From a virus: a stretch of DNA of 44,786 nucleotides. Each line of letters begins with the position of its first letter. The first letter of the stretch is position 1. Positions 1 to 44,786 of the stretch are shown in pieces. Location of the stretch: IMG/VR virus record IMGVR_UViG_3300028556_000016, positions 1 through 44,786 of that record; one strand, given 5' to 3'. Below the pieces are notes generated by a model. That model was not told where the DNA came from and ran no database searches. It worked only from the letters and a program-made list of their open reading frames with translations. The position numbers and the translations under genes were made by a program.

Positions 1-49
1 ATTCCTTGGCGACCAATCGTTATTGCTCTGAGATGGGTTGGTTGCTCAT
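1..49 (-). CDS. 5' fragment of the 104-residue early protein (second copy of the start of 44375-44689)
   Basis: This is the first 16 codons (MSNQPISEQ...) of the gene that is complete at 44375-44689, cut by the end of the window. The mismatch at base 20 turns codon 10 from TAC (Tyr) into TAA (stop). The complete copy is open, so the left copy most likely carries a contig-end error or a minor variant rather than a real disruption. Confidence 0.8.
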
Positions 50-146
50 GCGGCGGCTCGCTTGCGAGCCTTTATTGTTGGGCTATTGTCTCCGGTGCGG
101 CCGTGGCAATAGGCAATGAATCCTGGAGCGTTTAGGTTCTCTTTTT
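1..146. repeat. Terminal direct repeat, left copy
   Basis: Bases 1-146 match 44641-44786 at every position except base 20 (T here, G at 44660). This is the signature of a circular or circularly permuted genome assembled with an overlap and gives a unit length of 44,640 bp. Genes read continuously across the join, for example the HNH gene ending at 46 overlaps the start codon of the next gene at 49 / 44689. Confidence 0.95.
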
Positions 147-456
147 GCGTCCCCCACCTGAGATTTTCTGGGTAGTTATTTTTTGAGTTCTCATCCAGGT
201 GCATACATACTGGTTTGTCTGCTGGAGCTGGCCCATTAAATGCTTCGCAGACAAGCCGCGCCACTTTGTGTGTTTTGTCCTTCCACTGAAGGATGTATCT
301 GTCGCCGTCCCAGCAGCCTTTGCGGGCATATCCGCCGTAGTGCTTTGGGCCGCCGTGCGGCATCTTTCCAATATGCGGAATAACCATTACGCGGCCCCGC
401 GATGACGCAAGAAGGCCAGGAACGCTAGGAACTAAACGCCAGATTTCAGGTTTCAT
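46..456 (-). CDS. HNH homing-type endonuclease
   Basis: A 136-residue protein. The N-terminal part (EIWRLVPSVPG..SSRGRV) resembles the NUMOD4 DNA-recognition segment found before HNH domains. The C-terminal half has the HNH_3 pattern: His in CMHLDEN, then a spaced asparagine stretch (NNYPENLRWGT) and KENLNA. Such proteins nick or cut DNA and may be selfish homing enzymes or serve packaging or recombination. It follows the SSB-like gene directly (stop at 457, start at 456) and its stop overlaps the next start codon at 49 by four bases, so it is part of the early operon. Family confidence is good; its role here is unknown. Confidence 0.85.
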   Translation of the reverse strand: MKPEIWRLVPSVPGLLASSRGRVMVIPHIGKMPHGGPKHYGGYARKGCWDGDRYILQWKDKTHKVARLVCEAFNGPAPADKPVCMHLDENSKNNYPENLRWGTQKENLNAPGFIAYCHGRTGDNSPTIKARKRAAA

Positions 457-765
457 TTAACGCCACTCACAAGCGAAAGGAATCTCGTCGTCCATATCTT
501 GATTGATTGATTGTTTGACGGGCTGGGACAGCCCGGCGCCTTGGCGATTTTCAGGTTCCCTCGGCGCCGGTTTGCCGTCCTTCTGCTTCACCGATAGCGA
601 CATATAGGTTTTTCCGTCTTTGCTTTTCTTGATCCAGGCGTTGAGCCAGTAGTCATGGCCGCCGACATTGATCTGGCCGTTGTAGTCAGAGTGCGTCTCG
701 GCAGACTTGCGCTCGTTCTTGAAAAGCGCACCGCGATTGGTGTCGTCGTATTTCTTGCCGGTCAT
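457..765 (-). CDS. SSB-like / DUF736-like early protein
   Basis: A 102-residue protein with a compact N-terminal beta-rich part (NRGALFKNERK..., GQINVGGHDYWLNAWIKKSKDGKTYMSLSVK), a polar linker and a C-terminus carrying DDEIPF. That acidic-hydrophobic ending resembles the tip of bacterial single-strand DNA-binding proteins, which recruits partners. Small proteins of this pattern lie beside phage recombinases, and here it overlaps the Rad52-type gene by four bases. A role in binding single-stranded DNA during recombination or replication is an inference. The tip is followed by about five further residues (ACEWR), which is atypical for a true SSB tail. Confidence 0.65.
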   Translation of the reverse strand: MTGKKYDDTNRGALFKNERKSAETHSDYNGQINVGGHDYWLNAWIKKSKDGKTYMSLSVKQKDGKPAPREPENRQGAGLSQPVKQSINQDMDDEIPFACEWR

Positions 766-1421
766 TCCGCAGCCTCCGATTGTGTGGCCCCGATCTGGTC
801 AAGCTCTTCATTGAGCCGTTGACGCATACGCACGGGTAGCTGGGCTATTACTCCAGCGTTCTTTTCCTTGAATTCCTGCGCCGTGATTGGGTCGTGGACA
901 AATTCCTTGATGGTCTTGCCGAGCAACCGGAACACATAGGCCCCGGGCCGGTAGCCAACGTCCCAGCCCCATTCCTCGATCTTGTCGTCATGGAATTCGT
1001 TAAGCTGCTTGATGGTGGCCTCCGAGAAGCCCTTGCCATCCAAGTCAACCCATTTGCATTTGAGATCGTAGAGGTAGCGGCCAATCCCGAAGCGAACGGC
1101 CGCGCGCTTGAGCGCGTCTGACGCCATTCCCTTTTCGCCCTCGAAGTCTGTCTGGCCGGCGCCGTCCGACTTCCAGATCCAATCGCCACCAGGAACGCGA
1201 ACGCCAAGATTGCAAATCAGCATGGCGTTGGATGGCGTGTAGTTGCACATCCATCCTTCCATGCCACAAACGCTATCGAGTCTGTCCATGACCGCGCGAC
1301 TATCAACGTAGCAAAGCGGCAAGCCTCTGGTTCCGCTGGTGCTTCCTACCCGCCACTTGATTGCATGGGTGGGGAAGGGGACACAGAGGGCGTCGAACAT
1401 GGCTTGCACGGTTTCGTACAT
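762..1421 (-). CDS. Rad52/Rad22-type single-strand annealing protein
   Basis: A 219-residue protein of the Rad52 family (PF04098). It has the family layout: an N-terminal KWRVG... strand, a YVDSRAVMDRLDSVCG segment, a central DGAG-TDFEGEKGMASDALKRAAVRFGIGRYLY block, then a variable C-terminus. Family members anneal complementary single strands and drive phage recombination. The ATG at 1421 has GGAG six bases upstream and is preferred over the in-frame GTG at 1427. It overlaps the SSB-like gene (ATGA) and follows 1424-1657 closely, giving a recombination module SSB-like / Rad52 / HNH. Confidence 0.9.
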   Translation of the reverse strand: MYETVQAMFDALCVPFPTHAIKWRVGSTSGTRGLPLCYVDSRAVMDRLDSVCGMEGWMCNYTPSNAMLICNLGVRVPGGDWIWKSDGAGQTDFEGEKGMASDALKRAAVRFGIGRYLYDLKCKWVDLDGKGFSEATIKQLNEFHDDKIEEWGWDVGYRPGAYVFRLLGKTIKEFVHDPITAQEFKEKNAGVIAQLPVRMRQRLNEELDQIGATQSEAAE

Positions 1422-1423
1422 GG

Positions 1424-1657
1424 TCACTCCGCTGCGATGGCGAATAAACCCAAGTCTTGAATGAGGTCGTCCAGCTTGTGCTTGGCGTCCATAATGTTCT
1501 TGATATTGGCGCGGGCAGACTGGAGCCCTTCGCGAGTTTTAATTGCGTCGGTCAGATCGTCGGCGGCGAATATCAAGCCATGAATGGCTAATTCTGCCTT
1601 GCCGCCGTCAGAATGTTGCCACCGTTGAATGGCTTCCAGTTCTTCATCGGTCAGCAT
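1424..1657 (-). CDS. Hypothetical early protein (77 residues)
   Basis: A small, mostly helical, acidic protein (MLTDEELEAIQRWQ...). The start at 1657 is chosen because AGGGA lies just upstream; an upstream in-frame ATG at 1678 would lengthen it by seven residues. It overlaps the preceding gene by 14 bases and lies immediately before the Rad52-type gene, so it is co-expressed with the recombination genes. No family recognised. Confidence 0.7.
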   Translation of the reverse strand: MLTDEELEAIQRWQHSDGGKAELAIHGLIFAADDLTDAIKTREGLQSARANIKNIMDAKHKLDDLIQDLGLFAIAAE

Positions 1658-1820
1658 GATCGTCCCTGCGGTTTGCATATGCGACTAAGGCAGTTGTGAT
1701 TTCGCGAAGCTCGGCCTCTATGTCTTTGCGTGGCCGGTGTTGCTTGATGGCCTTGGCGCGGGCGTTGACGAGTTCGCCGCGACGTTCCAACCACTTCACT
1801 GGGTTTAGAATGATCCTCAT
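1644..1820 (-). CDS. Hypothetical basic early protein (58 residues)
   Basis: A basic helical protein (MRIILNPVKWLERRGELVNARAKAIKQHRPRKDIEAELREITTA...). The start at 1820 gives a four-base ATGA overlap with the upstream gene, the usual spacing in this operon; an ATG at 1832 is also in frame. It may form a coiled coil or bind nucleic acid, but no family is recognised. Confidence 0.65.
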   Translation of the reverse strand: MRIILNPVKWLERRGELVNARAKAIKQHRPRKDIEAELREITTALVAYANRRDDHADR

Positions 1821-1966
1821 TTGCGCCACCATTTAAGTTTTGGAGATAGTGCTATGTACCAATTGAGCCCCCACCGTTGGCCGTAGCGCCAACGAACGTG
1901 TATATTCGGATAGGCCCCCTCGTTAATGGAGAAGCCCCACCGTCGAAAATAAGTAACCCCACACAT
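1817..1966 (-). CDS. Hypothetical Trp-rich early protein (49 residues)
   Basis: A small protein, MCGVTYFRRWGFSINEGAYP..., rich in Trp, Tyr and Arg. Its start codon overlaps the stop of the gene before it (TGATG) and its stop overlaps the next start (ATGA), so it fills exactly the space between two well-supported genes. Function unknown. Confidence 0.65.
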   Translation of the reverse strand: MCGVTYFRRWGFSINEGAYPNIHVRWRYGQRWGLNWYIALSPKLKWWRK

Positions 1967-2094
1967 CAGAGTCCGACCCCAGGATTTGCGATGATGGCGA
2001 GCGGGATACCAAAACCAATTCCAACGCAGACCGCCCAGAAGATTGTCAGGACGAAAAGGCCGAAGCCGTAGGCAATGTCTTTGGCGAGGTTCAT
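1966..2094 (-). CDS. Small single-pass membrane protein (42 residues)
   Basis: MNLAKDIAYGFGLFVLTIFW... contains one long hydrophobic stretch of about 27 residues, consistent with a membrane helix or hairpin. Its start overlaps the stop of the upstream gene by four bases (2091-2094). Early location suggests a possible host-takeover or exclusion role, but nothing in the sequence specifies it. Confidence 0.7.
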   Translation of the reverse strand: MNLAKDIAYGFGLFVLTIFWAVCVGIGFGIPLAIIANPGVGL

Positions 2095-2291
2095 TGTTCG
2101 GACGCTCTTTTTGGGGTGAACCCGTAGGTGTCTCGGCAGTAAACGTGCCAGCGCCATTTCTTCATGTGCGCGTCGTGCTGAGCGGGGCCTAGAAGCATGT
2201 CCATCAATGCGTCCACCGAATTGCAGGTGATGACGTTCGGGCGATGCTCGCGCTTTAGTTCGCCATCTAGGTTTTTGAAAAGCTGGTTCAT
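2091..2291 (-). CDS. First gene of the minus-strand early operon (66 residues)
   Basis: The protein starts MNQLFKNLDGELKREHRPNV and contains a central leucine-rich part and a basic C-terminus (WRWHVYCRDTYGFTPKRASEQ). The start at 2291 follows GCGGAT; the reading frame extends upstream to 2351 but that part runs through the promoter-like AT-rich region. As the promoter-proximal early gene it is a candidate Cro-type or takeover protein by position only; no helix-turn-helix is evident. Confidence 0.65.
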   Translation of the reverse strand: MNQLFKNLDGELKREHRPNVITCNSVDALMDMLLGPAQHDAHMKKWRWHVYCRDTYGFTPKRASEQ

Positions 2292-2500
2292 CGCGCTAAT
2301 CCGCTCATTTCGTCGTTGAAATGAGAGTATCAAAATAATTTGGATAGTCAACTAGAAAATCAAAATTTTTGTGAAATCTGGTATAACAATTTTCTAGCGA
2401 GCGGATTTAGCTTGCCCGCATCGCGATACCGTGCCAGATTTTCAGGCATGAGAACAAAGGGACAACAAGACTAAAATCTTAACGAAATTCGGGGGTTGTA
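2292..2500. promoter_or_regulatory. Early control region between the minus operon and the repressor end
   Basis: An AT-rich non-coding stretch. On the minus strand TTGACT (2351-2346) is followed after 16 bases by TACTCT, a weak promoter candidate for the operon starting at 2291. On the plus strand TATAAC (2382-2387) resembles a -10 box but no convincing -35 box is at the right distance. A perfect 9-base inverted repeat lies in the same place (2352-2397). Confidence 0.5.
2352..2397. promoter_or_regulatory. Candidate operator: CTAGAAAAT / ATTTTCTAG inverted repeat
   Basis: CTAGAAAAT at 2352-2360 and its exact reverse complement ATTTTCTAG at 2389-2397, centres 37 bases apart. The left arm abuts the minus-strand TTGACT and the right arm abuts the plus-strand TATAAC, which is where a phage repressor would bind. 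The nearby XRE-type repressor is the natural candidate; binding is inferred. Confidence 0.45.
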
Positions 2501-2716
2501 ATGGAACTTCTCGAAATAAGGGCAATGGCTGTATTCATAGTGGCTCAGCTGCCACCAATGCAGCCAGATGAGATGCTCAAGGTGCTAGTGTCCGCCCAAA
2601 TGCTTGTTAAGGCATGGTATTGTCAATCGGGCGAGATTTTGCCCTTTCCAGCCCCAATGGGAGACTCTCCCAGGGCCGTAGCCATGCGGAAAGACAACCC
2701 GTCTGGAATTCCATAA
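2501..2716 (+). CDS. Hypothetical small protein convergent with the repressor (71 residues)
   Basis: The protein starts MELLEIRAMAVFIVAQLPPMQ and has amphipathic helices; no helix-turn-helix is clear. GGGGG lies about eight bases before the ATG. The last 94 bases overlap the 3' end of the repressor gene on the other strand, and that part (GDSPRAVAMRKDNPSGIP) could be only antisense. By position it could be an antirepressor or Cro-like partner, but that is a guess. Confidence 0.45.
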   Translation: MELLEIRAMAVFIVAQLPPMQPDEMLKVLVSAQMLVKAWYCQSGEILPFPAPMGDSPRAVAMRKDNPSGIP

Positions 2717-2976
2717 TATAGCCAGTCCCCGGTCACTCCCGGACACTTGGAAACGATAATATCAGCCAGTTGGCGCCCAAGGGGGTGACCGCGCTCGGCG
2801 TTATTATAACGCGCATATTCGACCCGCAGAAATTTGGTCGCGAATTGGCGCTGGGTACGGTACCCCATCGCCTCGCGTAGCCTAGCGAGGCGTTTAGCCC
2901 GGTCCCTATCGGCTTTCGTCCCCACTACCATCGGGTCCGATAGTTCCACAAAATTCTTTTGACCCATATCAATCAT
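2623..2976 (-). CDS. XRE-type helix-turn-helix repressor
   Basis: A 117-residue protein. Residues about 22-75 fit an XRE/Cro-CI fold: DRAKRLARLREAMGYRTQRQFA supplies the first helices and scaffold, with a recognition helix around ATKFLRVEYARYNNAERG, followed by QLADIIVSKCPGVTGDWLYYG, a tail typical of alphaproteobacterial phage CI-like proteins. It lacks the LexA-type self-cleavage domain, so induction would not follow the classical RecA-stimulated route. It is transcribed from the divergent region at 2977-3046 and lies beside the candidate operator. The start at 2976 has only a weak ribosome site; the ATG at 2967 is an alternative. Confidence 0.8.
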   Translation of the reverse strand: MIDMGQKNFVELSDPMVVGTKADRDRAKRLARLREAMGYRTQRQFATKFLRVEYARYNNAERGHPLGRQLADIIVSKCPGVTGDWLYYGIPDGLSFRMATALGESPIGAGKGKISPD

Positions 2977-3046
2977 ATTTTTTCACTTGCATATCCAAAA
3001 TTTCTTGATATATTATACCTAACCGCACGAAAAGCAACCCGTTCCA
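2977..3046. promoter_or_regulatory. Divergent promoter region, repressor (minus) / HNH-like gene (plus)
   Basis: Plus strand: TTGCAT at 2987-2992 followed after 16 bases by TATATT (3009-3014), or after 18 by TATTAT. Minus strand: a perfect TATAAT (complement of 3012-3017) positioned for the repressor gene, with a poor -35 box (TTGCTT, 14-base spacing). The two -10 candidates overlap, so transcription in the two directions may be mutually exclusive. Confidence 0.55.
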
Positions 3047-3544
3047 ATGCCGAAGCATAGATTTAGCCCGAAAGAATTTCGCTTCACGGTAAAAAGCCAA
3101 TTTTGCGTCTATTGCGGAGAGTGGGCGAGCTGTATGGATCATTTTCCGCCCTATTCTGCCAGCCTTAGCGGGTTTCTTCTTCCCGCATGCAAAGAGTGCA
3201 ATGCAATTGCGGGGACGGAGTATCCGTTTGATTTCAAGGCGCGCGCGAAATTTATTCAGGAGCGGCTCCGCGTCCGCTACCGGGCGTTGCTCGATACGCC
3301 CGAATGGTCGTCCACCGAAATGCGGCCGCTTGGATATACGCTCAAGCAAATGGTTAAATCTTGGAGCGAGCGCAGAAAAATAGCAGCGCGCAGGACCGAG
3401 TGGAATGCCCAATCTTATTTGGCAATGCTTCCATCGGCCAAAGAATTTCTTCACGTCACATTCCGGATTGAGCTAGCCCCAGAAAAACAAGGGCAAGCCT
3501 TTAAGCGCCAGTTTCTTTCTTTAATCGAAACGGAGGCTGCATGA
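3047..3544 (+). CDS. HNH-like zinc-binding protein
   Basis: A 165-residue protein with an HNH/treble-clef pattern near the N-terminus: Cys20-x2-Cys23, Asp31-His32 in MDHFPP, then Cys48-x2-Cys51-Asn52 in LPACKECN. The remainder is basic and helical. The cysteine pairs plus DH are the zinc and metal ligands of this nuclease fold, but the last HNH histidine is not obvious, so catalysis is uncertain. First gene of the plus-strand unit, behind a divergent promoter shared with the repressor; its stop overlaps the next start (ATGA). Confidence 0.7.
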   Translation: MPKHRFSPKEFRFTVKSQFCVYCGEWASCMDHFPPYSASLSGFLLPACKECNAIAGTEYPFDFKARAKFIQERLRVRYRALLDTPEWSSTEMRPLGYTLKQMVKSWSERRKIAARRTEWNAQSYLAMLPSAKEFLHVTFRIELAPEKQGQAFKRQFLSLIETEAA

Positions 3545-3864
3545 ACTCCCTCCTGAGTGGTTCGCTTGACTCCCGCTCGGGCAACTCGGGGGGCAGCAAA
3601 GGTTTTGCGTCGCTGCCCCCCGTCCTTGGCTCTTTGCGTCGGGGGAAACGCTTGGCCAATCCACCATCCCAGGGGGATGATACGAATTCCGCAAAATTAA
3701 ATCTGCGCACTTTCGCACACTTCGCGATTTTGTTTCTCACGCTGTTCGCCTTGGACGCGAACGGAAATCCTGCGCAGCAAAAACGAATTCAGACTGACGA
3801 TATTCGTGGCCTTCTCCTGCAAGAGACGGCTCACAATCGGACTCAACAGAGCTTGGGGGCTTAA
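3541..3864 (+). CDS. Hypothetical protein with a possible membrane segment (107 residues)
   Basis: It starts four bases inside the end of the HNH-like gene. The first 45 residues are Ser/Gly rich, residues about 57-71 (FAHFAILFLTLFALD) are hydrophobic and could cross the membrane, and the C-terminus is polar. Composition is unusual and no family is recognised; the overlap is the main support. Confidence 0.45.
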   Translation: MNSLLSGSLDSRSGNSGGSKGFASLPPVLGSLRRGKRLANPPSQGDDTNSAKLNLRTFAHFAILFLTLFALDANGNPAQQKRIQTDDIRGLLLQETAHNRTQQSLGA

Positions 3865-3882
3865 TCGGGGCGCTCTCGTCAT

Positions 3883-4329
3883 ATGGGCAACATAGGACGG
3901 AGTAGCGGCACAATGGTCCACGATTCAGGGATATCGAAGCCAGATATGAGTTGCGCGGTTTCACTTGCGAGGCGGCTTGAAAGCCGGGAGCGTTTCCGTA
4001 CCGGCAACAGAGAAATTGCCAGGCGGTCTCTCGCGGTCAAGCTGCGTGTGGGCGTCGGTACAATAGAAAATCTAGTGCGTGGCCGCGTCAAGCGAATCGA
4101 CGCGACGATCCGCGACAAACTGCAAGCACTTCTGGTCAAAGAACTAGAACAAGAAATAGCAAGGTTGTGGCATGAGCTGGACATCGCTCGTCAGGGCGGC
4201 GCTCATCTTGCTTCGGAGCAAATTAGCGAGATTGAGACGCATCTTTCGCAAGCAAAACAAGTCTTAAACGCGGCGGGGGCCGCAATGGGGGGTATTTATG
4301 GAGCTATCCGCAGTACGGATAAGCCGTGA
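3883..4329 (+). CDS. Rhizobial-phage-type DNA-binding protein
   Basis: A 148-residue protein. Residues about 20-95 (CAVSLARRLESRERFRTGNREIARRSLAVKLRVGVGTIENLVRGRVKRIDATIRDKLQALL) contain a helix-turn-helix-like segment and are very like proteins common in Hyphomicrobiales prophages; the C-terminus is a coiled coil with Glu/Lys heptads. It probably regulates transcription of the following genes. It overlaps the GcrA-type gene by 32 bases. Confidence 0.65.
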   Translation: MGNIGRSSGTMVHDSGISKPDMSCAVSLARRLESRERFRTGNREIARRSLAVKLRVGVGTIENLVRGRVKRIDATIRDKLQALLVKELEQEIARLWHELDIARQGGAHLASEQISEIETHLSQAKQVLNAAGAAMGGIYGAIRSTDKP

Positions 4330-4849
4330 CGCTCGACACCAAGACAGAAACATCTGGACGAAAGACGCCGAAGCTCGCCTGAGAGAGCTTTGGGACATGG
4401 GCGAAACCTGTGAGCAGATCGCCCACACGTTAAACCGCGAATTCTCCCTCCGCACCACGCGCAATTCCGTCATTGGAAAATCGCGGCGGCTTGGTTGTGC
4501 CCCTCACAAATATTACCGCATTTACCGCGCCGAATCCTACGTCAGCTACCGCAGCCGACCGAAAAAAGAAAAACCGGTCAAGGTCGCCAAAAAGCAGAAG
4601 CTTCCTAATTTCTATCTGGTCGAGGCGGCAAGCGATCTCGACATCCCGCTAGAGCAACGCAAGCAATTCCTGGATCTCGGCCCGCATGACTGCCGCTGGC
4701 CCGTGGGGGAGGTTGCCAGCGAAAACTTCTTTTTCTGCGGCGCTCCCGCCGAAGCCGATTATCCATACTGCGCTGGCCACTGTCGCCGCGCCTATGACAC
4801 CGCCTACCGCGTAAGGAGAGAGGGCAATGCAGCGAGCAACGCATCGTAG
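4298..4849 (+). CDS. gcrA: GcrA-type cell-cycle regulator homologue
   Basis: A 183-residue protein with both parts of GcrA. Residues about 19-70 are the DNA-binding domain (WTKDAEARLRELWDMG...CEQIAHTLN...TRNSVIGKSRRLG). A basic linker follows, then the C-terminal domain that contacts sigma-70: HDCRWPVGE (130-138), FFFCG (144-148) and YPYCAGHC (155-162) with conserved Cys132, Cys147, Cys158 and Cys162. In Caulobacter and relatives GcrA joins RNA polymerase sigma-70 and activates promoters carrying CcrM-methylated GANTC sites. A phage copy could redirect host transcription or act as the activator of phage genes. The N-terminal 18 residues are an extension not seen in host GcrA. Confidence 0.85.
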   Translation: MELSAVRISRDARHQDRNIWTKDAEARLRELWDMGETCEQIAHTLNREFSLRTTRNSVIGKSRRLGCAPHKYYRIYRAESYVSYRSRPKKEKPVKVAKKQKLPNFYLVEAASDLDIPLEQRKQFLDLGPHDCRWPVGEVASENFFFCGAPAEADYPYCAGHCRRAYDTAYRVRREGNAASNAS

Positions 4850-5024
4850 CAATTACCGCAAGCCAATCGTGAGCGCCATGATGCGTGGAATGCCCCGCAC
4901 CCTCGGCGTCCAGCTCGCTTACGATTTATGGCTTGAGTTGGAAGGCATCGCCAAGCGCGAAAACATTAGCAAGGCGGAAATCGCCCGGCGGCTTATCGAA
5001 AAATGGGTGGCTGAAAACAAATGA
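4827..5024 (+). CDS. Ribbon-helix-helix (CopG/Arc-like) regulator
   Basis: A 65-residue protein whose C-terminal half, PRTLGVQLAYDLWLELEGIAKRENISKAEIARRLIEKW, fits the ribbon-helix-helix pattern: a short strand, two helices and the KAEIARRLI second helix. These are small dimeric repressors. AAGGAG lies upstream of the ATG. It overlaps the GcrA gene by 23 bases and the next gene by four bases. Confidence 0.7.
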   Translation: MQRATHRSNYRKPIVSAMMRGMPRTLGVQLAYDLWLELEGIAKRENISKAEIARRLIEKWVAENK

Positions 5025-5392
5025 GCCGCCCTTGGATGCCACTTTATGTGGGGGACTATCTCCGCGATACGCGCCACCTGACGACGCTCCAGCACGGCGC
5101 CTACCTCCTCCTCCTCATGGAGTATTGGACCAAAGGTAGTTTGCCTAGTGATGGCAAAAATCTGCGCAGAATTTGTCTCCTATCCCGTCAGCAATGGGCA
5201 AGCAATAGCCAAGCAATTGCTTCGATGTTCACGCCGGAATGGCGTCAACCACGGATGGATAGAGAATTGGAAAAGGCGAAGGAAATCAGCCTTAAGCGCG
5301 CTGTGTTTGGTGCCAAGGGGGGCAGAATGAGCCACGGGCTAAATAACGTCCAGCGGTTTGGTGTGGTGCGGGGGTTTCCAAGCAAAAGCTAA
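5021..5392 (+). CDS. Short DUF1376 (YdaU-like) replication-type protein
   Basis: The N-terminus has the DUF1376 signature: PWMPLYVGDYLRDTRHLTTLQHGAYLLLLMEYW, followed by LPSDGKNLRRICLLSRQQW and FTPEW..PRMDRELEKAKE. In other phages and prophages this domain starts a longer protein in the replication position. Here it stops at residue 123, soon after the domain. The frame after the TAA is open for only nine codons (AKGRHTTTT), so the C-terminal part may have been lost. No other replication initiator or polymerase is encoded, so host replication enzymes are likely used. Confidence 0.75.
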   Translation: MSRPWMPLYVGDYLRDTRHLTTLQHGAYLLLLMEYWTKGSLPSDGKNLRRICLLSRQQWASNSQAIASMFTPEWRQPRMDRELEKAKEISLKRAVFGAKGGRMSHGLNNVQRFGVVRGFPSKS

Positions 5393-5453
5393 GCAAAGGG
5401 GCGGCATACCACAACCACATAGATATTTCTTTCGATGAAGTAAGAAAAACACG

Positions 5454-6035
5454 ATGGCACGACCAAGGAAACTAAATGTCCAGCGCGAACCCAACGGTAA
5501 GCCGAAGCGCAACGTCATATCGGCGGAAGTCCTCTTTTACAGGATGCGTGATTTGGCGCGGGATGGGGCGTCTATCGAAAGGCCCGATGACGCCCTTGCG
5601 GGATTTACATTGGGGAAACTATTGCTGCGATGGCGGTCAAATAAAGCAGACGGAATTTCAGTAAAGCAATACGAGGCTGGCCAAAGATGGTCTGCGATCG
5701 TTCAGGAGCATGCCAAATTAATGGGGTATGACCTTTTCGTAAGGTCGCCAAGGTTCGAAAAAATCAGCCCGGGATTTGATAATGAAATTGAGCCAGACGA
5801 AGACGCGCCAGAAGGAAGTGAGGCGAGGGAATTATGGATTAAAGTCACCAGAATAAAAAGGGTTTTTGTAGCTTGCTATGACGCATTAATGGCTGAATGC
5901 AAATTACATGGAATAAACGTTAGAGATGTCACTTATGGGGTATGCGTAGAGAACTGGAGGGCGGGGGGTCTCTCTCAGAGAGACTTTCAAGACCTTCGCG
6001 TGGGCCTGAATTCGCTCGCGAGGGTATTATCATGA
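5454..6035 (+). CDS. Hypothetical phage protein, MARPRK start (193 residues)
   Basis: Begins MARPRKLNVQREPNGKPKRN, a basic tail that could bind nucleic acid, then mixed helices; the end (VCVENWRAGGLSQRDFQDLRVGLNSLARVL) is strongly helical. It follows a DUF1376 gene, a position where lambdoid phages carry late regulators, but no antiterminator motif can be named. Its stop overlaps the methyltransferase start (ATGA at 6032-6035), tying it to the downstream glycan-type cassette. Confidence 0.6.
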   Translation: MARPRKLNVQREPNGKPKRNVISAEVLFYRMRDLARDGASIERPDDALAGFTLGKLLLRWRSNKADGISVKQYEAGQRWSAIVQEHAKLMGYDLFVRSPRFEKISPGFDNEIEPDEDAPEGSEARELWIKVTRIKRVFVACYDALMAECKLHGINVRDVTYGVCVENWRAGGLSQRDFQDLRVGLNSLARVLS

Positions 6036-6619
6036 ATTATTGGAATAAGATTATAATCACGCAGCGGCAAGCAAAATACCCCGCCGAGACATTCGTGCGG
6101 TTTGTGGCGCGAAACTATTATGGCGAGCCCGACAGAAGCAAAGTTCACTTCCTCGATCTTGGGTGCGGGGCAGGGGCTAATTCATGGTTCCTGGCGCGCG
6201 AGGGTTTCAGGGTGACTGCGCTTGATGGATCAGAGGGCGCACTCGCGTCGCTCAAGCACAGGTTTCACGTGGAACAATTCAACGCCGATGTCCATTACGC
6301 GCATTCGGATATTTGCGAATGGCTGTATCCGGTTTCAAAATTCAACTGTGTTCTCGATCATAACACGCTCTGCCATGTCGAGAAGCCGCCAATGGACAAG
6401 ATTTATGGCTCGCTCATTAGTGGCGGCAAGTTCTTTTCCGTGGCACCAGCCGAAGATACCTGGAAGGGAACGCTAATCAATAAAGGTTTCTGCCGAACGC
6501 TGATGCGCGGCGAGATCAAGCGTCTCTATCGGCCATTCGAGGATATTAAAATCCGCAAGCAAACATATCCAGACAATCAATTCACCATCGCATCGTGGGT
6601 GATTGAGGCCACGAAATGA
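6032..6619 (+). CDS. Class I SAM-dependent methyltransferase
   Basis: A 195-residue protein with a Rossmann methyltransferase core: motif I VHFLDLGCGAGANSWFLA near residues 38-55, the acidic end of strand 2 (VTALDGS), HSDICEW for the adenine-binding turn, and VLDHNTLCHVEKPPMD then LISGGKFFSVAP for motifs IV-VI. It lacks NPPY-type DNA-methylase motifs, so a small molecule, sugar or nucleotide-sugar acceptor is more likely. Start chosen at 6032 for the ATGA overlap. It is the first enzyme of a coupled run including a WbqC-like protein, an aminotransferase and a cytidylyltransferase. Confidence 0.8.
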   Translation: MNYWNKIIITQRQAKYPAETFVRFVARNYYGEPDRSKVHFLDLGCGAGANSWFLAREGFRVTALDGSEGALASLKHRFHVEQFNADVHYAHSDICEWLYPVSKFNCVLDHNTLCHVEKPPMDKIYGSLISGGKFFSVAPAEDTWKGTLINKGFCRTLMRGEIKRLYRPFEDIKIRKQTYPDNQFTIASWVIEATK

Positions 6620-6693
6620 CAGAAGTCGATTTCCTGCGCGCAATGCTTGTCGTAGCCGGGGTAATAATCATCATTTATGGATTTTTGAAATGA
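6616..6693 (+). CDS. Small membrane peptide (25 residues)
   Basis: MTEVDFLRAMLVVAGVIIII followed by YGFLK, a single hydrophobic helix with a short acidic N-terminus and a Lys at the end. The start overlaps the methyltransferase stop (ATGA) and the stop overlaps the ATG of the WbqC reading frame (ATGA at 6690-6693). The stop is immediately followed by the tRNA. Small coupled membrane peptides may anchor neighbouring enzymes; that role is a guess. Confidence 0.6.
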   Translation: MTEVDFLRAMLVVAGVIIIIYGFLK

Positions 6694-7454
6694 GCCGGGA
6701 TAGCTCAACGGCAGAGCGTCGCGATCGTAACGCGAAGGTAGTCAGGTTCAATTCCAGACTCCCGGCACCAATTCTTTCTGGGCATGCTCCGGTGTATCTG
6801 CCGGGCATTCTGTTCTTTAACAAGGTTGCGCTTTCGTCGGCTTTTATGTTTGTGGGGCACTGTCAATACAGCCAGAAGAGCTGGCAAACACGCAACCGAA
6901 TCCGGCAGGGCGATAAATCAATCATGCTCTCGGTGCCGGTGCAGAAGGACTTCGGGCAAAGCGTAAACGATACCCAGATCATTGAGGGCAACTGGCGCAA
7001 GAAGCATCTACGCTCGATCCAGCAAGCCTATTACCGCAGCCCATATTTCGACTGGTATTACCCGCATCTAGAACAACTCATCGCCCATCCGTTCAAATAT
7101 CTTGGCGAGATGAACATGGCGATCATCGTAACAATGCTCGACTGGCTGGAAATAGAAACAACAATTCTCGACAGTTCCGACTACCCGATCGAGGGTCACA
7201 AGACCGATATGTTGCTGAGTATGTGCGAGTGCGCGCGCTACGACCATTATCTATCGAACGAAGGGGCGCGGGCTTATGTCGATGAATACCGCATGAAGGA
7301 TTACGAAGTCACGCACCATTGGCAAATCTTTGAACATCCCCAGTATGAGCAGGGGCATCGCGACTTCATCCCAAATCTTTCAGCCATCGACTTGCTATTC
7401 AACGAAGGGCCAAGGGCGGCGAATATTGTGAGGTCATGTGGCCACATCGCTTGA
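6690..7454 (+). CDS. WbqC-like protein
   Basis: From residue 28 the protein matches the WbqC family (PF08889): ILSGHAPVYLPGILFFNKVA, then FVGHCQYSQKSWQTRNRI and SVPVQ, and later HLEQL..HPFKYLGEMNMAII. WbqC proteins occur in O-antigen and other polysaccharide clusters, often beside aminotransferases, and are suspected acyl- or glycosyl-transfer enzymes. The start is uncertain. The ATG at 6690 overlaps the previous stop, but the first 27 codons are then the tRNA sequence. Homology begins at codon ATT 6771, the base after the tRNA CCA; GTG 6792 is the first conventional internal start and would remove conserved residues. It overlaps the aminotransferase by 17 bases. Confidence 0.75.
   Translation: MSRDSSTAERRDRNAKVVRFNSRLPAPILSGHAPVYLPGILFFNKVALSSAFMFVGHCQYSQKSWQTRNRIRQGDKSIMLSVPVQKDFGQSVNDTQIIEGNWRKKHLRSIQQAYYRSPYFDWYYPHLEQLIAHPFKYLGEMNMAIIVTMLDWLEIETTILDSSDYPIEGHKTDMLLSMCECARYDHYLSNEGARAYVDEYRMKDYEVTHHWQIFEHPQYEQGHRDFIPNLSAIDLLFNEGPRAANIVRSCGHIA
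6694..6770 (+). tRNA. tRNA-Thr (anticodon CGT)
   Basis: A 77-base cloverleaf. Acceptor GCCGGGA (6694-6700) pairs perfectly with TCCCGGC (6760-6766), followed by A and encoded CCA (6768-6770). D arm: GCTC (6703-6706) / GAGC (6714-6717) with GG in the loop. Anticodon stem TCGCG / CGCGA, loop ATCGTAA (6724-6730), anticodon CGT at 6726-6728. T loop TTCAATT (6747-6753). The T stem is odd: six positions with an internal A-A mismatch (6744/6756), one base longer than normal. Encoded CCA and perfect acceptor and anticodon stems argue for a working tRNA. Confidence 0.85.
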
Positions 7455-8139
7455 AGAATTGATGCAATACGAGCACTCCATCGGCTTCCCAAGGGCCAGG
7501 GACGCGCTCGCTGCATGGTGCGAGATAACGGGCGAGAAGATCAGCATTCCAACGAATTGCTGCCCGGCGCTATTGCCATTCGCAAAGGAGCTTGTGCCGA
7601 TCGATCCAGAGACGGGATTAGCTCCCGTGCCAGTCCAGCTCTACGGCTATCGCCAGATATTCCCCGGAGCAAAGCTTGAGATCGACCCGCTGATGACTGG
7701 GCTCATGGGCTCGCCATTTGCTGAGTCAACCATCGTAAGCTTCGGCTACGCCAAGACGATCGACATTGGTGGAGGCGGCGCAATCCTGACCAATGATAAA
7801 TCCTTGGCAGATGAATTGATGAAACGGGGAGTATTTCCCCCAATTCTAATTGACCCATTGGCTGATGCGCTCGGGCGCATTCACTCCATCATCATGGAGA
7901 AGAAAAAACAATACGAGGAAGTCGAGAATGAATTTGCGCCATTTTTAGTGCGATTGCCTGAAAGGCCAGCCGTGCCTTGGAGATTTGTATCCACGATATC
8001 CGAACAGCCAACCAACGAGATTAAAAGTACTTTCGTGCGACGTGGATTGAAATTCAGCCGCAATTATCCACCGCTTCCAGGCGTGACGGACCCCGGCGCA
8101 ATCGAATGGGGTAAGAAGGTCATCAACATATGGAAATAG
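7438..8139 (+). CDS. Miniature DegT/DnrJ/EryC1-type PLP aminotransferase
   Basis: A 233-residue protein, against roughly 370-400 for the family. It keeps the key landmarks in compressed form: FPRARDAL (substrate-site helix), ISIPTNCCPAL (the VIVPS...T strand), LVPIDPETG (the PVFVD strand), then SFGYAKTIDIGGGGAILTND with the PLP-forming Lys106, and a C-terminal part with RRGLKFSRNYPPLP. Family enzymes transaminate keto-sugar nucleotides. Deletions lie mainly between the cofactor strands, so activity is uncertain. Start is GTG 7438, overlapping the WbqC-like gene by 17 bases; stop overlaps the next ATG. Confidence 0.75.
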   Translation: MATSLEELMQYEHSIGFPRARDALAAWCEITGEKISIPTNCCPALLPFAKELVPIDPETGLAPVPVQLYGYRQIFPGAKLEIDPLMTGLMGSPFAESTIVSFGYAKTIDIGGGGAILTNDKSLADELMKRGVFPPILIDPLADALGRIHSIIMEKKKQYEEVENEFAPFLVRLPERPAVPWRFVSTISEQPTNEIKSTFVRRGLKFSRNYPPLPGVTDPGAIEWGKKVINIWK

Positions 8140-8327
8140 ACGAACTCGACGACATCATGAACCAGATCGAAGCTCAGCGCGTTCGCAACAATCACTATTT
8201 CATGAAGATGTGGCGCATGGTTTTCGAATGTCCCCATTGCCAGACGAATGCCCGCGAATTCCAGAAAGAAATCCGTCAAGGCGACCTGCGCATATCCGAA
8301 CTCAATTCAAGGCTAGCAAGCACATGA
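8130..8327 (+). CDS. Small CxxC protein (65 residues)
   Basis: MEIDELDDIMNQIEAQRVRN begins an acidic-helical protein, with a single FECPHCQTNAREF zinc-knuckle-like motif and a coiled-coil tail. It overlaps the aminotransferase by ten bases and the cytidylyltransferase by four. With one CxxC it could bind metal only as a dimer. Possibly an accessory subunit of the cassette; no family recognised. Confidence 0.6.
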   Translation: MEIDELDDIMNQIEAQRVRNNHYFMKMWRMVFECPHCQTNAREFQKEIRQGDLRISELNSRLAST

Positions 8328-9070
8328 GCCGAATTGGTTGCATAATCCAGGCGCGCATGGGCTCGGAACGTCTCCCCGGCAAGGTGATGATGGATCTGGA
8401 TGGCGAGCCCGTCCTCGCCCATGTATTCCGCCGCATGAAAACAGTCGGGCTCGATGTGGTGTGCGGGGCATTCCCGGATGAACCAGCATCGGCACCGCTT
8501 ATCGAACTCGCCAAGGCCCACAAGGCCGGTGTCTATCTGGGCGATGAAAAGGACGTTCTCAATCGCTATTACGAAGCGGCAAAGCATTTCGATCTTGATG
8601 CCGTGATGCGCGTGACGGGAGACTGCCCGCTCATAGACCCGGTAGTATGCGCCAAGGTCTTGGCGGCTTATGAAACCGGCCTATTCGATTTCGTGGCCAA
8701 TGATGTCTATGCGAGCTACCCAATCGGGCTGGGCTGTGAGGTGTTCGGCTTTGGACTTCTCGAACGGGCCGCCAATCATTGCGGCGACCCCTACGGCCGT
8801 GAGCATGTCTCCCACTGGATGAAACACCTTAGGGGTTATTCAACGTGGAATTTAGGCTGTCCCATCAACTACATAGGCGGCCTAAAGCTGGCAATTGATA
8901 CTCAATTCGACCTCGATTACGTGCGCGCCATCATGGCCCAGAAGCCGGAGGATTACACACTCGCCTCAACACTGGCAGCGCGTGAGCGGGCTGAGGCCGC
9001 TGGTACTCTCCCTCAGGCCCCAAGCTGGAATCAAACAAGTCGAGGAACTGAAGAAAGTCGGGTCGCGTAG
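8324..9070 (+). CDS. SpsF/NeuA-type cytidylyltransferase
   Basis: A 248-residue protein of the acylneuraminate/KDO cytidylyltransferase family, SpsF-like branch. The N-terminal nucleotide-binding signature is IIQARMGSERLPGKVM (residues 7-22), followed by PVLAHVFRRMK, DEKDVLNRYYEAAK and the metal-site motif RVTGDCPLIDP. The length suits the SpsF group. Such enzymes make CMP-activated sugars for surface glycans. The start at 8324 overlaps the previous stop by four bases and gives exactly the conserved N-terminus. Last gene of the 6032-9070 cassette. Confidence 0.88.
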   Translation: MSRIGCIIQARMGSERLPGKVMMDLDGEPVLAHVFRRMKTVGLDVVCGAFPDEPASAPLIELAKAHKAGVYLGDEKDVLNRYYEAAKHFDLDAVMRVTGDCPLIDPVVCAKVLAAYETGLFDFVANDVYASYPIGLGCEVFGFGLLERAANHCGDPYGREHVSHWMKHLRGYSTWNLGCPINYIGGLKLAIDTQFDLDYVRAIMAQKPEDYTLASTLAARERAEAAGTLPQAPSWNQTSRGTEESRVA

Positions 9071-9085
9071 TATTGACTTTCATTG

Positions 9086-9283
9086 GTGAAATGTCCGAAA
9101 TGCCATTGTCGCTTCTCGCGACCAAATCCAAACAATTTAAATTCGCGCAGCGCGAGGCCGTCCACTCCAATCCCACTGGGAAGGCTAGTGGCCCTGACGA
9201 GGATAACCCGAGCAGATCGGGATAAGGCCGAACTTTTCAAGGTTACAAAATGCCAAGCAAGAGCCCGGCCCAAGCACGGCTGA
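9086..9283 (+). CDS. Small CPKCHCRF protein (65 residues)
   Basis: Starts VKCPKCHCRFSRPNPN (GTG 9086; an in-frame TTG lies at 9083) and has three closely spaced cysteines like a minimal zinc ribbon, followed by a basic Pro/Arg-rich part. The last 34 bases overlap the next gene. It resembles small zinc-finger genes before phage packaging modules, but support is modest. Confidence 0.45.
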   Translation: MKCPKCHCRFSRPNPNNLNSRSARPSTPIPLGRLVALTRITRADRDKAELFKVTKCQARARPKHG

Positions 9284-9423
9284 TGGCCGCTGCTGCCCAT
9301 ACGAAGGGCGGATATGGCGGCGTTCCTCAATCGGTCGGTAAAGAGTTCAATCAGGCCGACAAGGGCTCAGGCATTCTCTCGCGCGCCATGAAAATCAAGA
9401 AGCCGAAGAAAATCAAAATCTAA
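9250..9423 (+). CDS. Conserved small podovirus protein, MPSKSPAQ type (57 residues)
   Basis: MPSKSPAQARLMAAAAHTKG..., then GVPQSVGKEFNQADKGSGI and a Lys-rich end. The pattern (S/K)SPAQ-RLM...A-....G-PQSVGKEF is widespread in small genes near terminase genes of podoviruses and prophages. Function unknown; possibly a minor virion or packaging factor. Its stop overlaps the next start (TAATG). Confidence 0.7.
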   Translation: MPSKSPAQARLMAAAAHTKGGYGGVPQSVGKEFNQADKGSGILSRAMKIKKPKKIKI

Positions 9424-9536
9424 TGCCCGGCCCATGCGCCATCATCATCATTGAACCGGCAGCAATCTTTTTATTCCTTGGTCTAGGCTTCGTTCTCGTA
9501 GTCCTTCAATGGCTATTAAATTCGAGAAGGACGTAA
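9423..9536 (+). CDS. Small membrane protein (37 residues)
   Basis: MPGPCAIIIIEPAAIFLFLG and a further hydrophobic run ending in NSRRT: one membrane helix with a basic C-terminus (positive-inside suggests C-in). The start overlaps the preceding stop by one base. Function unknown. Confidence 0.55.
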   Translation: MPGPCAIIIIEPAAIFLFLGLGFVLVVLQWLLNSRRT

Positions 9537-9537
9537 T

Positions 9538-9813
9538 GTGTTCATCACTAAATGGAAATTCGACCGCGCCATCACGGCGCTTCACTCACACATCAACATA
9601 TCGGATAGAACCCTCATGGCAGCGATCGACGATCTGAAGGCCGAAGTCTCGACAGTCGCATCTGACGTATTGGCGGCAATTGCCAAATTTACGAGTTCAT
9701 TACCCCCCTCACAGGATCCCGCAATTGCACAGGCAACAGCTGACCTCAAAGCAGCGGTCAAGCCATTGGAAGATTTCGTAAATCCGCCTGTCGTCACACC
9801 TCCGAGCACCTAA
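9538..9813 (+). CDS. Hypothetical helical protein (91 residues)
   Basis: Start GTG 9538. Residues about 20-75 form an amphipathic helix or coiled coil (DRTLMAAIDDLKAEVSTVAS, then a TADLKAAVKPLEDFV repeat-like stretch); the tail is Pro/Thr rich. The DLKAxV pattern suggests a small trimeric or dimeric coiled coil. It lies just before the putative small terminase; no family recognised. Confidence 0.55.
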   Translation: MFITKWKFDRAITALHSHINISDRTLMAAIDDLKAEVSTVASDVLAAIAKFTSSLPPSQDPAIAQATADLKAAVKPLEDFVNPPVVTPPST

Positions 9814-9833
9814 CTGGTAACAAGGCTAAAACA

Positions 9834-10196
9834 GTGAGCGATAATCCGTCTCCATCCCCCCCGCATAGCGGCCGATGGAAACCAGGACAATCCGGCAATC
9901 CGTCAGGCAGGCCCAAATCAAAGCCGTTCAAGGAAGCGCTGCAAGCCGTTATCGAACGTGTAGGGCTTGATGGCGCTGCTGCTGCATTAGTCGCAAGGGC
10001 CAATACCGGCGATGTCGCAGCCATTAAAGAAATAGGCGACAGGCTGGACGGCAAGGTCCCGCAATCAATCGGCGGCTCTGACGAACTTCCCCCCATCCAG
10101 GGATTTGCATGGATCGACCCTATATCGAATATCACGACCTCAGGGACACAAAAGACAGGCGAGGATGCTGGCTCGAAATCACCGAGCACAGATTGA
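9834..10196 (+). CDS. DUF5681-type protein, putative small terminase subunit
   Basis: A 120-residue protein starting at GTG 9834. RWKPGQSGNPSGRPKSKPFKEAL (residues 14-36) is the DUF5681 signature, found in phage proteins next to large terminases and often annotated as the small subunit or a terminase-associated DNA-binding protein. The middle (ALVARANTGDVAAIKEIGDRLDGK) is helical. Position, two genes before the large terminase, supports a role in recognising the packaging site. Confidence 0.7.
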   Translation: MSDNPSPSPPHSGRWKPGQSGNPSGRPKSKPFKEALQAVIERVGLDGAAAALVARANTGDVAAIKEIGDRLDGKVPQSIGGSDELPPIQGFAWIDPISNITTSGTQKTGEDAGSKSPSTD

Positions 10197-10271
10197 TTAG
10201 TGGCGCGGTACTTCGCAGCTGTTCTTATTGGTCATCATCCAAGGCAACGGGAATAGATCTTCCGATCGAAC

Positions 10272-10658
10272 ATGGCGCGCCGCTCTTACGAGAACGTCAC
10301 CAATCTGGATCGGCTGATTGAAGCCCACCCGGACAACGCCAAAGTAACTCTCGGTTCCACGCAAGTCACGATCGAATGGGACGAACTACAAGCCGGCATC
10401 AACTACAGCCTTGCAATCACTGACGCGGTAGCAAAGATCAACGCCATGGGTAAACTGCATCTAACGGCACAGCGCATCAAAGACGCCAGAGCAAAGCTCG
10501 ATGCCGAGGCCGACAAGATCAATGCGCGGCTCGACGACCTCGACAAGAAGGCCCCGGCAGCATTTGCCAATGCCAATTCAGTCGTCGATAGCCAGCACGC
10601 AGACGTTGATGGCATGGACGCCGAGATAAGGCAATTATCCAATCTGGGCGATGCTTGA
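10272..10658 (+). CDS. Hypothetical coiled-coil protein before the large terminase (128 residues)
   Basis: N-terminal region MARRSYENVTNLDRLIEAHP is globular-looking; residues about 60-125 are a long charged helix (RIKDARAKLDAEADKINARLDDLDKKA). It lies between the putative small terminase and the large terminase and could be an alternative small subunit or a packaging co-factor; no direct evidence. Confidence 0.6.
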   Translation: MARRSYENVTNLDRLIEAHPDNAKVTLGSTQVTIEWDELQAGINYSLAITDAVAKINAMGKLHLTAQRIKDARAKLDAEADKINARLDDLDKKAPAAFANANSVVDSQHADVDGMDAEIRQLSNLGDA

Positions 10659-10848
10659 GCTTTATCTAGCGCTCAATCTTCTAATTCAATCACATCTGAC
10701 AGCGACGTTCCCCGAGCGATTTGGCGAGTGGTGCCAATTCGACGGCCCGCGCTGCTACTGGACGGATTATAGTGGAGCAGGAAATCCCAGACGATGGCAT
10801 TATCCGAATCCAGTACCAGCCCCGTCCGCAGTTCATACCATTTCATAA
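10651..10848 (+). CDS. Doubtful small ORF overlapping the terminase start (65 residues)
   Basis: MLELYLALNLLIQSHLTATF..., overlapping the preceding stop by eight bases. The first 40 residues look protein-like, but the last 77 bases overlap the terminase gene in another frame. If real it is a small packaging-region protein; it may only reflect the leader of the terminase gene. Confidence 0.35.
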   Translation: MLELYLALNLLIQSHLTATFPERFGEWCQFDGPRCYWTDYSGAGNPRRWHYPNPVPAPSAVHTIS

Positions 10849-12118
10849 TCGACAACAGCGTTTCGCCTGCATTGTTGCGCATCGTCGCGCTGGAAAAACC
10901 GTCGCCTGCATCCATGACTTGCAGCGTGCGGCTATACGATGCGAACTCGAAAGACCGCGCTTCGCCTATATGGCGCCAACTTACTCTCAGGCAAAAGCTG
11001 TTGCGTTTGACTACCTTAGGGACGCTGCTAGTCCTATCTTTCCTTATGGCGCTTCGGTCAACACTTCCGAACTGAGGGTCGATTACCCGAATGGCTCACA
11101 AGTCAGACTGTTCGGGGCTGATAATTACGACGCCCTGCGCGGTCTGCGACTCGACGGGGTGGTGCTGGATGAATTCGCAGATTTTGACCCTCGCGCTTGG
11201 CCAGAAGTCATACGACCAGCTCTCAGTGACCGACGCGGGACAGCGGTATTTATCGGGACGCCCAAAGGGCATAACGCTTTCTATGACCTCTGGGAGAAAG
11301 CGAAAGCCGCTCCCGAGTGGTTTACGCTAGATATCAAGGCATCGCAGACCGTTCCGCTCAACGATCTCGTGCCCGAAGCCGAAGCAATTCGACAGGGGCT
11401 ATTGACATCAAGCGAACTTGAATCCGCCCGGCGCACGATGTCGGAGGAAGAATATGCCCAGGAATATGAAACCTCATTCGAGGCGGCAATCAAGGGTGCC
11501 TTCTACGGCAAGCAGATGGCGGAGGCCGAGCGCACGGGGCGCATTCGTTCGCTGCCATTTGATCCCGCTCTACAGGTCTATACCGCGTGGGATATAGGCG
11601 GGGACCACGATGCAACGGCTATTTGGTTCTGCCAGCAATCCCATAAAGAAATCTATCTTATCGACTATTACGAGGCTGTGGGGGCCGATAGCGCACCACA
11701 TGCAAAGGCCGTTCTCGAAAAGCCCTATTCCTATGCCTTACACTTCCTACCGCACGATGCTGGGCCGCGACGGATTGGTTCGGACAAGAGCTACCAGGAT
11801 TTTCTTGAAGGGCACGGCCTTAGAAATACGAAGCTATTGCCACAGCCCCGAGATGTCCAGGTTGGAATCAATGCGGCGCGTCTTGCGCTCCCGCGCTGCT
11901 ATTTCGACAAGGACAAATGCGCGCTCGGTATCGAAGTCCTGAAGATGTTCCGCTCCGGTTATGACGAGAAGAACCGCATTCTCAAGAGCGGCTATATTCA
12001 CGACTGGGCGAGCCACGGCGCGAGAGCATTCGATTATCTGATTACCGGCCTTGAGAGCCACGTTACCAAGACTAACTTCAGCCGCAAGATACTTTACCCG
12101 AGGCTCGGAGTCGCTTGA
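10772..12118 (+). CDS. terL: Terminase large subunit
   Basis: A 448-residue packaging motor. Walker A is AHRRAGKT (residues 36-43), Walker B is GVVLDE (129-134), and the RNase H-like nuclease domain begins YTAWDIGGDHDATAIWF with the metal-binding Asp274. The size matches short terminases of podoviruses. GTG 10772 is preferred because it follows a GGACGG stretch and homology begins soon after (QYQPRPQF); an in-frame TTG at 10721 would add 17 residues. The protein cuts concatemeric DNA and pumps it through the portal. Confidence 0.93.
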   Translation: MEQEIPDDGIIRIQYQPRPQFIPFHNRQQRFACIVAHRRAGKTVACIHDLQRAAIRCELERPRFAYMAPTYSQAKAVAFDYLRDAASPIFPYGASVNTSELRVDYPNGSQVRLFGADNYDALRGLRLDGVVLDEFADFDPRAWPEVIRPALSDRRGTAVFIGTPKGHNAFYDLWEKAKAAPEWFTLDIKASQTVPLNDLVPEAEAIRQGLLTSSELESARRTMSEEEYAQEYETSFEAAIKGAFYGKQMAEAERTGRIRSLPFDPALQVYTAWDIGGDHDATAIWFCQQSHKEIYLIDYYEAVGADSAPHAKAVLEKPYSYALHFLPHDAGPRRIGSDKSYQDFLEGHGLRNTKLLPQPRDVQVGINAARLALPRCYFDKDKCALGIEVLKMFRSGYDEKNRILKSGYIHDWASHGARAFDYLITGLESHVTKTNFSRKILYPRLGVA

Positions 12119-12348
12119 ACCTTTACGAATTCCTGGACCTCTATAGCGGCTATCCACTTGAGGACAATATGACCACTCGCAAGCGAAGCGACGACAACGG
12201 CCATGTACGCGGGCAGGGCACCTATTCCGCCAGCAAGCCGACACTCGATCGTCGGACCTACGACCTGAAGAAAATCACTGTCGAGCGCATCATCATGGAA
12301 AATGGCGATCGCAAAGCTGGCCTGTCTGCGAAACTAGACAAGAAATGA
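12115..12348 (+). CDS. Hypothetical protein between terminase and portal (77 residues)
   Basis: Start TTG 12115 overlaps the terminase stop by four bases; an ATG at 12169 (MTTRKRSDDNGHVRGQGTYS) is an alternative with less overlap. The protein is polar and basic with no recognisable domain. It could contact DNA or the motor but nothing shows it. Confidence 0.55.
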   Translation: MNLYEFLDLYSGYPLEDNMTTRKRSDDNGHVRGQGTYSASKPTLDRRTYDLKKITVERIIMENGDRKAGLSAKLDKK

Positions 12349-12479
12349 AGCTCTGGCGCAATCGCCGCACCATCATTTTCAATCTGCGGCGCTGGTATTT
12401 CTATAAAACCATTGAAGTGGCTGGTCCGGGCGGTGCAACACCGCGCGCGGGCATTCGTTTCAGACTGGAATTCCGATAA
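12345..12479 (+). CDS. Hypothetical basic protein (44 residues)
   Basis: MKLWRNRRTIIFNLRRWYFY..., strongly basic and aromatic. The start overlaps the preceding stop by four bases (ATGA) and the stop is directly followed by the portal ATG at 12480, so it exactly fills the gap. Function unknown. Confidence 0.55.
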   Translation: MKLWRNRRTIIFNLRRWYFYKTIEVAGPGGATPRAGIRFRLEFR

Positions 12480-14816
12480 ATGCCCAAGATGTCCAAGTCG
12501 GCATTGAAAGCAATGCTGGCTGCGGAGCAAGCCTCTGCGCTTGCCGCCATGCAATCATCGAAGCTCTCCAAAGAGAGATCCGATGCCAGCATGTATTTTA
12601 ATGGCGATATGTCTGCCGATATGCCGGCGGAAGATGGCCGTTCATCTGCCGTCTCTACTGATGTTATGGAGACGATCGAGGGGCTGATGCCCCAACTCAT
12701 GGAGATATTCGCGGGCTCAGAAGAGGTCTGCGCGTTTAATCCGGTGAGCGCCGAGGACGTACAGGCGGCAGAGCAGGAAACTGATTATATCAATCACGTT
12801 TTCATGAACCAGAATAACGGCTTTCTGGTGCTATACAGCTTCATCAAGGATGCGCTTCTCCACAAAAACGGATTCGTCAAATACTGGTGGGAAGAACGCG
12901 AGATTGAGGAAAACGAAACCTATTACGACCTCACCGACGACCAGTTCGCCATCATCTCCGCCGACGAGGACGTTGAGATCACCGAGCACACCGAAAAGTC
13001 GGTTGAAGATCCTCAGTTGGCTATACAGGCCCAGACCAAAGCCTTCCACGATGTAAAGGTCACGAAGTCCAAGACATTCGCGCAAGCCAAGGTCTTGGGC
13101 GTCCCGCCCGAGGAAGTCGGCATTGAGAAGGTGGCCCGATCAATCTCGATCAGCCGCCCCGAGGATTGCAATTATTTCTTCCATCGGGTGCTCAAGTCCG
13201 AAGCCGAGCTATTGGCGCAAGGGTTTGACGAGAAGCAACTCAAGACGCTGCCGACCTACCAGGCCATCACCAACACCGAAGAAATCAACCGCGACACGGT
13301 ATTCGAGCATCAGAACGTAGGCGAGGACTACAACAAGGCCGCCCGCCGCGTCGAGATCGTCGAGCACTACATTCGGATGGATTACGAGGGTAACGGCAAA
13401 CCTTGCCTTTACCGGGTGATTACGGGTGGTGGGCAGGGCTCATCGGGCGGTTCTGGCGAAATCCTAAAGCGTGACGGCAAGGATGAGATTGTCGAATTCG
13501 ACGCGATCCCGTTTGCCTCTGTCACGCCAGTCCCCGTCACTCACAGGTTCTTTGGCCGCTCCATTGCCGATCTGGTCATGGACATCCAGCGCATCAAGAC
13601 TGCGCTCTATCGTGGTCATCTCGATAACATTTACTTGGCCAACAATCCGCGCGTTGAAGTCGCGGAATCCATGGCGTCAGATTCGACATTGGATGACCTA
13701 TTGGTTAGCCGCCCAGGCGGTATTGTACGAGTAAAAACGCCCGGCGGCATTAATTGGCAACAGGTTCCCACGATCGGGGACCATATCTATCCGGCGCTTG
13801 AGTATTTCGACAATGTTCGGGCGCAACGGACTGGCGTTTCCAAACAGGCACAGGCGATTGATGCCAATGCGCTTCAGAATCAATCTGCCACGGCGGCCAA
13901 CCTTGCTTATACCATTGAGCAGGCCAAGCTGCGGCTCATTGCGCGCATTATTGCTGAAACAGGTCTTAAGGATTTGTTCCTCGGCCTGCACGGTCTTATC
14001 CGCAAGCATGGCCAGCAAGCCCAGACCGTCCGTCTCAAGAACCAATGGGTGAACGTCGATCCGCGAGACTGGAAAAAGCGCGACGATATGACCATCCACG
14101 TTGGGTTGGGGACGGGCGGCAAGGCCGAGCAAATGTCGCTTATCAACCTCATCATAGGGATGCAGGAAAAGGCGCTCGTCGGTGGCCTCACCAACTTAGT
14201 CAATCCAGGCAACCTTTATAATTCAGCCAAGGCACTCACGCGCATTGCCGGTCATAAGGATGTGGATGCGTTCTTTACCGATCCTAAGGGCCAGCCCGCA
14301 CCACAGCCGCCGCCCGATCCAAAGATCATCGAAATCCAGATGAAGGCGCAACTTGAGGACAAGAAGGCGCAAGTCGATCAGGCGCATCAGCAATGGAAAA
14401 TGCAGGCCGATGCCGCGCTGGAACAGCAGAAATTCGAGCATGAGAAGCAATTAGCCATTCTCAAGGCGGAGATGGACGCCCATGTCGCCAAGCATTCGAT
14501 GGCGTTGAATGAGCGCAAGGCTGAACTGGACGCCTCGATCGCATTGCAGAAGGCCAATCTCGACAAGCAGACCGCCGAGCATCACGCACAACTGGCGACC
14601 CAGGAAGTCGCCACCAAGTCTCAGCTCTCGGCTCAGGATTTGCAGCACAAGCATAGTCTTGAATCAAAGGCCGCCGAGGAAAAGACGGCGCCAATTGTTT
14701 CCAAGATCAATGAACAGGGCCAAATGCTCAAGGAAGTTATCCATCATCTCAAGGCCCCCAAGCGCGTGGTCAGGGACAAGGCGGGCCGCGTCTCGCATAT
14801 TGAGGCCGTATCGTGA
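12480..14816 (+). CDS. Portal protein
   Basis: A 778-residue podovirus-type portal. The N-terminal half has the usual FNGDMSADMP..GRSSAVSTDVMETIEGLMPQLMEIF region and the central crown/wing motifs (FGRSIADLVMDIQRIKTALYRG, LDNIYLANNPR). Residues about 608-740 form a long Gln/Lys/Glu-rich coiled coil, the barrel, and the end is LKAPKRVVRDKAGRVSHIE, a C-terminus seen in this portal group. Twelve copies form the DNA channel at one capsid vertex. Directly downstream of the terminase genes, but separated from the scaffold by 6.2 kb. Confidence 0.9.
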   Translation: MPKMSKSALKAMLAAEQASALAAMQSSKLSKERSDASMYFNGDMSADMPAEDGRSSAVSTDVMETIEGLMPQLMEIFAGSEEVCAFNPVSAEDVQAAEQETDYINHVFMNQNNGFLVLYSFIKDALLHKNGFVKYWWEEREIEENETYYDLTDDQFAIISADEDVEITEHTEKSVEDPQLAIQAQTKAFHDVKVTKSKTFAQAKVLGVPPEEVGIEKVARSISISRPEDCNYFFHRVLKSEAELLAQGFDEKQLKTLPTYQAITNTEEINRDTVFEHQNVGEDYNKAARRVEIVEHYIRMDYEGNGKPCLYRVITGGGQGSSGGSGEILKRDGKDEIVEFDAIPFASVTPVPVTHRFFGRSIADLVMDIQRIKTALYRGHLDNIYLANNPRVEVAESMASDSTLDDLLVSRPGGIVRVKTPGGINWQQVPTIGDHIYPALEYFDNVRAQRTGVSKQAQAIDANALQNQSATAANLAYTIEQAKLRLIARIIAETGLKDLFLGLHGLIRKHGQQAQTVRLKNQWVNVDPRDWKKRDDMTIHVGLGTGGKAEQMSLINLIIGMQEKALVGGLTNLVNPGNLYNSAKALTRIAGHKDVDAFFTDPKGQPAPQPPPDPKIIEIQMKAQLEDKKAQVDQAHQQWKMQADAALEQQKFEHEKQLAILKAEMDAHVAKHSMALNERKAELDASIALQKANLDKQTAEHHAQLATQEVATKSQLSAQDLQHKHSLESKAAEEKTAPIVSKINEQGQMLKEVIHHLKAPKRVVRDKAGRVSHIEAVS

Positions 14817-15250
14817 GCAAGGTTGACACGCTAGAAACCAATCTTCTCAAGCTGATTTTCAACGGCGTTGCGATTTCCAATATAGCCGACAATACCGCGA
14901 CCTCGCCCTCGACCAATTTATGGGTATCGCTGCATACGGCAGATCCCGGCGACACGGGCACGCAGGCCACCAACGAAACCACCTATACGGGCTACCTGCG
15001 GGTTGCCACTTCACGCACGACCGGCGCGACTGGATGGGCTGTGGCAAGCGGTTCGGCCTCGCCCAATTCTGCTATTGCATTTGCGACTTGCACGGCATCG
15101 AGCACTACAGTCATTACGCACTTCAGTGTTGGTCTGTCATCCTCTGGCGCGGGGACGGCGCTTTATAATGGCACCGTGACGGCCAATATCTCGATCACGA
15201 CCAATGTCACCGCGTCTCTGACCACCGGCACAGCGATTACCGAGGACTGA
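14813..15250 (+). CDS. Virion protein of the phage tail-fibre/decoration type (145 residues)
   Basis: Start GTG 14813 overlaps the portal stop. The motif LWVSLHTADPGDTGTQATNETTYTGYLRVA is characteristic of a phage family usually annotated as tail fibre or minor structural protein; the rest is Ser/Thr/Gly-rich beta structure. It could decorate the head or tail surface. Exact location in the virion cannot be told. Confidence 0.7.
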   Translation: MSKVDTLETNLLKLIFNGVAISNIADNTATSPSTNLWVSLHTADPGDTGTQATNETTYTGYLRVATSRTTGATGWAVASGSASPNSAIAFATCTASSTTVITHFSVGLSSSGAGTALYNGTVTANISITTNVTASLTTGTAITED

Positions 15251-15822
15251 TGGCCAATAACGTCACGCTCCCCGGCAGCGGTTCCGTTGTCGAATCAATC
15301 GACGTTGGCGGCGGTGTCGAGCGCCAGGTTGTTGCGATCGGATCGGCCGGATTTGTTTCCAAGGTCGCGCTTACCAGATCGACCAGCACCAGTTCATATT
15401 CCGATGGCGATGTGGTGGGCTCATCGACCTCAGCCACGGCGGCGCTCACGTTTGCCAGCCTTGGTTCCAGCGCTGGCGGCGAATATCAGATTACAAGTGC
15501 CGCACTGATGGTAGAGGACAGCTCCATCATCAGCAATGAAACCAGTTACACGCTGCATCTGTATAGCGCCACCCCCCCATCATCGAGCGTCGATAATGCT
15601 GCATGGGATATTCCATCTGGTGACCGGTCAACCTATCTCGGGTATATCTATCTAGGGGCTCCGGTCGACATCGGTTCCAGCCTCTATGTGCAAACCGATT
15701 CAATCATAAAGCAGGTTACGCTCTCGTCATCGAGCCTCTTTGGCTATCTGGTGTCCAATACGGGATACGTCCCGACTTCAAGCCGAGTCTATGACGTTAC
15801 CTTACATTCCGTCGCGGTTTAA
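15250..15822 (+). CDS. Putative virion surface protein (190 residues)
   Basis: Ser/Thr/Val/Gly-rich protein starting MANNVTLPGSGSVVESIDVG, likely all-beta; GGEYQITSAALMVEDSS and YTLHLYSATPP suggest a beta sandwich typical of capsid or tail decorations. One-base overlap with the preceding gene and 32-base overlap with the next. No family named. Confidence 0.6.
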   Translation: MANNVTLPGSGSVVESIDVGGGVERQVVAIGSAGFVSKVALTRSTSTSSYSDGDVVGSSTSATAALTFASLGSSAGGEYQITSAALMVEDSSIISNETSYTLHLYSATPPSSSVDNAAWDIPSGDRSTYLGYIYLGAPVDIGSSLYVQTDSIIKQVTLSSSSLFGYLVSNTGYVPTSSRVYDVTLHSVAV

Positions 15823-16633
15823 GCGATTCAGGATCGTCCCAATCTTTCTCAATCCAGATGCGCCGGCGGGATATTTCTCGGGCATAAGGGAGGCAATCGA
15901 CATTCTGGAGCGCACATTCGCTCCGAATGCCGTGACATTAATATTTAGTTTTGACTGGCAAGACTCAGGAGGAACGTTTCTCGGCCATAGCGGATCACCA
16001 GAGACGGTTCGGGGAATCGTCGGTCAATTTTCCGGCTGCACCTACGGGGCATACCGTGATGCCATTAAGTGCTCCGCCAATACGACGACAATGCGCTCAG
16101 CCGCGCAAAATCTGCCCGCGACATTGCCAGGTGGCACCTTTGCAATGAGGGTCAACCAGGCGTGGGCGCTTGGCTTTAATTTACCGAATAGGACCAACAG
16201 CAGTACCGCAGTCATTATCGGCAGCGAGTGGAGCTGGAGTTTTACGAGAACTGGCGGCGTCAGCAATTTTGATTTTGTTGGAGTTCTGCTCCATGAGATC
16301 ACCGAATGCATGGGGCGAATTAGATATGCAAATACCGATGCAAACGGAATTGGAATTAGCGAAGTCACCGGCCTAGACCTTCTGTCCTATACGTCAGGAT
16401 CACTGAGTTATAGCAGTAGTGGCGGGTATTTGTCGGTTGATGGTGGCGTAACGAGTATCAATACCTGGAATACCGGCGCGGGCGATATTATGGACTGGGC
16501 CGGCGCAACTACAGATTGCTGCAACGCCTCTCTCGGGACGGGTCTGGTTCCGTTTTCTAATGTTGATATCCAGACGATGAACGCCATCGGGTGGAAGGTA
16601 ACGCCAAGCATTGCTGCCGGATTGATGCTCTAA
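15791..16633 (+). CDS. Metalloprotease-like protein (HEITE motif, NF038122-like)
   Basis: A 280-residue protein. The motif FVGVLLHEITECMGRI places His168-Glu169 and Glu172 on one helix, resembling the HEI(S/T)EVMGR pattern of alphaproteobacterial proteins annotated as NF038122-family metalloproteases; the classical second His is replaced by Glu. Upstream text (DFDFVG-type strand, SEWSWSF) and downstream DLLSYTSGSLSYSS...YLSVDGG...DWAGATTDCC also fit. The ATG at 15791 is chosen because homology-like sequence begins there. In a virion block it could cut host surface protein or process virion proteins; activity is unproven. Confidence 0.65.
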   Translation: MTLPYIPSRFKRFRIVPIFLNPDAPAGYFSGIREAIDILERTFAPNAVTLIFSFDWQDSGGTFLGHSGSPETVRGIVGQFSGCTYGAYRDAIKCSANTTTMRSAAQNLPATLPGGTFAMRVNQAWALGFNLPNRTNSSTAVIIGSEWSWSFTRTGGVSNFDFVGVLLHEITECMGRIRYANTDANGIGISEVTGLDLLSYTSGSLSYSSSGGYLSVDGGVTSINTWNTGAGDIMDWAGATTDCCNASLGTGLVPFSNVDIQTMNAIGWKVTPSIAAGLML

Positions 16634-16634
16634 A

Positions 16635-17288
16635 ATGTCGCTGCTGCTGTTATTCAACCAGGCATCCAACGCGGGCGCTGCGGCTGGAACTGCAACGGTT
16701 GCTGCGGTCAGTTCGGCAACAAAGACAGCGGCCGGTGCATCGGCTGGCGTTGCGACGGTCGCGGGTATCGGCGCATCCAGTAACGGGTCGGTTAGCGCTA
16801 CGGGGTCGGCGGCCGGTGTCGCAACAGTCGCAGCGGTAAGTTCTGCGACGGCTACAGCGAGTGGACTCTCGGCCGGCCTATCAACCGTTTCCGGCATTGG
16901 CGCCTCTACGGGCGGAACGCCAGTTGTCGATACCTCAGGCCAGACGAACCTAACCAAAGGTGGCCATCGCGGGCCGGGAAGCCGGTCGTTTACCCGCAAG
17001 CAGTTCGAGGAAATAGTAGCGGAGGCTCGCGCAAGGGCCGCCGAGATTCAGAACAAGAAGGCCAAGAAGGCACTTGTTCAAGCGGTCAATGAAGCCTCGG
17101 AAATCGAGGTAGACAATCACGACCAGATCGGCGTTCTTTCCCGCGCGCTAAAGAGCGCAACGGAAGCAAAGAGCCCGGTTACGGTGGTCAAGCAAGCGCG
17201 CATCGCCATTGATGCTGCGAAAGCTTTGAAAGAATACAACGACGCCCTCAATGATGAGGACGAGGAAATCTTCTTATTGGCGGCCTAA
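16635..17288 (+). CDS. Repeat-containing putative virion protein (217 residues)
   Basis: Residues about 15-51 and 58-94 are two diverged copies of an Ala/Gly/Val/Ser-rich unit (GTATVAAVSSAT..., GVATVAAVSSAT...; offset 43 residues), likely a beta-rich or flexible surface spacer. Residues 118-205 are a basic helical domain (TRKQFEEIVAEARARAAEIQ..., VVKQARIAIDAAKALKE) and the C-terminus is acidic. Such Ala/Gly/Val repeats are common in rhizobial phage structural genes and could change length by recombination. Confidence 0.6.
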   Translation: MSLLLLFNQASNAGAAAGTATVAAVSSATKTAAGASAGVATVAGIGASSNGSVSATGSAAGVATVAAVSSATATASGLSAGLSTVSGIGASTGGTPVVDTSGQTNLTKGGHRGPGSRSFTRKQFEEIVAEARARAAEIQNKKAKKALVQAVNEASEIEVDNHDQIGVLSRALKSATEAKSPVTVVKQARIAIDAAKALKEYNDALNDEDEEIFLLAA

Positions 17289-17299
17289 CGGAGATATAA

Positions 17300-17596
17300 A
17301 TGAGTTCGCAGTATATCGGCACGGGTCGCCTCGGCGCGACCCTAGCCACATCGTTTTCAAGTTCGGCCTCGGGCACGACCACAGCAGGCTTTAATACCGG
17401 CGTTCGCAAGGCGCGCGTGGTTGTCACGGCCGACTCCTACATCAAGATTTCCAGTGCGGGTACAGCAGCGACAACCGCTGACGCCTATTTACCTGGCCTT
17501 GCGGCTGAATATTTCACGGTCAGCCCCGGAGAGAAGGTTTCCGCCATCCAGGTATCGAGCGGCGGCGCCTACATGAACGTGACCGAGATCGTCTGA
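17300..17596 (+). CDS. Small putative decoration protein (98 residues)
   Basis: MSSQYIGTGRLGATLATSFS... with VRKARVVVTADSYIKISSAG, LAAEYFTVSPGEKVSAIQV and YMNVTEIV, a compact beta-sandwich pattern seen in phage head or tail decoration proteins. GGAG lies before the ATG. It precedes 17596-18270 with a one-base overlap. Confidence 0.6.
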   Translation: MSSQYIGTGRLGATLATSFSSSASGTTTAGFNTGVRKARVVVTADSYIKISSAGTAATTADAYLPGLAAEYFTVSPGEKVSAIQVSSGGAYMNVTEIV

Positions 17597-18270
17597 TGAG
17601 TTTTGGGCGTCTGGGCGTAGCCGGCGGCGCACTTGGCAAGGCCGGGTTCAAGCATGGGACTGCCAATATTAACTTTGGGCAGACCGCTGCGTTCGATGCG
17701 GTTACGACAAGTAATGCAAACGGGCCTTCAACATTTACTCATACCCCAAACGGCACCCCAACCGCCGTTTTTGCCCTGGCGCATTACTTCGGGAACCTGA
17801 CCGGTATTACATATGGCGGCACTAGCATGAGTTCACTGGCGTCTGTGAATACTGGCGCCGGCTCAACCATTAAGGTGTGGGGTCTTGCTAATCCGTCTGC
17901 GGGCGTTCAATCAGTAATAACCTCCGGCCTGGTAAACCAAACGGTTCACGTGATATCCGTAACAGGCTCAGACACGGCAAGTTTAATCCGCGCTAGCGCC
18001 ACAAACGTCAGTTCGGACACATCTCCGACAGTCACTTGCCAGACGACGATTAGCGACCTGGTTATTTGTATTGCCGGAGACGATGATGCAACAACTCCGA
18101 CTTATACGGCCACCGGCCTTAGCACCCAGCGCGGAACGATGGCCTCAAACGGATTCATCGACTCAGTTGCATCAAGCGCAAGCGGCACAAGTTCTGACAT
18201 TGATATGACATGGACGGCATCTTCAGCAATTCGCTGGGCCACTATCGCGTTATCGGTCAAGCACGGCTAA
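17596..18270 (+). CDS. Putative virion surface protein (224 residues)
   Basis: Gly/Ser/Thr-rich beta protein beginning MSFGRLGVAGGALGKAGFKHG, then an FTHTPNGTPTAVFALAHYFG region and a C-terminal AIRWATIALSVKHG. The TAVFALAHY...GITYGG pattern resembles a concanavalin-like sandwich found in phage surface proteins. Immediately before the large tailspike. Confidence 0.55.
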   Translation: MSFGRLGVAGGALGKAGFKHGTANINFGQTAAFDAVTTSNANGPSTFTHTPNGTPTAVFALAHYFGNLTGITYGGTSMSSLASVNTGAGSTIKVWGLANPSAGVQSVITSGLVNQTVHVISVTGSDTASLIRASATNVSSDTSPTVTCQTTISDLVICIAGDDDATTPTYTATGLSTQRGTMASNGFIDSVASSASGTSSDIDMTWTASSAIRWATIALSVKHG

Positions 18271-18273
18271 TAG

Positions 18274-21030
18274 ATGGCGACCGCTGCAATATATAATAAG
18301 GCGGTAGGCGCCCGTTACAAGAAATCGAATAAGATACCCCTTCAGATGGGAATGGTGGGGCCATCCGATTTCATGGTCTATTTCCCGTTCATCAACTTCT
18401 GGAAAACGGGGCAATCGAACTATTCCGTAACGGATGGCGGAACAACCTATATGGCTGGAATTGCCCCCGGCAAGACGTTCCTCAACATATTTCCGTCCGG
18501 GTATAATATTTATTTCGATGACGAGAGTAATCTTATCAGCCCGTCACCGGCTTCATCGTCGGCAACATTATCGCGACGAATTATTACCTGGGGGAGCACG
18601 TTAAGCGACCTCGGCGGGTATACACTCGCAGGCAAGAACTTTGTAATGAAGTGGGACGGCCATTCGGTCACGTTCCAGGGCACATTGAACGGCTCCGGCA
18701 TTCTGACCGTCACTTCGCCAACTGGCGGCACACTAAAAGTAGGAGATCTGATTACCGGAGTCGGTGTTCCGGTTAATTGCACAATTACGCAGACCAATGC
18801 CGAGAATTCGTCGCGAACGGGAACGGGCGGCGCCGGGACTTATACTTGCGCGCAGGGCGGCTCTATTTCGTCCGCCATTCCGATGGCAACGGCAACGTGG
18901 CAGGTTGGGTTTAACAACAGCACCGTGAGCGGGCTAGTCCAGTTCGGCAATCGCCTGACGTGGACTTCGGTGGACGCGACATGCAATCCCCTCATGGCGC
19001 ATCTGGACCAAACCGACCCGCCAATTAATGTTTGTATATGCCTTGCCTCGAACGAGGCGGCCTATGACGCGGGCGAGGTATTCGATCCAGAATGGCTGGC
19101 AGGAATGAAGGATGGCGCCAGCATCATCCGAACGATGACATGGGTTGTTGCCTCTGGTGGCGGCGTGCGGAATATCGCCAATAGAACATTCGCAAGCCTG
19201 CCGACCGAGGCTAATTCATGCTGGTGCAACTGCACGGACATTCCGCCAGTCAAGGGCGGCCTGCCGCTCTCGCTGATGCTCAAGCTGGCGAACCAGACCA
19301 ACAAGCATCTGTGGGTCAACATTCCGCCATTCATGGGGTTCAAGAAATTCAGCGATCAGGGAACGATTACCTGGGGGACAACAACAAGCGTCTCGGGAGA
19401 TCCGAACCATAACTTTGTAAACGGCGATAGCGCTGTTCTATTTGGGTTCTACGGCGGCTCCTATCAGGCATTCACCGGCATCGAGGGAACGGTGTCGAAC
19501 GTCACATCGAACTCATTCGACATTGGCATAAACTCACTCACCGGAGCAGCCTGGTCATCGGCGACGACATATGGAGTCAATGATGTCGTATCGCAGTCCG
19601 GTAGGGATTATATCTCCCTCCAGGCCGGAAACCTTAACAACTCGCCGACCACGAGCCCGACATTCTGGCAGATATCAACCTTTGGCCCGGGCGCTGAGGT
19701 TGTCTCGGCCTATGACCTGACCGACCACTATACCGAGATAAAGCTTATTGCGGACTATGTGCGCGATAATCTTAACTCCGGCCTGGTTGCCTACTACGAA
19801 CTTGGTAATGAGAACTGGAACGGGGCAAGCTTCAATAAATTATTCTTCTCGGCAATGTATGATGTTGCTGTTGCTCGCGGGGTGCCATTCCCGACTCCTG
19901 GAAACAATAATAATCGCTTCATCTGCATGAATGGCTATCTTCATGCGAATATGATGCGGGCGGTTCGGGATTCTTATGGTGCTGCAAACAAGGGCACCAA
20001 ATGGCGCGGCATTCTCAATACCTGGACCATTCAATCGACTGTTACCGATAATACAATCATTGGAGCAAAGCAGCTCATTACCGATTTGAGCCTCGGGCTC
20101 AATTTGAGCGATCTGTTTGATTATATTTCGGTCGCGCCCTATTTCGGGAATATCCACTCGAATGGTGCTTATCAGGCTGCGGTCAATGGCGATTGGCGTG
20201 TGGTCAATCTTCTCATCGGATGGATACAGACCAGCATTGATCGCTTCAATAACGGACTGGAATCAACAAAATACGCATACTATGACCGCAAGGTGAACGA
20301 GGATGCCTATGATGGGCGTTATCAAAATCCGATCAGCACAACTTTCCCCATCCCGGTAACGGGGTTTTTCACTCCGGGGCAGGGTTCAATTCTCGATCCG
20401 ACAAATGGGGTCAAGGCCTATGCGACTGCGAACGGTCTAGGAATGATCGGCTATGAAGGCGGTAATGGTGACTATATTGGCTATGTTTCATCGCGCCCGA
20501 ATTCGCTTGACGACATATGCTATACCAACTTCACCGGAAGCGTATCGGGCACCAATCTGACCGTGACGGCGGTTTCAACCGGCGTTGGGCTTGGCAAGCT
20601 TGTTGTTAATCAGCAAATCATCGGGATTGGAAGTTGGAATCAGTTTTCCAGCGAGTCATCCGCAACCGGCGTTTCTGCCAATACCTACATTCTGTCGCAG
20701 ACGAGCGGCACAACCGGCACAACCGGTGTCTATGTGATCTCGACGGCGCAATCAACGGCGTTATCGACCGCGCAAGCGCTCTATGCCGACTTCTATCCGC
20801 TGTTTCGTGAGTTCTTTCCGCAAACGGTGCAGACACCTGCCGAGGCCAAGAATTACGTCGAATATTTCAAGGGGTGTGAGGCCGCTGGCATCGTCTATCC
20901 AGCTAAGTTTGTTTATGAGGGGCCATCGAGTGAATTCGGGGCATATGGCGCCAAGAGATACCCCGGCGATAATAACCTGACATGGCAGGTTGTTAGAGCA
21001 TTCAATCTTGGAATACCCCCGCCCGTTTAG
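18274..21030 (+). CDS. Glycosidase-like tailspike (918 residues)
   Basis: A large multi-domain protein. YYELGNENWN at 507-516 is the clan GH-A acid/base motif (Asn512-Glu513), and GYEGGNGDY at 727-734 supplies a candidate nucleophile Glu728 at a suitable distance. Inserted modules: a GSGILTVTS...GDLITGVGV...GTYT unit (about 140-192) with a diverged second copy (about 755-825), and a CBM5/12-like segment AWSSATTYGVNDVV...W (about 426-465). The catalytic barrel would span both halves with these modules looped out. It likely binds and cleaves host surface polysaccharide. The final part (PSSEFGAYGAKRYPGDNNL) is probably C-terminal barrel. Confidence 0.7.
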   Translation: MATAAIYNKAVGARYKKSNKIPLQMGMVGPSDFMVYFPFINFWKTGQSNYSVTDGGTTYMAGIAPGKTFLNIFPSGYNIYFDDESNLISPSPASSSATLSRRIITWGSTLSDLGGYTLAGKNFVMKWDGHSVTFQGTLNGSGILTVTSPTGGTLKVGDLITGVGVPVNCTITQTNAENSSRTGTGGAGTYTCAQGGSISSAIPMATATWQVGFNNSTVSGLVQFGNRLTWTSVDATCNPLMAHLDQTDPPINVCICLASNEAAYDAGEVFDPEWLAGMKDGASIIRTMTWVVASGGGVRNIANRTFASLPTEANSCWCNCTDIPPVKGGLPLSLMLKLANQTNKHLWVNIPPFMGFKKFSDQGTITWGTTTSVSGDPNHNFVNGDSAVLFGFYGGSYQAFTGIEGTVSNVTSNSFDIGINSLTGAAWSSATTYGVNDVVSQSGRDYISLQAGNLNNSPTTSPTFWQISTFGPGAEVVSAYDLTDHYTEIKLIADYVRDNLNSGLVAYYELGNENWNGASFNKLFFSAMYDVAVARGVPFPTPGNNNNRFICMNGYLHANMMRAVRDSYGAANKGTKWRGILNTWTIQSTVTDNTIIGAKQLITDLSLGLNLSDLFDYISVAPYFGNIHSNGAYQAAVNGDWRVVNLLIGWIQTSIDRFNNGLESTKYAYYDRKVNEDAYDGRYQNPISTTFPIPVTGFFTPGQGSILDPTNGVKAYATANGLGMIGYEGGNGDYIGYVSSRPNSLDDICYTNFTGSVSGTNLTVTAVSTGVGLGKLVVNQQIIGIGSWNQFSSESSATGVSANTYILSQTSGTTGTTGVYVISTAQSTALSTAQALYADFYPLFREFFPQTVQTPAEAKNYVEYFKGCEAAGIVYPAKFVYEGPSSEFGAYGAKRYPGDNNLTWQVVRAFNLGIPPPV

Positions 21031-21119
21031 GGAAGATCGGCGCCAAAATAAATACACGCGCCCAAATACGTCAGCGCAATGAGAGACAGCGTTCCAACGA
21101 TGGCCAATAGCATAATCAT
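21027..21119 (-). CDS. Possible antisense membrane peptide (30 residues)
   Basis: MIMLLAIVGTLSLIALTYLG then ACIYFGADLP, a single hydrophobic helix. GGGAG lies seven to eight bases before the ATG. It is on the minus strand inside the plus-strand late unit, filling the 103-base gap between the tailspike and the next gene. No promoter is evident; it may be chance. Confidence 0.35.
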   Translation of the reverse strand: MIMLLAIVGTLSLIALTYLGACIYFGADLP

Positions 21120-21133
21120 TCGGCTACTCCCTA

Positions 21134-21406
21134 ATGGATGACATTGAACTTACCAAAAAGCAGGGCAGGGGGCAACGGGCCGAGGATTTGCTCAAAAACG
21201 AGCTGTTACAAGATACATTCAAGTACCTGCATGACGAATATATCGCGACCTGGAAACGCACATCCGTAAAGGACGTGGCGGCGCGCGAGGCTCTTTATAT
21301 CGCGACCAATATTGTCGGCAAGGTTCAGGAACAGCTCCACAAATATGCGGCTGACGGCCGGCTATCGGCCAAAGAACTAGCCCGCATTAAATACCCGAAA
21401 CCGTAA
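21134..21406 (+). CDS. Hypothetical head-module protein (90 residues)
   Basis: Helical protein MDDIELTKKQGRGQRAEDLL..., with DTFKYLHDEYIATWKRT and a conserved-looking VAAREALYIATNIVGKVQEQL. Small genes of this pattern precede the scaffold in several podoviruses. Probably a head assembly or minor capsid factor by position. Confidence 0.6.
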   Translation: MDDIELTKKQGRGQRAEDLLKNELLQDTFKYLHDEYIATWKRTSVKDVAAREALYIATNIVGKVQEQLHKYAADGRLSAKELARIKYPKP

Positions 21407-21419
21407 CCCAAGGAAATCA

Positions 21420-22514
21420 ATGTCTGATATATACGTTGCCCCCGGTGGCGACGATAGCGCCCCTGCGCCCATCGTCCAGACCGTCCCGGCACCCTCGAAC
21501 GATTCAAAATCCCCGCGCGATCTTGCGAACTTCCTGACGGATTTCCGCAACAAGCGCGATGCCGAAGAACCGGCAACTCCAGCAGCGCCAGAAAAGGCCG
21601 CAGCGGAGCCCGAGCCAATTAAAGACGCTGCCCCTGCTGAAGAAGCAACCAGCGATGAGGCGACCGAAGTAGCGGCCGAACCGGAAGCAGAACTTCCGCC
21701 TATCGAGCCGCCGAGGTCATGGACCAAAGAGGAAAAGGACGAATTCGCAACCTACCCTCGCGAGGCGCAAGAAAAGATTGCGCGACGCGAACAGGACCGC
21801 GAGACGGCCCTCCGCAGAGGTCAGAACGAAACTGCTGAACAACGGAAGGCGCTGGAAGCCAAACTTTCAGAGGCCGACCAGATCAGGCAGCGCTACGAAC
21901 AGGCCCTACCGCAGTTACTAACGACGCTACAGGAGCAACAGCAAGGCGAATTCTCCGACATCAAGACCATGAGCGATGTCGAGAAGCTCGCCCGCGAGGA
22001 CTGGCCACGGTACGCCCTCTGGGATGCGCAGCAAAAGAAGATTGCCGCCGTCTCGCAGGAACTACAGTCAGCACAATCTCGTCAGGCCGAGGAATTCAAA
22101 ACCAAGTGGTCTGAGTTTGCCAGCAAGGAGGATTCTCTATTCCTGGAGAAGGCCCCAGAGATGGCCGACAAGGAAAAGGCCACGAAGGTTGCCGATGCCT
22201 CTGTTGCATTGCTCAAGGATCTCGGATTTTCGGAAACGGAACTGGCAAAGCTCTGGAATGGCGAGGCTTCAGTAAGCCTGCGCGACCATCGAGCACAGCT
22301 ACTCATCCGTGACGCCGCAAGATACCGCGAAGCGCTCAAGACTGCGCCGGCCAAGGTCGTAAAACCTGTCCCGAAAGTTCAGCGCCCCGGAACCTCGCAA
22401 TCGCGCGCAAGCGATCGAGATGAAGGAATGAAAGCCCTCGAACAACGTCTCAACCAATCAGGGTCTTGGCGTGACGGAGCAGCGTTGATCGCTGCCCGCC
22501 GCAATGCCCGCTAA
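21420..22514 (+). CDS. Scaffolding protein
   Basis: A 364-residue acidic protein just before the capsid gene. Residues 40-105 are Ala/Glu/Pro rich and disordered; PPRSWTKEEKDEFATYPREAQEKIARRE (about 97-124) is a motif seen in podovirus scaffold-like proteins; residues 120-240 are coiled coil; the C-terminus is basic (SRASDRDEGMKALEQRLNQSG...AARRNAR), suited to binding the capsid protein. It would guide procapsid assembly and then leave. AAGGAA lies before the ATG. Confidence 0.8.
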   Translation: MSDIYVAPGGDDSAPAPIVQTVPAPSNDSKSPRDLANFLTDFRNKRDAEEPATPAAPEKAAAEPEPIKDAAPAEEATSDEATEVAAEPEAELPPIEPPRSWTKEEKDEFATYPREAQEKIARREQDRETALRRGQNETAEQRKALEAKLSEADQIRQRYEQALPQLLTTLQEQQQGEFSDIKTMSDVEKLAREDWPRYALWDAQQKKIAAVSQELQSAQSRQAEEFKTKWSEFASKEDSLFLEKAPEMADKEKATKVADASVALLKDLGFSETELAKLWNGEASVSLRDHRAQLLIRDAARYREALKTAPAKVVKPVPKVQRPGTSQSRASDRDEGMKALEQRLNQSGSWRDGAALIAARRNAR

Positions 22515-22525
22515 AGGATAAAGCA

Positions 22526-23491
22526 ATGTCACTTCCTACCAATACGCTGGCCACCTATGAGGCCATCGGCAACCGCGAAGATTTGACGGATGTCATCTAT
22601 CGCATCGACCCGACCGATACGCCGTTCCTCTCCGGTTCGGAAAAGGCAACCGCATCGGCCGTCAAGCACGAATGGCAGATCCAGGCACTCGCGACTGCAT
22701 TGACCACTAACGCGCAGCTCGAAGGCGATGATATCTCGGCCGACGCAACGACTGTCACTGTTCGTAAAAACAACCAGTGCCAGATCAGCCGCAAGGTTCC
22801 GCAGGTTTCGGGCACCCAGCAGGCCGTTGACCACGCTGGCCGTGGCAATGAAATGGCCTACCAGGAAATGCTCAAGGGTCTTGAGTTGAAGCGCGACATG
22901 GAAGGCTCGCTGATTGCCTCCACGAACGGGTCAACCGCAGGTTCCGATACAGGAATTCGCCGCCTAGGCTCGGTCATCAACTGGGTCGGCACGAATACCT
23001 CGCGCTCGACTGGTGCGACCACGGGCGTTGATCCGTCTGTTCTCGACGGCACCGCGCAAGTCACCAACGGCACGCAGCGCGCATTCACAGAAGCGCAATT
23101 GAAGTCGGTTCTCCAGTCGATCTGGACAAACGGCGGCAAGCCCGACACCATCATGACGGGTGCGTTCAATAAGCAGGTGTTCTCGACATTCACTGGCCGG
23201 TCATCGCCGATCGAACAGGCGTCGTCCAAGAAGATCACGGCGGCAGTCGATGCCTATGAGTCAGACTTCGGAACGCTCAAGGTCATCCCGAACCGCTTCC
23301 AGCGCTCGCGCGATGTCTGGGTGTTCCAGATGGATATGTGGGCGGTTGCCTACCTGAAAGGACGCCGCATGGTTTCCATTCAGATGCCGCCAACCGGCGA
23401 CTCGCAGCGCCGCATGATCCTGTCGGAATACACACTCGAAGCCCGCAATGAAAAAGCGAGCGGCGGCGTTTTCGATCTGACAACGTCCTAA
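22526..23491 (+). CDS. Major capsid protein (DUF5309/SU10 type)
   Basis: A 321-residue protein with the SU10/DUF5309 capsid signature: NREDLTDVIYRIDPTDTPFL, KHEWQIQALA, a long NQCQISRKVPQVSGTQQAV stretch, the RDMEGSLIAS helix (spine) and a C-terminal LEARNEKASGG. HK97-like fold expected. Ribosome site AAAGGA. Placed immediately after the scaffold, as usual in podoviruses. Confidence 0.9.
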   Translation: MSLPTNTLATYEAIGNREDLTDVIYRIDPTDTPFLSGSEKATASAVKHEWQIQALATALTTNAQLEGDDISADATTVTVRKNNQCQISRKVPQVSGTQQAVDHAGRGNEMAYQEMLKGLELKRDMEGSLIASTNGSTAGSDTGIRRLGSVINWVGTNTSRSTGATTGVDPSVLDGTAQVTNGTQRAFTEAQLKSVLQSIWTNGGKPDTIMTGAFNKQVFSTFTGRSSPIEQASSKKITAAVDAYESDFGTLKVIPNRFQRSRDVWVFQMDMWAVAYLKGRRMVSIQMPPTGDSQRRMILSEYTLEARNEKASGGVFDLTTS

Positions 23492-23492
23492 T

Positions 23493-23513
23493 CCTCCTGA
23501 CCAATAAAGGAGG
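23493..23513 (+). promoter_or_regulatory. Hairpin covering the Shine-Dalgarno site of the gene after the capsid gene
   Basis: CCTCCT at 23493-23498 is perfectly complementary to AGGAGG at 23508-23513 with a nine-base loop. AGGAGG is the ideal ribosome site for the ATG at 23520. The stem begins two bases after the capsid stop codon. It could lower translation of the next gene relative to the capsid protein, or be opened by ribosomes finishing the capsid gene. Confidence 0.5.
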
Positions 23514-23519
23514 TCAACG

Positions 23520-23987
23520 ATGACTATTTATACCTTCCACGACTCCGAGACGGCCGTCACCTCTACCTCGTCGGCCGGTCTCACGGGAAGCGATCCGTTG
23601 CTCGTCTATTCGACGAATGCGGGCCGCACCCGGAAAACCACGGTTGCGTCAGTTGCAAACCAAAGCATTGTGACGACCGCAACCTCGGCAACAACCGGCA
23701 CGAACATCTCCTGCTTTGGTTACACATCGCTGGGAAGTTCATCCGGCCCAATCACTGTGTGGGGTCTTGATGACCCCCCGCAGGCCGGCATTCTGAAAAC
23801 CATCAGCAGCCTTTCGACATCGACGGCCAATGGCGTGGTTCCTGTCTCGGCAACGATTCAGGCGACCGATACATGGGTCGGCAGCAAGATCTACTTCCGG
23901 GTTCCCGGAGGCTCGGTCGAGCTTGTCTCGCGTTCAACTGCCATCTGGCAGGTGTGCTCGCGAACGGCTGACATCGTTTGCACGTAA
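23520..23987 (+). CDS. Putative virion protein after the capsid gene (155 residues)
   Basis: Thr/Ser-rich beta protein, MTIYTFHDSETAVTSTSSAG..., with two cysteines near the end. Position after the major capsid gene suits a head decoration or cement protein. Perfect AGGAGG ribosome site, enclosed in a hairpin. No family recognised. Confidence 0.6.
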   Translation: MTIYTFHDSETAVTSTSSAGLTGSDPLLVYSTNAGRTRKTTVASVANQSIVTTATSATTGTNISCFGYTSLGSSSGPITVWGLDDPPQAGILKTISSLSTSTANGVVPVSATIQATDTWVGSKIYFRVPGGSVELVSRSTAIWQVCSRTADIVCT

Positions 23988-24003
23988 CAACAAAGGAGAT
24001 TGT

Positions 24004-24795
24004 GTGACTGAAGGCTCTATCCCCCCCGTTGAAATAACGCCGGAAAACGAACCTTTTCCTCATTTACCGCTACCAGACAAAGAGACACTGAAGAAAGCGG
24101 CAGAAAAGCCGCGCAGGAAAATCGCCATTCTCGGTTCGGCTGTTTCCTCTGTTGGACTTGCGCCATTCCACCTTCCCGAATGGGAAATCTGGGGATGTTC
24201 GCCGGCCAACAGAAACCTTCCGCGTTGCGATGTCTGGTTCGAGTTGCACAATCTCTATGTCAAAGAACGGGAGGGGCTGAAGGAATGGATCGAGTGGCTT
24301 AAAGACAAGCCGGTCGTCTATCTCCAGCAGCCCTCTCCCGATTTTCCCGGCGGGAAGATGTACCCGCTCAAGGAAATGGTTGCGAGATGGGGACGATACT
24401 GGTGGACAAGCCAGGTGTCCTATATGCTCGCGCTCGCTATCGCACAGAAGCCGGAAGTCATCGGCATCTATGGCGTCGATATGGCTGCGAATAGCGAATA
24501 TAACCAGCAACGCCTCGGCTGCCAGTATTTCATACTGGAGGCACAGAAGCTCGGCATTCAGGTGGTCGTACCGCCCGAGTCCGATCTGCTGGAGCCGCCG
24601 CCGATGTATGGCTACTGCGAATCCTCAAGGCGCTGGCGCAAGATGTATGCCCGCAAGCTTGAGCTACAGGGTCGCGTTGATGACCTGAGCAACCGGGAAA
24701 ACAGCGCGCACCACGAAAAGCGCCACCTCGTCGGCGCTCTCGATGATCTGGAATATCAGATGGCCCATTGGGCCAATACGACCGACTTCGATTAA
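24004..24795 (+). CDS. Rossmann-like putative morphogenetic protein (263 residues)
   Basis: Start GTG 24004 with AAAGGAG upstream. The core KIAILGSAVSSVGLAPFHLP, EWEIWGCSPAN...CDVWFELH, PVVYLQQPSPDFPGGKMYP and EVIGIYGVDMAANSEYNQQR is an alpha/beta fold reminiscent of glycosyltransferase/DUF115-like proteins. Very similar proteins occur in phage head modules, sometimes called putative morphogenetic proteins. The C-terminus (YCESSRRWRKMYARKLEL onward) is a coiled coil. It may modify a virion component or a glycan, but the substrate is unknown. Confidence 0.6.
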   Translation: MTEGSIPPVEITPENEPFPHLPLPDKETLKKAAEKPRRKIAILGSAVSSVGLAPFHLPEWEIWGCSPANRNLPRCDVWFELHNLYVKEREGLKEWIEWLKDKPVVYLQQPSPDFPGGKMYPLKEMVARWGRYWWTSQVSYMLALAIAQKPEVIGIYGVDMAANSEYNQQRLGCQYFILEAQKLGIQVVVPPESDLLEPPPMYGYCESSRRWRKMYARKLELQGRVDDLSNRENSAHHEKRHLVGALDDLEYQMAHWANTTDFD

Positions 24796-24846
24796 ACACA
24801 AACAAAATCGCCCCAATTCAATCCACGCTAATATGGAGCCATTGAA

Positions 24847-25200
24847 ATGGCCTATCCTACCTTTCTGCCGTTTAAGTCCCGACATTATCAGGCGTCCTCG
24901 ACATCATCCAATGCGCTCATTTCCGCTCCAGTTGTGGCGCGTGGAAAATATATTACTGCCTTTTATGCGACGACGCCGATGCAGTCGCAGACGGCCGCCG
25001 CAAACACCTGCGAAGTTCTCGTCAATAACAGCGTAGTGATTTCGAGCGGCGGGGTTGTTTCGACCTCGACCGGCAATGGCGCCACGCAAATCCCGGTCAC
25101 GGCAACCTCGGCTATTTTCGTCAATCCCGGAGATGTGCTGGTAACTGTTCTTTCGAGCTGCGTTGGCGGCACCATTACGCACGTCGTTCAGGAGTTCTAA
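24847..25200 (+). CDS. Putative virion protein (117 residues)
   Basis: Beta-rich protein MAYPTFLPFKSRHYQASSTS..., with GKYITAFYATTPMQSQ and VNPGDVLVTVLSSCVGGTIT. Likely a decoration or minor head protein by position between capsid and adaptor genes. No family named. Confidence 0.55.
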   Translation: MAYPTFLPFKSRHYQASSTSSNALISAPVVARGKYITAFYATTPMQSQTAAANTCEVLVNNSVVISSGGVVSTSTGNGATQIPVTATSAIFVNPGDVLVTVLSSCVGGTITHVVQEF

Positions 25201-25527
25201 TTGTCTGGCGTAATTACCAACCTGAAGCTGGACGGTGAGGATATCACCGTCCAGACGTTTCAGGACGCACAATACAACGCTGATTGGGCAGCGCATTGCC
25301 GCGATACGCAGACCCACGGCCGCGACATGCGGCACAAATGGCATTTGCCGAACAACATCATCAATCAGTTCTATCTCGATTATGCGGGCAATGGCGCGCC
25401 GCCGCCCATGAACCAGGAATTCTGGCTCTATGTGGATAGGCGAATGAATGATCCGCAATATTCCAAGTTCCGCACCGACAATCCCAGCAACCCGTTTTTC
25501 GCGGGCTATGGCACGGGTAAACGCTAA
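25201..25527 (+). CDS. Hypothetical head-tail region protein (108 residues)
   Basis: Start TTG 25201, immediately after the previous stop. MSGVITNLKLDGEDITVQTF then a mixed region with GRDMRHKWHLPNNIINQFYL and EFWLYVDRRMNDPQYSKFRT. This sequence pattern appears in podovirus genes preceding the adaptor; possibly a head-completion protein. One-base overlap with the next gene. Confidence 0.55.
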   Translation: MSGVITNLKLDGEDITVQTFQDAQYNADWAAHCRDTQTHGRDMRHKWHLPNNIINQFYLDYAGNGAPPPMNQEFWLYVDRRMNDPQYSKFRTDNPSNPFFAGYGTGKR

Positions 25528-26156
25528 TGGCCCTCTCCGACTATTCGAGCCTGCAAACATCGGTGGCGTCCTATATGGCGCGTTCAGACCTGACCTCGAA
25601 TATCCCAGACTTCATTACGCTGTTCGAGGCGGAAGCCAATCGCAGCCTGCGCACGCGGCAGATGGAGATTACGCAGTCCACCACGCCCACATCTGGCACG
25701 TTCTCATTGCCAACCGACTACGTTGGCTGGAAAACAGTCACATGGTCTGCCGGGGGTCTTAGCCGCTCCCTGCAATACGTCCATCCGAGTGAATTGCCGG
25801 AGCTTTACCCGGATTCACCGGCCGCCAATCCGCGAGTGTTTTCTATCCTCGGCACGACCGACCAGATTGGCTATGTGCAGTTGATGCCGACAGCCAATGA
25901 CGCGGTAAACTTCACTTATTACCAGAAGATCACGAACCTATCGACAACGGCCGGAAGCACGACCAATTGGCTATTGCTGGCACACCCTGACGCCTATTTG
26001 GCCGGAGCAATGACCGAGGCATGCGTGTTCGTGAAAGACTACGATACCGGGGCAATCTGGAAATCACGCCGCGATGCCCTGTTCGATGAAATAACAAATC
26101 TCGATGAAAGAACGCGCGGGCCGTCTGCCATTCGCGTGCCCGGTAGAAATCCCTGA
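25527..26156 (+). CDS. Head-tail adaptor protein
   Basis: A 209-residue protein with the adaptor layout of podoviruses: a helical start (DYSSLQTSVASYMARSDLTSNIPDFITLFEAEANRSLRTRQME), then beta segments (SLPTDYVGWKTVTW, YVHPSELPELYPD) and a C-terminal helix (DAYLAGAMTEACVFVKDYD). These proteins form the ring beneath the portal. It overlaps both neighbours by one base. Confidence 0.8.
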   Translation: MALSDYSSLQTSVASYMARSDLTSNIPDFITLFEAEANRSLRTRQMEITQSTTPTSGTFSLPTDYVGWKTVTWSAGGLSRSLQYVHPSELPELYPDSPAANPRVFSILGTTDQIGYVQLMPTANDAVNFTYYQKITNLSTTAGSTTNWLLLAHPDAYLAGAMTEACVFVKDYDTGAIWKSRRDALFDEITNLDERTRGPSAIRVPGRNP

Positions 26157-27640
26157 TGCCCGTTCTGTCGTTCTCAGAATATCGACCTGACGTATCGGAT
26201 TACAACGGGCAGACCACCAGGAACGTACTTAATGTCGTTCCGCGTGGGGATGGGTATGGGCCATTCGGCGCATTCTCTGCCTATTCTGGGGCGCTTCCAG
26301 CCGCCTGTCGCGGGTCTTTCTATGCCCGCAATGCAGACGGAACGGTAACGGTATTCGCGGGGACTTCGACCAAGCTCTACAAGCTCAATAATACAACACT
26401 GGCATGGGGCGATGTCAGCAAGGGCTCAAGCACATATTCTGCATTGAGTGCGACGGCCAACTGGCAATTTGCGCAATTCAATAACTACGTCTTTGCCACG
26501 CAGGCCAACGACAAGCTCCAGATATTCGACCTGACATTATCGACCGAGTTTGCGGATCGCGCCGACTCTAATTGCATCAACGCGGCTTATATTACGGTCG
26601 TCAATCGGTTTCTTGTTCTCTCTGGCGGCCTGACGACGAATGCCTACCGCCTGCAATGGAGCGGGCTTAATGACGTGTCCAGCTCATCGGCGTTTACGAG
26701 CGGCGTTAATTCATCTGACTTTCAGGACCTTGCTGACGGCGGCATTGTTCGCGGCGTATCGGGCGGGGAATTCGGTGTCATCTTCCAGGACACTTCCATC
26801 CGCCGGATGATCTATGCGCCGGGTTCTCCGGTTATCTTCACGATCGACCGCATCGCCATTGATGACGGCATGTATGCGCCATATTCGCTGGTGCGGGCCG
26901 GCGACCGTATATTCTGGTGCTCGCCGCAGGGCTTCAAGACGCTCGTTCCTGGCGGGGCGCCTACTCCAATCGGCAAAGAAAAGGTTGACCGCACATTCTT
27001 CGCCGATGTCGATACGGCTAATCTGCAATTATTCATCGGAGCACAAGACCCGGTCGCCTCGCGCGTGTTCTTCGCTTATAAATCTACCTCTGGAGCATCG
27101 GGGCTATTCGACAAGATACTTTGCTACGACTGGGTGCTGGATAAATGGACACCTATCTCGGCATCGGGAGAATATATCGGGTCTGTTGCCTCGCCGGGCA
27201 TTACGCTTGAGAATGTCGATACTGTTTACGGCTCTAATCTTGACGCGCTGGCCGCGCCACCTTCGTTCGATTCAATACCGACATCGGGCTCGCCAGCACT
27301 GACGGCGTTTAATTCTGCGCATAAGCTCGGGTTTTTCAGCGGTGCCAATCTTGAAGGCACCATGGAAACGCCGGAACAGAGTGGCGATGGAACGCGGTTC
27401 TTTGTGCGGGCGCTCCGTGTCGTGAGCGATGCTTCTGCGATCAATGTCTCGGTATCGCAGCGGGAAAACCCATACGCGGCGCAGACCTATTCGGCAGAGA
27501 CGGTGACGGATGCCACGGGGCAGGCCCCTTCCCGGGTATCAACCCGCTATGCGCGCGGCAAGATCAGGATTACTGCGGGCTCTACCTGGACATTCGCGGC
27601 CGGTGTCGAGCCTGAAATCACCAAAGAGGGCCAGCGGTGA
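26156..27640 (+). CDS. Tail nozzle / packaged-DNA stabilisation protein
   Basis: A 494-residue beta-rich protein resembling P22 gp10-like nozzle or stabilisation proteins. Repeats of propeller-like blades are visible: TVFAGTSTKLYKLNN, NYVFATQANDKLQIFDL, VVNRFLVLSG, GVIFQDTSIRRMIYAPG, RIFWCSPQGFKTLVPGG and RVFFAYKSTSG..DKILCYDWVLDKWTPI. It closes the tail channel after packaging. Directly follows the adaptor, as expected. Confidence 0.75.
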   Translation: MPVLSFSEYRPDVSDYNGQTTRNVLNVVPRGDGYGPFGAFSAYSGALPAACRGSFYARNADGTVTVFAGTSTKLYKLNNTTLAWGDVSKGSSTYSALSATANWQFAQFNNYVFATQANDKLQIFDLTLSTEFADRADSNCINAAYITVVNRFLVLSGGLTTNAYRLQWSGLNDVSSSSAFTSGVNSSDFQDLADGGIVRGVSGGEFGVIFQDTSIRRMIYAPGSPVIFTIDRIAIDDGMYAPYSLVRAGDRIFWCSPQGFKTLVPGGAPTPIGKEKVDRTFFADVDTANLQLFIGAQDPVASRVFFAYKSTSGASGLFDKILCYDWVLDKWTPISASGEYIGSVASPGITLENVDTVYGSNLDALAAPPSFDSIPTSGSPALTAFNSAHKLGFFSGANLEGTMETPEQSGDGTRFFVRALRVVSDASAINVSVSQRENPYAAQTYSAETVTDATGQAPSRVSTRYARGKIRITAGSTWTFAAGVEPEITKEGQR

Positions 27641-27948
27641 GCGTCAATGCTCTCTCTATTCAAGAAAAAGACCTAACCAAAGTATGCGCGACGGTGAACC
27701 AGCTCGGCCAAGGCCGATCGAACGCGACAGGAACAGTGACGTTATCTACCGGGGCTACCTCCACGACTGTATCAGCACAGACATGCGGGGCGACTTCTGC
27801 CATCTTTTTATTCCCGCAGACGAGCATAGCCCAGTCATCGGCGGCGGCCTATGTGGCCTCGACTGACGTAACGCCTAAGCAGTTCATTATTCATCATTCG
27901 TCGTCCACTTCGACTGGGCGTATTTTCTGGTGGCTGGCAATTGGCTGA
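27637..27948 (+). CDS. Hypothetical tail-region protein (103 residues)
   Basis: Start GTG 27637 in a GTGA overlap with the nozzle gene. MSVNALSIQEKDLTKVCATV then a Thr/Ala-rich beta region ending SSSTSTGRIFWWLAIG. Likely a small virion component; unrecognised. Confidence 0.5.
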   Translation: MSVNALSIQEKDLTKVCATVNQLGQGRSNATGTVTLSTGATSTTVSAQTCGATSAIFLFPQTSIAQSSAAAYVASTDVTPKQFIIHHSSSTSTGRIFWWLAIG

Positions 27949-28336
27949 CATGGCGGCGGTTTGTGTCGATCCAAAACGGATTGGCGAAGTGTGGCCGCAT
28001 TTCCGCGAACGCATCGAGCGGGCCATTACGAAGGTCGGCCTGAACAAGATTGAATATGTCGAAAAGGACGTTCTCGCGGGTCGGTCGCTTCTGTGGCTCG
28101 CCTATGACGGGCTCATTGTCCATGCAGCGGCCATTACGCAACTGGTCGGCGGCGTCTGCGAGATTGTTGCCTGTAGCGGCGAAAACCTGCCGCTGTTTCT
28201 TCCGTTGATAAATGATCTTGAGCAATTCGCGCGAGATGAGAATTGCCGCGCCATGCAGATCAGTGGCCGCAAGGGATGGATACGAGTTTTGAAAAATTAC
28301 AAGGCGAAAGCCGTGATTTTAGAAAGAACACTATAG
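27941..28336 (+). CDS. GNAT-like phage protein in the tail module (131 residues)
   Basis: Start taken at TTG 27941; ATG 27950 is nearly as good. The layout WPHFRERIERAI...ALLY-like, LLWLAYDGLIVHAAAITQLVG, CEIVACSGENLPLFLPLINDLEQFARDENCRAMQISGRKGWIRVLKNY resembles the N-acetyltransferase fold; similar genes sit before ejection proteins in other podoviruses. The acyl-CoA-binding loop is not clear, so it may be a structural relative. Confidence 0.55.
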   Translation: MADMAAVCVDPKRIGEVWPHFRERIERAITKVGLNKIEYVEKDVLAGRSLLWLAYDGLIVHAAAITQLVGGVCEIVACSGENLPLFLPLINDLEQFARDENCRAMQISGRKGWIRVLKNYKAKAVILERTL

Positions 28337-29218
28337 ATGAGCGGCACTTCGAAATCCCAACAGATTAGCACAACACAACAGAATTCTAATCCGTGGGCAC
28401 CAGCGCAACCAGCGCTGAACGATATTCTTTCCGGCATTCAGGGCCAGATTCCGAATGCCACGCCGAACGCCACTGAAACCGGCGCATTACAGCAGCTAAC
28501 CAATAATGCGCAAACGCAGCAGAACTTCGGCGGGACTGCCACTAATCTGGCAAATAGCTATCTGGGTGGCGATCCTACTGGTTTGCTCCAGCCAGCTCTA
28601 TCGGCTTATCAGGGCCAGCTTAACCCGATCGCTAATCAGAACAATGACCCGATGAAAACGCCGGGTATTCAGAATCTTCTGAATACGATCCGCAGCGATG
28701 TCAGCAATCAGGTCAATGGTCAATTCGCCGGAGCCGGTCGTGATCTATCTGGCATGAACCAGCAGACATTGGCGCGCGGTATTTCTCAGGGAGAGGCCGC
28801 ACCCCTCCTGAACCAATATAACCAGAACGTCGCAGCGCAGACGGGCGCGGCTGGCAACCTGTTCAATGCGGCGGGACAGACGGCAGGGGCCATCACCGGC
28901 AATCAGGGGCAGGGGCTTAATATCGCCAATCTGGTGCCGGGATTTACCAATGCCAATGCGAACCAGACGCTTGCGGCACAAGCAGCAGCGCGCGGCCTGC
29001 CACTTAATAACCTTGGGATGCTTGCCAATCTGACCGTGCCTATTGCCGGTCTTGGTGGCCAGAACTTCGGCTATTCCAATACGCAGAGCCAACAGACGCC
29101 CTCCGGGTTGCAGCAGGCAATGGGCTGGTCGCAAGCGCTCGGCGGCTCACAGGGCGGCGGCCTTCTCGGTGCCGCTGGCAAGGGCCTCGGCGCTCTAACC
29201 TCGATCTTCGGGGCATAA
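28337..29218 (+). CDS. Putative ejection/internal virion protein 1 (293 residues)
   Basis: Asn/Gln/Ala/Gly-rich protein (MSGTSKSQQISTTQQNSNPW...). Composition, lack of clear domains and position after the nozzle suit an internal protein ejected with DNA. The C-terminus is Gly-rich and hydrophobic (GGGLLGAAGKGLGALTSIFGA), which could insert into membranes. Confidence 0.6.
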   Translation: MSGTSKSQQISTTQQNSNPWAPAQPALNDILSGIQGQIPNATPNATETGALQQLTNNAQTQQNFGGTATNLANSYLGGDPTGLLQPALSAYQGQLNPIANQNNDPMKTPGIQNLLNTIRSDVSNQVNGQFAGAGRDLSGMNQQTLARGISQGEAAPLLNQYNQNVAAQTGAAGNLFNAAGQTAGAITGNQGQGLNIANLVPGFTNANANQTLAAQAAARGLPLNNLGMLANLTVPIAGLGGQNFGYSNTQSQQTPSGLQQAMGWSQALGGSQGGGLLGAAGKGLGALTSIFGA

Positions 29219-29221
29219 TCA

Positions 29222-30586
29222 ATGGGAATGTTCGATAACTCAGCATTCAACCCGCAGACTTACGCAGGCGGAATGACAAGCTGGCTACAGGACGCATTGC
29301 GGTCTGGTTTGCTTGGCCGTGCACTTCCTCAGCAGCAAGACGCCCAATCGCCCCCGACATCCATGGGGTCATATGGCGGCATCCAATATCCTATATTTGG
29401 CCAGCCCGATACCACGACACTTTCAGCGCAATCGCAGCAAGCGCAGCCTCAGCAGGCCCCGCAGCCGCAAATGCCGCCGCCCCAGCAGCCACAGCCACAG
29501 GCACCACAGCAACCATCGTTCTTTGGCGGCCTGAATAATACCCTGCAAAATGTCGCTGGTATTCTCAGCCCGGAAACCGGCAAGCAACTCCAGGAGATCA
29601 AGTCACGCGCGCCCATGCGGCAAGCCCTGATTGATGCCGGGGCTCCTGCCAATGTTGCAGACGCAGCGGCAGCCAATCCCACGATTCTGGCGCAAGTCGG
29701 CCCGCGCTATCTTGGCGAGAATTTCAAGATCGTCCCCTATGGCGCGACCGCCATCAACCAGAAGGGAGAAGTTCTTTTCCAGAATAACAGCGGCTCGGCA
29801 ACGCTTGACCAGCCGACAATTGAGGCGATGGCGCACCAGTATCGCGCTGGCGATACTACCGTCATGCAGAACCTCGGGCGCGGCGTTCAGGGTGCAGAGA
29901 ATATCGTCAAGGTTCGTGCTGAGATCGCCAAACAGAACGCGGCCGAAGGTACCAGCGGCGAGGGGCAGGCAATGCGTAACGCCGAGTTCTTCGGCGTCAA
30001 ATCCGGCCAGCGCACACTCGGGACTCGACAGGCCAATATCGATCTGGCCGCGACCGAACTCAAACAGGTTATCCCGGTTGTCATGGCAGCATCCGAGGGC
30101 GTTGATCGCACGAATTACCCGGACCTCAACCGCGTCATTCAGGCATTCCAGCGCGGAACCGGCGACCCAAACATTGTCAAACTGGGCAGCGGCGTGAATA
30201 CGCTTGTGAACTTGTATTCCCGCGCCATCAGCCCAACTGGGCAGCCGACCGTCAGCGACAAGGACCACGCCCGAGAAATTCTCAACCAGGCTTGGGCAAA
30301 GGGCCAATTCAACGCAGCCGTGCAGATGATGGAGCAGGAGGTCAACGCGGCCTCAAGTTCGCCAGCCGCCGTTCGCGGTCAGATGCGCGGGACGTTCCTC
30401 GGCGGCATGGGGCCAATGACCAATGCTCCGCAGGCCCCAGAAACCCCGTTCCAGCAACCAGTTCCGCAAGCGCCGGCGGCCAAGGCAGCGCCGCCAGCGC
30501 CACCTAAAATCGACACCGTGAAAGACGGCTATCGCTTCCGTGGTGGTGATCCGTCAGATCCAAAGAACTGGGTAAAGACACTCTAA
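29222..30586 (+). CDS. Putative ejection/internal virion protein 2 (454 residues)
   Basis: N-terminal 95 residues are Gln/Pro rich (stretches of QAQPQQAPQPQMPPPQQPQP type); the middle is helical (NVAGILSPETGKQLQEIKSRA..., IDLAATELKQVIPVVMAASE) and the end again Pro/Ala rich. Overlaps the next gene by one base (TAATG). Part of a three-gene ejection set ending in a transglycosylase. Confidence 0.6.
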   Translation: MGMFDNSAFNPQTYAGGMTSWLQDALRSGLLGRALPQQQDAQSPPTSMGSYGGIQYPIFGQPDTTTLSAQSQQAQPQQAPQPQMPPPQQPQPQAPQQPSFFGGLNNTLQNVAGILSPETGKQLQEIKSRAPMRQALIDAGAPANVADAAAANPTILAQVGPRYLGENFKIVPYGATAINQKGEVLFQNNSGSATLDQPTIEAMAHQYRAGDTTVMQNLGRGVQGAENIVKVRAEIAKQNAAEGTSGEGQAMRNAEFFGVKSGQRTLGTRQANIDLAATELKQVIPVVMAASEGVDRTNYPDLNRVIQAFQRGTGDPNIVKLGSGVNTLVNLYSRAISPTGQPTVSDKDHAREILNQAWAKGQFNAAVQMMEQEVNAASSSPAAVRGQMRGTFLGGMGPMTNAPQAPETPFQQPVPQAPAAKAAPPAPPKIDTVKDGYRFRGGDPSDPKNWVKTL

Positions 30587-31848
30587 TGGCTGGACCGTGG
30601 GAAGAATACCAAGCCCAGACGCAGGGGCCGTGGACGCAATACCAAGCCGCTCCGCAACAGAAGTTTGGCTTGGGCGATACTTGGCCCGCCAAGCTTGCGA
30701 AGTCGATCTATAGCGCAGTCACATTGCCGGGCGACGTTTATCAAGGCAACGCTTCCGTCCCGCAGTCGGAGAACATGCCGGGTGGCGAGAATACTGACAA
30801 CATCGACCGTGTGACGAACCTTGCTGGCGTTATCTCTCCGGCCGCCAATGGCACCGTTGCTGGCAGCAAGGTCATTCCGCCAACTGCTCCGACACCGCAG
30901 GAACTAAAGTCTGCCGCCTCTGCTGGCTATGATGCCGCTCGATCCAGCGGCATTGAACTAAAGCCATCGTCGATGGAGAGCTTTGTTGCTAAAACAAAGT
31001 CAGACCTCAATTCCGATGGTCTTAATGAGGTTCTGGCTCCCAAGACGTTTGGCGTTCTCGAAAAGATGGGAACGCCCCCAGAGGGGGCCGCTGTTACGAC
31101 CAACGACTTTCGCACAATGCAGCGCGCCTTGGGTCATGCCGCAAAGTCACCAGACCCTACCGAACGCCTATCTGCCACGCGCGCCATCGAATCTCTGAAC
31201 AATCATCTTGAGAACATCCCCGCCTCCGATGTCGCCAAGGGAACGCCAGACGAGTTCGCTGGTGTGCTGGCGAAAATCAAAGAAGCCAATGCCAATTATG
31301 GCGCCTACAAGCGCGCCGAAACTATTTCTGGCCGAATGGATGCCGCTCAATTAAACGCCGCTGGCGCCAACTCGGGTCAGAACATCGACAATGCCATGCG
31401 CCAGCAGATCAAGGGCATTCTGAAAAGCCCTAAGCTGCGCTCAGGCTATTCCGCAGATGAACTTGAGCAGATGCGCAAGATCGTTGCAGGTACATCGGCC
31501 GGCAATGTCGTTCGCGGCGTCGGCAATCTGCTTGGCGGCGGCGGTGGCCTAGGTGCGCTCGCCTCTGCTGGCGCTGGGGCCTATGCCACCGGTGGTCCGG
31601 GGGCCGTGGCGCCGCTTATGGGTTATGGCGTGAAGCAACTTGGAAACAAGATGACGGCCAATCAGGTGTCCAAGCTGGAGGACATGATTAGATCTCGGTC
31701 GCCGCTTGGCCAAGCCCGCACGCCGGTATCTATTCCAGCTACTAATCCATACGCGGCGGCCATAGCCAGCGGCCAGCTTTCGATACCACAAATTCTTGGA
31801 CTGAACATTCCCGGCATAATGCCATTGCGCGCCAATCAGCAGCAGTAA
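30586..31848 (+). CDS. Putative ejection/internal virion protein 3 (420 residues)
   Basis: MAGPWEEYQAQTQGPWTQYQ, a repeated PW-x-Y/Q start typical of phage ejection proteins, then a helical middle (ELKSAASAGYDAARSSGIEL...) and a Gly/Ala-rich hydrophobic segment (about residues 310-350, GGGGGLGALASAGAGAYATG) that may enter membranes. Precedes the virion transglycosylase. Confidence 0.6.
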   Translation: MAGPWEEYQAQTQGPWTQYQAAPQQKFGLGDTWPAKLAKSIYSAVTLPGDVYQGNASVPQSENMPGGENTDNIDRVTNLAGVISPAANGTVAGSKVIPPTAPTPQELKSAASAGYDAARSSGIELKPSSMESFVAKTKSDLNSDGLNEVLAPKTFGVLEKMGTPPEGAAVTTNDFRTMQRALGHAAKSPDPTERLSATRAIESLNNHLENIPASDVAKGTPDEFAGVLAKIKEANANYGAYKRAETISGRMDAAQLNAAGANSGQNIDNAMRQQIKGILKSPKLRSGYSADELEQMRKIVAGTSAGNVVRGVGNLLGGGGGLGALASAGAGAYATGGPGAVAPLMGYGVKQLGNKMTANQVSKLEDMIRSRSPLGQARTPVSIPATNPYAAAIASGQLSIPQILGLNIPGIMPLRANQQQ

Positions 31849-31908
31849 AAGCGCAATAGGACCGCCCGTGAAGAATATTACAAGGCTGCAATAGATCAGA
31901 AATGCCAT
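31549..31908 (-). CDS. Possible antisense hydrophobic protein
   Basis: From ATG 31908: MAFLIYCSLVIFFTGGPIAL LLLLIGAQW has one strong membrane segment, preceded by AGGA. After about residue 30 the frame runs opposite the ejection protein gene and is basic and unlike a normal protein, so only the first part is suggestive. Weakly supported. Confidence 0.25.
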   Translation of the reverse strand: MAFLIYCSLVIFFTGGPIALLLLLIGAQWHYAGNVQSKNLWYRKLAAGYGRRVWISSWNRYRRAGLAKRRPRSNHVLQLGHLIGRHLVSKLLHAITHKRRHGPRTTGGIGPSASRGERT

Positions 31909-32564
31909 TCGATCCTGCTTACGCTGACTCAATATCAAATATCGAGTCCGGCGGCAATTACGGCATTCTCGGCCCGCTCACTAAATCCGGCGACCGTGCC
32001 TATGGCAAATATCAAGTCATGGGCCAGAATATCCCGGTATGGACCAAGGAAATCCTTGGCGCTCCCATGAGCCCCGAGGAATTCCTGAAGAACCCGCAGG
32101 CGCAGGATGCCGTGTTTCAGGGCAAGTTCGGCCAGTATGCCGACAAGTATGGCCCGGAGGGTGCCGCGCAAGCCTGGTTCGGCGGGCCAGGCGCTGTCGG
32201 CAAGACTGATCGCAAGGACCAATTAGGAACGTCTGTCGGCGCCTATGGCCAGAAGTTCATGGCAGGGCTTCCCCCACAGGCACAGGCCGCAACCGGGTCG
32301 CCACAGCCACCGCCGCAACAGCCATTACAGCCGCAGCCGTTAAATCTCGCCGCACAGGCGCCACAAGCGCAGCCGCAGCAATCTCCGCTGCCTGCTTATG
32401 GCTTCAGCCCGCAAGCGCAACCGGCGCAGCCTTTAGAACTGCCGCAGGCGCAGGTTCTCAATGCGCCGCAACTACAGCCGCTCATTCGTCAATTCAATCT
32501 CGCAAGAGCATTTCAGAAAATCCCGACGCCGCAAGGCTTCAAGGGATTTAGTTACCAAGGATAA
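31902..32564 (+). CDS. Virion-associated lytic transglycosylase (SLT domain)
   Basis: A 220-residue protein. Residues 1-120 fit the SLT lysozyme-like fold: ISNIESGGNYG with catalytic Glu15, YGKYQVMGQNIPVW, DAVFQGKFGQYADKYGPEGAAQAWFGGPGAV. The tail (about 125-190) is Pro/Gln/Ala rich and flexible. It likely makes a local hole in peptidoglycan during DNA entry. No signal peptide, as expected for a virion protein. Confidence 0.85.
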   Translation: MPFDPAYADSISNIESGGNYGILGPLTKSGDRAYGKYQVMGQNIPVWTKEILGAPMSPEEFLKNPQAQDAVFQGKFGQYADKYGPEGAAQAWFGGPGAVGKTDRKDQLGTSVGAYGQKFMAGLPPQAQAATGSPQPPPQQPLQPQPLNLAAQAPQAQPQQSPLPAYGFSPQAQPAQPLELPQAQVLNAPQLQPLIRQFNLARAFQKIPTPQGFKGFSYQG

Positions 32565-32567
32565 GCA

Positions 32568-33923
32568 ATGGCCCGTGGTTTACAGGTCTGGTCGCAAACA
32601 GCGGCCAGCAACAATAGTGCTGACTCCGGCGTGAACTGGGCCGAAGGCATGGCCCCTAGCGCTGTTAATGATAGCGCCCGCGCCGAGATGGCGTCGATGG
32701 CCAAATGGCGCGATGATAATAACGGCACGATTGCCACCACAGGAACGACCGCCGCCTATACCGTCACCAGCAATCAAGTCTCTACTGCAAACACTGACGG
32801 TTATACGCTCGCAGTAAAATTCCACGCCACCAATGACACGTCCGCTACGCTTGCGAGGGATACTGCACCAGCCGCCAATCTTCAGCTAATCGCTGGCACC
32901 AATGTCTCCGGCGGTGAGTTTCTTTCCGGCAGCATACACAAGTTCAAATATGATTCCGGTTCTACCGCGTGGGTGGCGCAGGGCGGGAATGCTATCGGCG
33001 CAAGCGCAATTTCGTCGAACAACATCGCGGCGGGTGCTGTTGCCTATTCCAAGATTCAGGCTGAGACAGCGGGGACTATCCTCGGCAATGGCGGCAGTAC
33101 GGCGGCACCACCCGCTGAATTGACAATCGGGCAGGGGCTTGTCGCTACATCGAATTCAATTACCGCCCCGGCGTTCCCCCCGACCGGCGCATTCAAGAAC
33201 CTTGTTATCAAGGTCGCGAGCACCACGACCGTTGCCGGCTCCGCCGATTACGCCACGCTCGCCACCAGCGGCAGCACTTCATTCATTACTGTTCCGCTGA
33301 CCGGCACCATCAACATGGCATCAACCGGGGTCGTCAACGGCATTGATACCGGCGCACTGACCGGGACGACAGTCTATGCGATCTATGGAATTGCCGCGAC
33401 ATCCACCAGCACGTCAGGCGGCTTCCTCGCATCGACATCATTCACCACGCCATTGATGCCAAGCGGCTATGCCTATAAGGCGCGGCTTGGTGCTGTTGTT
33501 ACAACGACAACGACAGGCACCCCGGCGCTCTATGGGTCATGGCAGTTCGGCCGCCGCGCTCAATATGTTCTGGGTCTTGCTGGTACCACTGTTGTTCCGA
33601 CGCTCAACAGCGGATCGCAGGGTAACCCCGCTTCCGGCCCATCTTGGTCAACGACCTCGACCACCAAACTGGTGCCGTCGAGCGCCTCTGAAATCTTCAT
33701 GACCATCGCCAGCGGATCGGGTGGTGGCGCTATCACTGTTGCGCCAAGCACGGCTTATGGCGTGAACAACTCCGTCACGATTGCCCCGCCCATGTTCTAT
33801 AGCGCGACGGCGGCCAGCGGCTCCATCTCGGGCTCAATGCTTCTTGAGTCCACCAACGTCTATTACGCCAGCAATGACGCCACCGCCGGGCTCTACTGCA
33901 ACGGCTGGGTCGATAACATCTGA
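32568..33923 (+). CDS. Tail fibre protein
   Basis: A 451-residue protein with a classic N-terminal attachment domain: VWSQTAASNNSADSGVNWAEGMAPSAVNDSARAEMASMAKWRDDNNG, then GTTAAYTVTSNQ...NTDGYTLAVKFHATNDTSATLA. The remainder is Ser/Thr/Gly-rich beta structure with a variable C-terminus that would bind the host. Together with the tailspike at 18274-21030 the phage has two adhesins. Confidence 0.8.
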   Translation: MARGLQVWSQTAASNNSADSGVNWAEGMAPSAVNDSARAEMASMAKWRDDNNGTIATTGTTAAYTVTSNQVSTANTDGYTLAVKFHATNDTSATLARDTAPAANLQLIAGTNVSGGEFLSGSIHKFKYDSGSTAWVAQGGNAIGASAISSNNIAAGAVAYSKIQAETAGTILGNGGSTAAPPAELTIGQGLVATSNSITAPAFPPTGAFKNLVIKVASTTTVAGSADYATLATSGSTSFITVPLTGTINMASTGVVNGIDTGALTGTTVYAIYGIAATSTSTSGGFLASTSFTTPLMPSGYAYKARLGAVVTTTTTGTPALYGSWQFGRRAQYVLGLAGTTVVPTLNSGSQGNPASGPSWSTTSTTKLVPSSASEIFMTIASGSGGGAITVAPSTAYGVNNSVTIAPPMFYSATAASGSISGSMLLESTNVYYASNDATAGLYCNGWVDNI

Positions 33924-34005
33924 TTTCTTCAGTCGCAGTTCTTCCGCGCAACCCGGACACTCCAGCGGGTTGGGCATTCCATCATGGTGATAGTGGTAAA
34001 TAGTC

Positions 34006-34665
34006 TTGGCTGATATTCCAGCGCTCATCGCCAAAAACTCCCAGAGATGGAAAGACTGCAAGCTTACACGCGGCCCTGAATTCGGGCAAGTTGCAAAACG
34101 GCTTATTGCAGCCCGCGCCCGCTATCAGGGCATTAGCGACAAAACCGGCGTTCCGTGGTTCGTGATTGCGGTCATCCATGAGCGCGAGGCCGGCCAGGAT
34201 TTCATGTGCAGCATTGCACAGGGAGACCAATGGAACAGGCGCTCAATCCACGAGCCGAAGGGCAGGGGGCCGTTCGGAAGCTTCGAGGAAGCCGCCTATG
34301 ACGCGCTCAACGATTGCCCGCCTTACGCCGCCAAATGGAAAGACTGGTCTGCTGGCGGCACTCTTACGCTTCTGGAGCAATACAATGGGCTTGGCTATGC
34401 CAACGCCGGCCGTCCATCGCCCTACATATGGTCTGGTACGGATCAGTACACGATCGGGAAAATTACAAAAGATCATGGACCGATTGAGCCGATTGTAGAT
34501 CGGCAGCTTGGTTGCGCTGGCCTGTTAGTCGCCATGGGCGTGGCGTTTGGTGAAGTCGTCATCCCGCCGCCGCCCGATGTGCCGCCAGTCGAACCGCAGG
34601 CCCCGGTCAATATCTGGGTCGCGCTATTCAAATTCATTCTCAGTCTGTTCAAAAAGGGGAATTAA
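34006..34665 (+). CDS. Endolysin (lysozyme-like) with C-terminal membrane tail
   Basis: A 219-residue protein starting at TTG 34006. VPWFVIAVIHEREAGQDF gives the catalytic Glu (59 or 61); downstream LNDCPPYAAKWKDW, LLEQYNGLGYANAG..SPYIWSGTDQYTIGKITKDH match a lysozyme family common in alphaproteobacterial phages. The C-terminus (PVNIWVALFKFILSLFKKGN) is a hydrophobic segment after a Pro-rich linker and could anchor the enzyme until release. First gene of the lysis block. Confidence 0.82.
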   Translation: MADIPALIAKNSQRWKDCKLTRGPEFGQVAKRLIAARARYQGISDKTGVPWFVIAVIHEREAGQDFMCSIAQGDQWNRRSIHEPKGRGPFGSFEEAAYDALNDCPPYAAKWKDWSAGGTLTLLEQYNGLGYANAGRPSPYIWSGTDQYTIGKITKDHGPIEPIVDRQLGCAGLLVAMGVAFGEVVIPPPPDVPPVEPQAPVNIWVALFKFILSLFKKGN

Positions 34666-34666
34666 G

Positions 34667-34777
34667 ATGCTTACTATCCTAGGCGACGTTGCGTTCTTTC
34701 TCGCTGGTGCCGTCTGTTATCATTTCTTCGCAACCAAAGTTCTTGGATATGTGAAGGACGCGGCGAGCAAACTCTAA
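34667..34777 (+). CDS. Small membrane protein in the lysis block (36 residues)
   Basis: MLTILGDVAFFLAGAVCYHF followed by FATKVLGYVKDAASKL: one membrane helix with a cationic C-terminus. It lies between endolysin and holin-like genes and shares one base with the next start. Possibly an antiholin or holin partner. Confidence 0.6.
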   Translation: MLTILGDVAFFLAGAVCYHFFATKVLGYVKDAASKL

Positions 34778-35166
34778 TGGGCATCCTCGACATCTTTGGC
34801 GCGGGGCCCGTTGCCACTGCTATTGATGACATCGTAAAGATGTTTCCAAATGCAGAACAGCGGCAGGCTGTCCAGCTAAAGCTACAAGACCTCACCCTGG
34901 CCATTGCAAACAATCAGGCCACCACCAATACGGCAGAAGCCAATACCGGCAGCCTGTTCCTTGCCGGCTGGCGTCCTTTTGTTGGCTGGGTAGCGGCTAT
35001 TGGGTTCACCTATAGCATCGCGCTACCAGTGGTTCACGGCCAACCACTTGATTCTCAGACATTGAATAACCTCCTATGGGGAATGCTGGGTCTGGGCGCC
35101 TATCGTAGCGGCGAGAAAATTGCCGGTGTCGCCACGACCGCGCTCAATAAGTTGCTCGGCAAATGA
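34777..35166 (+). CDS. Holin, GTA-type 3TM family
   Basis: A 129-residue protein. The GSLFLAGWRPFVGWVAAIGFTYSIALPVV part (about 55-85) matches the conserved GWRPFVGW region of GTA-type holins (PF11351-like), followed by a second hydrophobic stretch NNLLWGMLGLGAYRSGEKI. The N-terminus is an amphipathic helix. It would open the inner membrane at the end of infection so that the endolysin can act. Confidence 0.8.
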   Translation: MGILDIFGAGPVATAIDDIVKMFPNAEQRQAVQLKLQDLTLAIANNQATTNTAEANTGSLFLAGWRPFVGWVAAIGFTYSIALPVVHGQPLDSQTLNNLLWGMLGLGAYRSGEKIAGVATTALNKLLGK

Positions 35167-35393
35167 GCGACGAAGAACAACGTTCTCTCGGTCGCATAGA
35201 GGGATCACTCGACTCTATTACTGGAGAGCTTCGCCAAATCCGCGAGTTCATGATTCGCCATGAACATGAGGATCGAACGCAGTTTGCCGAAGTTAAATCA
35301 GACATCGCTAAAATCAATAAAAAGGTTCTCTTTGGGTCAGGCGCAGTCGCGACAATGATCTCTGTCGTCGGCATCTGGCTGAAAGGACATTGA
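35163..35393 (+). CDS. Lysis-block coiled-coil membrane protein (76 residues)
   Basis: MSDEEQRSLGRIEGSLDSIT... is a coiled coil, ending in one membrane helix (KKVLFGSGAVATMISVVGIWL). This arrangement is like XhlA/hemolysin-type or accessory holin proteins. Overlaps the holin by four bases. Confidence 0.65.
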   Translation: MSDEEQRSLGRIEGSLDSITGELRQIREFMIRHEHEDRTQFAEVKSDIAKINKKVLFGSGAVATMISVVGIWLKGH

Positions 35394-36110
35394 TTGAACC
35401 CAGCGAAAAAGCTGCTGTTCATTGATATTGAAACACACCCCGCAATTATAGCCAGTTGGTCGATAAGGGCGCCCTATGCCGGTGCAGTGTGGGTAGAGAG
35501 AAACACTTTCATCCTTTGTTTCTCTGCCAAGTGGGCGCACGAAAAGAAAGTGCGCGTTCATTCCCTCCCAGACTATCCAAGATACAAAAAAGACCGCTAC
35601 GACGACAAGCCTCTTTGCAAGGAACTGGCCCGCTATCTGGATGAAGCCGATATAGTTTGCGCCCATAACGGCGACCGCTTCGACTTGCCCCTAATCATGG
35701 GGCGGCTCTTTATGAATAACATAAGGGAGCCATCCCCGTTCGATCGCATTGATACGCTTAAGATTGCCAGACAATTCAAGCTCGACAGTCACAAGCTGGA
35801 TAATATCAGCCAGCAAAAGAGCGGCGAGCGTAAAATACCCAATACTGGCGGCCATCTTTGGCGCACCTGCGGCGAGGGCGACGATAAGTCATGGGCCAAG
35901 ATGTGCAGGTATTGCGCACACGATACCGAATTACTCGCGACCAGATATGAAGAACTCGCCCCCTGGAAGCGCAATCATCCTGCCCTCTTTAATTCCGGCT
36001 GCCCCGTGTGTGGATCGGACAACATCCATAGACGGGGCCGCGTAAGGCAAACACCTAAATTCCAATTTAATTGCCGTAGCTGCGGTCACTGGTGGACAGC
36101 AAAGCCATGA
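35394..36110 (+). CDS. RNase H-fold 3'-5' exonuclease with C-terminal zinc ribbon
   Basis: A 238-residue protein starting TTG 35394. Exonuclease motifs: LLFIDIETHP (Exo I, Asp and Glu), IVCAHNGDRFDLPLI (Exo II), DTLKIARQFKL, and RYCAHDTELL (Exo III). Residues about 203-233 form a zinc ribbon: SGCPVCGSDNIH...FNCRSCGHWW. Such predicted exonucleases occur in many phages, sometimes named ribonuclease H-like. Position after the lysis genes is unusual for a DNA or RNA metabolism enzyme. Confidence 0.8.
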   Translation: MNPAKKLLFIDIETHPAIIASWSIRAPYAGAVWVERNTFILCFSAKWAHEKKVRVHSLPDYPRYKKDRYDDKPLCKELARYLDEADIVCAHNGDRFDLPLIMGRLFMNNIREPSPFDRIDTLKIARQFKLDSHKLDNISQQKSGERKIPNTGGHLWRTCGEGDDKSWAKMCRYCAHDTELLATRYEELAPWKRNHPALFNSGCPVCGSDNIHRRGRVRQTPKFQFNCRSCGHWWTAKP

Positions 36111-36122
36111 CTGGGAGCGATC

Positions 36123-36305
36123 ATGAATACGAACGGGGAGGGCGGTGGCTTTCGCGCGACGGGTGACGCCGTTGAGTGCGAATTTGACGAGGAACAGAAC
36201 GATAAAATCTATGAATACTCCAGACGAGAATTGGTCCGGCGATGGCGAAAGCGACCCTTCAAATTACTTCGACGAGCCAGACCTATCCGAAGATGGAGAG
36301 GATGA
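36123..36305 (+). CDS. Doubtful small ORF overlapping an acidic gene (60 residues)
   Basis: MNTNGEGGGFRATGDAVECE... The first 30 residues look codable and acidic, but the last 95 bases overlap 36211-36309 in another frame and give an Arg-rich tail that looks like a frame shadow. A short real gene may end within the overlap. Confidence 0.3.
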   Translation: MNTNGEGGGFRATGDAVECEFDEEQNDKIYEYSRRELVRRWRKRPFKLLRRARPIRRWRG

Positions 36306-36309
36306 ATGA
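36211..36309 (+). CDS. Small very acidic protein (32 residues)
   Basis: MNTPDENWSGDGESDPSNYF plus DEPDLSEDGEDE, about 40 percent Asp/Glu, a composition seen in DNA-mimic-like or regulatory phage peptides. Its stop overlaps the next start codon (ATGA 36306-36309). Function unknown. Confidence 0.55.
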   Translation: MNTPDENWSGDGESDPSNYFDEPDLSEDGEDE

Positions 36310-36587
36310 ACCGGACACAAAAAGGGATGGACATGGATACTGGCGAAAGCGTGCCCCACAATGGAGAGTCATTGAATTCGTCAGTTATCGAGAATCTACA
36401 TCCGTCAGAGTCAGGGATTCGGGTCGAGCCAACACAGCGCATGATGGTCGTATTATCGGCCGACGAGCTGGCTGCGGCAATTTCTGAGGCCCACAAGGTC
36501 AAGGCAGATCCTACCGATTTCGCGCTCAAGAGCGCCAAGCTCATTTTAGATATTCTCCCGCCGCTCTATTACGAACCGCGTAAATGA
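36306..36587 (+). CDS. Hypothetical protein (93 residues)
   Basis: N-terminal half polar (MNRTQKGMDMDTGESVPHNG...), C-terminal half helical (MMVVLSADELAAAISEAHKV...SAKLILDILPPLYYEPRK). ATGA overlap upstream and four-base overlap downstream place it in the same transcript as the secreted protein that follows. Confidence 0.6.
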   Translation: MNRTQKGMDMDTGESVPHNGESLNSSVIENLHPSESGIRVEPTQRMMVVLSADELAAAISEAHKVKADPTDFALKSAKLILDILPPLYYEPRK

Positions 36588-36871
36588 AGCTCTGGCTTAT
36601 TCTGGTTCTGAGCGCAGCTTGCCTTGTTTTATTGATTGCCAAGTCCCCCGCCCACGAATGGTATGCGCCCGAGTGCTGCTCCGGTCGCGACTGTCACCCA
36701 GTCGATCAAACTGATCTGGTCGAGATTGATAATGGATGCTGGCGCCAGCTATCGACCGGCCTGAAGTTCTGCGGGTCGCAAGTTAAACCCTCCCAGGATA
36801 GACATTGGCATGTCTGCCATAACGCAGACGCCACTGTTCCGTATTGCGCCTATATCCAAAACGGCTCGTAG
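36584..36871 (+). CDS. Secreted Cys-rich protein (HEWY family-like, 95 residues)
   Basis: MKLWLILVLSAACLVLLIAK is a signal peptide with probable cleavage near SPAHA-like SPAH/E. The mature part begins HEWYAPECCSGRDCHPV and has seven further-spaced cysteines (CC, C, C, C, C, C), suited to disulfides in the periplasm. Similar HEWY/HAWY...CCSxxDC proteins occur in rhizobial chromosomes and phages. As the last late-operon gene it may be a lysogenic-conversion or exclusion factor. Mature protein exported by the host. Confidence 0.7.
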   Translation: MKLWLILVLSAACLVLLIAKSPAHEWYAPECCSGRDCHPVDQTDLVEIDNGCWRQLSTGLKFCGSQVKPSQDRHWHVCHNADATVPYCAYIQNGS

Positions 36872-36885
36872 GGCGTTTGTGTGAT

Positions 36886-36908
36886 GAATGTGAGCGGCAG
36901 CTACATTC
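36886..36908. terminator. Hairpin at the convergence of the two transcription units
   Basis: GAATGT (36886-36891) pairs with ACATTC (36903-36908), a one-base bulge (G36892), then AGC/GCT and a GGCA loop: nine pairs. It lies between the last plus gene (ends 36871) and the last minus gene (ends 36915). No strong T-run follows on either side, so it may be a weak or Rho-assisted bidirectional terminator. Confidence 0.5.
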
Positions 36909-36914
36909 TAATGA

Positions 36915-37097
36915 TTAAGTTTCTTTGTCCCAATTGCAGCTGCGTATTGCTTCCGCGAAACCACGCAATGCCGTTTGGCCGGGAACATCCATTTTCTTTT
37001 CGTCCATAAGTTTGGCTGTCTCGTCTGCCTTATCGGCAATAGCGAGAGCGGTTATCCTGCATATCGACTTAGTAAGAATATCTGGCTTGTCCATCAT
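36915..37097 (-). CDS. Hypothetical early protein (60 residues)
   Basis: MMDKPDILTKSICRITALAI... helical with a Lys/Glu segment. GGAAG lies before the ATG. Last gene of the minus-strand operon, ending beside the convergent hairpin. Function unknown. Confidence 0.65.
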   Translation of the reverse strand: MMDKPDILTKSICRITALAIADKADETAKLMDEKKMDVPGQTALRGFAEAIRSCNWDKET

Positions 37098-37107
37098 TCA
37101 CTTCCGA

Positions 37108-37272
37108 TTAAGTAATTACGTCCTGACATGCGCCGCTGAATTGTGTCTTGGTTGGCTTTTCTTTCCGTTCACAATAGGTAATCAGCTTATACCGTTTCAT
37201 ATAGATAGACGGCCAATCACTCCACCAGCGATGGCCCTCTTTGTCCTCATACAAATACCAAGTCTTTTCCAT
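37108..37272 (-). CDS. Hypothetical early protein (54 residues)
   Basis: MEKTWYLYEDKEGHRWWSDW..., compact and Trp/Tyr rich. The start at 37272 avoids the long overlap with the upstream gene; the frame is open up to 37413 but that part runs over 37283-37507. No family. Confidence 0.6.
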   Translation of the reverse strand: MEKTWYLYEDKEGHRWWSDWPSIYMKRYKLITYCERKEKPTKTQFSGACQDVIT

Positions 37273-37282
37273 TATCGACACG

Positions 37283-37507
37283 TTAGCGTTCGGCTCCGGT
37301 TTTCGGTAGTTCATCCAAAAGGCTCCCAAGTATATCAGCAAAACCACAATCGCATGGCTTGCCGGAGTCTTTCGCGCAGCTTGGGCGATGCCATCCATAC
37401 TCCCAAATTGCATCCTTCAAACGGTCTATTTCGCACCACGGACAGCCAGGATCCGTCCCCGATACGAGGACGGTCTGTGCAGATTTGATAAAGTGCTTAC
37501 AGTTCAT
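37283..37507 (-). CDS. Cys-rich early protein (74 residues)
   Basis: MNCKHFIKSAQTVLVSGTDP then CPWCEIDRLKDAIWEYGWHRPSC, and CDCGF: two CxxC/CxC-like pairs that could bind zinc, with a coiled helix between. Typical of small phage early genes with DNA- or protein-binding zinc knuckles. Confidence 0.6.
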   Translation of the reverse strand: MNCKHFIKSAQTVLVSGTDPGCPWCEIDRLKDAIWEYGWHRPSCAKDSGKPCDCGFADILGSLLDELPKTGAER

Positions 37508-37510
37508 TTT

Positions 37511-37738
37511 CTAGCCAGTAAGTGTTTCTTTGAACTTTTGCCAAAGCCCAATCATATGATCCGCAAGCTCGCTCACATCCTCTTTGGTGAGGGGGTTTTC
37601 CCGCCAGCCATTTGGCCAATCAATGCCGCCGTCATACCCCTCACTTAGTTCTAGTTCAGGATTGATGCCTATAATTCCGCGATTGGCGTAGGCGGTTCGA
37701 CCACTAGAAAACGTGATGGTGTCGCCATCAATTTTCAT
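37511..37738 (-). CDS. Hypothetical early protein (75 residues)
   Basis: MKIDGDTITFSSGRTAYANR begins a beta-rich half followed by an acidic C-terminal helix (LTKEDVSELADHMIGLWQKF). Looks like a small globular protein; GRTAYANRGIIGINPEL resembles a conserved segment in phage early proteins, but no function is known. Confidence 0.65.
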   Translation of the reverse strand: MKIDGDTITFSSGRTAYANRGIIGINPELELSEGYDGGIDWPNGWRENPLTKEDVSELADHMIGLWQKFKETLTG

Positions 37739-37740
37739 AT

Positions 37741-37953
37741 CTAGCTCCCGCCTGTTTGTGGGCCATGAACCGCCAACTCGATGTTTCGGATCACGTCATC
37801 GAGCGTGTTGGCGAGGGTTGTTTGCTCACGTCCGGCCTGACCATCCAGCCTGCGCGATAGCGCATGAGAGACCAGCGACAGCTTTTTGAGCGCGATGATA
37901 TCCATGCCCGACACAGTGATCGTCACGGTCGCCTTTTCAATTACCCCAAGCAT
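37741..37953 (-). CDS. Hypothetical early protein (70 residues)
   Basis: MLGVIEKATVTITVSGMDII then ALKKLSLVSHALSRRLD...LANTLDDVIRNIEL: a beta strand start followed by two helices. Overlaps the end of the upstream 52-residue gene. Function unknown. Confidence 0.6.
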   Translation of the reverse strand: MLGVIEKATVTITVSGMDIIALKKLSLVSHALSRRLDGQAGREQTTLANTLDDVIRNIELAVHGPQTGGS

Positions 37954-37956
37954 CGA

Positions 37957-38115
37957 TCACCTGTCTGTTAAAGGGCCATTAGCAATTGCGCGTAGCTTTT
38001 GGAGGATGACACAAAGCGGGCAATCATCGTCAAAAGCCCCGGCGTTGTGATTGTTGCCGTCCTCGTATTTCCGAATTAGCTTTTTAATGGCGGCCAGCAA
38101 CTTCTTTTCTTCCAT
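37957..38115 (-). CDS. Small early protein with a CPLC motif (52 residues)
   Basis: MEEKKLLAAIKKLIRKYEDG, then FDDDCPLCVILQKLRAIANG. One CxxC pair could bind metal as a dimer or form a disulfide. Its position between two well-supported genes and clean open frame support it. Confidence 0.6.
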   Translation of the reverse strand: MEEKKLLAAIKKLIRKYEDGNNHNAGAFDDDCPLCVILQKLRAIANGPLTDR

Positions 38116-38138
38116 GATGGTTGCTCATTTAGCGGCGG

Positions 38139-38606
38139 TTAAGCGTTTTCTCTCTGATACCGCTCACGCGCCGCAGCCATCTTGGCATCGTATTCGGCTT
38201 GTGCTTCGGGCAGTAGCTTGAACATGACCGGGCGAGACGAATAGCTATCGTGCTCGTCGTGCAGCCAATAGGTTCCGGTCGGCCACTCGCCCTCATAGAC
38301 GCAATCGAATATGCCCGTGCTGCCGCTCTCGATCACCTTGAACGTCGATCCGTCCTTCGGGCAGTATTGCGCTTCTCGCCAGCCAAGCTCTTTCAGGCGT
38401 TGCCACGCGCTAAACATGACATTGATTGCGTCCTGTTCTGTTGGCATATCCTCGGCGCGCTTGGCCTCGGCCGCTTTCGCGGCTTCCCATAGCGCCTCGC
38501 CCTCGGCGCGGGTCAATGGTTCGTGGCGGTAGACCGGCAAACCGTGCTTGTCGCGCTCGCCAGTGTCGAAGGTCTTGTGGCCAACAATATCGTCAGGTTG
38601 TTGCAT
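38139..38606 (-). CDS. Hypothetical early protein (155 residues)
   Basis: Middle part INVMFSAWQRLKELGWREAQYCPKDGSTFKVIESGSTGIFDCVYEGEWPTGTYWLHDEHDSYSSRPVMFKLLP is a compact domain seen in alphaproteobacterial phage proteins (a GW-CPKDGS..F pattern with WP-G-YW). The first 55 residues are a charged helix. Function unknown. Confidence 0.7.
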   Translation of the reverse strand: MQQPDDIVGHKTFDTGERDKHGLPVYRHEPLTRAEGEALWEAAKAAEAKRAEDMPTEQDAINVMFSAWQRLKELGWREAQYCPKDGSTFKVIESGSTGIFDCVYEGEWPTGTYWLHDEHDSYSSRPVMFKLLPEAQAEYDAKMAAARERYQRENA

Positions 38607-38608
38607 GA

Positions 38609-38800
38609 CTAGCCATTATCAATCGGTTCTGAGTTTCGCCAAATCTTTCCGCAGTCAACGCATACCGCCGTTGTGAACGTGCCCGCCGGACCGGAGCATG
38701 TCGAAGAAAAGATTTCTTCGTGCTTGCATTTGGCCTGCACTCGACGCCGGTTCTTTTGCGCCAACGTTTCGGCGGAAAGCATTTTGACGGTCAAGGTCAT
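38609..38800 (-). CDS. Zinc-ribbon-like early protein (63 residues)
   Basis: CKHEEIFSSTCSGPAGTFTTAVCVDCGKIW provides Cys/His and CxxC pairs typical of a small zinc ribbon, after a basic helix (AQKNRRRVQAKC). It could bind nucleic acid or protein. Directly downstream of the Lar-like gene. Confidence 0.65.
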   Translation of the reverse strand: MTLTVKMLSAETLAQKNRRRVQAKCKHEEIFSSTCSGPAGTFTTAVCVDCGKIWRNSEPIDNG

Positions 38801-38814
38801 TTGTCAGCCATAAA

Positions 38815-39015
38815 CTATATGCGCGCTAAATCATTGATGTTGCCGTCAGCAAATATACGTTCATTGTGCAGACGGATGGCTTGATCCTTTGTTCCCTGTC
38901 CTGGTCCAAGGTAAAAGCACGTATTACATTCGACGTGATGCCAGCCGCTATCATATTTATAAACCGATAGATTCTTGCTCGTGCGGCAGTTCGGGCATGG
39001 GTGCATGGTTGCCAT
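38815..39015 (-). CDS. Lar-like restriction-alleviation zinc ribbon
   Basis: MATMHPCPNCRTSKNLSVYK, then HHVECNTCFYLGPGQGTKDQAIRLHNER: CPxC...V-C-xxC...G-...-AI-xHN-R matches the Lar family pattern (CPFCG ... V-C-xxCga-gp ... eAi-lWN-R). Lar in Rac prophage eases type I restriction. Length fits. Trp of WN is His here. Confidence 0.75.
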   Translation of the reverse strand: MATMHPCPNCRTSKNLSVYKYDSGWHHVECNTCFYLGPGQGTKDQAIRLHNERIFADGNINDLARI

Positions 39016-39018
39016 AGG

Positions 39019-39180
39019 TCAGGCCGTTTCCCACCGTTTAAGCGCGTCCATTGCCAAGAGTGCGGGAACTTCCTGATTGCTCCATTGCCCTTGCGTTGCG
39101 TGAGCCATCACGCGGATTGCACACCAATAGGCAACTTGGCGAGGAAGCAGCCACGCTATTTTCCGAGTGATCTTTTCCAA
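39019..39180 (-). CDS. Conserved phage protein, LLPRQVAYWCAIRV type (53 residues)
   Basis: Start TTG 39180 with a perfect AGGAGG seven bases upstream. MEKITRKIAWLLPRQVAYWC...HATQGQWSNQEVPALLAMDALKRW is a pattern found in many phage early regions across proteobacteria. Function unknown. The strong ribosome site and pattern make it reliable despite its size. Confidence 0.75.
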   Translation of the reverse strand: MEKITRKIAWLLPRQVAYWCAIRVMAHATQGQWSNQEVPALLAMDALKRWETA

Positions 39181-39181
39181 A

Positions 39182-39313
39182 TCAACCTCCTGTTTGTTGT
39201 GCGGCGGGTAATAGATGACCCCACGATTTGCCGGTGTCTAGAACAGCAAACCGCACTGCGTTAATTCGCACGCTGGCGTAAGGCATTGCCCAAGAGGCCG
39301 GGGTCTTTCTCAT
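39182..39313 (-). CDS. Hypothetical early protein (43 residues)
   Basis: MRKTPASWAMPYASVRINAV..., start overlapping the preceding stop by four bases (ATGA); stop two bases before the next TTG start. An internal ATG at 39286 would give 34 residues. Function unknown. Confidence 0.5.
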   Translation of the reverse strand: MRKTPASWAMPYASVRINAVRFAVLDTGKSWGHLLPAAQQTGG

Positions 39314-39510
39314 TGTGCCAACGGTTTCTCATGCGGTTGGGCAAGCCGCCCAATCTGGTGAGCATTGGCGCGAACTAAATCACGCATCCAATCTGAGACG
39401 CCTTGCGCCATTCCGAGAGATGGAATGCCAGAAATCTGCACCATCACGGTATGACTTCCATCCGCTTCTTCGCGGTGGGATGAATGCAGGTCTATCGGAA
39501 TTTCAGCCAT
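39310..39510 (-). CDS. Hypothetical early protein (66 residues)
   Basis: MAEIPIDLHSSHREEADGSH... then a helical MAQGVSDWMRDLVRANAHQIGRL. AGGAC lies before the start; TTG 39513 is one codon upstream. It follows a chain of micro-ORFs. Function unknown. Confidence 0.65.
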   Translation of the reverse strand: MAEIPIDLHSSHREEADGSHTVMVQISGIPSLGMAQGVSDWMRDLVRANAHQIGRLAQPHEKPLAQ

Positions 39511-39586
39511 CAAGATCGTCCTGTCGTTTGATATGGCGCAGCAAATGCGCGACTCCTAAATTCGGTGCCGTCTCTCCGGCTGTCAC
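39503..39586 (-). CDS. Micro-ORF 4 of chain (27 residues)
   Basis: GTG start; MTAGETAPNLGVAHLLRHIK then RQDDLDG. Its stop overlaps the ATG of the gene at 39510. Looks like a short helical peptide; coding potential cannot be proven at this size. Confidence 0.4.
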   Translation of the reverse strand: MTAGETAPNLGVAHLLRHIKRQDDLDG

Positions 39587-39588
39587 GA

Positions 39589-39669
39589 CTACGGCTGGCT
39601 GCGGGCCTTCCTTTCAGTTAGTCCGCCTTCCAGTCTGTTACCCTGCCGACCTAGCTGGTCGTCGTTCAC
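39589..39669 (-). CDS. Micro-ORF 3 of chain (26 residues)
   Basis: GTG start overlapping the stop of micro-ORF 2 (GTGA); polar, basic peptide (MNDDQLGRQGNRLEGGLTER...). Ends two bases before micro-ORF 4. Confidence 0.35.
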   Translation of the reverse strand: MNDDQLGRQGNRLEGGLTERKARSQP

Positions 39670-39722
39670 CGTGGCATACCGTGGGCAGTACACGTCCCTT
39701 GCGCTAGCGGTTCTTCGCGCAT
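39666..39722 (-). CDS. Micro-ORF 2 of chain (18 residues)
   Basis: MREEPLAQGTCTAHGMPR. Starts within the end of micro-ORF 1 and ends in a GTGA overlap with micro-ORF 3. Too short to assess alone. Confidence 0.3.
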   Translation of the reverse strand: MREEPLAQGTCTAHGMPR

Positions 39723-39778
39723 GGGCTGTTCCAGAGCCGAAACCCCGCGGAACTATTCAAAATCTCTCCGTCACTCAC
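39704..39778 (-). CDS. Micro-ORF 1 of chain (24 residues)
   Basis: GTG start; MSDGEILNSSAGFRLWNSPC then AKNR. Follows the coiled-coil gene ending at 39789. The chain of four fills the 278-base gap with no longer gene. Confidence 0.35.
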   Translation of the reverse strand: MSDGEILNSSAGFRLWNSPCAKNR

Positions 39779-39788
39779 AGTTGGCGCA

Positions 39789-39989
39789 TCAACGCCAGTC
39801 CGGCGCTTCTGATTTCGATGGCGTATATCGAAAATCTGGCTTCTTCGGTTTGTAGAATTTTTCAAAGTCCAGCGAGGCTTGCATATACGCACCCTCAGCC
39901 TCACGGAGCCTTTGCTTGGCTGCGTCAAGTTCCTGCCGAGTATGGAATAGCTGGTCGCAAATCCTATTCATTTCGTCGCGGTCTGACAT
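39789..39989 (-). CDS. Coiled-coil early protein (66 residues)
   Basis: MSDRDEMNRICDQLFHTRQE then LDAAKQRLREAEGAYMQASL, a clear heptad coiled coil, with a basic aromatic tail. Start overlaps the previous stop (TAATG). Likely dimeric; function unknown. Confidence 0.65.
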   Translation of the reverse strand: MSDRDEMNRICDQLFHTRQELDAAKQRLREAEGAYMQASLDFEKFYKPKKPDFRYTPSKSEAPDWR

Positions 39990-40162
39990 TAACCACCCCT
40001 CTTGCGATTGCGCTCACTTATGAATTGCGTATCGCCGCAGTCGATACAGCGGGCAACATCGCCAGAATAGAAATAGCTACTAACCGGATGGCCATGCAGC
40101 CTGCACCAAAGCACAGCGGGCCAAGAGGCGTAGCGCTTATAGCGCGGGTAGAAAATCCACAT
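39989..40162 (-). CDS. Small zinc-site early protein (57 residues)
   Basis: MWIFYPRYKRYASWPAVLWC then RLHGHPVSSY...ARCIDCGDTQF: Cys, His and CxxC pairs arranged like a zinc knuckle with an aromatic N-terminus. Start three bases after the upstream stop (TAGCCAATG). Confidence 0.6.
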   Translation of the reverse strand: MWIFYPRYKRYASWPAVLWCRLHGHPVSSYFYSGDVARCIDCGDTQFISERNRKRGG

Positions 40163-40165
40163 TGG

Positions 40166-40285
40166 CTACTGTCCTCTCCAATACGTCCAAACGTAGTTCC
40201 AGAACCAAACCGAGCACGTCACGCCGACGACGATCAGGGCCAGCATCCAGGCCGCATACATCCACTCGGCGGCGACGGTGTTCAT
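40166..40285 (-). CDS. Small membrane protein (39 residues)
   Basis: MNTVAAEWMYAAWMLALIVV then GVTCSVWFWNYVWTYWRGQ, a single Trp-flanked membrane helix. ATGA overlap with the gene before it. Function unknown. Confidence 0.65.
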   Translation of the reverse strand: MNTVAAEWMYAAWMLALIVVGVTCSVWFWNYVWTYWRGQ

Positions 40286-40479
40286 GGCACCGCGACCGGC
40301 TGGCCGGCGTAGAGGGCTTCCCAATTTGCAAGCGACACGCCCTGCGCCTGAGTTCCGCGATTAAGCGCGTATTCCCTGAGCGCGCATCTAAGCTTTGGAT
40401 CAGTCAGCCGACGCATTGATACTTTGGGCCGGTCTGGGTTGATCTGTGCCACTTTGCTGATTTCCGGTCTGGCTAACAT
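40282..40479 (-). CDS. Hypothetical protein after the integrase (65 residues)
   Basis: MLARPEISKVAQINPDRPKV then SMRRLTDPKLRCALREYALN and a neutral tail. AAAGGA lies before the ATG at 40479. Possibly DNA binding (basic helix) but no family is recognised. Directly downstream of the integrase gene. Confidence 0.6.
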   Translation of the reverse strand: MLARPEISKVAQINPDRPKVSMRRLTDPKLRCALREYALNRGTQAQGVSLANWEALYAGQPVAVP

Positions 40480-40508
40480 GTTGATTTCCTTTGCTGACAC
40501 ACACTGAA

Positions 40509-41408
40509 TCAAAACGTGGGGTCTTGTGATTTCAATAGGTTAGTTTGTAACGTTTTAACATTGTCGATGCGGTCCATTGCCTGCATTGCCAGTCTGTTCT
40601 TGTTGGCCAATCGGCAGTACCGCGCGACCATTGGTTCGCTCATTCCGATCATCGAACTGATCTCAAGCGTGGTTGCCCCCTGGCCATTGAGCCGGACAAC
40701 CGCCGTGGCCCGCAGGCCGTGCAGCACTAAACCTCTAGCTTTGTGGAGTTGAAGTTTAGGATTGTTGTCGCGTTCTTTGGTCCAATCGTGCGATAGGCGG
40801 TTACGAGTAAATTGACGGCCATCCGGCGCGAGCACCAGAAAGAATGGCGGATGCTTTTCCCATTTGGCAACCAGACCTGTAAATTCACTTGAGAACGGGA
40901 CGAGGAGCTGGACGCCCGTTTTCTTTTGCGTGACGTTGATGCCCTGCCGGCCATTGTATTCTCCCAAGTCCGACCATCGCATTTTTACAATATCAGACCC
41001 GCGCTGGCCCGTACTGACGGCCAATAGTACGGCCCGCGCCAGGTCCGGCCTAGCGTGTTCAATGGCGGCTGCTACTTCCTTTTCGGTCCACGGCTCATGG
41101 CCGTCATCGCTGCCGACAACCTGCGTCCCGAGCGTGATGGGGTGAGGCAGCAAATCCCGCACAACAGCCCACTTCTCGACAGCCTTTAGGGCCGTCTTGG
41201 CGACCGATTGCTTGCCTGGGTATTGAGCCAGCCCGTCCAGGTGGGCCTGAATGATCGACGCCCTAACCTGGGACACATCCAGTGGGCCGATCGTGACCTC
41301 CGCAAGTACCAACTCGCGCTTCCAATGGTCCTGCGTGGACTCGCCAAGCCCACTGAAATAAGGGCTATCGAGAAACGCCTTGATGACATGGGAGAAGTTA
41401 CCGGGCAT
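40509..41408 (-). CDS. int: Tyrosine recombinase (phage integrase)
   Basis: A 299-residue integrase. Residues 1-85 are the SAM-like DNA-binding domain. Catalytic residues: Arg136 (STGQRGSDI), Lys162/163 (VTQKKTGVQ), His230-x-x-Arg233 (LHGLRATA) and Tyr264 (VARYCRL). The position that usually holds a second His/Trp is Met256 (IGMS), so the pentad is incomplete. Start at 41408 has GGAGGG six bases upstream. It inserts the phage at a host attachment site and makes the phage temperate. It overlaps the excisionase-like gene by 11 bases. Confidence 0.9.
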   Translation of the reverse strand: MPGNFSHVIKAFLDSPYFSGLGESTQDHWKRELVLAEVTIGPLDVSQVRASIIQAHLDGLAQYPGKQSVAKTALKAVEKWAVVRDLLPHPITLGTQVVGSDDGHEPWTEKEVAAAIEHARPDLARAVLLAVSTGQRGSDIVKMRWSDLGEYNGRQGINVTQKKTGVQLLVPFSSEFTGLVAKWEKHPPFFLVLAPDGRQFTRNRLSHDWTKERDNNPKLQLHKARGLVLHGLRATAVVRLNGQGATTLEISSMIGMSEPMVARYCRLANKNRLAMQAMDRIDNVKTLQTNLLKSQDPTF

Positions 41409-41658
41409 TGACCGCCCTCCGTGTCGCATTGCGCACCCCCGTCGCTAGATCGCCCTCACTGGGCGCCGCGCCAAGGTTACTACGCATCCGGCTTTCAACG
41501 TCAGCCCATATCCACATCCTTTTGCCGCCGCTCATCCGACCGGCCGGCAACTGTCCTTCCTCAATCCGCTTGTCCAATGTCCCCTCACTGATCGACAGAT
41601 GCCAGCAAAGCGTTGCGGCATCCATGAACGGCGGGGGATATGAAAACGTGCGGCTCAT
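41398..41658 (-). CDS. Excisionase-like helix-turn-helix protein (86 residues)
   Basis: MSRTFSYPPPFMDAATLCWH begins a short MerR/AlpA-type winged helix: LSISEGTLDKRIEEGQLPAGRMSGGKRMWIWADVE. This pattern, right before int in alphaproteobacterial prophages, marks an excisionase or an integrase regulator. Start at 41658 matches the conserved MSRTFSYPPPF; an ATG at 41691 would add 11 residues. Confidence 0.75.
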   Translation of the reverse strand: MSRTFSYPPPFMDAATLCWHLSISEGTLDKRIEEGQLPAGRMSGGKRMWIWADVESRMRSNLGAAPSEGDLATGVRNATRRAVNAR

Positions 41659-41678
41659 TATTTTTCTCGCGTTAGCGG

Positions 41679-41849
41679 CTAGGCGTACCAATATCCGGCA
41701 GCATTCTTTTTGAACTGCTCAACTAGGGCTGGATATCCAAGTGAAACAAGAAATTCGCAGAGTATATCGTCGGCCTCTACGTGTTCGTGCTCGGTATCGC
41801 CCATGCCATCCAGGGCCTTTAGTTTCTCGATAGCTTCGGATTCTGTCAT
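41679..41849 (-). CDS. Hypothetical early protein (56 residues)
   Basis: MTESEAIEKLKALDGMGDTE then HEHVEADDILCEFLVSLGYP, acidic and helical; the aromatic tail ends GYWYA. Clean frame and good spacing to neighbours. Function unknown. Confidence 0.6.
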   Translation of the reverse strand: MTESEAIEKLKALDGMGDTEHEHVEADDILCEFLVSLGYPALVEQFKKNAAGYWYA

Positions 41850-41891
41850 GGTTGCCCCTTAATCAATCAACATCGTTCGGTTGCACGTTTC

Positions 41892-42053
41892 CTAGTCCTT
41901 AGTGATCCAGTCGTAGTAACCGCGCTTTTTTGCCCAAGCGTCGTATCGTTGCCAACCAGCAGAATCCGGCTCGATCCATTTAATTAGATCGTCTAGCCGA
42001 TCTTTTTTACCGTCCAGCCAGCAGGCAAATCTAGCGCGAAGAATGTCGATCAT
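41892..42053 (-). CDS. Hypothetical early protein (53 residues)
   Basis: MIDILRARFACWLDGKKDRL then DDLIKWIEPDSAGWQRYDAW, a compact helical protein with a Trp-rich second half. Function unknown. Confidence 0.6.
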   Translation of the reverse strand: MIDILRARFACWLDGKKDRLDDLIKWIEPDSAGWQRYDAWAKKRGYYDWITKD

Positions 42054-42069
42054 GGCCGTTTCTCAGTCG

Positions 42070-42606
42070 TTAAGCGTAAAGACCGTCATCTGCATTTGGA
42101 TTGCCGGCATATCCAGCCTTCCAGTCCTTCGTTACCGGCTCTAAGATAAAGCAGGCGATATGCCTGCCAGTGCCCTTACCTGCGGATCCATCCTCGGTAG
42201 CGCACCAGCGCACGTCGCCAAGGTTGCGGACCTTCGTGCCGATGGCCGCCAAGATCATCAAAACCCATTTATCTACCGGATAGACCAGCACGACGCGCTT
42301 GCCCTTCTGTTGCTCGGCTATCGCCTTCCGCACCCAAGCGGTTGGCCCCTTCTTCTTTCCTTCGTGGATAATGGATCCGAAGGGCGGGTTGACGTAATTC
42401 GATTGGCCCCATTCACAGGTCAGGCCGTCAAAGCCGTGCGGCAGCGGGTACGGGCACGGGTCGAAGTCGAATTTGAACTCGGCGTTCAGCTCGTCATATA
42501 GCGCCTTCGGCGTCAGCCAATAGTGTTTGCCGTCGTCGCCGTTGCCCCGATGAAACTTGTTCTCGGATGGCTGAAGCTGTGATTGGTGAATCTCAGTGTT
42601 GCTCAT
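42070..42606 (-). CDS. Dam-type DNA N6-adenine methyltransferase
   Basis: A 178-residue phage Dam-family protein (PF05869-like): YWLTPKALYDELNAEFKFDFDPCPYP gives the AdoMet-side strand with FDFDP, YVNPPF (Asn73-Pro-Pro-Phe76) is the catalytic NPPF motif, followed by VRKAIAEQQKGKRVVLVYPVDKW. It methylates adenine in a short site, protecting phage DNA or changing promoter recognition. It lies in the early operon. Confidence 0.85.
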   Translation of the reverse strand: MSNTEIHQSQLQPSENKFHRGNGDDGKHYWLTPKALYDELNAEFKFDFDPCPYPLPHGFDGLTCEWGQSNYVNPPFGSIIHEGKKKGPTAWVRKAIAEQQKGKRVVLVYPVDKWVLMILAAIGTKVRNLGDVRWCATEDGSAGKGTGRHIACFILEPVTKDWKAGYAGNPNADDGLYA

Positions 42607-42613
42607 ATATCTG

Positions 42614-43018
42614 TCACGAATAACTTAGAGCCAGTTTCCAGTTCGCATCACCGGTGCTTAGAAATGACCTAAGCGCCGCAGCCGCCGCTTCCTGCGAGAT
42701 ATTTCCCCCGCTACATCGATGGTCCCAATAAAGCCCATGGAGCGCACCATCGCGTATGGACTCCTTGACGTATGCGCTTGGGTCTGGGTGACTCATAAAA
42801 TATGCGGCCCATCCCCCAATGCAGCCAACCGTCCCGCACTCGTCCTTGTCGAAACACATCCCCATATTAAAGCCGAGCGGAGGCAATGGACCGTCGCTTT
42901 TCCAATCCGTCTCGACAAACTCCTGGCGCTCTAACATTCCAAGAACCTTTTGAAGCGCTAGATGCTCAGCTTTGCTGATCCCAAGATCGGCAGCGGTCTT
43001 AAAGTTTTGTGCGAGCAT
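42614..43018 (-). CDS. Hypothetical early protein (134 residues)
   Basis: MLAQNFKTAADLGISKAEHL..., a helical start, then a CGTVGCIGGWAAYFM core with conserved-looking Cys and Gly and an AAAALRSFLSTGDANW helix. Pattern (ECGTVGCIGGWA) recurs in phage and plasmid proteins of unknown function. Confidence 0.65.
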   Translation of the reverse strand: MLAQNFKTAADLGISKAEHLALQKVLGMLERQEFVETDWKSDGPLPPLGFNMGMCFDKDECGTVGCIGGWAAYFMSHPDPSAYVKESIRDGALHGLYWDHRCSGGNISQEAAAAALRSFLSTGDANWKLALSYS

Positions 43019-43052
43019 TTCAAAATCTCCGTCTCTGCCGTTATTCCGTTAT

Positions 43053-43277
43053 TCACGCCGGATATGCAGATACTGATAATTTGCCCCGGCAGGAAATCAT
43101 CATGTGAACGCACTCGTCCCTGTCTCCGAGAGGATAGAGGCCAACCCAAAGCTGGTTCTTATCCATCATTTCAAAATGAACGGTGCAGCCTTCGGGAATA
43201 ACAAGTTCGTCAAACCCGCCGTCGCTGTCGAAGCGAACCTCGACCTTTCCATCTAATAGAAACTGGCTGTCGCTCAT
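43053..43277 (-). CDS. Hypothetical early protein (74 residues)
   Basis: MSDSQFLLDGKVEVRFDSDG..., likely a small beta barrel (FDELVIPEGCTVHFEMMDKNQLWVGLYPL). Start 43277 preferred over 43304 because GGGACA lies just upstream. Function unknown. Confidence 0.6.
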   Translation of the reverse strand: MSDSQFLLDGKVEVRFDSDGGFDELVIPEGCTVHFEMMDKNQLWVGLYPLGDRDECVHMMISCRGKLSVSAYPA

Positions 43278-43291
43278 TGTTGTCCCGATAA

Positions 43292-43894
43292 CTAGCAACT
43301 GCACGAAAAGTAAGTTGGCCGCTTCGTCAGTTTTTTACCAAGTACATTCTCTGCGTGTGTCCAGAACTCAGGCGGTATCTCTCCGTGAGCCTCGCTGCCT
43401 CCGAAGTGCAGATATTCGTTGTCGTATTTCCCGCAGTAATAAGCCGGATAGCCAGGCTCGTCGCCGTCAATGTAATCGCCCTCACTAATCAGGCGCATTA
43501 CCTTGTCGTAGCCGGGGCAATCAGCGCTCTCGCAAAAGTCTCGTAGCCATTGCTCAGAAGCTAGTTTTGCGGCCGGGGGCGCGTAAGCCTCAGACGGCCT
43601 TGCGTCTGGAAACGCGGGGTGCGTCCAATAGTGGTTCAGGCCGGTGATTGTGCGCGGGTAAAGGTATAGCCAGAAGCGTTGACCCGGCTGCACGGCAGAT
43701 TTCAGGAACGGGTCCACAATGCCGATTGGGTCAGCTGTGGTCGCCAAACCCTGCAAATAACCCACGTCTTGGCCTGGAACCAATTTGGTCTGCGCTTCAG
43801 CGGCAACCACAGCCACATGCACGGCATCGCGACCACCAACATCGTCAGGCAGTATCGCCCCCATCGTCGCAACAGCATCTCTTGCCATGTTCAA
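43292..43894 (-). CDS. Hypothetical early protein (200 residues)
   Basis: The C-terminal half (GQRFWLYLYPRTITGLNHYWTHPAFP, LASEQWLRDFCESADCPGYDKVMRLISEGDY) is aromatic and well folded in appearance and resembles phage proteins with an FxLYLYPRTITGLRHxWxHP pattern, which are of unknown function. The N-terminus is helical. Two starts (43894, 43888) are possible. Confidence 0.7.
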   Translation of the reverse strand: MNMARDAVATMGAILPDDVGGRDAVHVAVVAAEAQTKLVPGQDVGYLQGLATTADPIGIVDPFLKSAVQPGQRFWLYLYPRTITGLNHYWTHPAFPDARPSEAYAPPAAKLASEQWLRDFCESADCPGYDKVMRLISEGDYIDGDEPGYPAYYCGKYDNEYLHFGGSEAHGEIPPEFWTHAENVLGKKLTKRPTYFSCSC

Positions 43895-43910
43895 ATCTCC
43901 CTGTAGGCCA

Positions 43911-44036
43911 TTAACTCGTTGACTTGCGCTTATCGTCGGTTTCTTCGTTCCGCTCTTTCATCTCCCGCAGTTTCTTCTGTTGCTCTAACCAGCCGGCGAG
44001 CAATAGAAACGGCCACGGTATGAGCGGAATGTTCAT
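43911..44036 (-). CDS. Small membrane-linked peptide (41 residues)
   Basis: MNIPLIPWPFLLLAGWLEQQ has a short hydrophobic start, followed by a charged helix (KKLREMKERNEETDDKRKST). Possibly a signal-anchor peptide. Function unknown. Confidence 0.55.
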   Translation of the reverse strand: MNIPLIPWPFLLLAGWLEQQKKLREMKERNEETDDKRKSTS

Positions 44037-44042
44037 TATCGC

Positions 44043-44378
44043 TCACCGCTGAAGCCGAAGTGCCGCCTGGACGATCCTCTCGCCCGCTTGGTAGTCGCCA
44101 CTGACCGAGTAGAGCGCGAGCGCCCAAATAGCCGGGTCGCAATCATTCCAAAAAGCCTCTTCGCCAATTTCGTGCTGAAGCCTGTGGTCCTTGCCGCACA
44201 GAGGCAGAACAAATCTATCATCAGGCTTGATACCGATACCCGTGATCGGCTTCGCGATGCGCGGTTCACTTCGTCGGAGATGCGCAGCCTCCGTTGTAGT
44301 GTCGTCTCCGCATCGTATGCAGGGGAGCGATCGGACAAACGATAGATGTTGGTCATCGTGACGCCTCGCTGTTCTCAT
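44043..44378 (-). CDS. HNH-like (DUF968/Ref-type) nuclease
   Basis: A 111-residue protein. LPCIRCGDDTTTEAAHLRRSEP gives CxxC and the His of an HNH, and KPDDRFVLPLCGKDHRLQHEIGEEAFW matches the DUF968/Ref-type pattern (RFVVPLC-xxHH-xQH-xGE-xFW). Such proteins act in phage recombination or as RecA-dependent nucleases. It fits the neighbouring annealing protein. It overlaps the upstream gene by four bases. Confidence 0.75.
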   Translation of the reverse strand: MRTARRHDDQHLSFVRSLPCIRCGDDTTTEAAHLRRSEPRIAKPITGIGIKPDDRFVLPLCGKDHRLQHEIGEEAFWNDCDPAIWALALYSVSGDYQAGERIVQAALRLQR

Positions 44379-44689
44379 AATCTAGCTTCGGTACGTTTAT
44401 TGGCTTCCGCCGACTGCCACTCGTTGAAACGCATTCGCAGCCATTCGGTCTTGACCTTGAGCAAGTTCGCCTTCTGGCGGGCGAACACCATTTGATTGAG
44501 ATGGGCCGCCCATTCGCCGGAAGCCTTTACTTGCATCTCGGCTTTGCTCACGGGGATGTCACCGAGCTTGACCATCATCTGAGAGAGGACGGCCGACTTG
44601 GTTTCCTCTAGAAGATTGGCAGCCGTATCAGCCTCGACCCATTCCTTGGCGACCAATCGGTATTGCTCTGAGATGGGTTGGTTGCTCAT
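44375..44689 (-). CDS. Hypothetical coiled-coil early protein (104 residues)
   Basis: MSNQPISEQYRLVAKEWVEA..., all-helical with a long coiled coil; pattern (DTAANLLEETKSAVLSQMM...KAEMQVKASGEWAAHL) is common in phage recombination operons as an unannotated gene. It follows the HNH gene, whose start lies at 456 across the join, with a four-base overlap. Complete copy of the fragment at 1-49. Confidence 0.7.
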   Translation of the reverse strand: MSNQPISEQYRLVAKEWVEADTAANLLEETKSAVLSQMMVKLGDIPVSKAEMQVKASGEWAAHLNQMVFARQKANLLKVKTEWLRMRFNEWQSAEANKRTEARL

Positions 44690-44786
44690 GCGGCGGCTCG
44701 CTTGCGAGCCTTTATTGTTGGGCTATTGTCTCCGGTGCGGCCGTGGCAATAGGCAATGAATCCTGGAGCGTTTAGGTTCTCTTTTT
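44641..44786. repeat. Terminal direct repeat, right copy
   Basis: Second copy of 1-146 with one difference (G at 44660 against T at base 20). Together with the left copy it closes the circle. Confidence 0.95.
44686..44786 (-). CDS. 3' fragment of the HNH endonuclease gene
   Basis: Same sequence as 46-146: the C-terminal end of the HNH gene, cut by the window end. The full gene is at 46-456. Confidence 0.85.
   Translation of the reverse strand, partial: KENLNAPGFIAYCHGRTGDNSPTIKARKRAAA

Follow-up and report, generated by a model that had tools for sequence, protein, structure and literature searches.

A GcrA homologue in the early operon of a temperate podophage of Bradyrhizobium-type bacteria

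Host GcrA helps RNA polymerase to start transcription in the cell cycle. It is a cofactor of sigma-70 acting at region 2 (reviewed in PMC7403470), and members of the family have been reported from several phages. The phiCbK-like phages encode a GcrA (gp222), which was proposed to up-regulate the host replication apparatus (PMC3556154); gp5 of Agrobacterium phage Atu_ph08 is a GcrA (PMC6630229), phiLM21-like Sinorhizobium prophages carry GcrA genes (PMC12429752), and GcrA was also found in a coral-associated Rhizobiales phage (PMC11309003). Phage-borne GcrA is already known in many alphaproteobacterial phages, and the gene described here, located on a stretch of 44,786 nucleotides (referred to as the window), adds one more.

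Like gp222 of the phiCbK group, the window protein is a full-length phage-encoded GcrA; however, the phiCbK group comprises giant Caulobacter phages of ~200 kb, whereas the window represents a 44.6-kb temperate podophage. A tblastn search with the window GcrA at E 1e-3 did not find phiCbK, which is found when Caulobacter crescentus GcrA serves as the query. Atu_ph08 and the phiLM21-like prophages, here likened by description, resemble the window in having GcrA in Rhizobiales phages, but they are different phage types; a search of phiLM21 for PF07750 gave no match. An alignment scan detected GcrA relatives in at least 167 viral contigs, some of which are large isolate-genome regions that may include host DNA, and viral contigs gave no match when the window GcrA alone served as query. 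Bradyrhizobium genomes (G041-G058) show two to six GcrA-family matches each, one of them canonical (~200 bits) and the paralogues scoring ~95-185 bits; some of these matches are fragments, and the low scorers are possibly mobile.

The phage genome and its early operon

The two ends share a 146-nt sequence that differs at a single position, so the window is probably a complete, terminally redundant genome of about 44,640 nt. The phage is a temperate podophage: in addition to an integrase (Table 1), it encodes virion proteins, among them a PaP3-like portal and a head protein, a holin, and the recombination proteins SSB and Erf. The closest relative of the portal is that of Bradyrhizobium phage ppBeUSDA76-2 (54%), and a related head protein occurs in 23 genome loci, 22 from Bradyrhizobium or Bradyrhizobiaceae and one from a MAG. 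These relatives point to Bradyrhizobium or a near relative, that is, to soil Bradyrhizobium-type bacteria, as the host.

Table 1. Features of the window discussed in the text
Feature	Position	Strand	Evidence and remarks
Candidate lysogeny repressor	2623..2976	-	Weak match to phrog_4 transcriptional repressor (E 0.027); divergent from early operon; putative assignment
Likely promoter region of early operon	2977..3046	+	TTGCAT, 18 nt, TATTAT, recognized by eye; no GANTC; predicted
148-aa protein, coiled-coil-like C-terminus	3883..4329	+	Overlaps gcrA start
gcrA homologue, 183 aa	4298..4849	+	PF07750 match; PDB 7ye1 match; model compared with 5yiv and 5yix
Small protein	4827..5024	+	Weak CopG/Arc-like match (Pfam/PHROG); overlaps gcrA end
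DUF1376 primosomal/replication protein	5021..5392	+	PF07120 (2.4e-17); phrog_3992 primosomal protein (1.3e-19)
tRNA-Thr(CGT)	6694-6770		Within glycan cargo stretch
Integrase	40509-41429		Profile match
Adenine-methyltransferase-like protein, 178 aa	42070..42606	-	NPPF motif; separate leftward gene, different operon from gcrA

The gcrA gene is an intact open reading frame in a tightly packed rightward early operon with overlapping starts and stops, in which genes for an HNH protein and two small genes are followed by gcrA, the small protein and DUF1376. The promoter assigned to this operon is absent from the list of a consensus promoter scan. Of 80 viral GcrA loci, 11 likewise contain a DUF1376 gene, as do several sibling phages, and in locus L192 the gene is directly adjacent to gcrA. 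Further downstream, the early region contains glycan-type cargo (5942-9070; SAM methyltransferase, WbqC, a DegT-like piece and a cytidylyltransferase), possibly representing surface-conversion genes. On the right side of the genome, a DnaQ-like exonuclease gene (35394-36110; phrog_403, 9.6e-65) soon after the holin gene is in an odd location for a replication gene, and between the lysis/DnaQ-like cluster and position 39315 a stretch of ~1.8 kb of the late right part (37488-39315) is without a confident gene.

Two sibling phages carry genes of this family in the corresponding early position: a full GcrA in G016 (locus L108, 1462-2022, plus strand) and a protein with tandem DNA-binding domains and no sigma domain in G018 (locus L109, 1213-1701, minus strand). 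In both, the slot lies after a helix-turn-helix and coiled-coil-like gene and before the DUF1376 gene. The upstream-slot proteins of these siblings match one another at 2e-23; the product of the window gene preceding gcrA shares 23-26% identity with them in a three-way alignment, which does not establish homology, and BLAST gave no match between it and its L108 counterpart. Full-length GcrA is present in two of 42 sibling records, the window counted and many records being fragments, and the sibling loci around the head gene, which often stop short of the early region, yielded no GcrA in a profile search. Given how few close relatives carry the protein, this phage type can do without it.

Domain structure and relationships of the phage GcrA

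The initial annotation had described a phage-encoded GcrA with both domains intact and with an N-terminal extension, and our analysis agrees on both points. The Pfam family PF07750 is matched with an E value of 4.3e-27 (95.8 bits, gathering cut-off 26.9) over residues 20-173 and profile positions 3-152 of 155, thus spanning both domains, and the window protein also matches Caulobacter GcrA in the PDB (7ye1, E 4.6e-15). In an AlphaFold2 model, built from a 51-sequence alignment with phage relatives by a method that may have seen the GcrA structures, the protein consists of the N-terminal extension (residues 1-17), a DNA-binding domain (~18-67), a linker (~68-118), a sigma-interacting domain (~119-167) and a C-terminal helix (159-182); pLDDT exceeds 90 in both domains, and the linker is poorly defined. 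The modelled DNA-binding domain superimposes on 5yiv_A, which is bound to methylated DNA, with 1.1 A over 45 residues (44% identity, Z 7.4), and the modelled sigma-interacting domain on 5yix_B with 0.7 A over 45 columns (47% identity; Foldseek) or 1.6 A over 48 (VIA). The domains, their order and their predicted folds are those of C. crescentus GcrA (7ye1, 5yiv, 5yix), with which the window protein also shares the invariant tryptophan, the TRNxVIGK block and the Cys/Cys/Cys/His set. All nine columns that are invariant across the 51 aligned phage GcrAs are present (M1, W20, R55, G60, R64, C132, C147, C158, H161).

The well-conserved sigma-binding domain and its close fit to 5yix in the model would suit a decoy, i.e. 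a phage GcrA that occupies sigma-70 region 2, displaces host GcrA and damps host cell-cycle transcription. For a pure decoy, however, the DNA-binding domain would be needless, and this domain is conserved and, according to the model, well folded; we regard a decoy function as quite unlikely.

The phage protein differs from C. crescentus GcrA in sequence (~34% identity overall), in being phage-borne and by two additional segments. The extension of about 17 residues at the N-terminus is real, because no usable start other than ATG 4298 retains the DNA-binding domain: this codon is the sole ATG, GTG or TTG between the in-frame upstream stop (4265) and the first conserved tryptophan, W20, and a G-rich, Shine-Dalgarno-like run is located just 5' of it. 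The second segment consists of five residues inserted into the DNA-binding domain before the recognition helix, an insertion common to diverged host paralogues and the GcrA of sibling phage L108; the recognition block itself (TRNxVIGKxxRLG) is conserved. Identity to host and canonical GcrA amounts to 33-41%, and with the NCBIfam equivalog model for GcrA (NF050816) the window protein scores 76 bits, below the cut-off of 280 bits.

In a phylogenetic tree, the window GcrA clusters with other phage GcrAs with weak support and on a long branch, and for this reason the gene is not a recent host capture. The rarity of GcrA among close relatives would fit a decaying or accidentally acquired host gene without function for the phage, but the gene is an intact open reading frame within an operon whose densely packed genes overlap at their starts and stops, all invariant residues are kept at this low identity, which suggests long selection, and the protein groups, if weakly, with those of other phages. 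Such an origin is therefore most improbable.

GANTC sites and the adenine methyltransferase

The window contains 82 GANTC sites compared with 192 expected from shuffled sequences. This depletion characterizes both host and clade: the ratio of observed to expected sites is 0.42 for the window, 0.37 for host loci and 0.42 (sd 0.10) across 61 sibling loci. A reading of the depletion as a signature of GcrA was rejected, as it is equal in the siblings, regardless of GcrA, and in the host. Based on a hand-made gene list, three of the 82 sites are intergenic compared with nine expected, and one of the three (44758) duplicates site 118 via the terminal repeat and falls within a gene when the genome is taken as a circle, leaving two truly intergenic sites. 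With an automated gene call, the window has an intergenic ratio of 1.05, siblings have one of 1.25 and GcrA-bearing phage loci one of 1.21, whereas the same test on 400 kb of Bradyrhizobium chromosome yields 1.51 (P 1.6e-5); the test can thus detect enrichment in the host, and in the phage it detects none. No GANTC was found at a distance of 200 nt or less from the repressor or early-operon starts, including the region upstream of 3047, and within the same distance of the other likely transcription starts examined the only sites are at -73 relative to 44689 (the genic site of the terminal repeat) and at -141 relative to 1832. A GACTC 43 nt before 3883 was considered as a conserved site upstream of the gcrA cassette and discarded; it sits in an open reading frame, and L108 has no GANTC nearer than ~290 nt to the equivalent gene. 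A few GANTC sites could still be functional in the phage. The absence of a GANTC signal agrees with a survey of cell-cycle factor sites in alphaproteobacterial phages, where GcrA sites were without positional asymmetry (PMC9437464).

The gene at 42070-42606 had been annotated initially as a Dam-type methyltransferase. The open reading frame exists and its product is adenine-methyltransferase-like, with the NPPF motif; the family assignment is less firm, with 27.8 bits for PF05869, just under the cut-off of 28.1, 21.1 bits for TIGR01712 (cut-off 97), and a match to phrog_111 ('DNA methyltransferase', 1e-16) confined to residues 22-112. Since its homologue in Pelagibacter phage HTVC100P passes PF05869 (29.6 bits), the protein is likely a divergent relative of the phage Dam methyltransferase family. 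It is 72-75% identical to the proteins of HTVC100P and Bradyrhizobium phage ppBjS10J-1, and its next-nearest relatives are found in Leptospira phages LE3 and LE4; PF07750 has no match in ppBjS10J-1, HTVC100P or LE3. Among 48 other GcrA-bearing records, four contain PF05869 and 16 contain N6_N4 methyltransferases. As each of the two genes occurs in phages without the other, a conserved GcrA-methyltransferase module was rejected.

GANTC-specific methyltransferases are encoded by some alphaproteobacterial phages (PMC5537653). One such enzyme, PhiLM21_p027, is like the window protein a small phage adenine methyltransferase with NPPF, but there is no similarity beyond this four-residue motif: a BLASTP comparison with this one characterised enzyme gave no meaningful alignment, and GANTC specificity on the grounds of likeness to it was dropped. 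The window contains no CcrM-type (PF01555) gene. The product of 5942-6619, which has a methyltransferase fold, is unlikely to be a DNA methyltransferase, as its only matches are to generic methyltransferase families and its gene adjoins the glycan genes. GATC is scarce in the window (observed/expected 0.77) and in the nearest siblings of low G+C content (L006, 0.78; L007, 0.84), compared with a mean of 1.29 in the other siblings and 1.31 in the host. This was rejected as a trace of the methyltransferase, because L006 and L007 are also low and the methyltransferase-bearing ppBjS10J-1 is not (1.35).

The co-occurrence of both genes in one genome had led to the suggestion that the phage ties its own transcription to methylation via GcrA and its own adenine methyltransferase, and GANTC-specific enzymes in other alphaproteobacterial phages lend this some plausibility. 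The initial annotation itself named a lack of GANTC enrichment at phage promoters as evidence to the contrary, and no enrichment was found there. In addition, GANTC depletion in the window equals that in siblings regardless of GcrA, the intergenic ratio of GcrA-bearing phages resembles that of siblings, the two genes belong to different operons and are not conserved as a pair, and the methyltransferase is unlike PhiLM21_p027. A coupling of phage transcription to methylation is thus unsupported and very unlikely.

Proposed role of the phage GcrA

We propose, with a probability of about 0.5, that the window GcrA is an early sigma-70 cofactor that biases the host GcrA-type transcription programme during phage replication. 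The protein would be made from the early lytic operon; like host GcrA, it would most likely bind region 2 of host sigma-70 through its C-terminal domain, and promoter DNA would be bound by the N-terminal three-helix domain. Adding to or replacing host GcrA on RNA polymerase, it might push host GcrA-type promoters (those of S-phase and replication genes at methylated GANTC) as phage replication starts. We infer this mechanism only from domain conservation and position. It is favoured by the full PF07750 match, the fit of both modelled domains, the invariant residues and the DUF1376 neighbour, and by the same role having been proposed earlier for phiCbK gp222 (PMC3556154). Host targets would be available, because Bradyrhizobium has GcrA and GANTC is enriched 1.5-fold between its genes. 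The insertion before the recognition helix and the rarity of GcrA in siblings count against this role, and given the low identity to host GcrA and the score far under the equivalog cut-off, the set of promoters served by the phage protein may differ from that of the host.

Several of these features would also suit a redirected sigma-70 cofactor, which recognizes another, non-GANTC and perhaps methylation-independent site and activates phage promoters in the manner of a middle or late activator. The insertion common to diverged host paralogues and L108, phage promoters without GANTC, the long branch together with the low equivalog score, and the tandem DNA-binding-domain protein without sigma-binding domain in the slot of a sibling with similar early gene order all point in this direction; the conserved recognition block argues against it, and we consider this explanation unlikely. 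It is rather unlikely, too, that the phage GcrA has a new methylation-independent DNA site and switches host RNA polymerase to phage promoters; if this were true, GcrA-type cofactors would form a general class of transcription switches used by viruses of alphaproteobacteria.

With the window, the phages known to carry GcrA now include a small, temperate Bradyrhizobium-type podophage; relatives of the protein are common in viral contigs and partly encoded beside replication genes. If any phage GcrA redirects sigma-70, this would represent a take-over route specific to alphaproteobacteria.

Follow-up and report, generated by a model that had tools for sequence, protein, structure and literature searches.

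A candidate reduced nonulosonic acid cluster in a temperate phage genome, with a tRNA-Thr gene inserted at the start of wbqC

Phages that alter nonulosonic acids have been described before. In Acinetobacter baumannii, the prophage-encoded proteins EpaA/EpaB convert pseudaminic acid to 8-epipseudaminic acid (PMC12053666), a two-enzyme epimerization shown by NMR. Phages also encode O-acetyltransferases that target capsular Pse/Leg (PMC6586298) and so likewise tailor host-made nonulosonic acids, and one table of a review lists pseI among the genes of marine phages or GTAs (PMC6359870). The described bacterial pathway, PseB-C-H-G-I-F, is represented by flm of Caulobacter and rkp of Sinorhizobium, and Alphaproteobacteria use pseudaminic acid on flagellin and in rhizobial capsule (PMC7591256). 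Searching the literature for the function of WbqC and for phage-encoded pathways like the one described below returned little besides the Acinetobacter cases.

Here, we analyzed IMG/VR record IMGVR_UViG_3300028556_000016 over its full 44,786 nucleotides (the window), a temperate phage genome that carries a cassette of six overlapping genes at 6032-9070 on the + strand. We consider it somewhat more likely than not (roughly 55%) that this cassette is a phage moron, a reduced form of a nonulosonic acid (pseudaminic-type) cluster whose leftover genes modify and CMP-activate a host-made nonulosonic-type sugar or precursor. Such a cassette would resemble EpaA/EpaB in that prophage genes alter a host-made nonulosonic acid and the product is placed on the host surface, there the capsule. 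Unlike the EpaA/EpaB pair and the single O-acetyltransferases, it is a biosynthesis-type block (WbqC, DegT, small protein, and cytidylyltransferase).

Gene content of the cassette

The cassette and the phage gene preceding it are arranged as follows.

5454..6035, + strand: upstream phage gene, family unassigned; 4-base overlap with the methyltransferase gene
6032..6619, + strand: SAM-dependent methyltransferase (MT), 195 aa (PF13649, 8e-13)
6616..6693, + strand: one-helix membrane peptide, 25 aa (from sequence)
6694..6770, + strand: tRNA-Thr(CGU) gene, 77 bases, CCA encoded (ARAGORN; Rfam RF00005)
6690..7454, + strand: WbqC-family protein (PF08889, 4e-60, 203.8 bits versus a cutoff of 21.3)
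7438..8139, + strand: short DegT/DnrJ-type PLP protein (DegT1), 233 aa (PF01041, 16.5 bits, below cutoff)
8130..8327, + strand: small protein of an uncatalogued family, 65 aa (viral-contig scan)
8324..9070, + strand: CTP-dependent sugar cytidylyltransferase (CT), 248 aa (PF02348, 5e-18, 66 bits versus a cutoff of 22.6)

A Pfam search and the sequence itself bore out the original prediction of a methyltransferase, a 25-aa membrane peptide, a WbqC-like protein, and a cytidylyltransferase. The predicted overlaps of 4 to 17 bases are also all present (4, 4, 17, 10, and 4 bases from MT through membrane peptide, WbqC, DegT1, and small protein to CT), but the one between membrane peptide and wbqC runs into a tRNA-Thr gene that had been missed, and the unbroken translational coupling proposed for the cassette is interrupted there. 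This tRNA-Thr(CGU) gene scores 56 bits against Rfam RF00005 (gathering cutoff, 29) and forms a cloverleaf whose T stem contains an A-A mismatch. Its insertion point was set by comparing the wbqC start regions of the window and two relatives, L002 and L008: it lies in frame, exactly between wbqC codon 1 (ATG 6690) and codon 2 (ATT 6771), and breaks up the ATGA stop/start coupling preserved in the relatives. Because the tRNA gene spans 6694-6770, it supplies the 26 codons that follow ATG 6690; ATG 6690 is the ancestral wbqC start, and the conserved part begins at ATT 6771.

The call of a DegT-type aminotransferase held in part. DegT1 retains the PLP-lysine motif (SFGYAKTIDIGGGGA), but it has 233 aa against the 360 positions of the PF01041 model, and its 16.5 bits fall below the Pfam cutoff of 19.8. 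The best NCBIfam match of this short protein is PseC, at 19 bits versus a cutoff of 423.5. In alignment, its C terminus is about 20 to 32 residues short of those of L002 and L008 and stops right at the small gene, an end that would fit what a deletion leaves. Profile comparison of DegT1 with the proteins of a bacterial chromosome, the Acidobacteriales MAG L018, was weak, and its AlphaFold2 model, built from 3 sequences, was poor (pLDDT, 44). A genome-contig scan with DegT1 gave no match, and a named-phage search found neither DegT1 nor CT. Its PDB matches, weak and mostly to kinase chains, were taken as chance.

The small protein had been labeled a CxxC protein, a label we drop, as the CxxC is not conserved among its relatives and is incidental. 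It belongs to an uncatalogued family of ∼60 aa with no match in Pfam or PHROGs. When viral contigs were scanned with the small protein alone, 18 loci were recovered; CT, PseB, or NeuB/PseI lies within 6 kb in 16 of them, and the remaining 2 end at a contig edge. The protein was absent from the 396 Acidobacteriota genomes, plasmids, and named phages searched. The family appears to be tied to phage nonulosonate clusters and may serve as a marker of biosynthesis-type clusters of this kind in many uncultured phages.

Fuller clusters and an empty site in related phages

The same gene order recurs outside this genome, so the original prediction survives its own refuting condition, a gene set found nowhere else. 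L002 reads MT-membrane peptide-WbqC-DegT1-PseI-PseB-DegT2-small-CT and L008 reads MT-WbqC-DegT1-HNH-PseI-PseB-DegT2-small-CT; the window keeps this order minus PseI-PseB-DegT2. Because the cassette is syntenic in other phages at about 32 to 52% identity, it is no chance array. Orthologs of MT occur in both relatives (identity, about 32 to 40%), and the membrane peptide has a 27-aa positional counterpart in L002 and is absent in L008. The best NCBIfam models for the L002 proteins are PseI (8e-38), PseB (8e-88), and PseC (4e-8), with the phage PseB, PseI, and PseC matches falling below the curated equivalog cutoffs. Since two related phage types add PseI-, PseB-, and PseC-like genes, the block probably derives from a nonulosonic acid (pseudaminic-type) pathway, which supports the predicted role in sugar-nucleotide metabolism and narrows it to these acids. 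On the bacterial side, wbqC of L018 sits inside a cluster with DegT/PseC-like, CT, NeuB/PseI-like, and PseG-like genes.

The described pathway (PMC7591256) shares PseB-, PseC-, and PseI-like and CMP-activation steps with L002 and L008; its enzymes include no WbqC, short DegT protein, or small protein. A complete pathway is not supported in the window, from which dehydratase and synthase are absent: tblastn found no PseB or PseI/NeuB there, both of which are present in L002 and L008; an L018 PseG-like query found no PseG; and the cassette proteins gave no GNAT match that could represent PseH, a step that WbqC might conceivably perform instead. Without PseB, PseI, and PseG, the window cannot make a nonulosonic sugar alone.

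We propose that the fuller block would yield a CMP-activated nonulosonic sugar via a PseB-like dehydratase, a DegT aminotransferase, a PseI-like synthase, and CT; putative tailoring enzymes would be MT, WbqC, and the short DegT protein. In the window lineage, probably one deletion took the DegT1 tail and the PseI-, PseB-, and PseC-like genes, and the remaining genes would act on a host-supplied sugar or precursor of the nonulosonic type, modifying it and activating it with CMP. Transfer is proposed to fall to host glycosyltransferases because none was found with the cassette, neither among the window proteins scanned nor in the L002 and L008 cassettes; these would attach the product to flagellin, capsule, or LPS, so that other phages may meet an altered surface, with a possible effect on superinfection. 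Phage control of nonulosonic acids, known from Acinetobacter prophages, would then reach biosynthesis-type clusters carried by many uncultured phages, and the cassette is a candidate system for how phages alter surface sugars recognized by other phages.

The site itself is empty in L053 and about eleven IMG/VR relatives, and homologs of the upstream gene 5454..6035 sit upstream of TerL in the cassette-less L084, L098, and L104. Bradyrhizobium phage ppBeUSDA76-2, of the same phage type (MCP, 63%; portal, 52%), lacks the cassette ahead of TerL; because the site is empty in this phage, we regard the cassette as a moron. The host assignment is drawn from phage relatedness only. As in temperate phage morons, extra genes occupy a site empty in relatives; in contrast to morons, the cassette overlaps the upstream phage gene and its own promoter and terminator were not detected (promoter-like sites in the region, 2 versus 5.2 in shuffles, none above chance; terminator-like sites, 6 versus 5.7).

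Decay, virion glycosylation, and other sugars

A serious if unlikely rival is that the cassette is a decaying remnant that lost its core enzymes, took up a tRNA gene, and retains functionless genes. PseB, PseI, and the second DegT are gone, DegT1 is truncated, and the wbqC start codon is separated from its gene by the tRNA; moreover, in 4 of 13 near-invariant columns, window WbqC alone carries a different residue (Q6A, D23S, I65V, and G156R). However, all larger frames are open, and the CT motifs are intact. Window WbqC, 48 to 55% identical to its counterparts in L008, L002, and L018, is also at least as near the bacterial L018 protein (55%) as are the L002 (54%) and L008 (49%) copies, and L008, with the full gene set, itself departs at 3 near-invariant WbqC columns. 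WbqC gave three weak matches in named phages and no PDB sequence match; its AlphaFold2 model, from 4 sequences, was poor (pLDDT, 58), and Foldseek with this low-confidence model returned nothing at E of ≤0.001.

Expression with the packaging genes, as originally predicted, is plausible: the cassette lies directly before TerL on the same strand, is coupled to the upstream gene, and has no promoter-like site above chance. These features would also suit late production of an activated sugar for tail or capsid proteins of new virions; the structural proteins are rich in Thr (9.1% of codons), a possible O-glycan acceptor. We judge virion glycosylation distinctly improbable, given that the scanned proteins include no glycosyltransferase and that about eleven related phages of this type do without the cassette.

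Still more doubtful is a CMP-sugar of another kind, unrelated to nonulosonic acids and made by the reduced set itself: a host sugar nucleotide would be aminated by DegT1 and modified by WbqC. CT, whose profile matches PDB 6oew (2e-32), does fit KdsB-type models better than PseF, reaching 16.8 bits against the PseF equivalog (cutoff, 205.7), and bacterial WbqC neighbors are most commonly DegT aminotransferases, just 3 of 75 being NeuB. Nevertheless, the window CT forms a clade with those of the PseI/PseB-bearing L002 and L008 (support, 98/92), and the small protein points to nonulosonate clusters.

Possible roles of the tRNA-Thr gene

The window, L008, and L055 each have tRNA-Thr genes within the CT cassette or close to it. 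That the tRNA belongs to cassette function, as threonine donor for amino-sugar N-acylation by WbqC, has next to no probability: L002 has the cassette but no tRNA anywhere in the whole 44.8-kb record, L132 carries tRNA-Thr in this region but not the cassette, and codon supply for Thr-rich virion proteins or tRNA-dependent lysogeny, a known phenomenon (PMC10865867), would explain the tRNA equally well. Lysogeny of that type is unsupported in the window, as the tRNA matches no more than 11 bases at any other place in it, and that match lies away from the integrase.

A speculative and rather unlikely reading is a switch at the level of RNA processing that trades tRNA supply against sugar modification: one RNA would give either mature tRNA, with end processing removing the wbqC start, or WbqC with a tRNA-encoded N terminus, and never both. 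In this reading, the small protein would be an unrecognized part of virus-encoded nonulosonate pathways. The in-frame tRNA insertion offers a concrete case for testing translation of an RNA that is cut during tRNA maturation.

Overlapping genes of the cassette and fuller relatives

The virus record (44,786 bases) had been predicted from sequence alone to carry an overlapping glycan-type gene set. Pfam matches for the methyltransferase, WbqC, and cytidylyltransferase, together with gene overlaps of 4 to 17 bases, bore out a cassette of six protein genes:

6032-9070, + strand: the cassette, containing in order the six genes below
within 6032-9070, + strand: methyltransferase (PF13649, 8e-13)
within 6032-9070, + strand: membrane peptide, 25 aa
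within 6032-9070 (part, 6771-7454), + strand: WbqC-family protein (PF08889, 4e-60)
within 6032-9070, + strand: DegT-like protein, 233 aa (PF01041, 16.5 bits, under cutoff)
8130-8327, + strand: small protein, 65 aa
within 6032-9070, + strand: cytidylyltransferase (PF02348, 5e-18)

Successive genes overlap by 4, 4, 17, 10, and 4 bases, and the methyltransferase start overlaps the preceding gene by 4 bases. Coexpression with the packaging genes fits these data, because the cassette is coupled to its upstream neighbor and no excess of promoter-like or terminator-like sites was seen around it.

IMG/VR scans with WbqC and the cytidylyltransferase as queries recovered two related phage types, one represented by records L001 and L002 and the other by L008. 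The L002 order is methyltransferase, membrane peptide, WbqC, short DegT-like protein (DegT1), PseI, PseB, a second, PseC-like DegT (DegT2), small protein, and cytidylyltransferase; that of L008 is methyltransferase, WbqC, DegT1, an HNH gene, PseI, PseB, DegT2, small protein, and cytidylyltransferase. Among NCBIfam models, the three added L002 proteins matched PseI (7.7e-38), PseB (8.1e-88), and PseC (4.1e-8) best, all below equivalog cutoffs. Given 61% TerL and 57% portal identity, the window and L008 are phages of one type, and the cytidylyltransferases of the window, L002, and L008 form one clade (support, 98/92) in a tree of 21.

The cassette is a moron in a phage that carries its own integrase. 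Bradyrhizobium phage ppBeUSDA76-2, which resembles the window in capsid (63%), portal (52%), layout, and presence of an integrase, lacks a cassette in the interval from its DUF1376 gene to TerL. Among 80 IMG/VR loci retrieved for their similar portal, cassette genes occurred only in L054 (the L001 record) and L055, and about eleven loci with a long upstream region had none.

The closest chromosomal WbqC found (55% identity) lies in an Acidobacteriales metagenome-assembled genome (L018, 1-9566), clustered with a DegT/PseC-like aminotransferase, a cytidylyltransferase, a PseG-like protein, and a NeuB/PseI-like synthase; the gene directly before it resembles DegT by eye, with no Pfam match. WbqC was present in 51 of 297 sampled Acidobacteriota genomes, most often flanked by DegT aminotransferases (12 of 75 flanking proteins; NeuB, 3), with PIG-L deacetylases, methyltransferases, and glycosyltransferases as other common neighbors.

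The small-protein family

Relatives of the small protein occur in 8 of 11 other cytidylyltransferase-bearing or cassette records (L002, L008, L010, and L013 to L017); none was found in L011, L012, or the cut L055. These eight lack CxxC, so the initial label of "CxxC protein" does not describe the family (∼60 aa), whose motif is I..IR..NN..W...L.iA.k.aP.ea....I..nD..is.l. Members are located as follows:

window, 8130-8327
L008, 7379-7576
L010, L013 to L017, and L134 to L151

Queried alone (∼55 aa) against all IMG/VR contigs, the small protein yielded 18 loci. In 16 of them, a cytidylyltransferase, PseB, or NeuB/PseI gene lies no more than 6 kb away; in the other two (L136 and L138), the contig ends 1.1 and 0.13 kb behind it. 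Five contigs were already known from the cytidylyltransferase search, and L144 and L145 appear to be duplicates, leaving about a dozen independent loci. As a control, such genes occurred in 2 of the 80 portal loci, both of the cassette lineage. The family is tied to viral CMP-nonulosonate clusters. Pfam, PHROGs, and PDB gave no noteworthy match to it, and it was not found in 396 genomes of Acidobacteriota, the one bacterial phylum covered. In L010, L014, and L016 (∼7000-10000 in each), the cytidylyltransferase is fused to a class III aminotransferase resembling glutamate-1-semialdehyde aminomutase, and several of these other phages carry Gfo/Idh, PseB, and PIG-L genes near the fusion.

A tRNA-Thr gene at the wbqC start

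In the original prediction, 6694-6770 formed the beginning of the WbqC frame; ARAGORN and Rfam instead identify a tRNA gene there. tRNA-Thr genes were located as follows:

window, 6694-6770: tRNA-Thr(CGU), 77 bases, CCA encoded
L008, 8179-8254: tRNA-Thr(UGU), overlapping the final cytidylyltransferase codons
L055, 854-930: tRNA-Thr, ∼0.5 kb behind the cytidylyltransferase
L132, 7582-7662: tRNA-Thr, upstream of TerL

The L008 WbqC gene begins AAATGATTTTGAGC (Met-Ile-Leu-Ser-Gly-His), its ATG overlapping the preceding stop; that of L002 begins GTGATCCTTTCC, with the same overlap, behind a 27-aa membrane peptide. When the tRNA and one base are removed and the window flanks joined, the result is AAATGATTCTTTCT, which restores this arrangement and indicates that 78 bases were inserted exactly behind the wbqC start codon. 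The insert preserves the frame, and the one tRNA frame of three that is open is that frame; as this would arise by accident with a chance of roughly 1/9, it is weak evidence for selection. Translation of the window WbqC may start at ATG 6690 (through the tRNA), ATT 6771, or GTG 6792. In this phage type, the prepackaging region repeatedly contains a tRNA-Thr gene, and two of these genes overlap a protein gene, at the window wbqC start and the L008 cytidylyltransferase end.

Because L132 has the tRNA without the cassette, and L002 the cassette with no tRNA found in the whole record, the tRNA is tied less to the cassette than to this region in the phage type. Codon supply is a simple reason for it, since Thr codons make up 9.1% of structural genes (12480-33923) versus 4.2% of the cassette. 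tRNA-dependent lysogeny is an alternative reason for a phage tRNA (PMC10865867); no corresponding attP match was found in the window.

Proposed function and reduction of the cassette

Beyond what is read directly from the sequences (gene content and order, empty site, reduced content, and tRNA insertion), we propose a role whose sugar, precursor source, acceptor, and benefit are putative. The fuller phages would produce CMP-nonulosonic acid, and the window phage would take a related sugar or precursor from its host, modify it, and activate it. Host enzymes would attach the product, as neither the cassette nor the window proteins scanned yielded a glycosyltransferase. The Bradyrhizobium phage relative points to an alphaproteobacterial host; in Alphaproteobacteria, pseudaminic acid decorates flagellin (Caulobacter) or forms part of the capsule (Sinorhizobium) (PMC7591256). 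Phages are already known to carry genes that act on nonulosonic acids, and the proposed role follows the same logic as that of Acinetobacter prophage enzymes that change these acids in the capsule (PMC12053666, PMC6586298).

Decay of the window genes is a serious rival, because the wbqC start is interrupted and the window WbqC (6771-7454) alone departs from its family at 4 of 13 near-invariant columns (Q6A, D23S, I65V, and G156R). However, WbqC of L008, with its full set, also deviates at three such columns, and the window cytidylyltransferase motifs are intact.

Searches of the window by tblastn with PseB, PseI, PseG, and DegT found none, the short DegT1 being too diverged for these queries. 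DegT1 stops ∼20 to 32 residues short of its relatives, exactly at the small-gene start. We infer a single deletion from the DegT1 tail to the small gene in the window lineage, which would account for both the missing genes and the truncation; the other lineage may instead have gained the extra genes independently, but this would leave the truncated DegT1 unexplained.

Neither the combination of WbqC, short DegT, and small protein nor a tRNA within a wbqC start was found in the searchable literature or libraries. Elsewhere in the window, a 918-aa protein (18274-21030) gave a weak, below-cutoff match to a carbohydrate-binding module (CBM_5_12).
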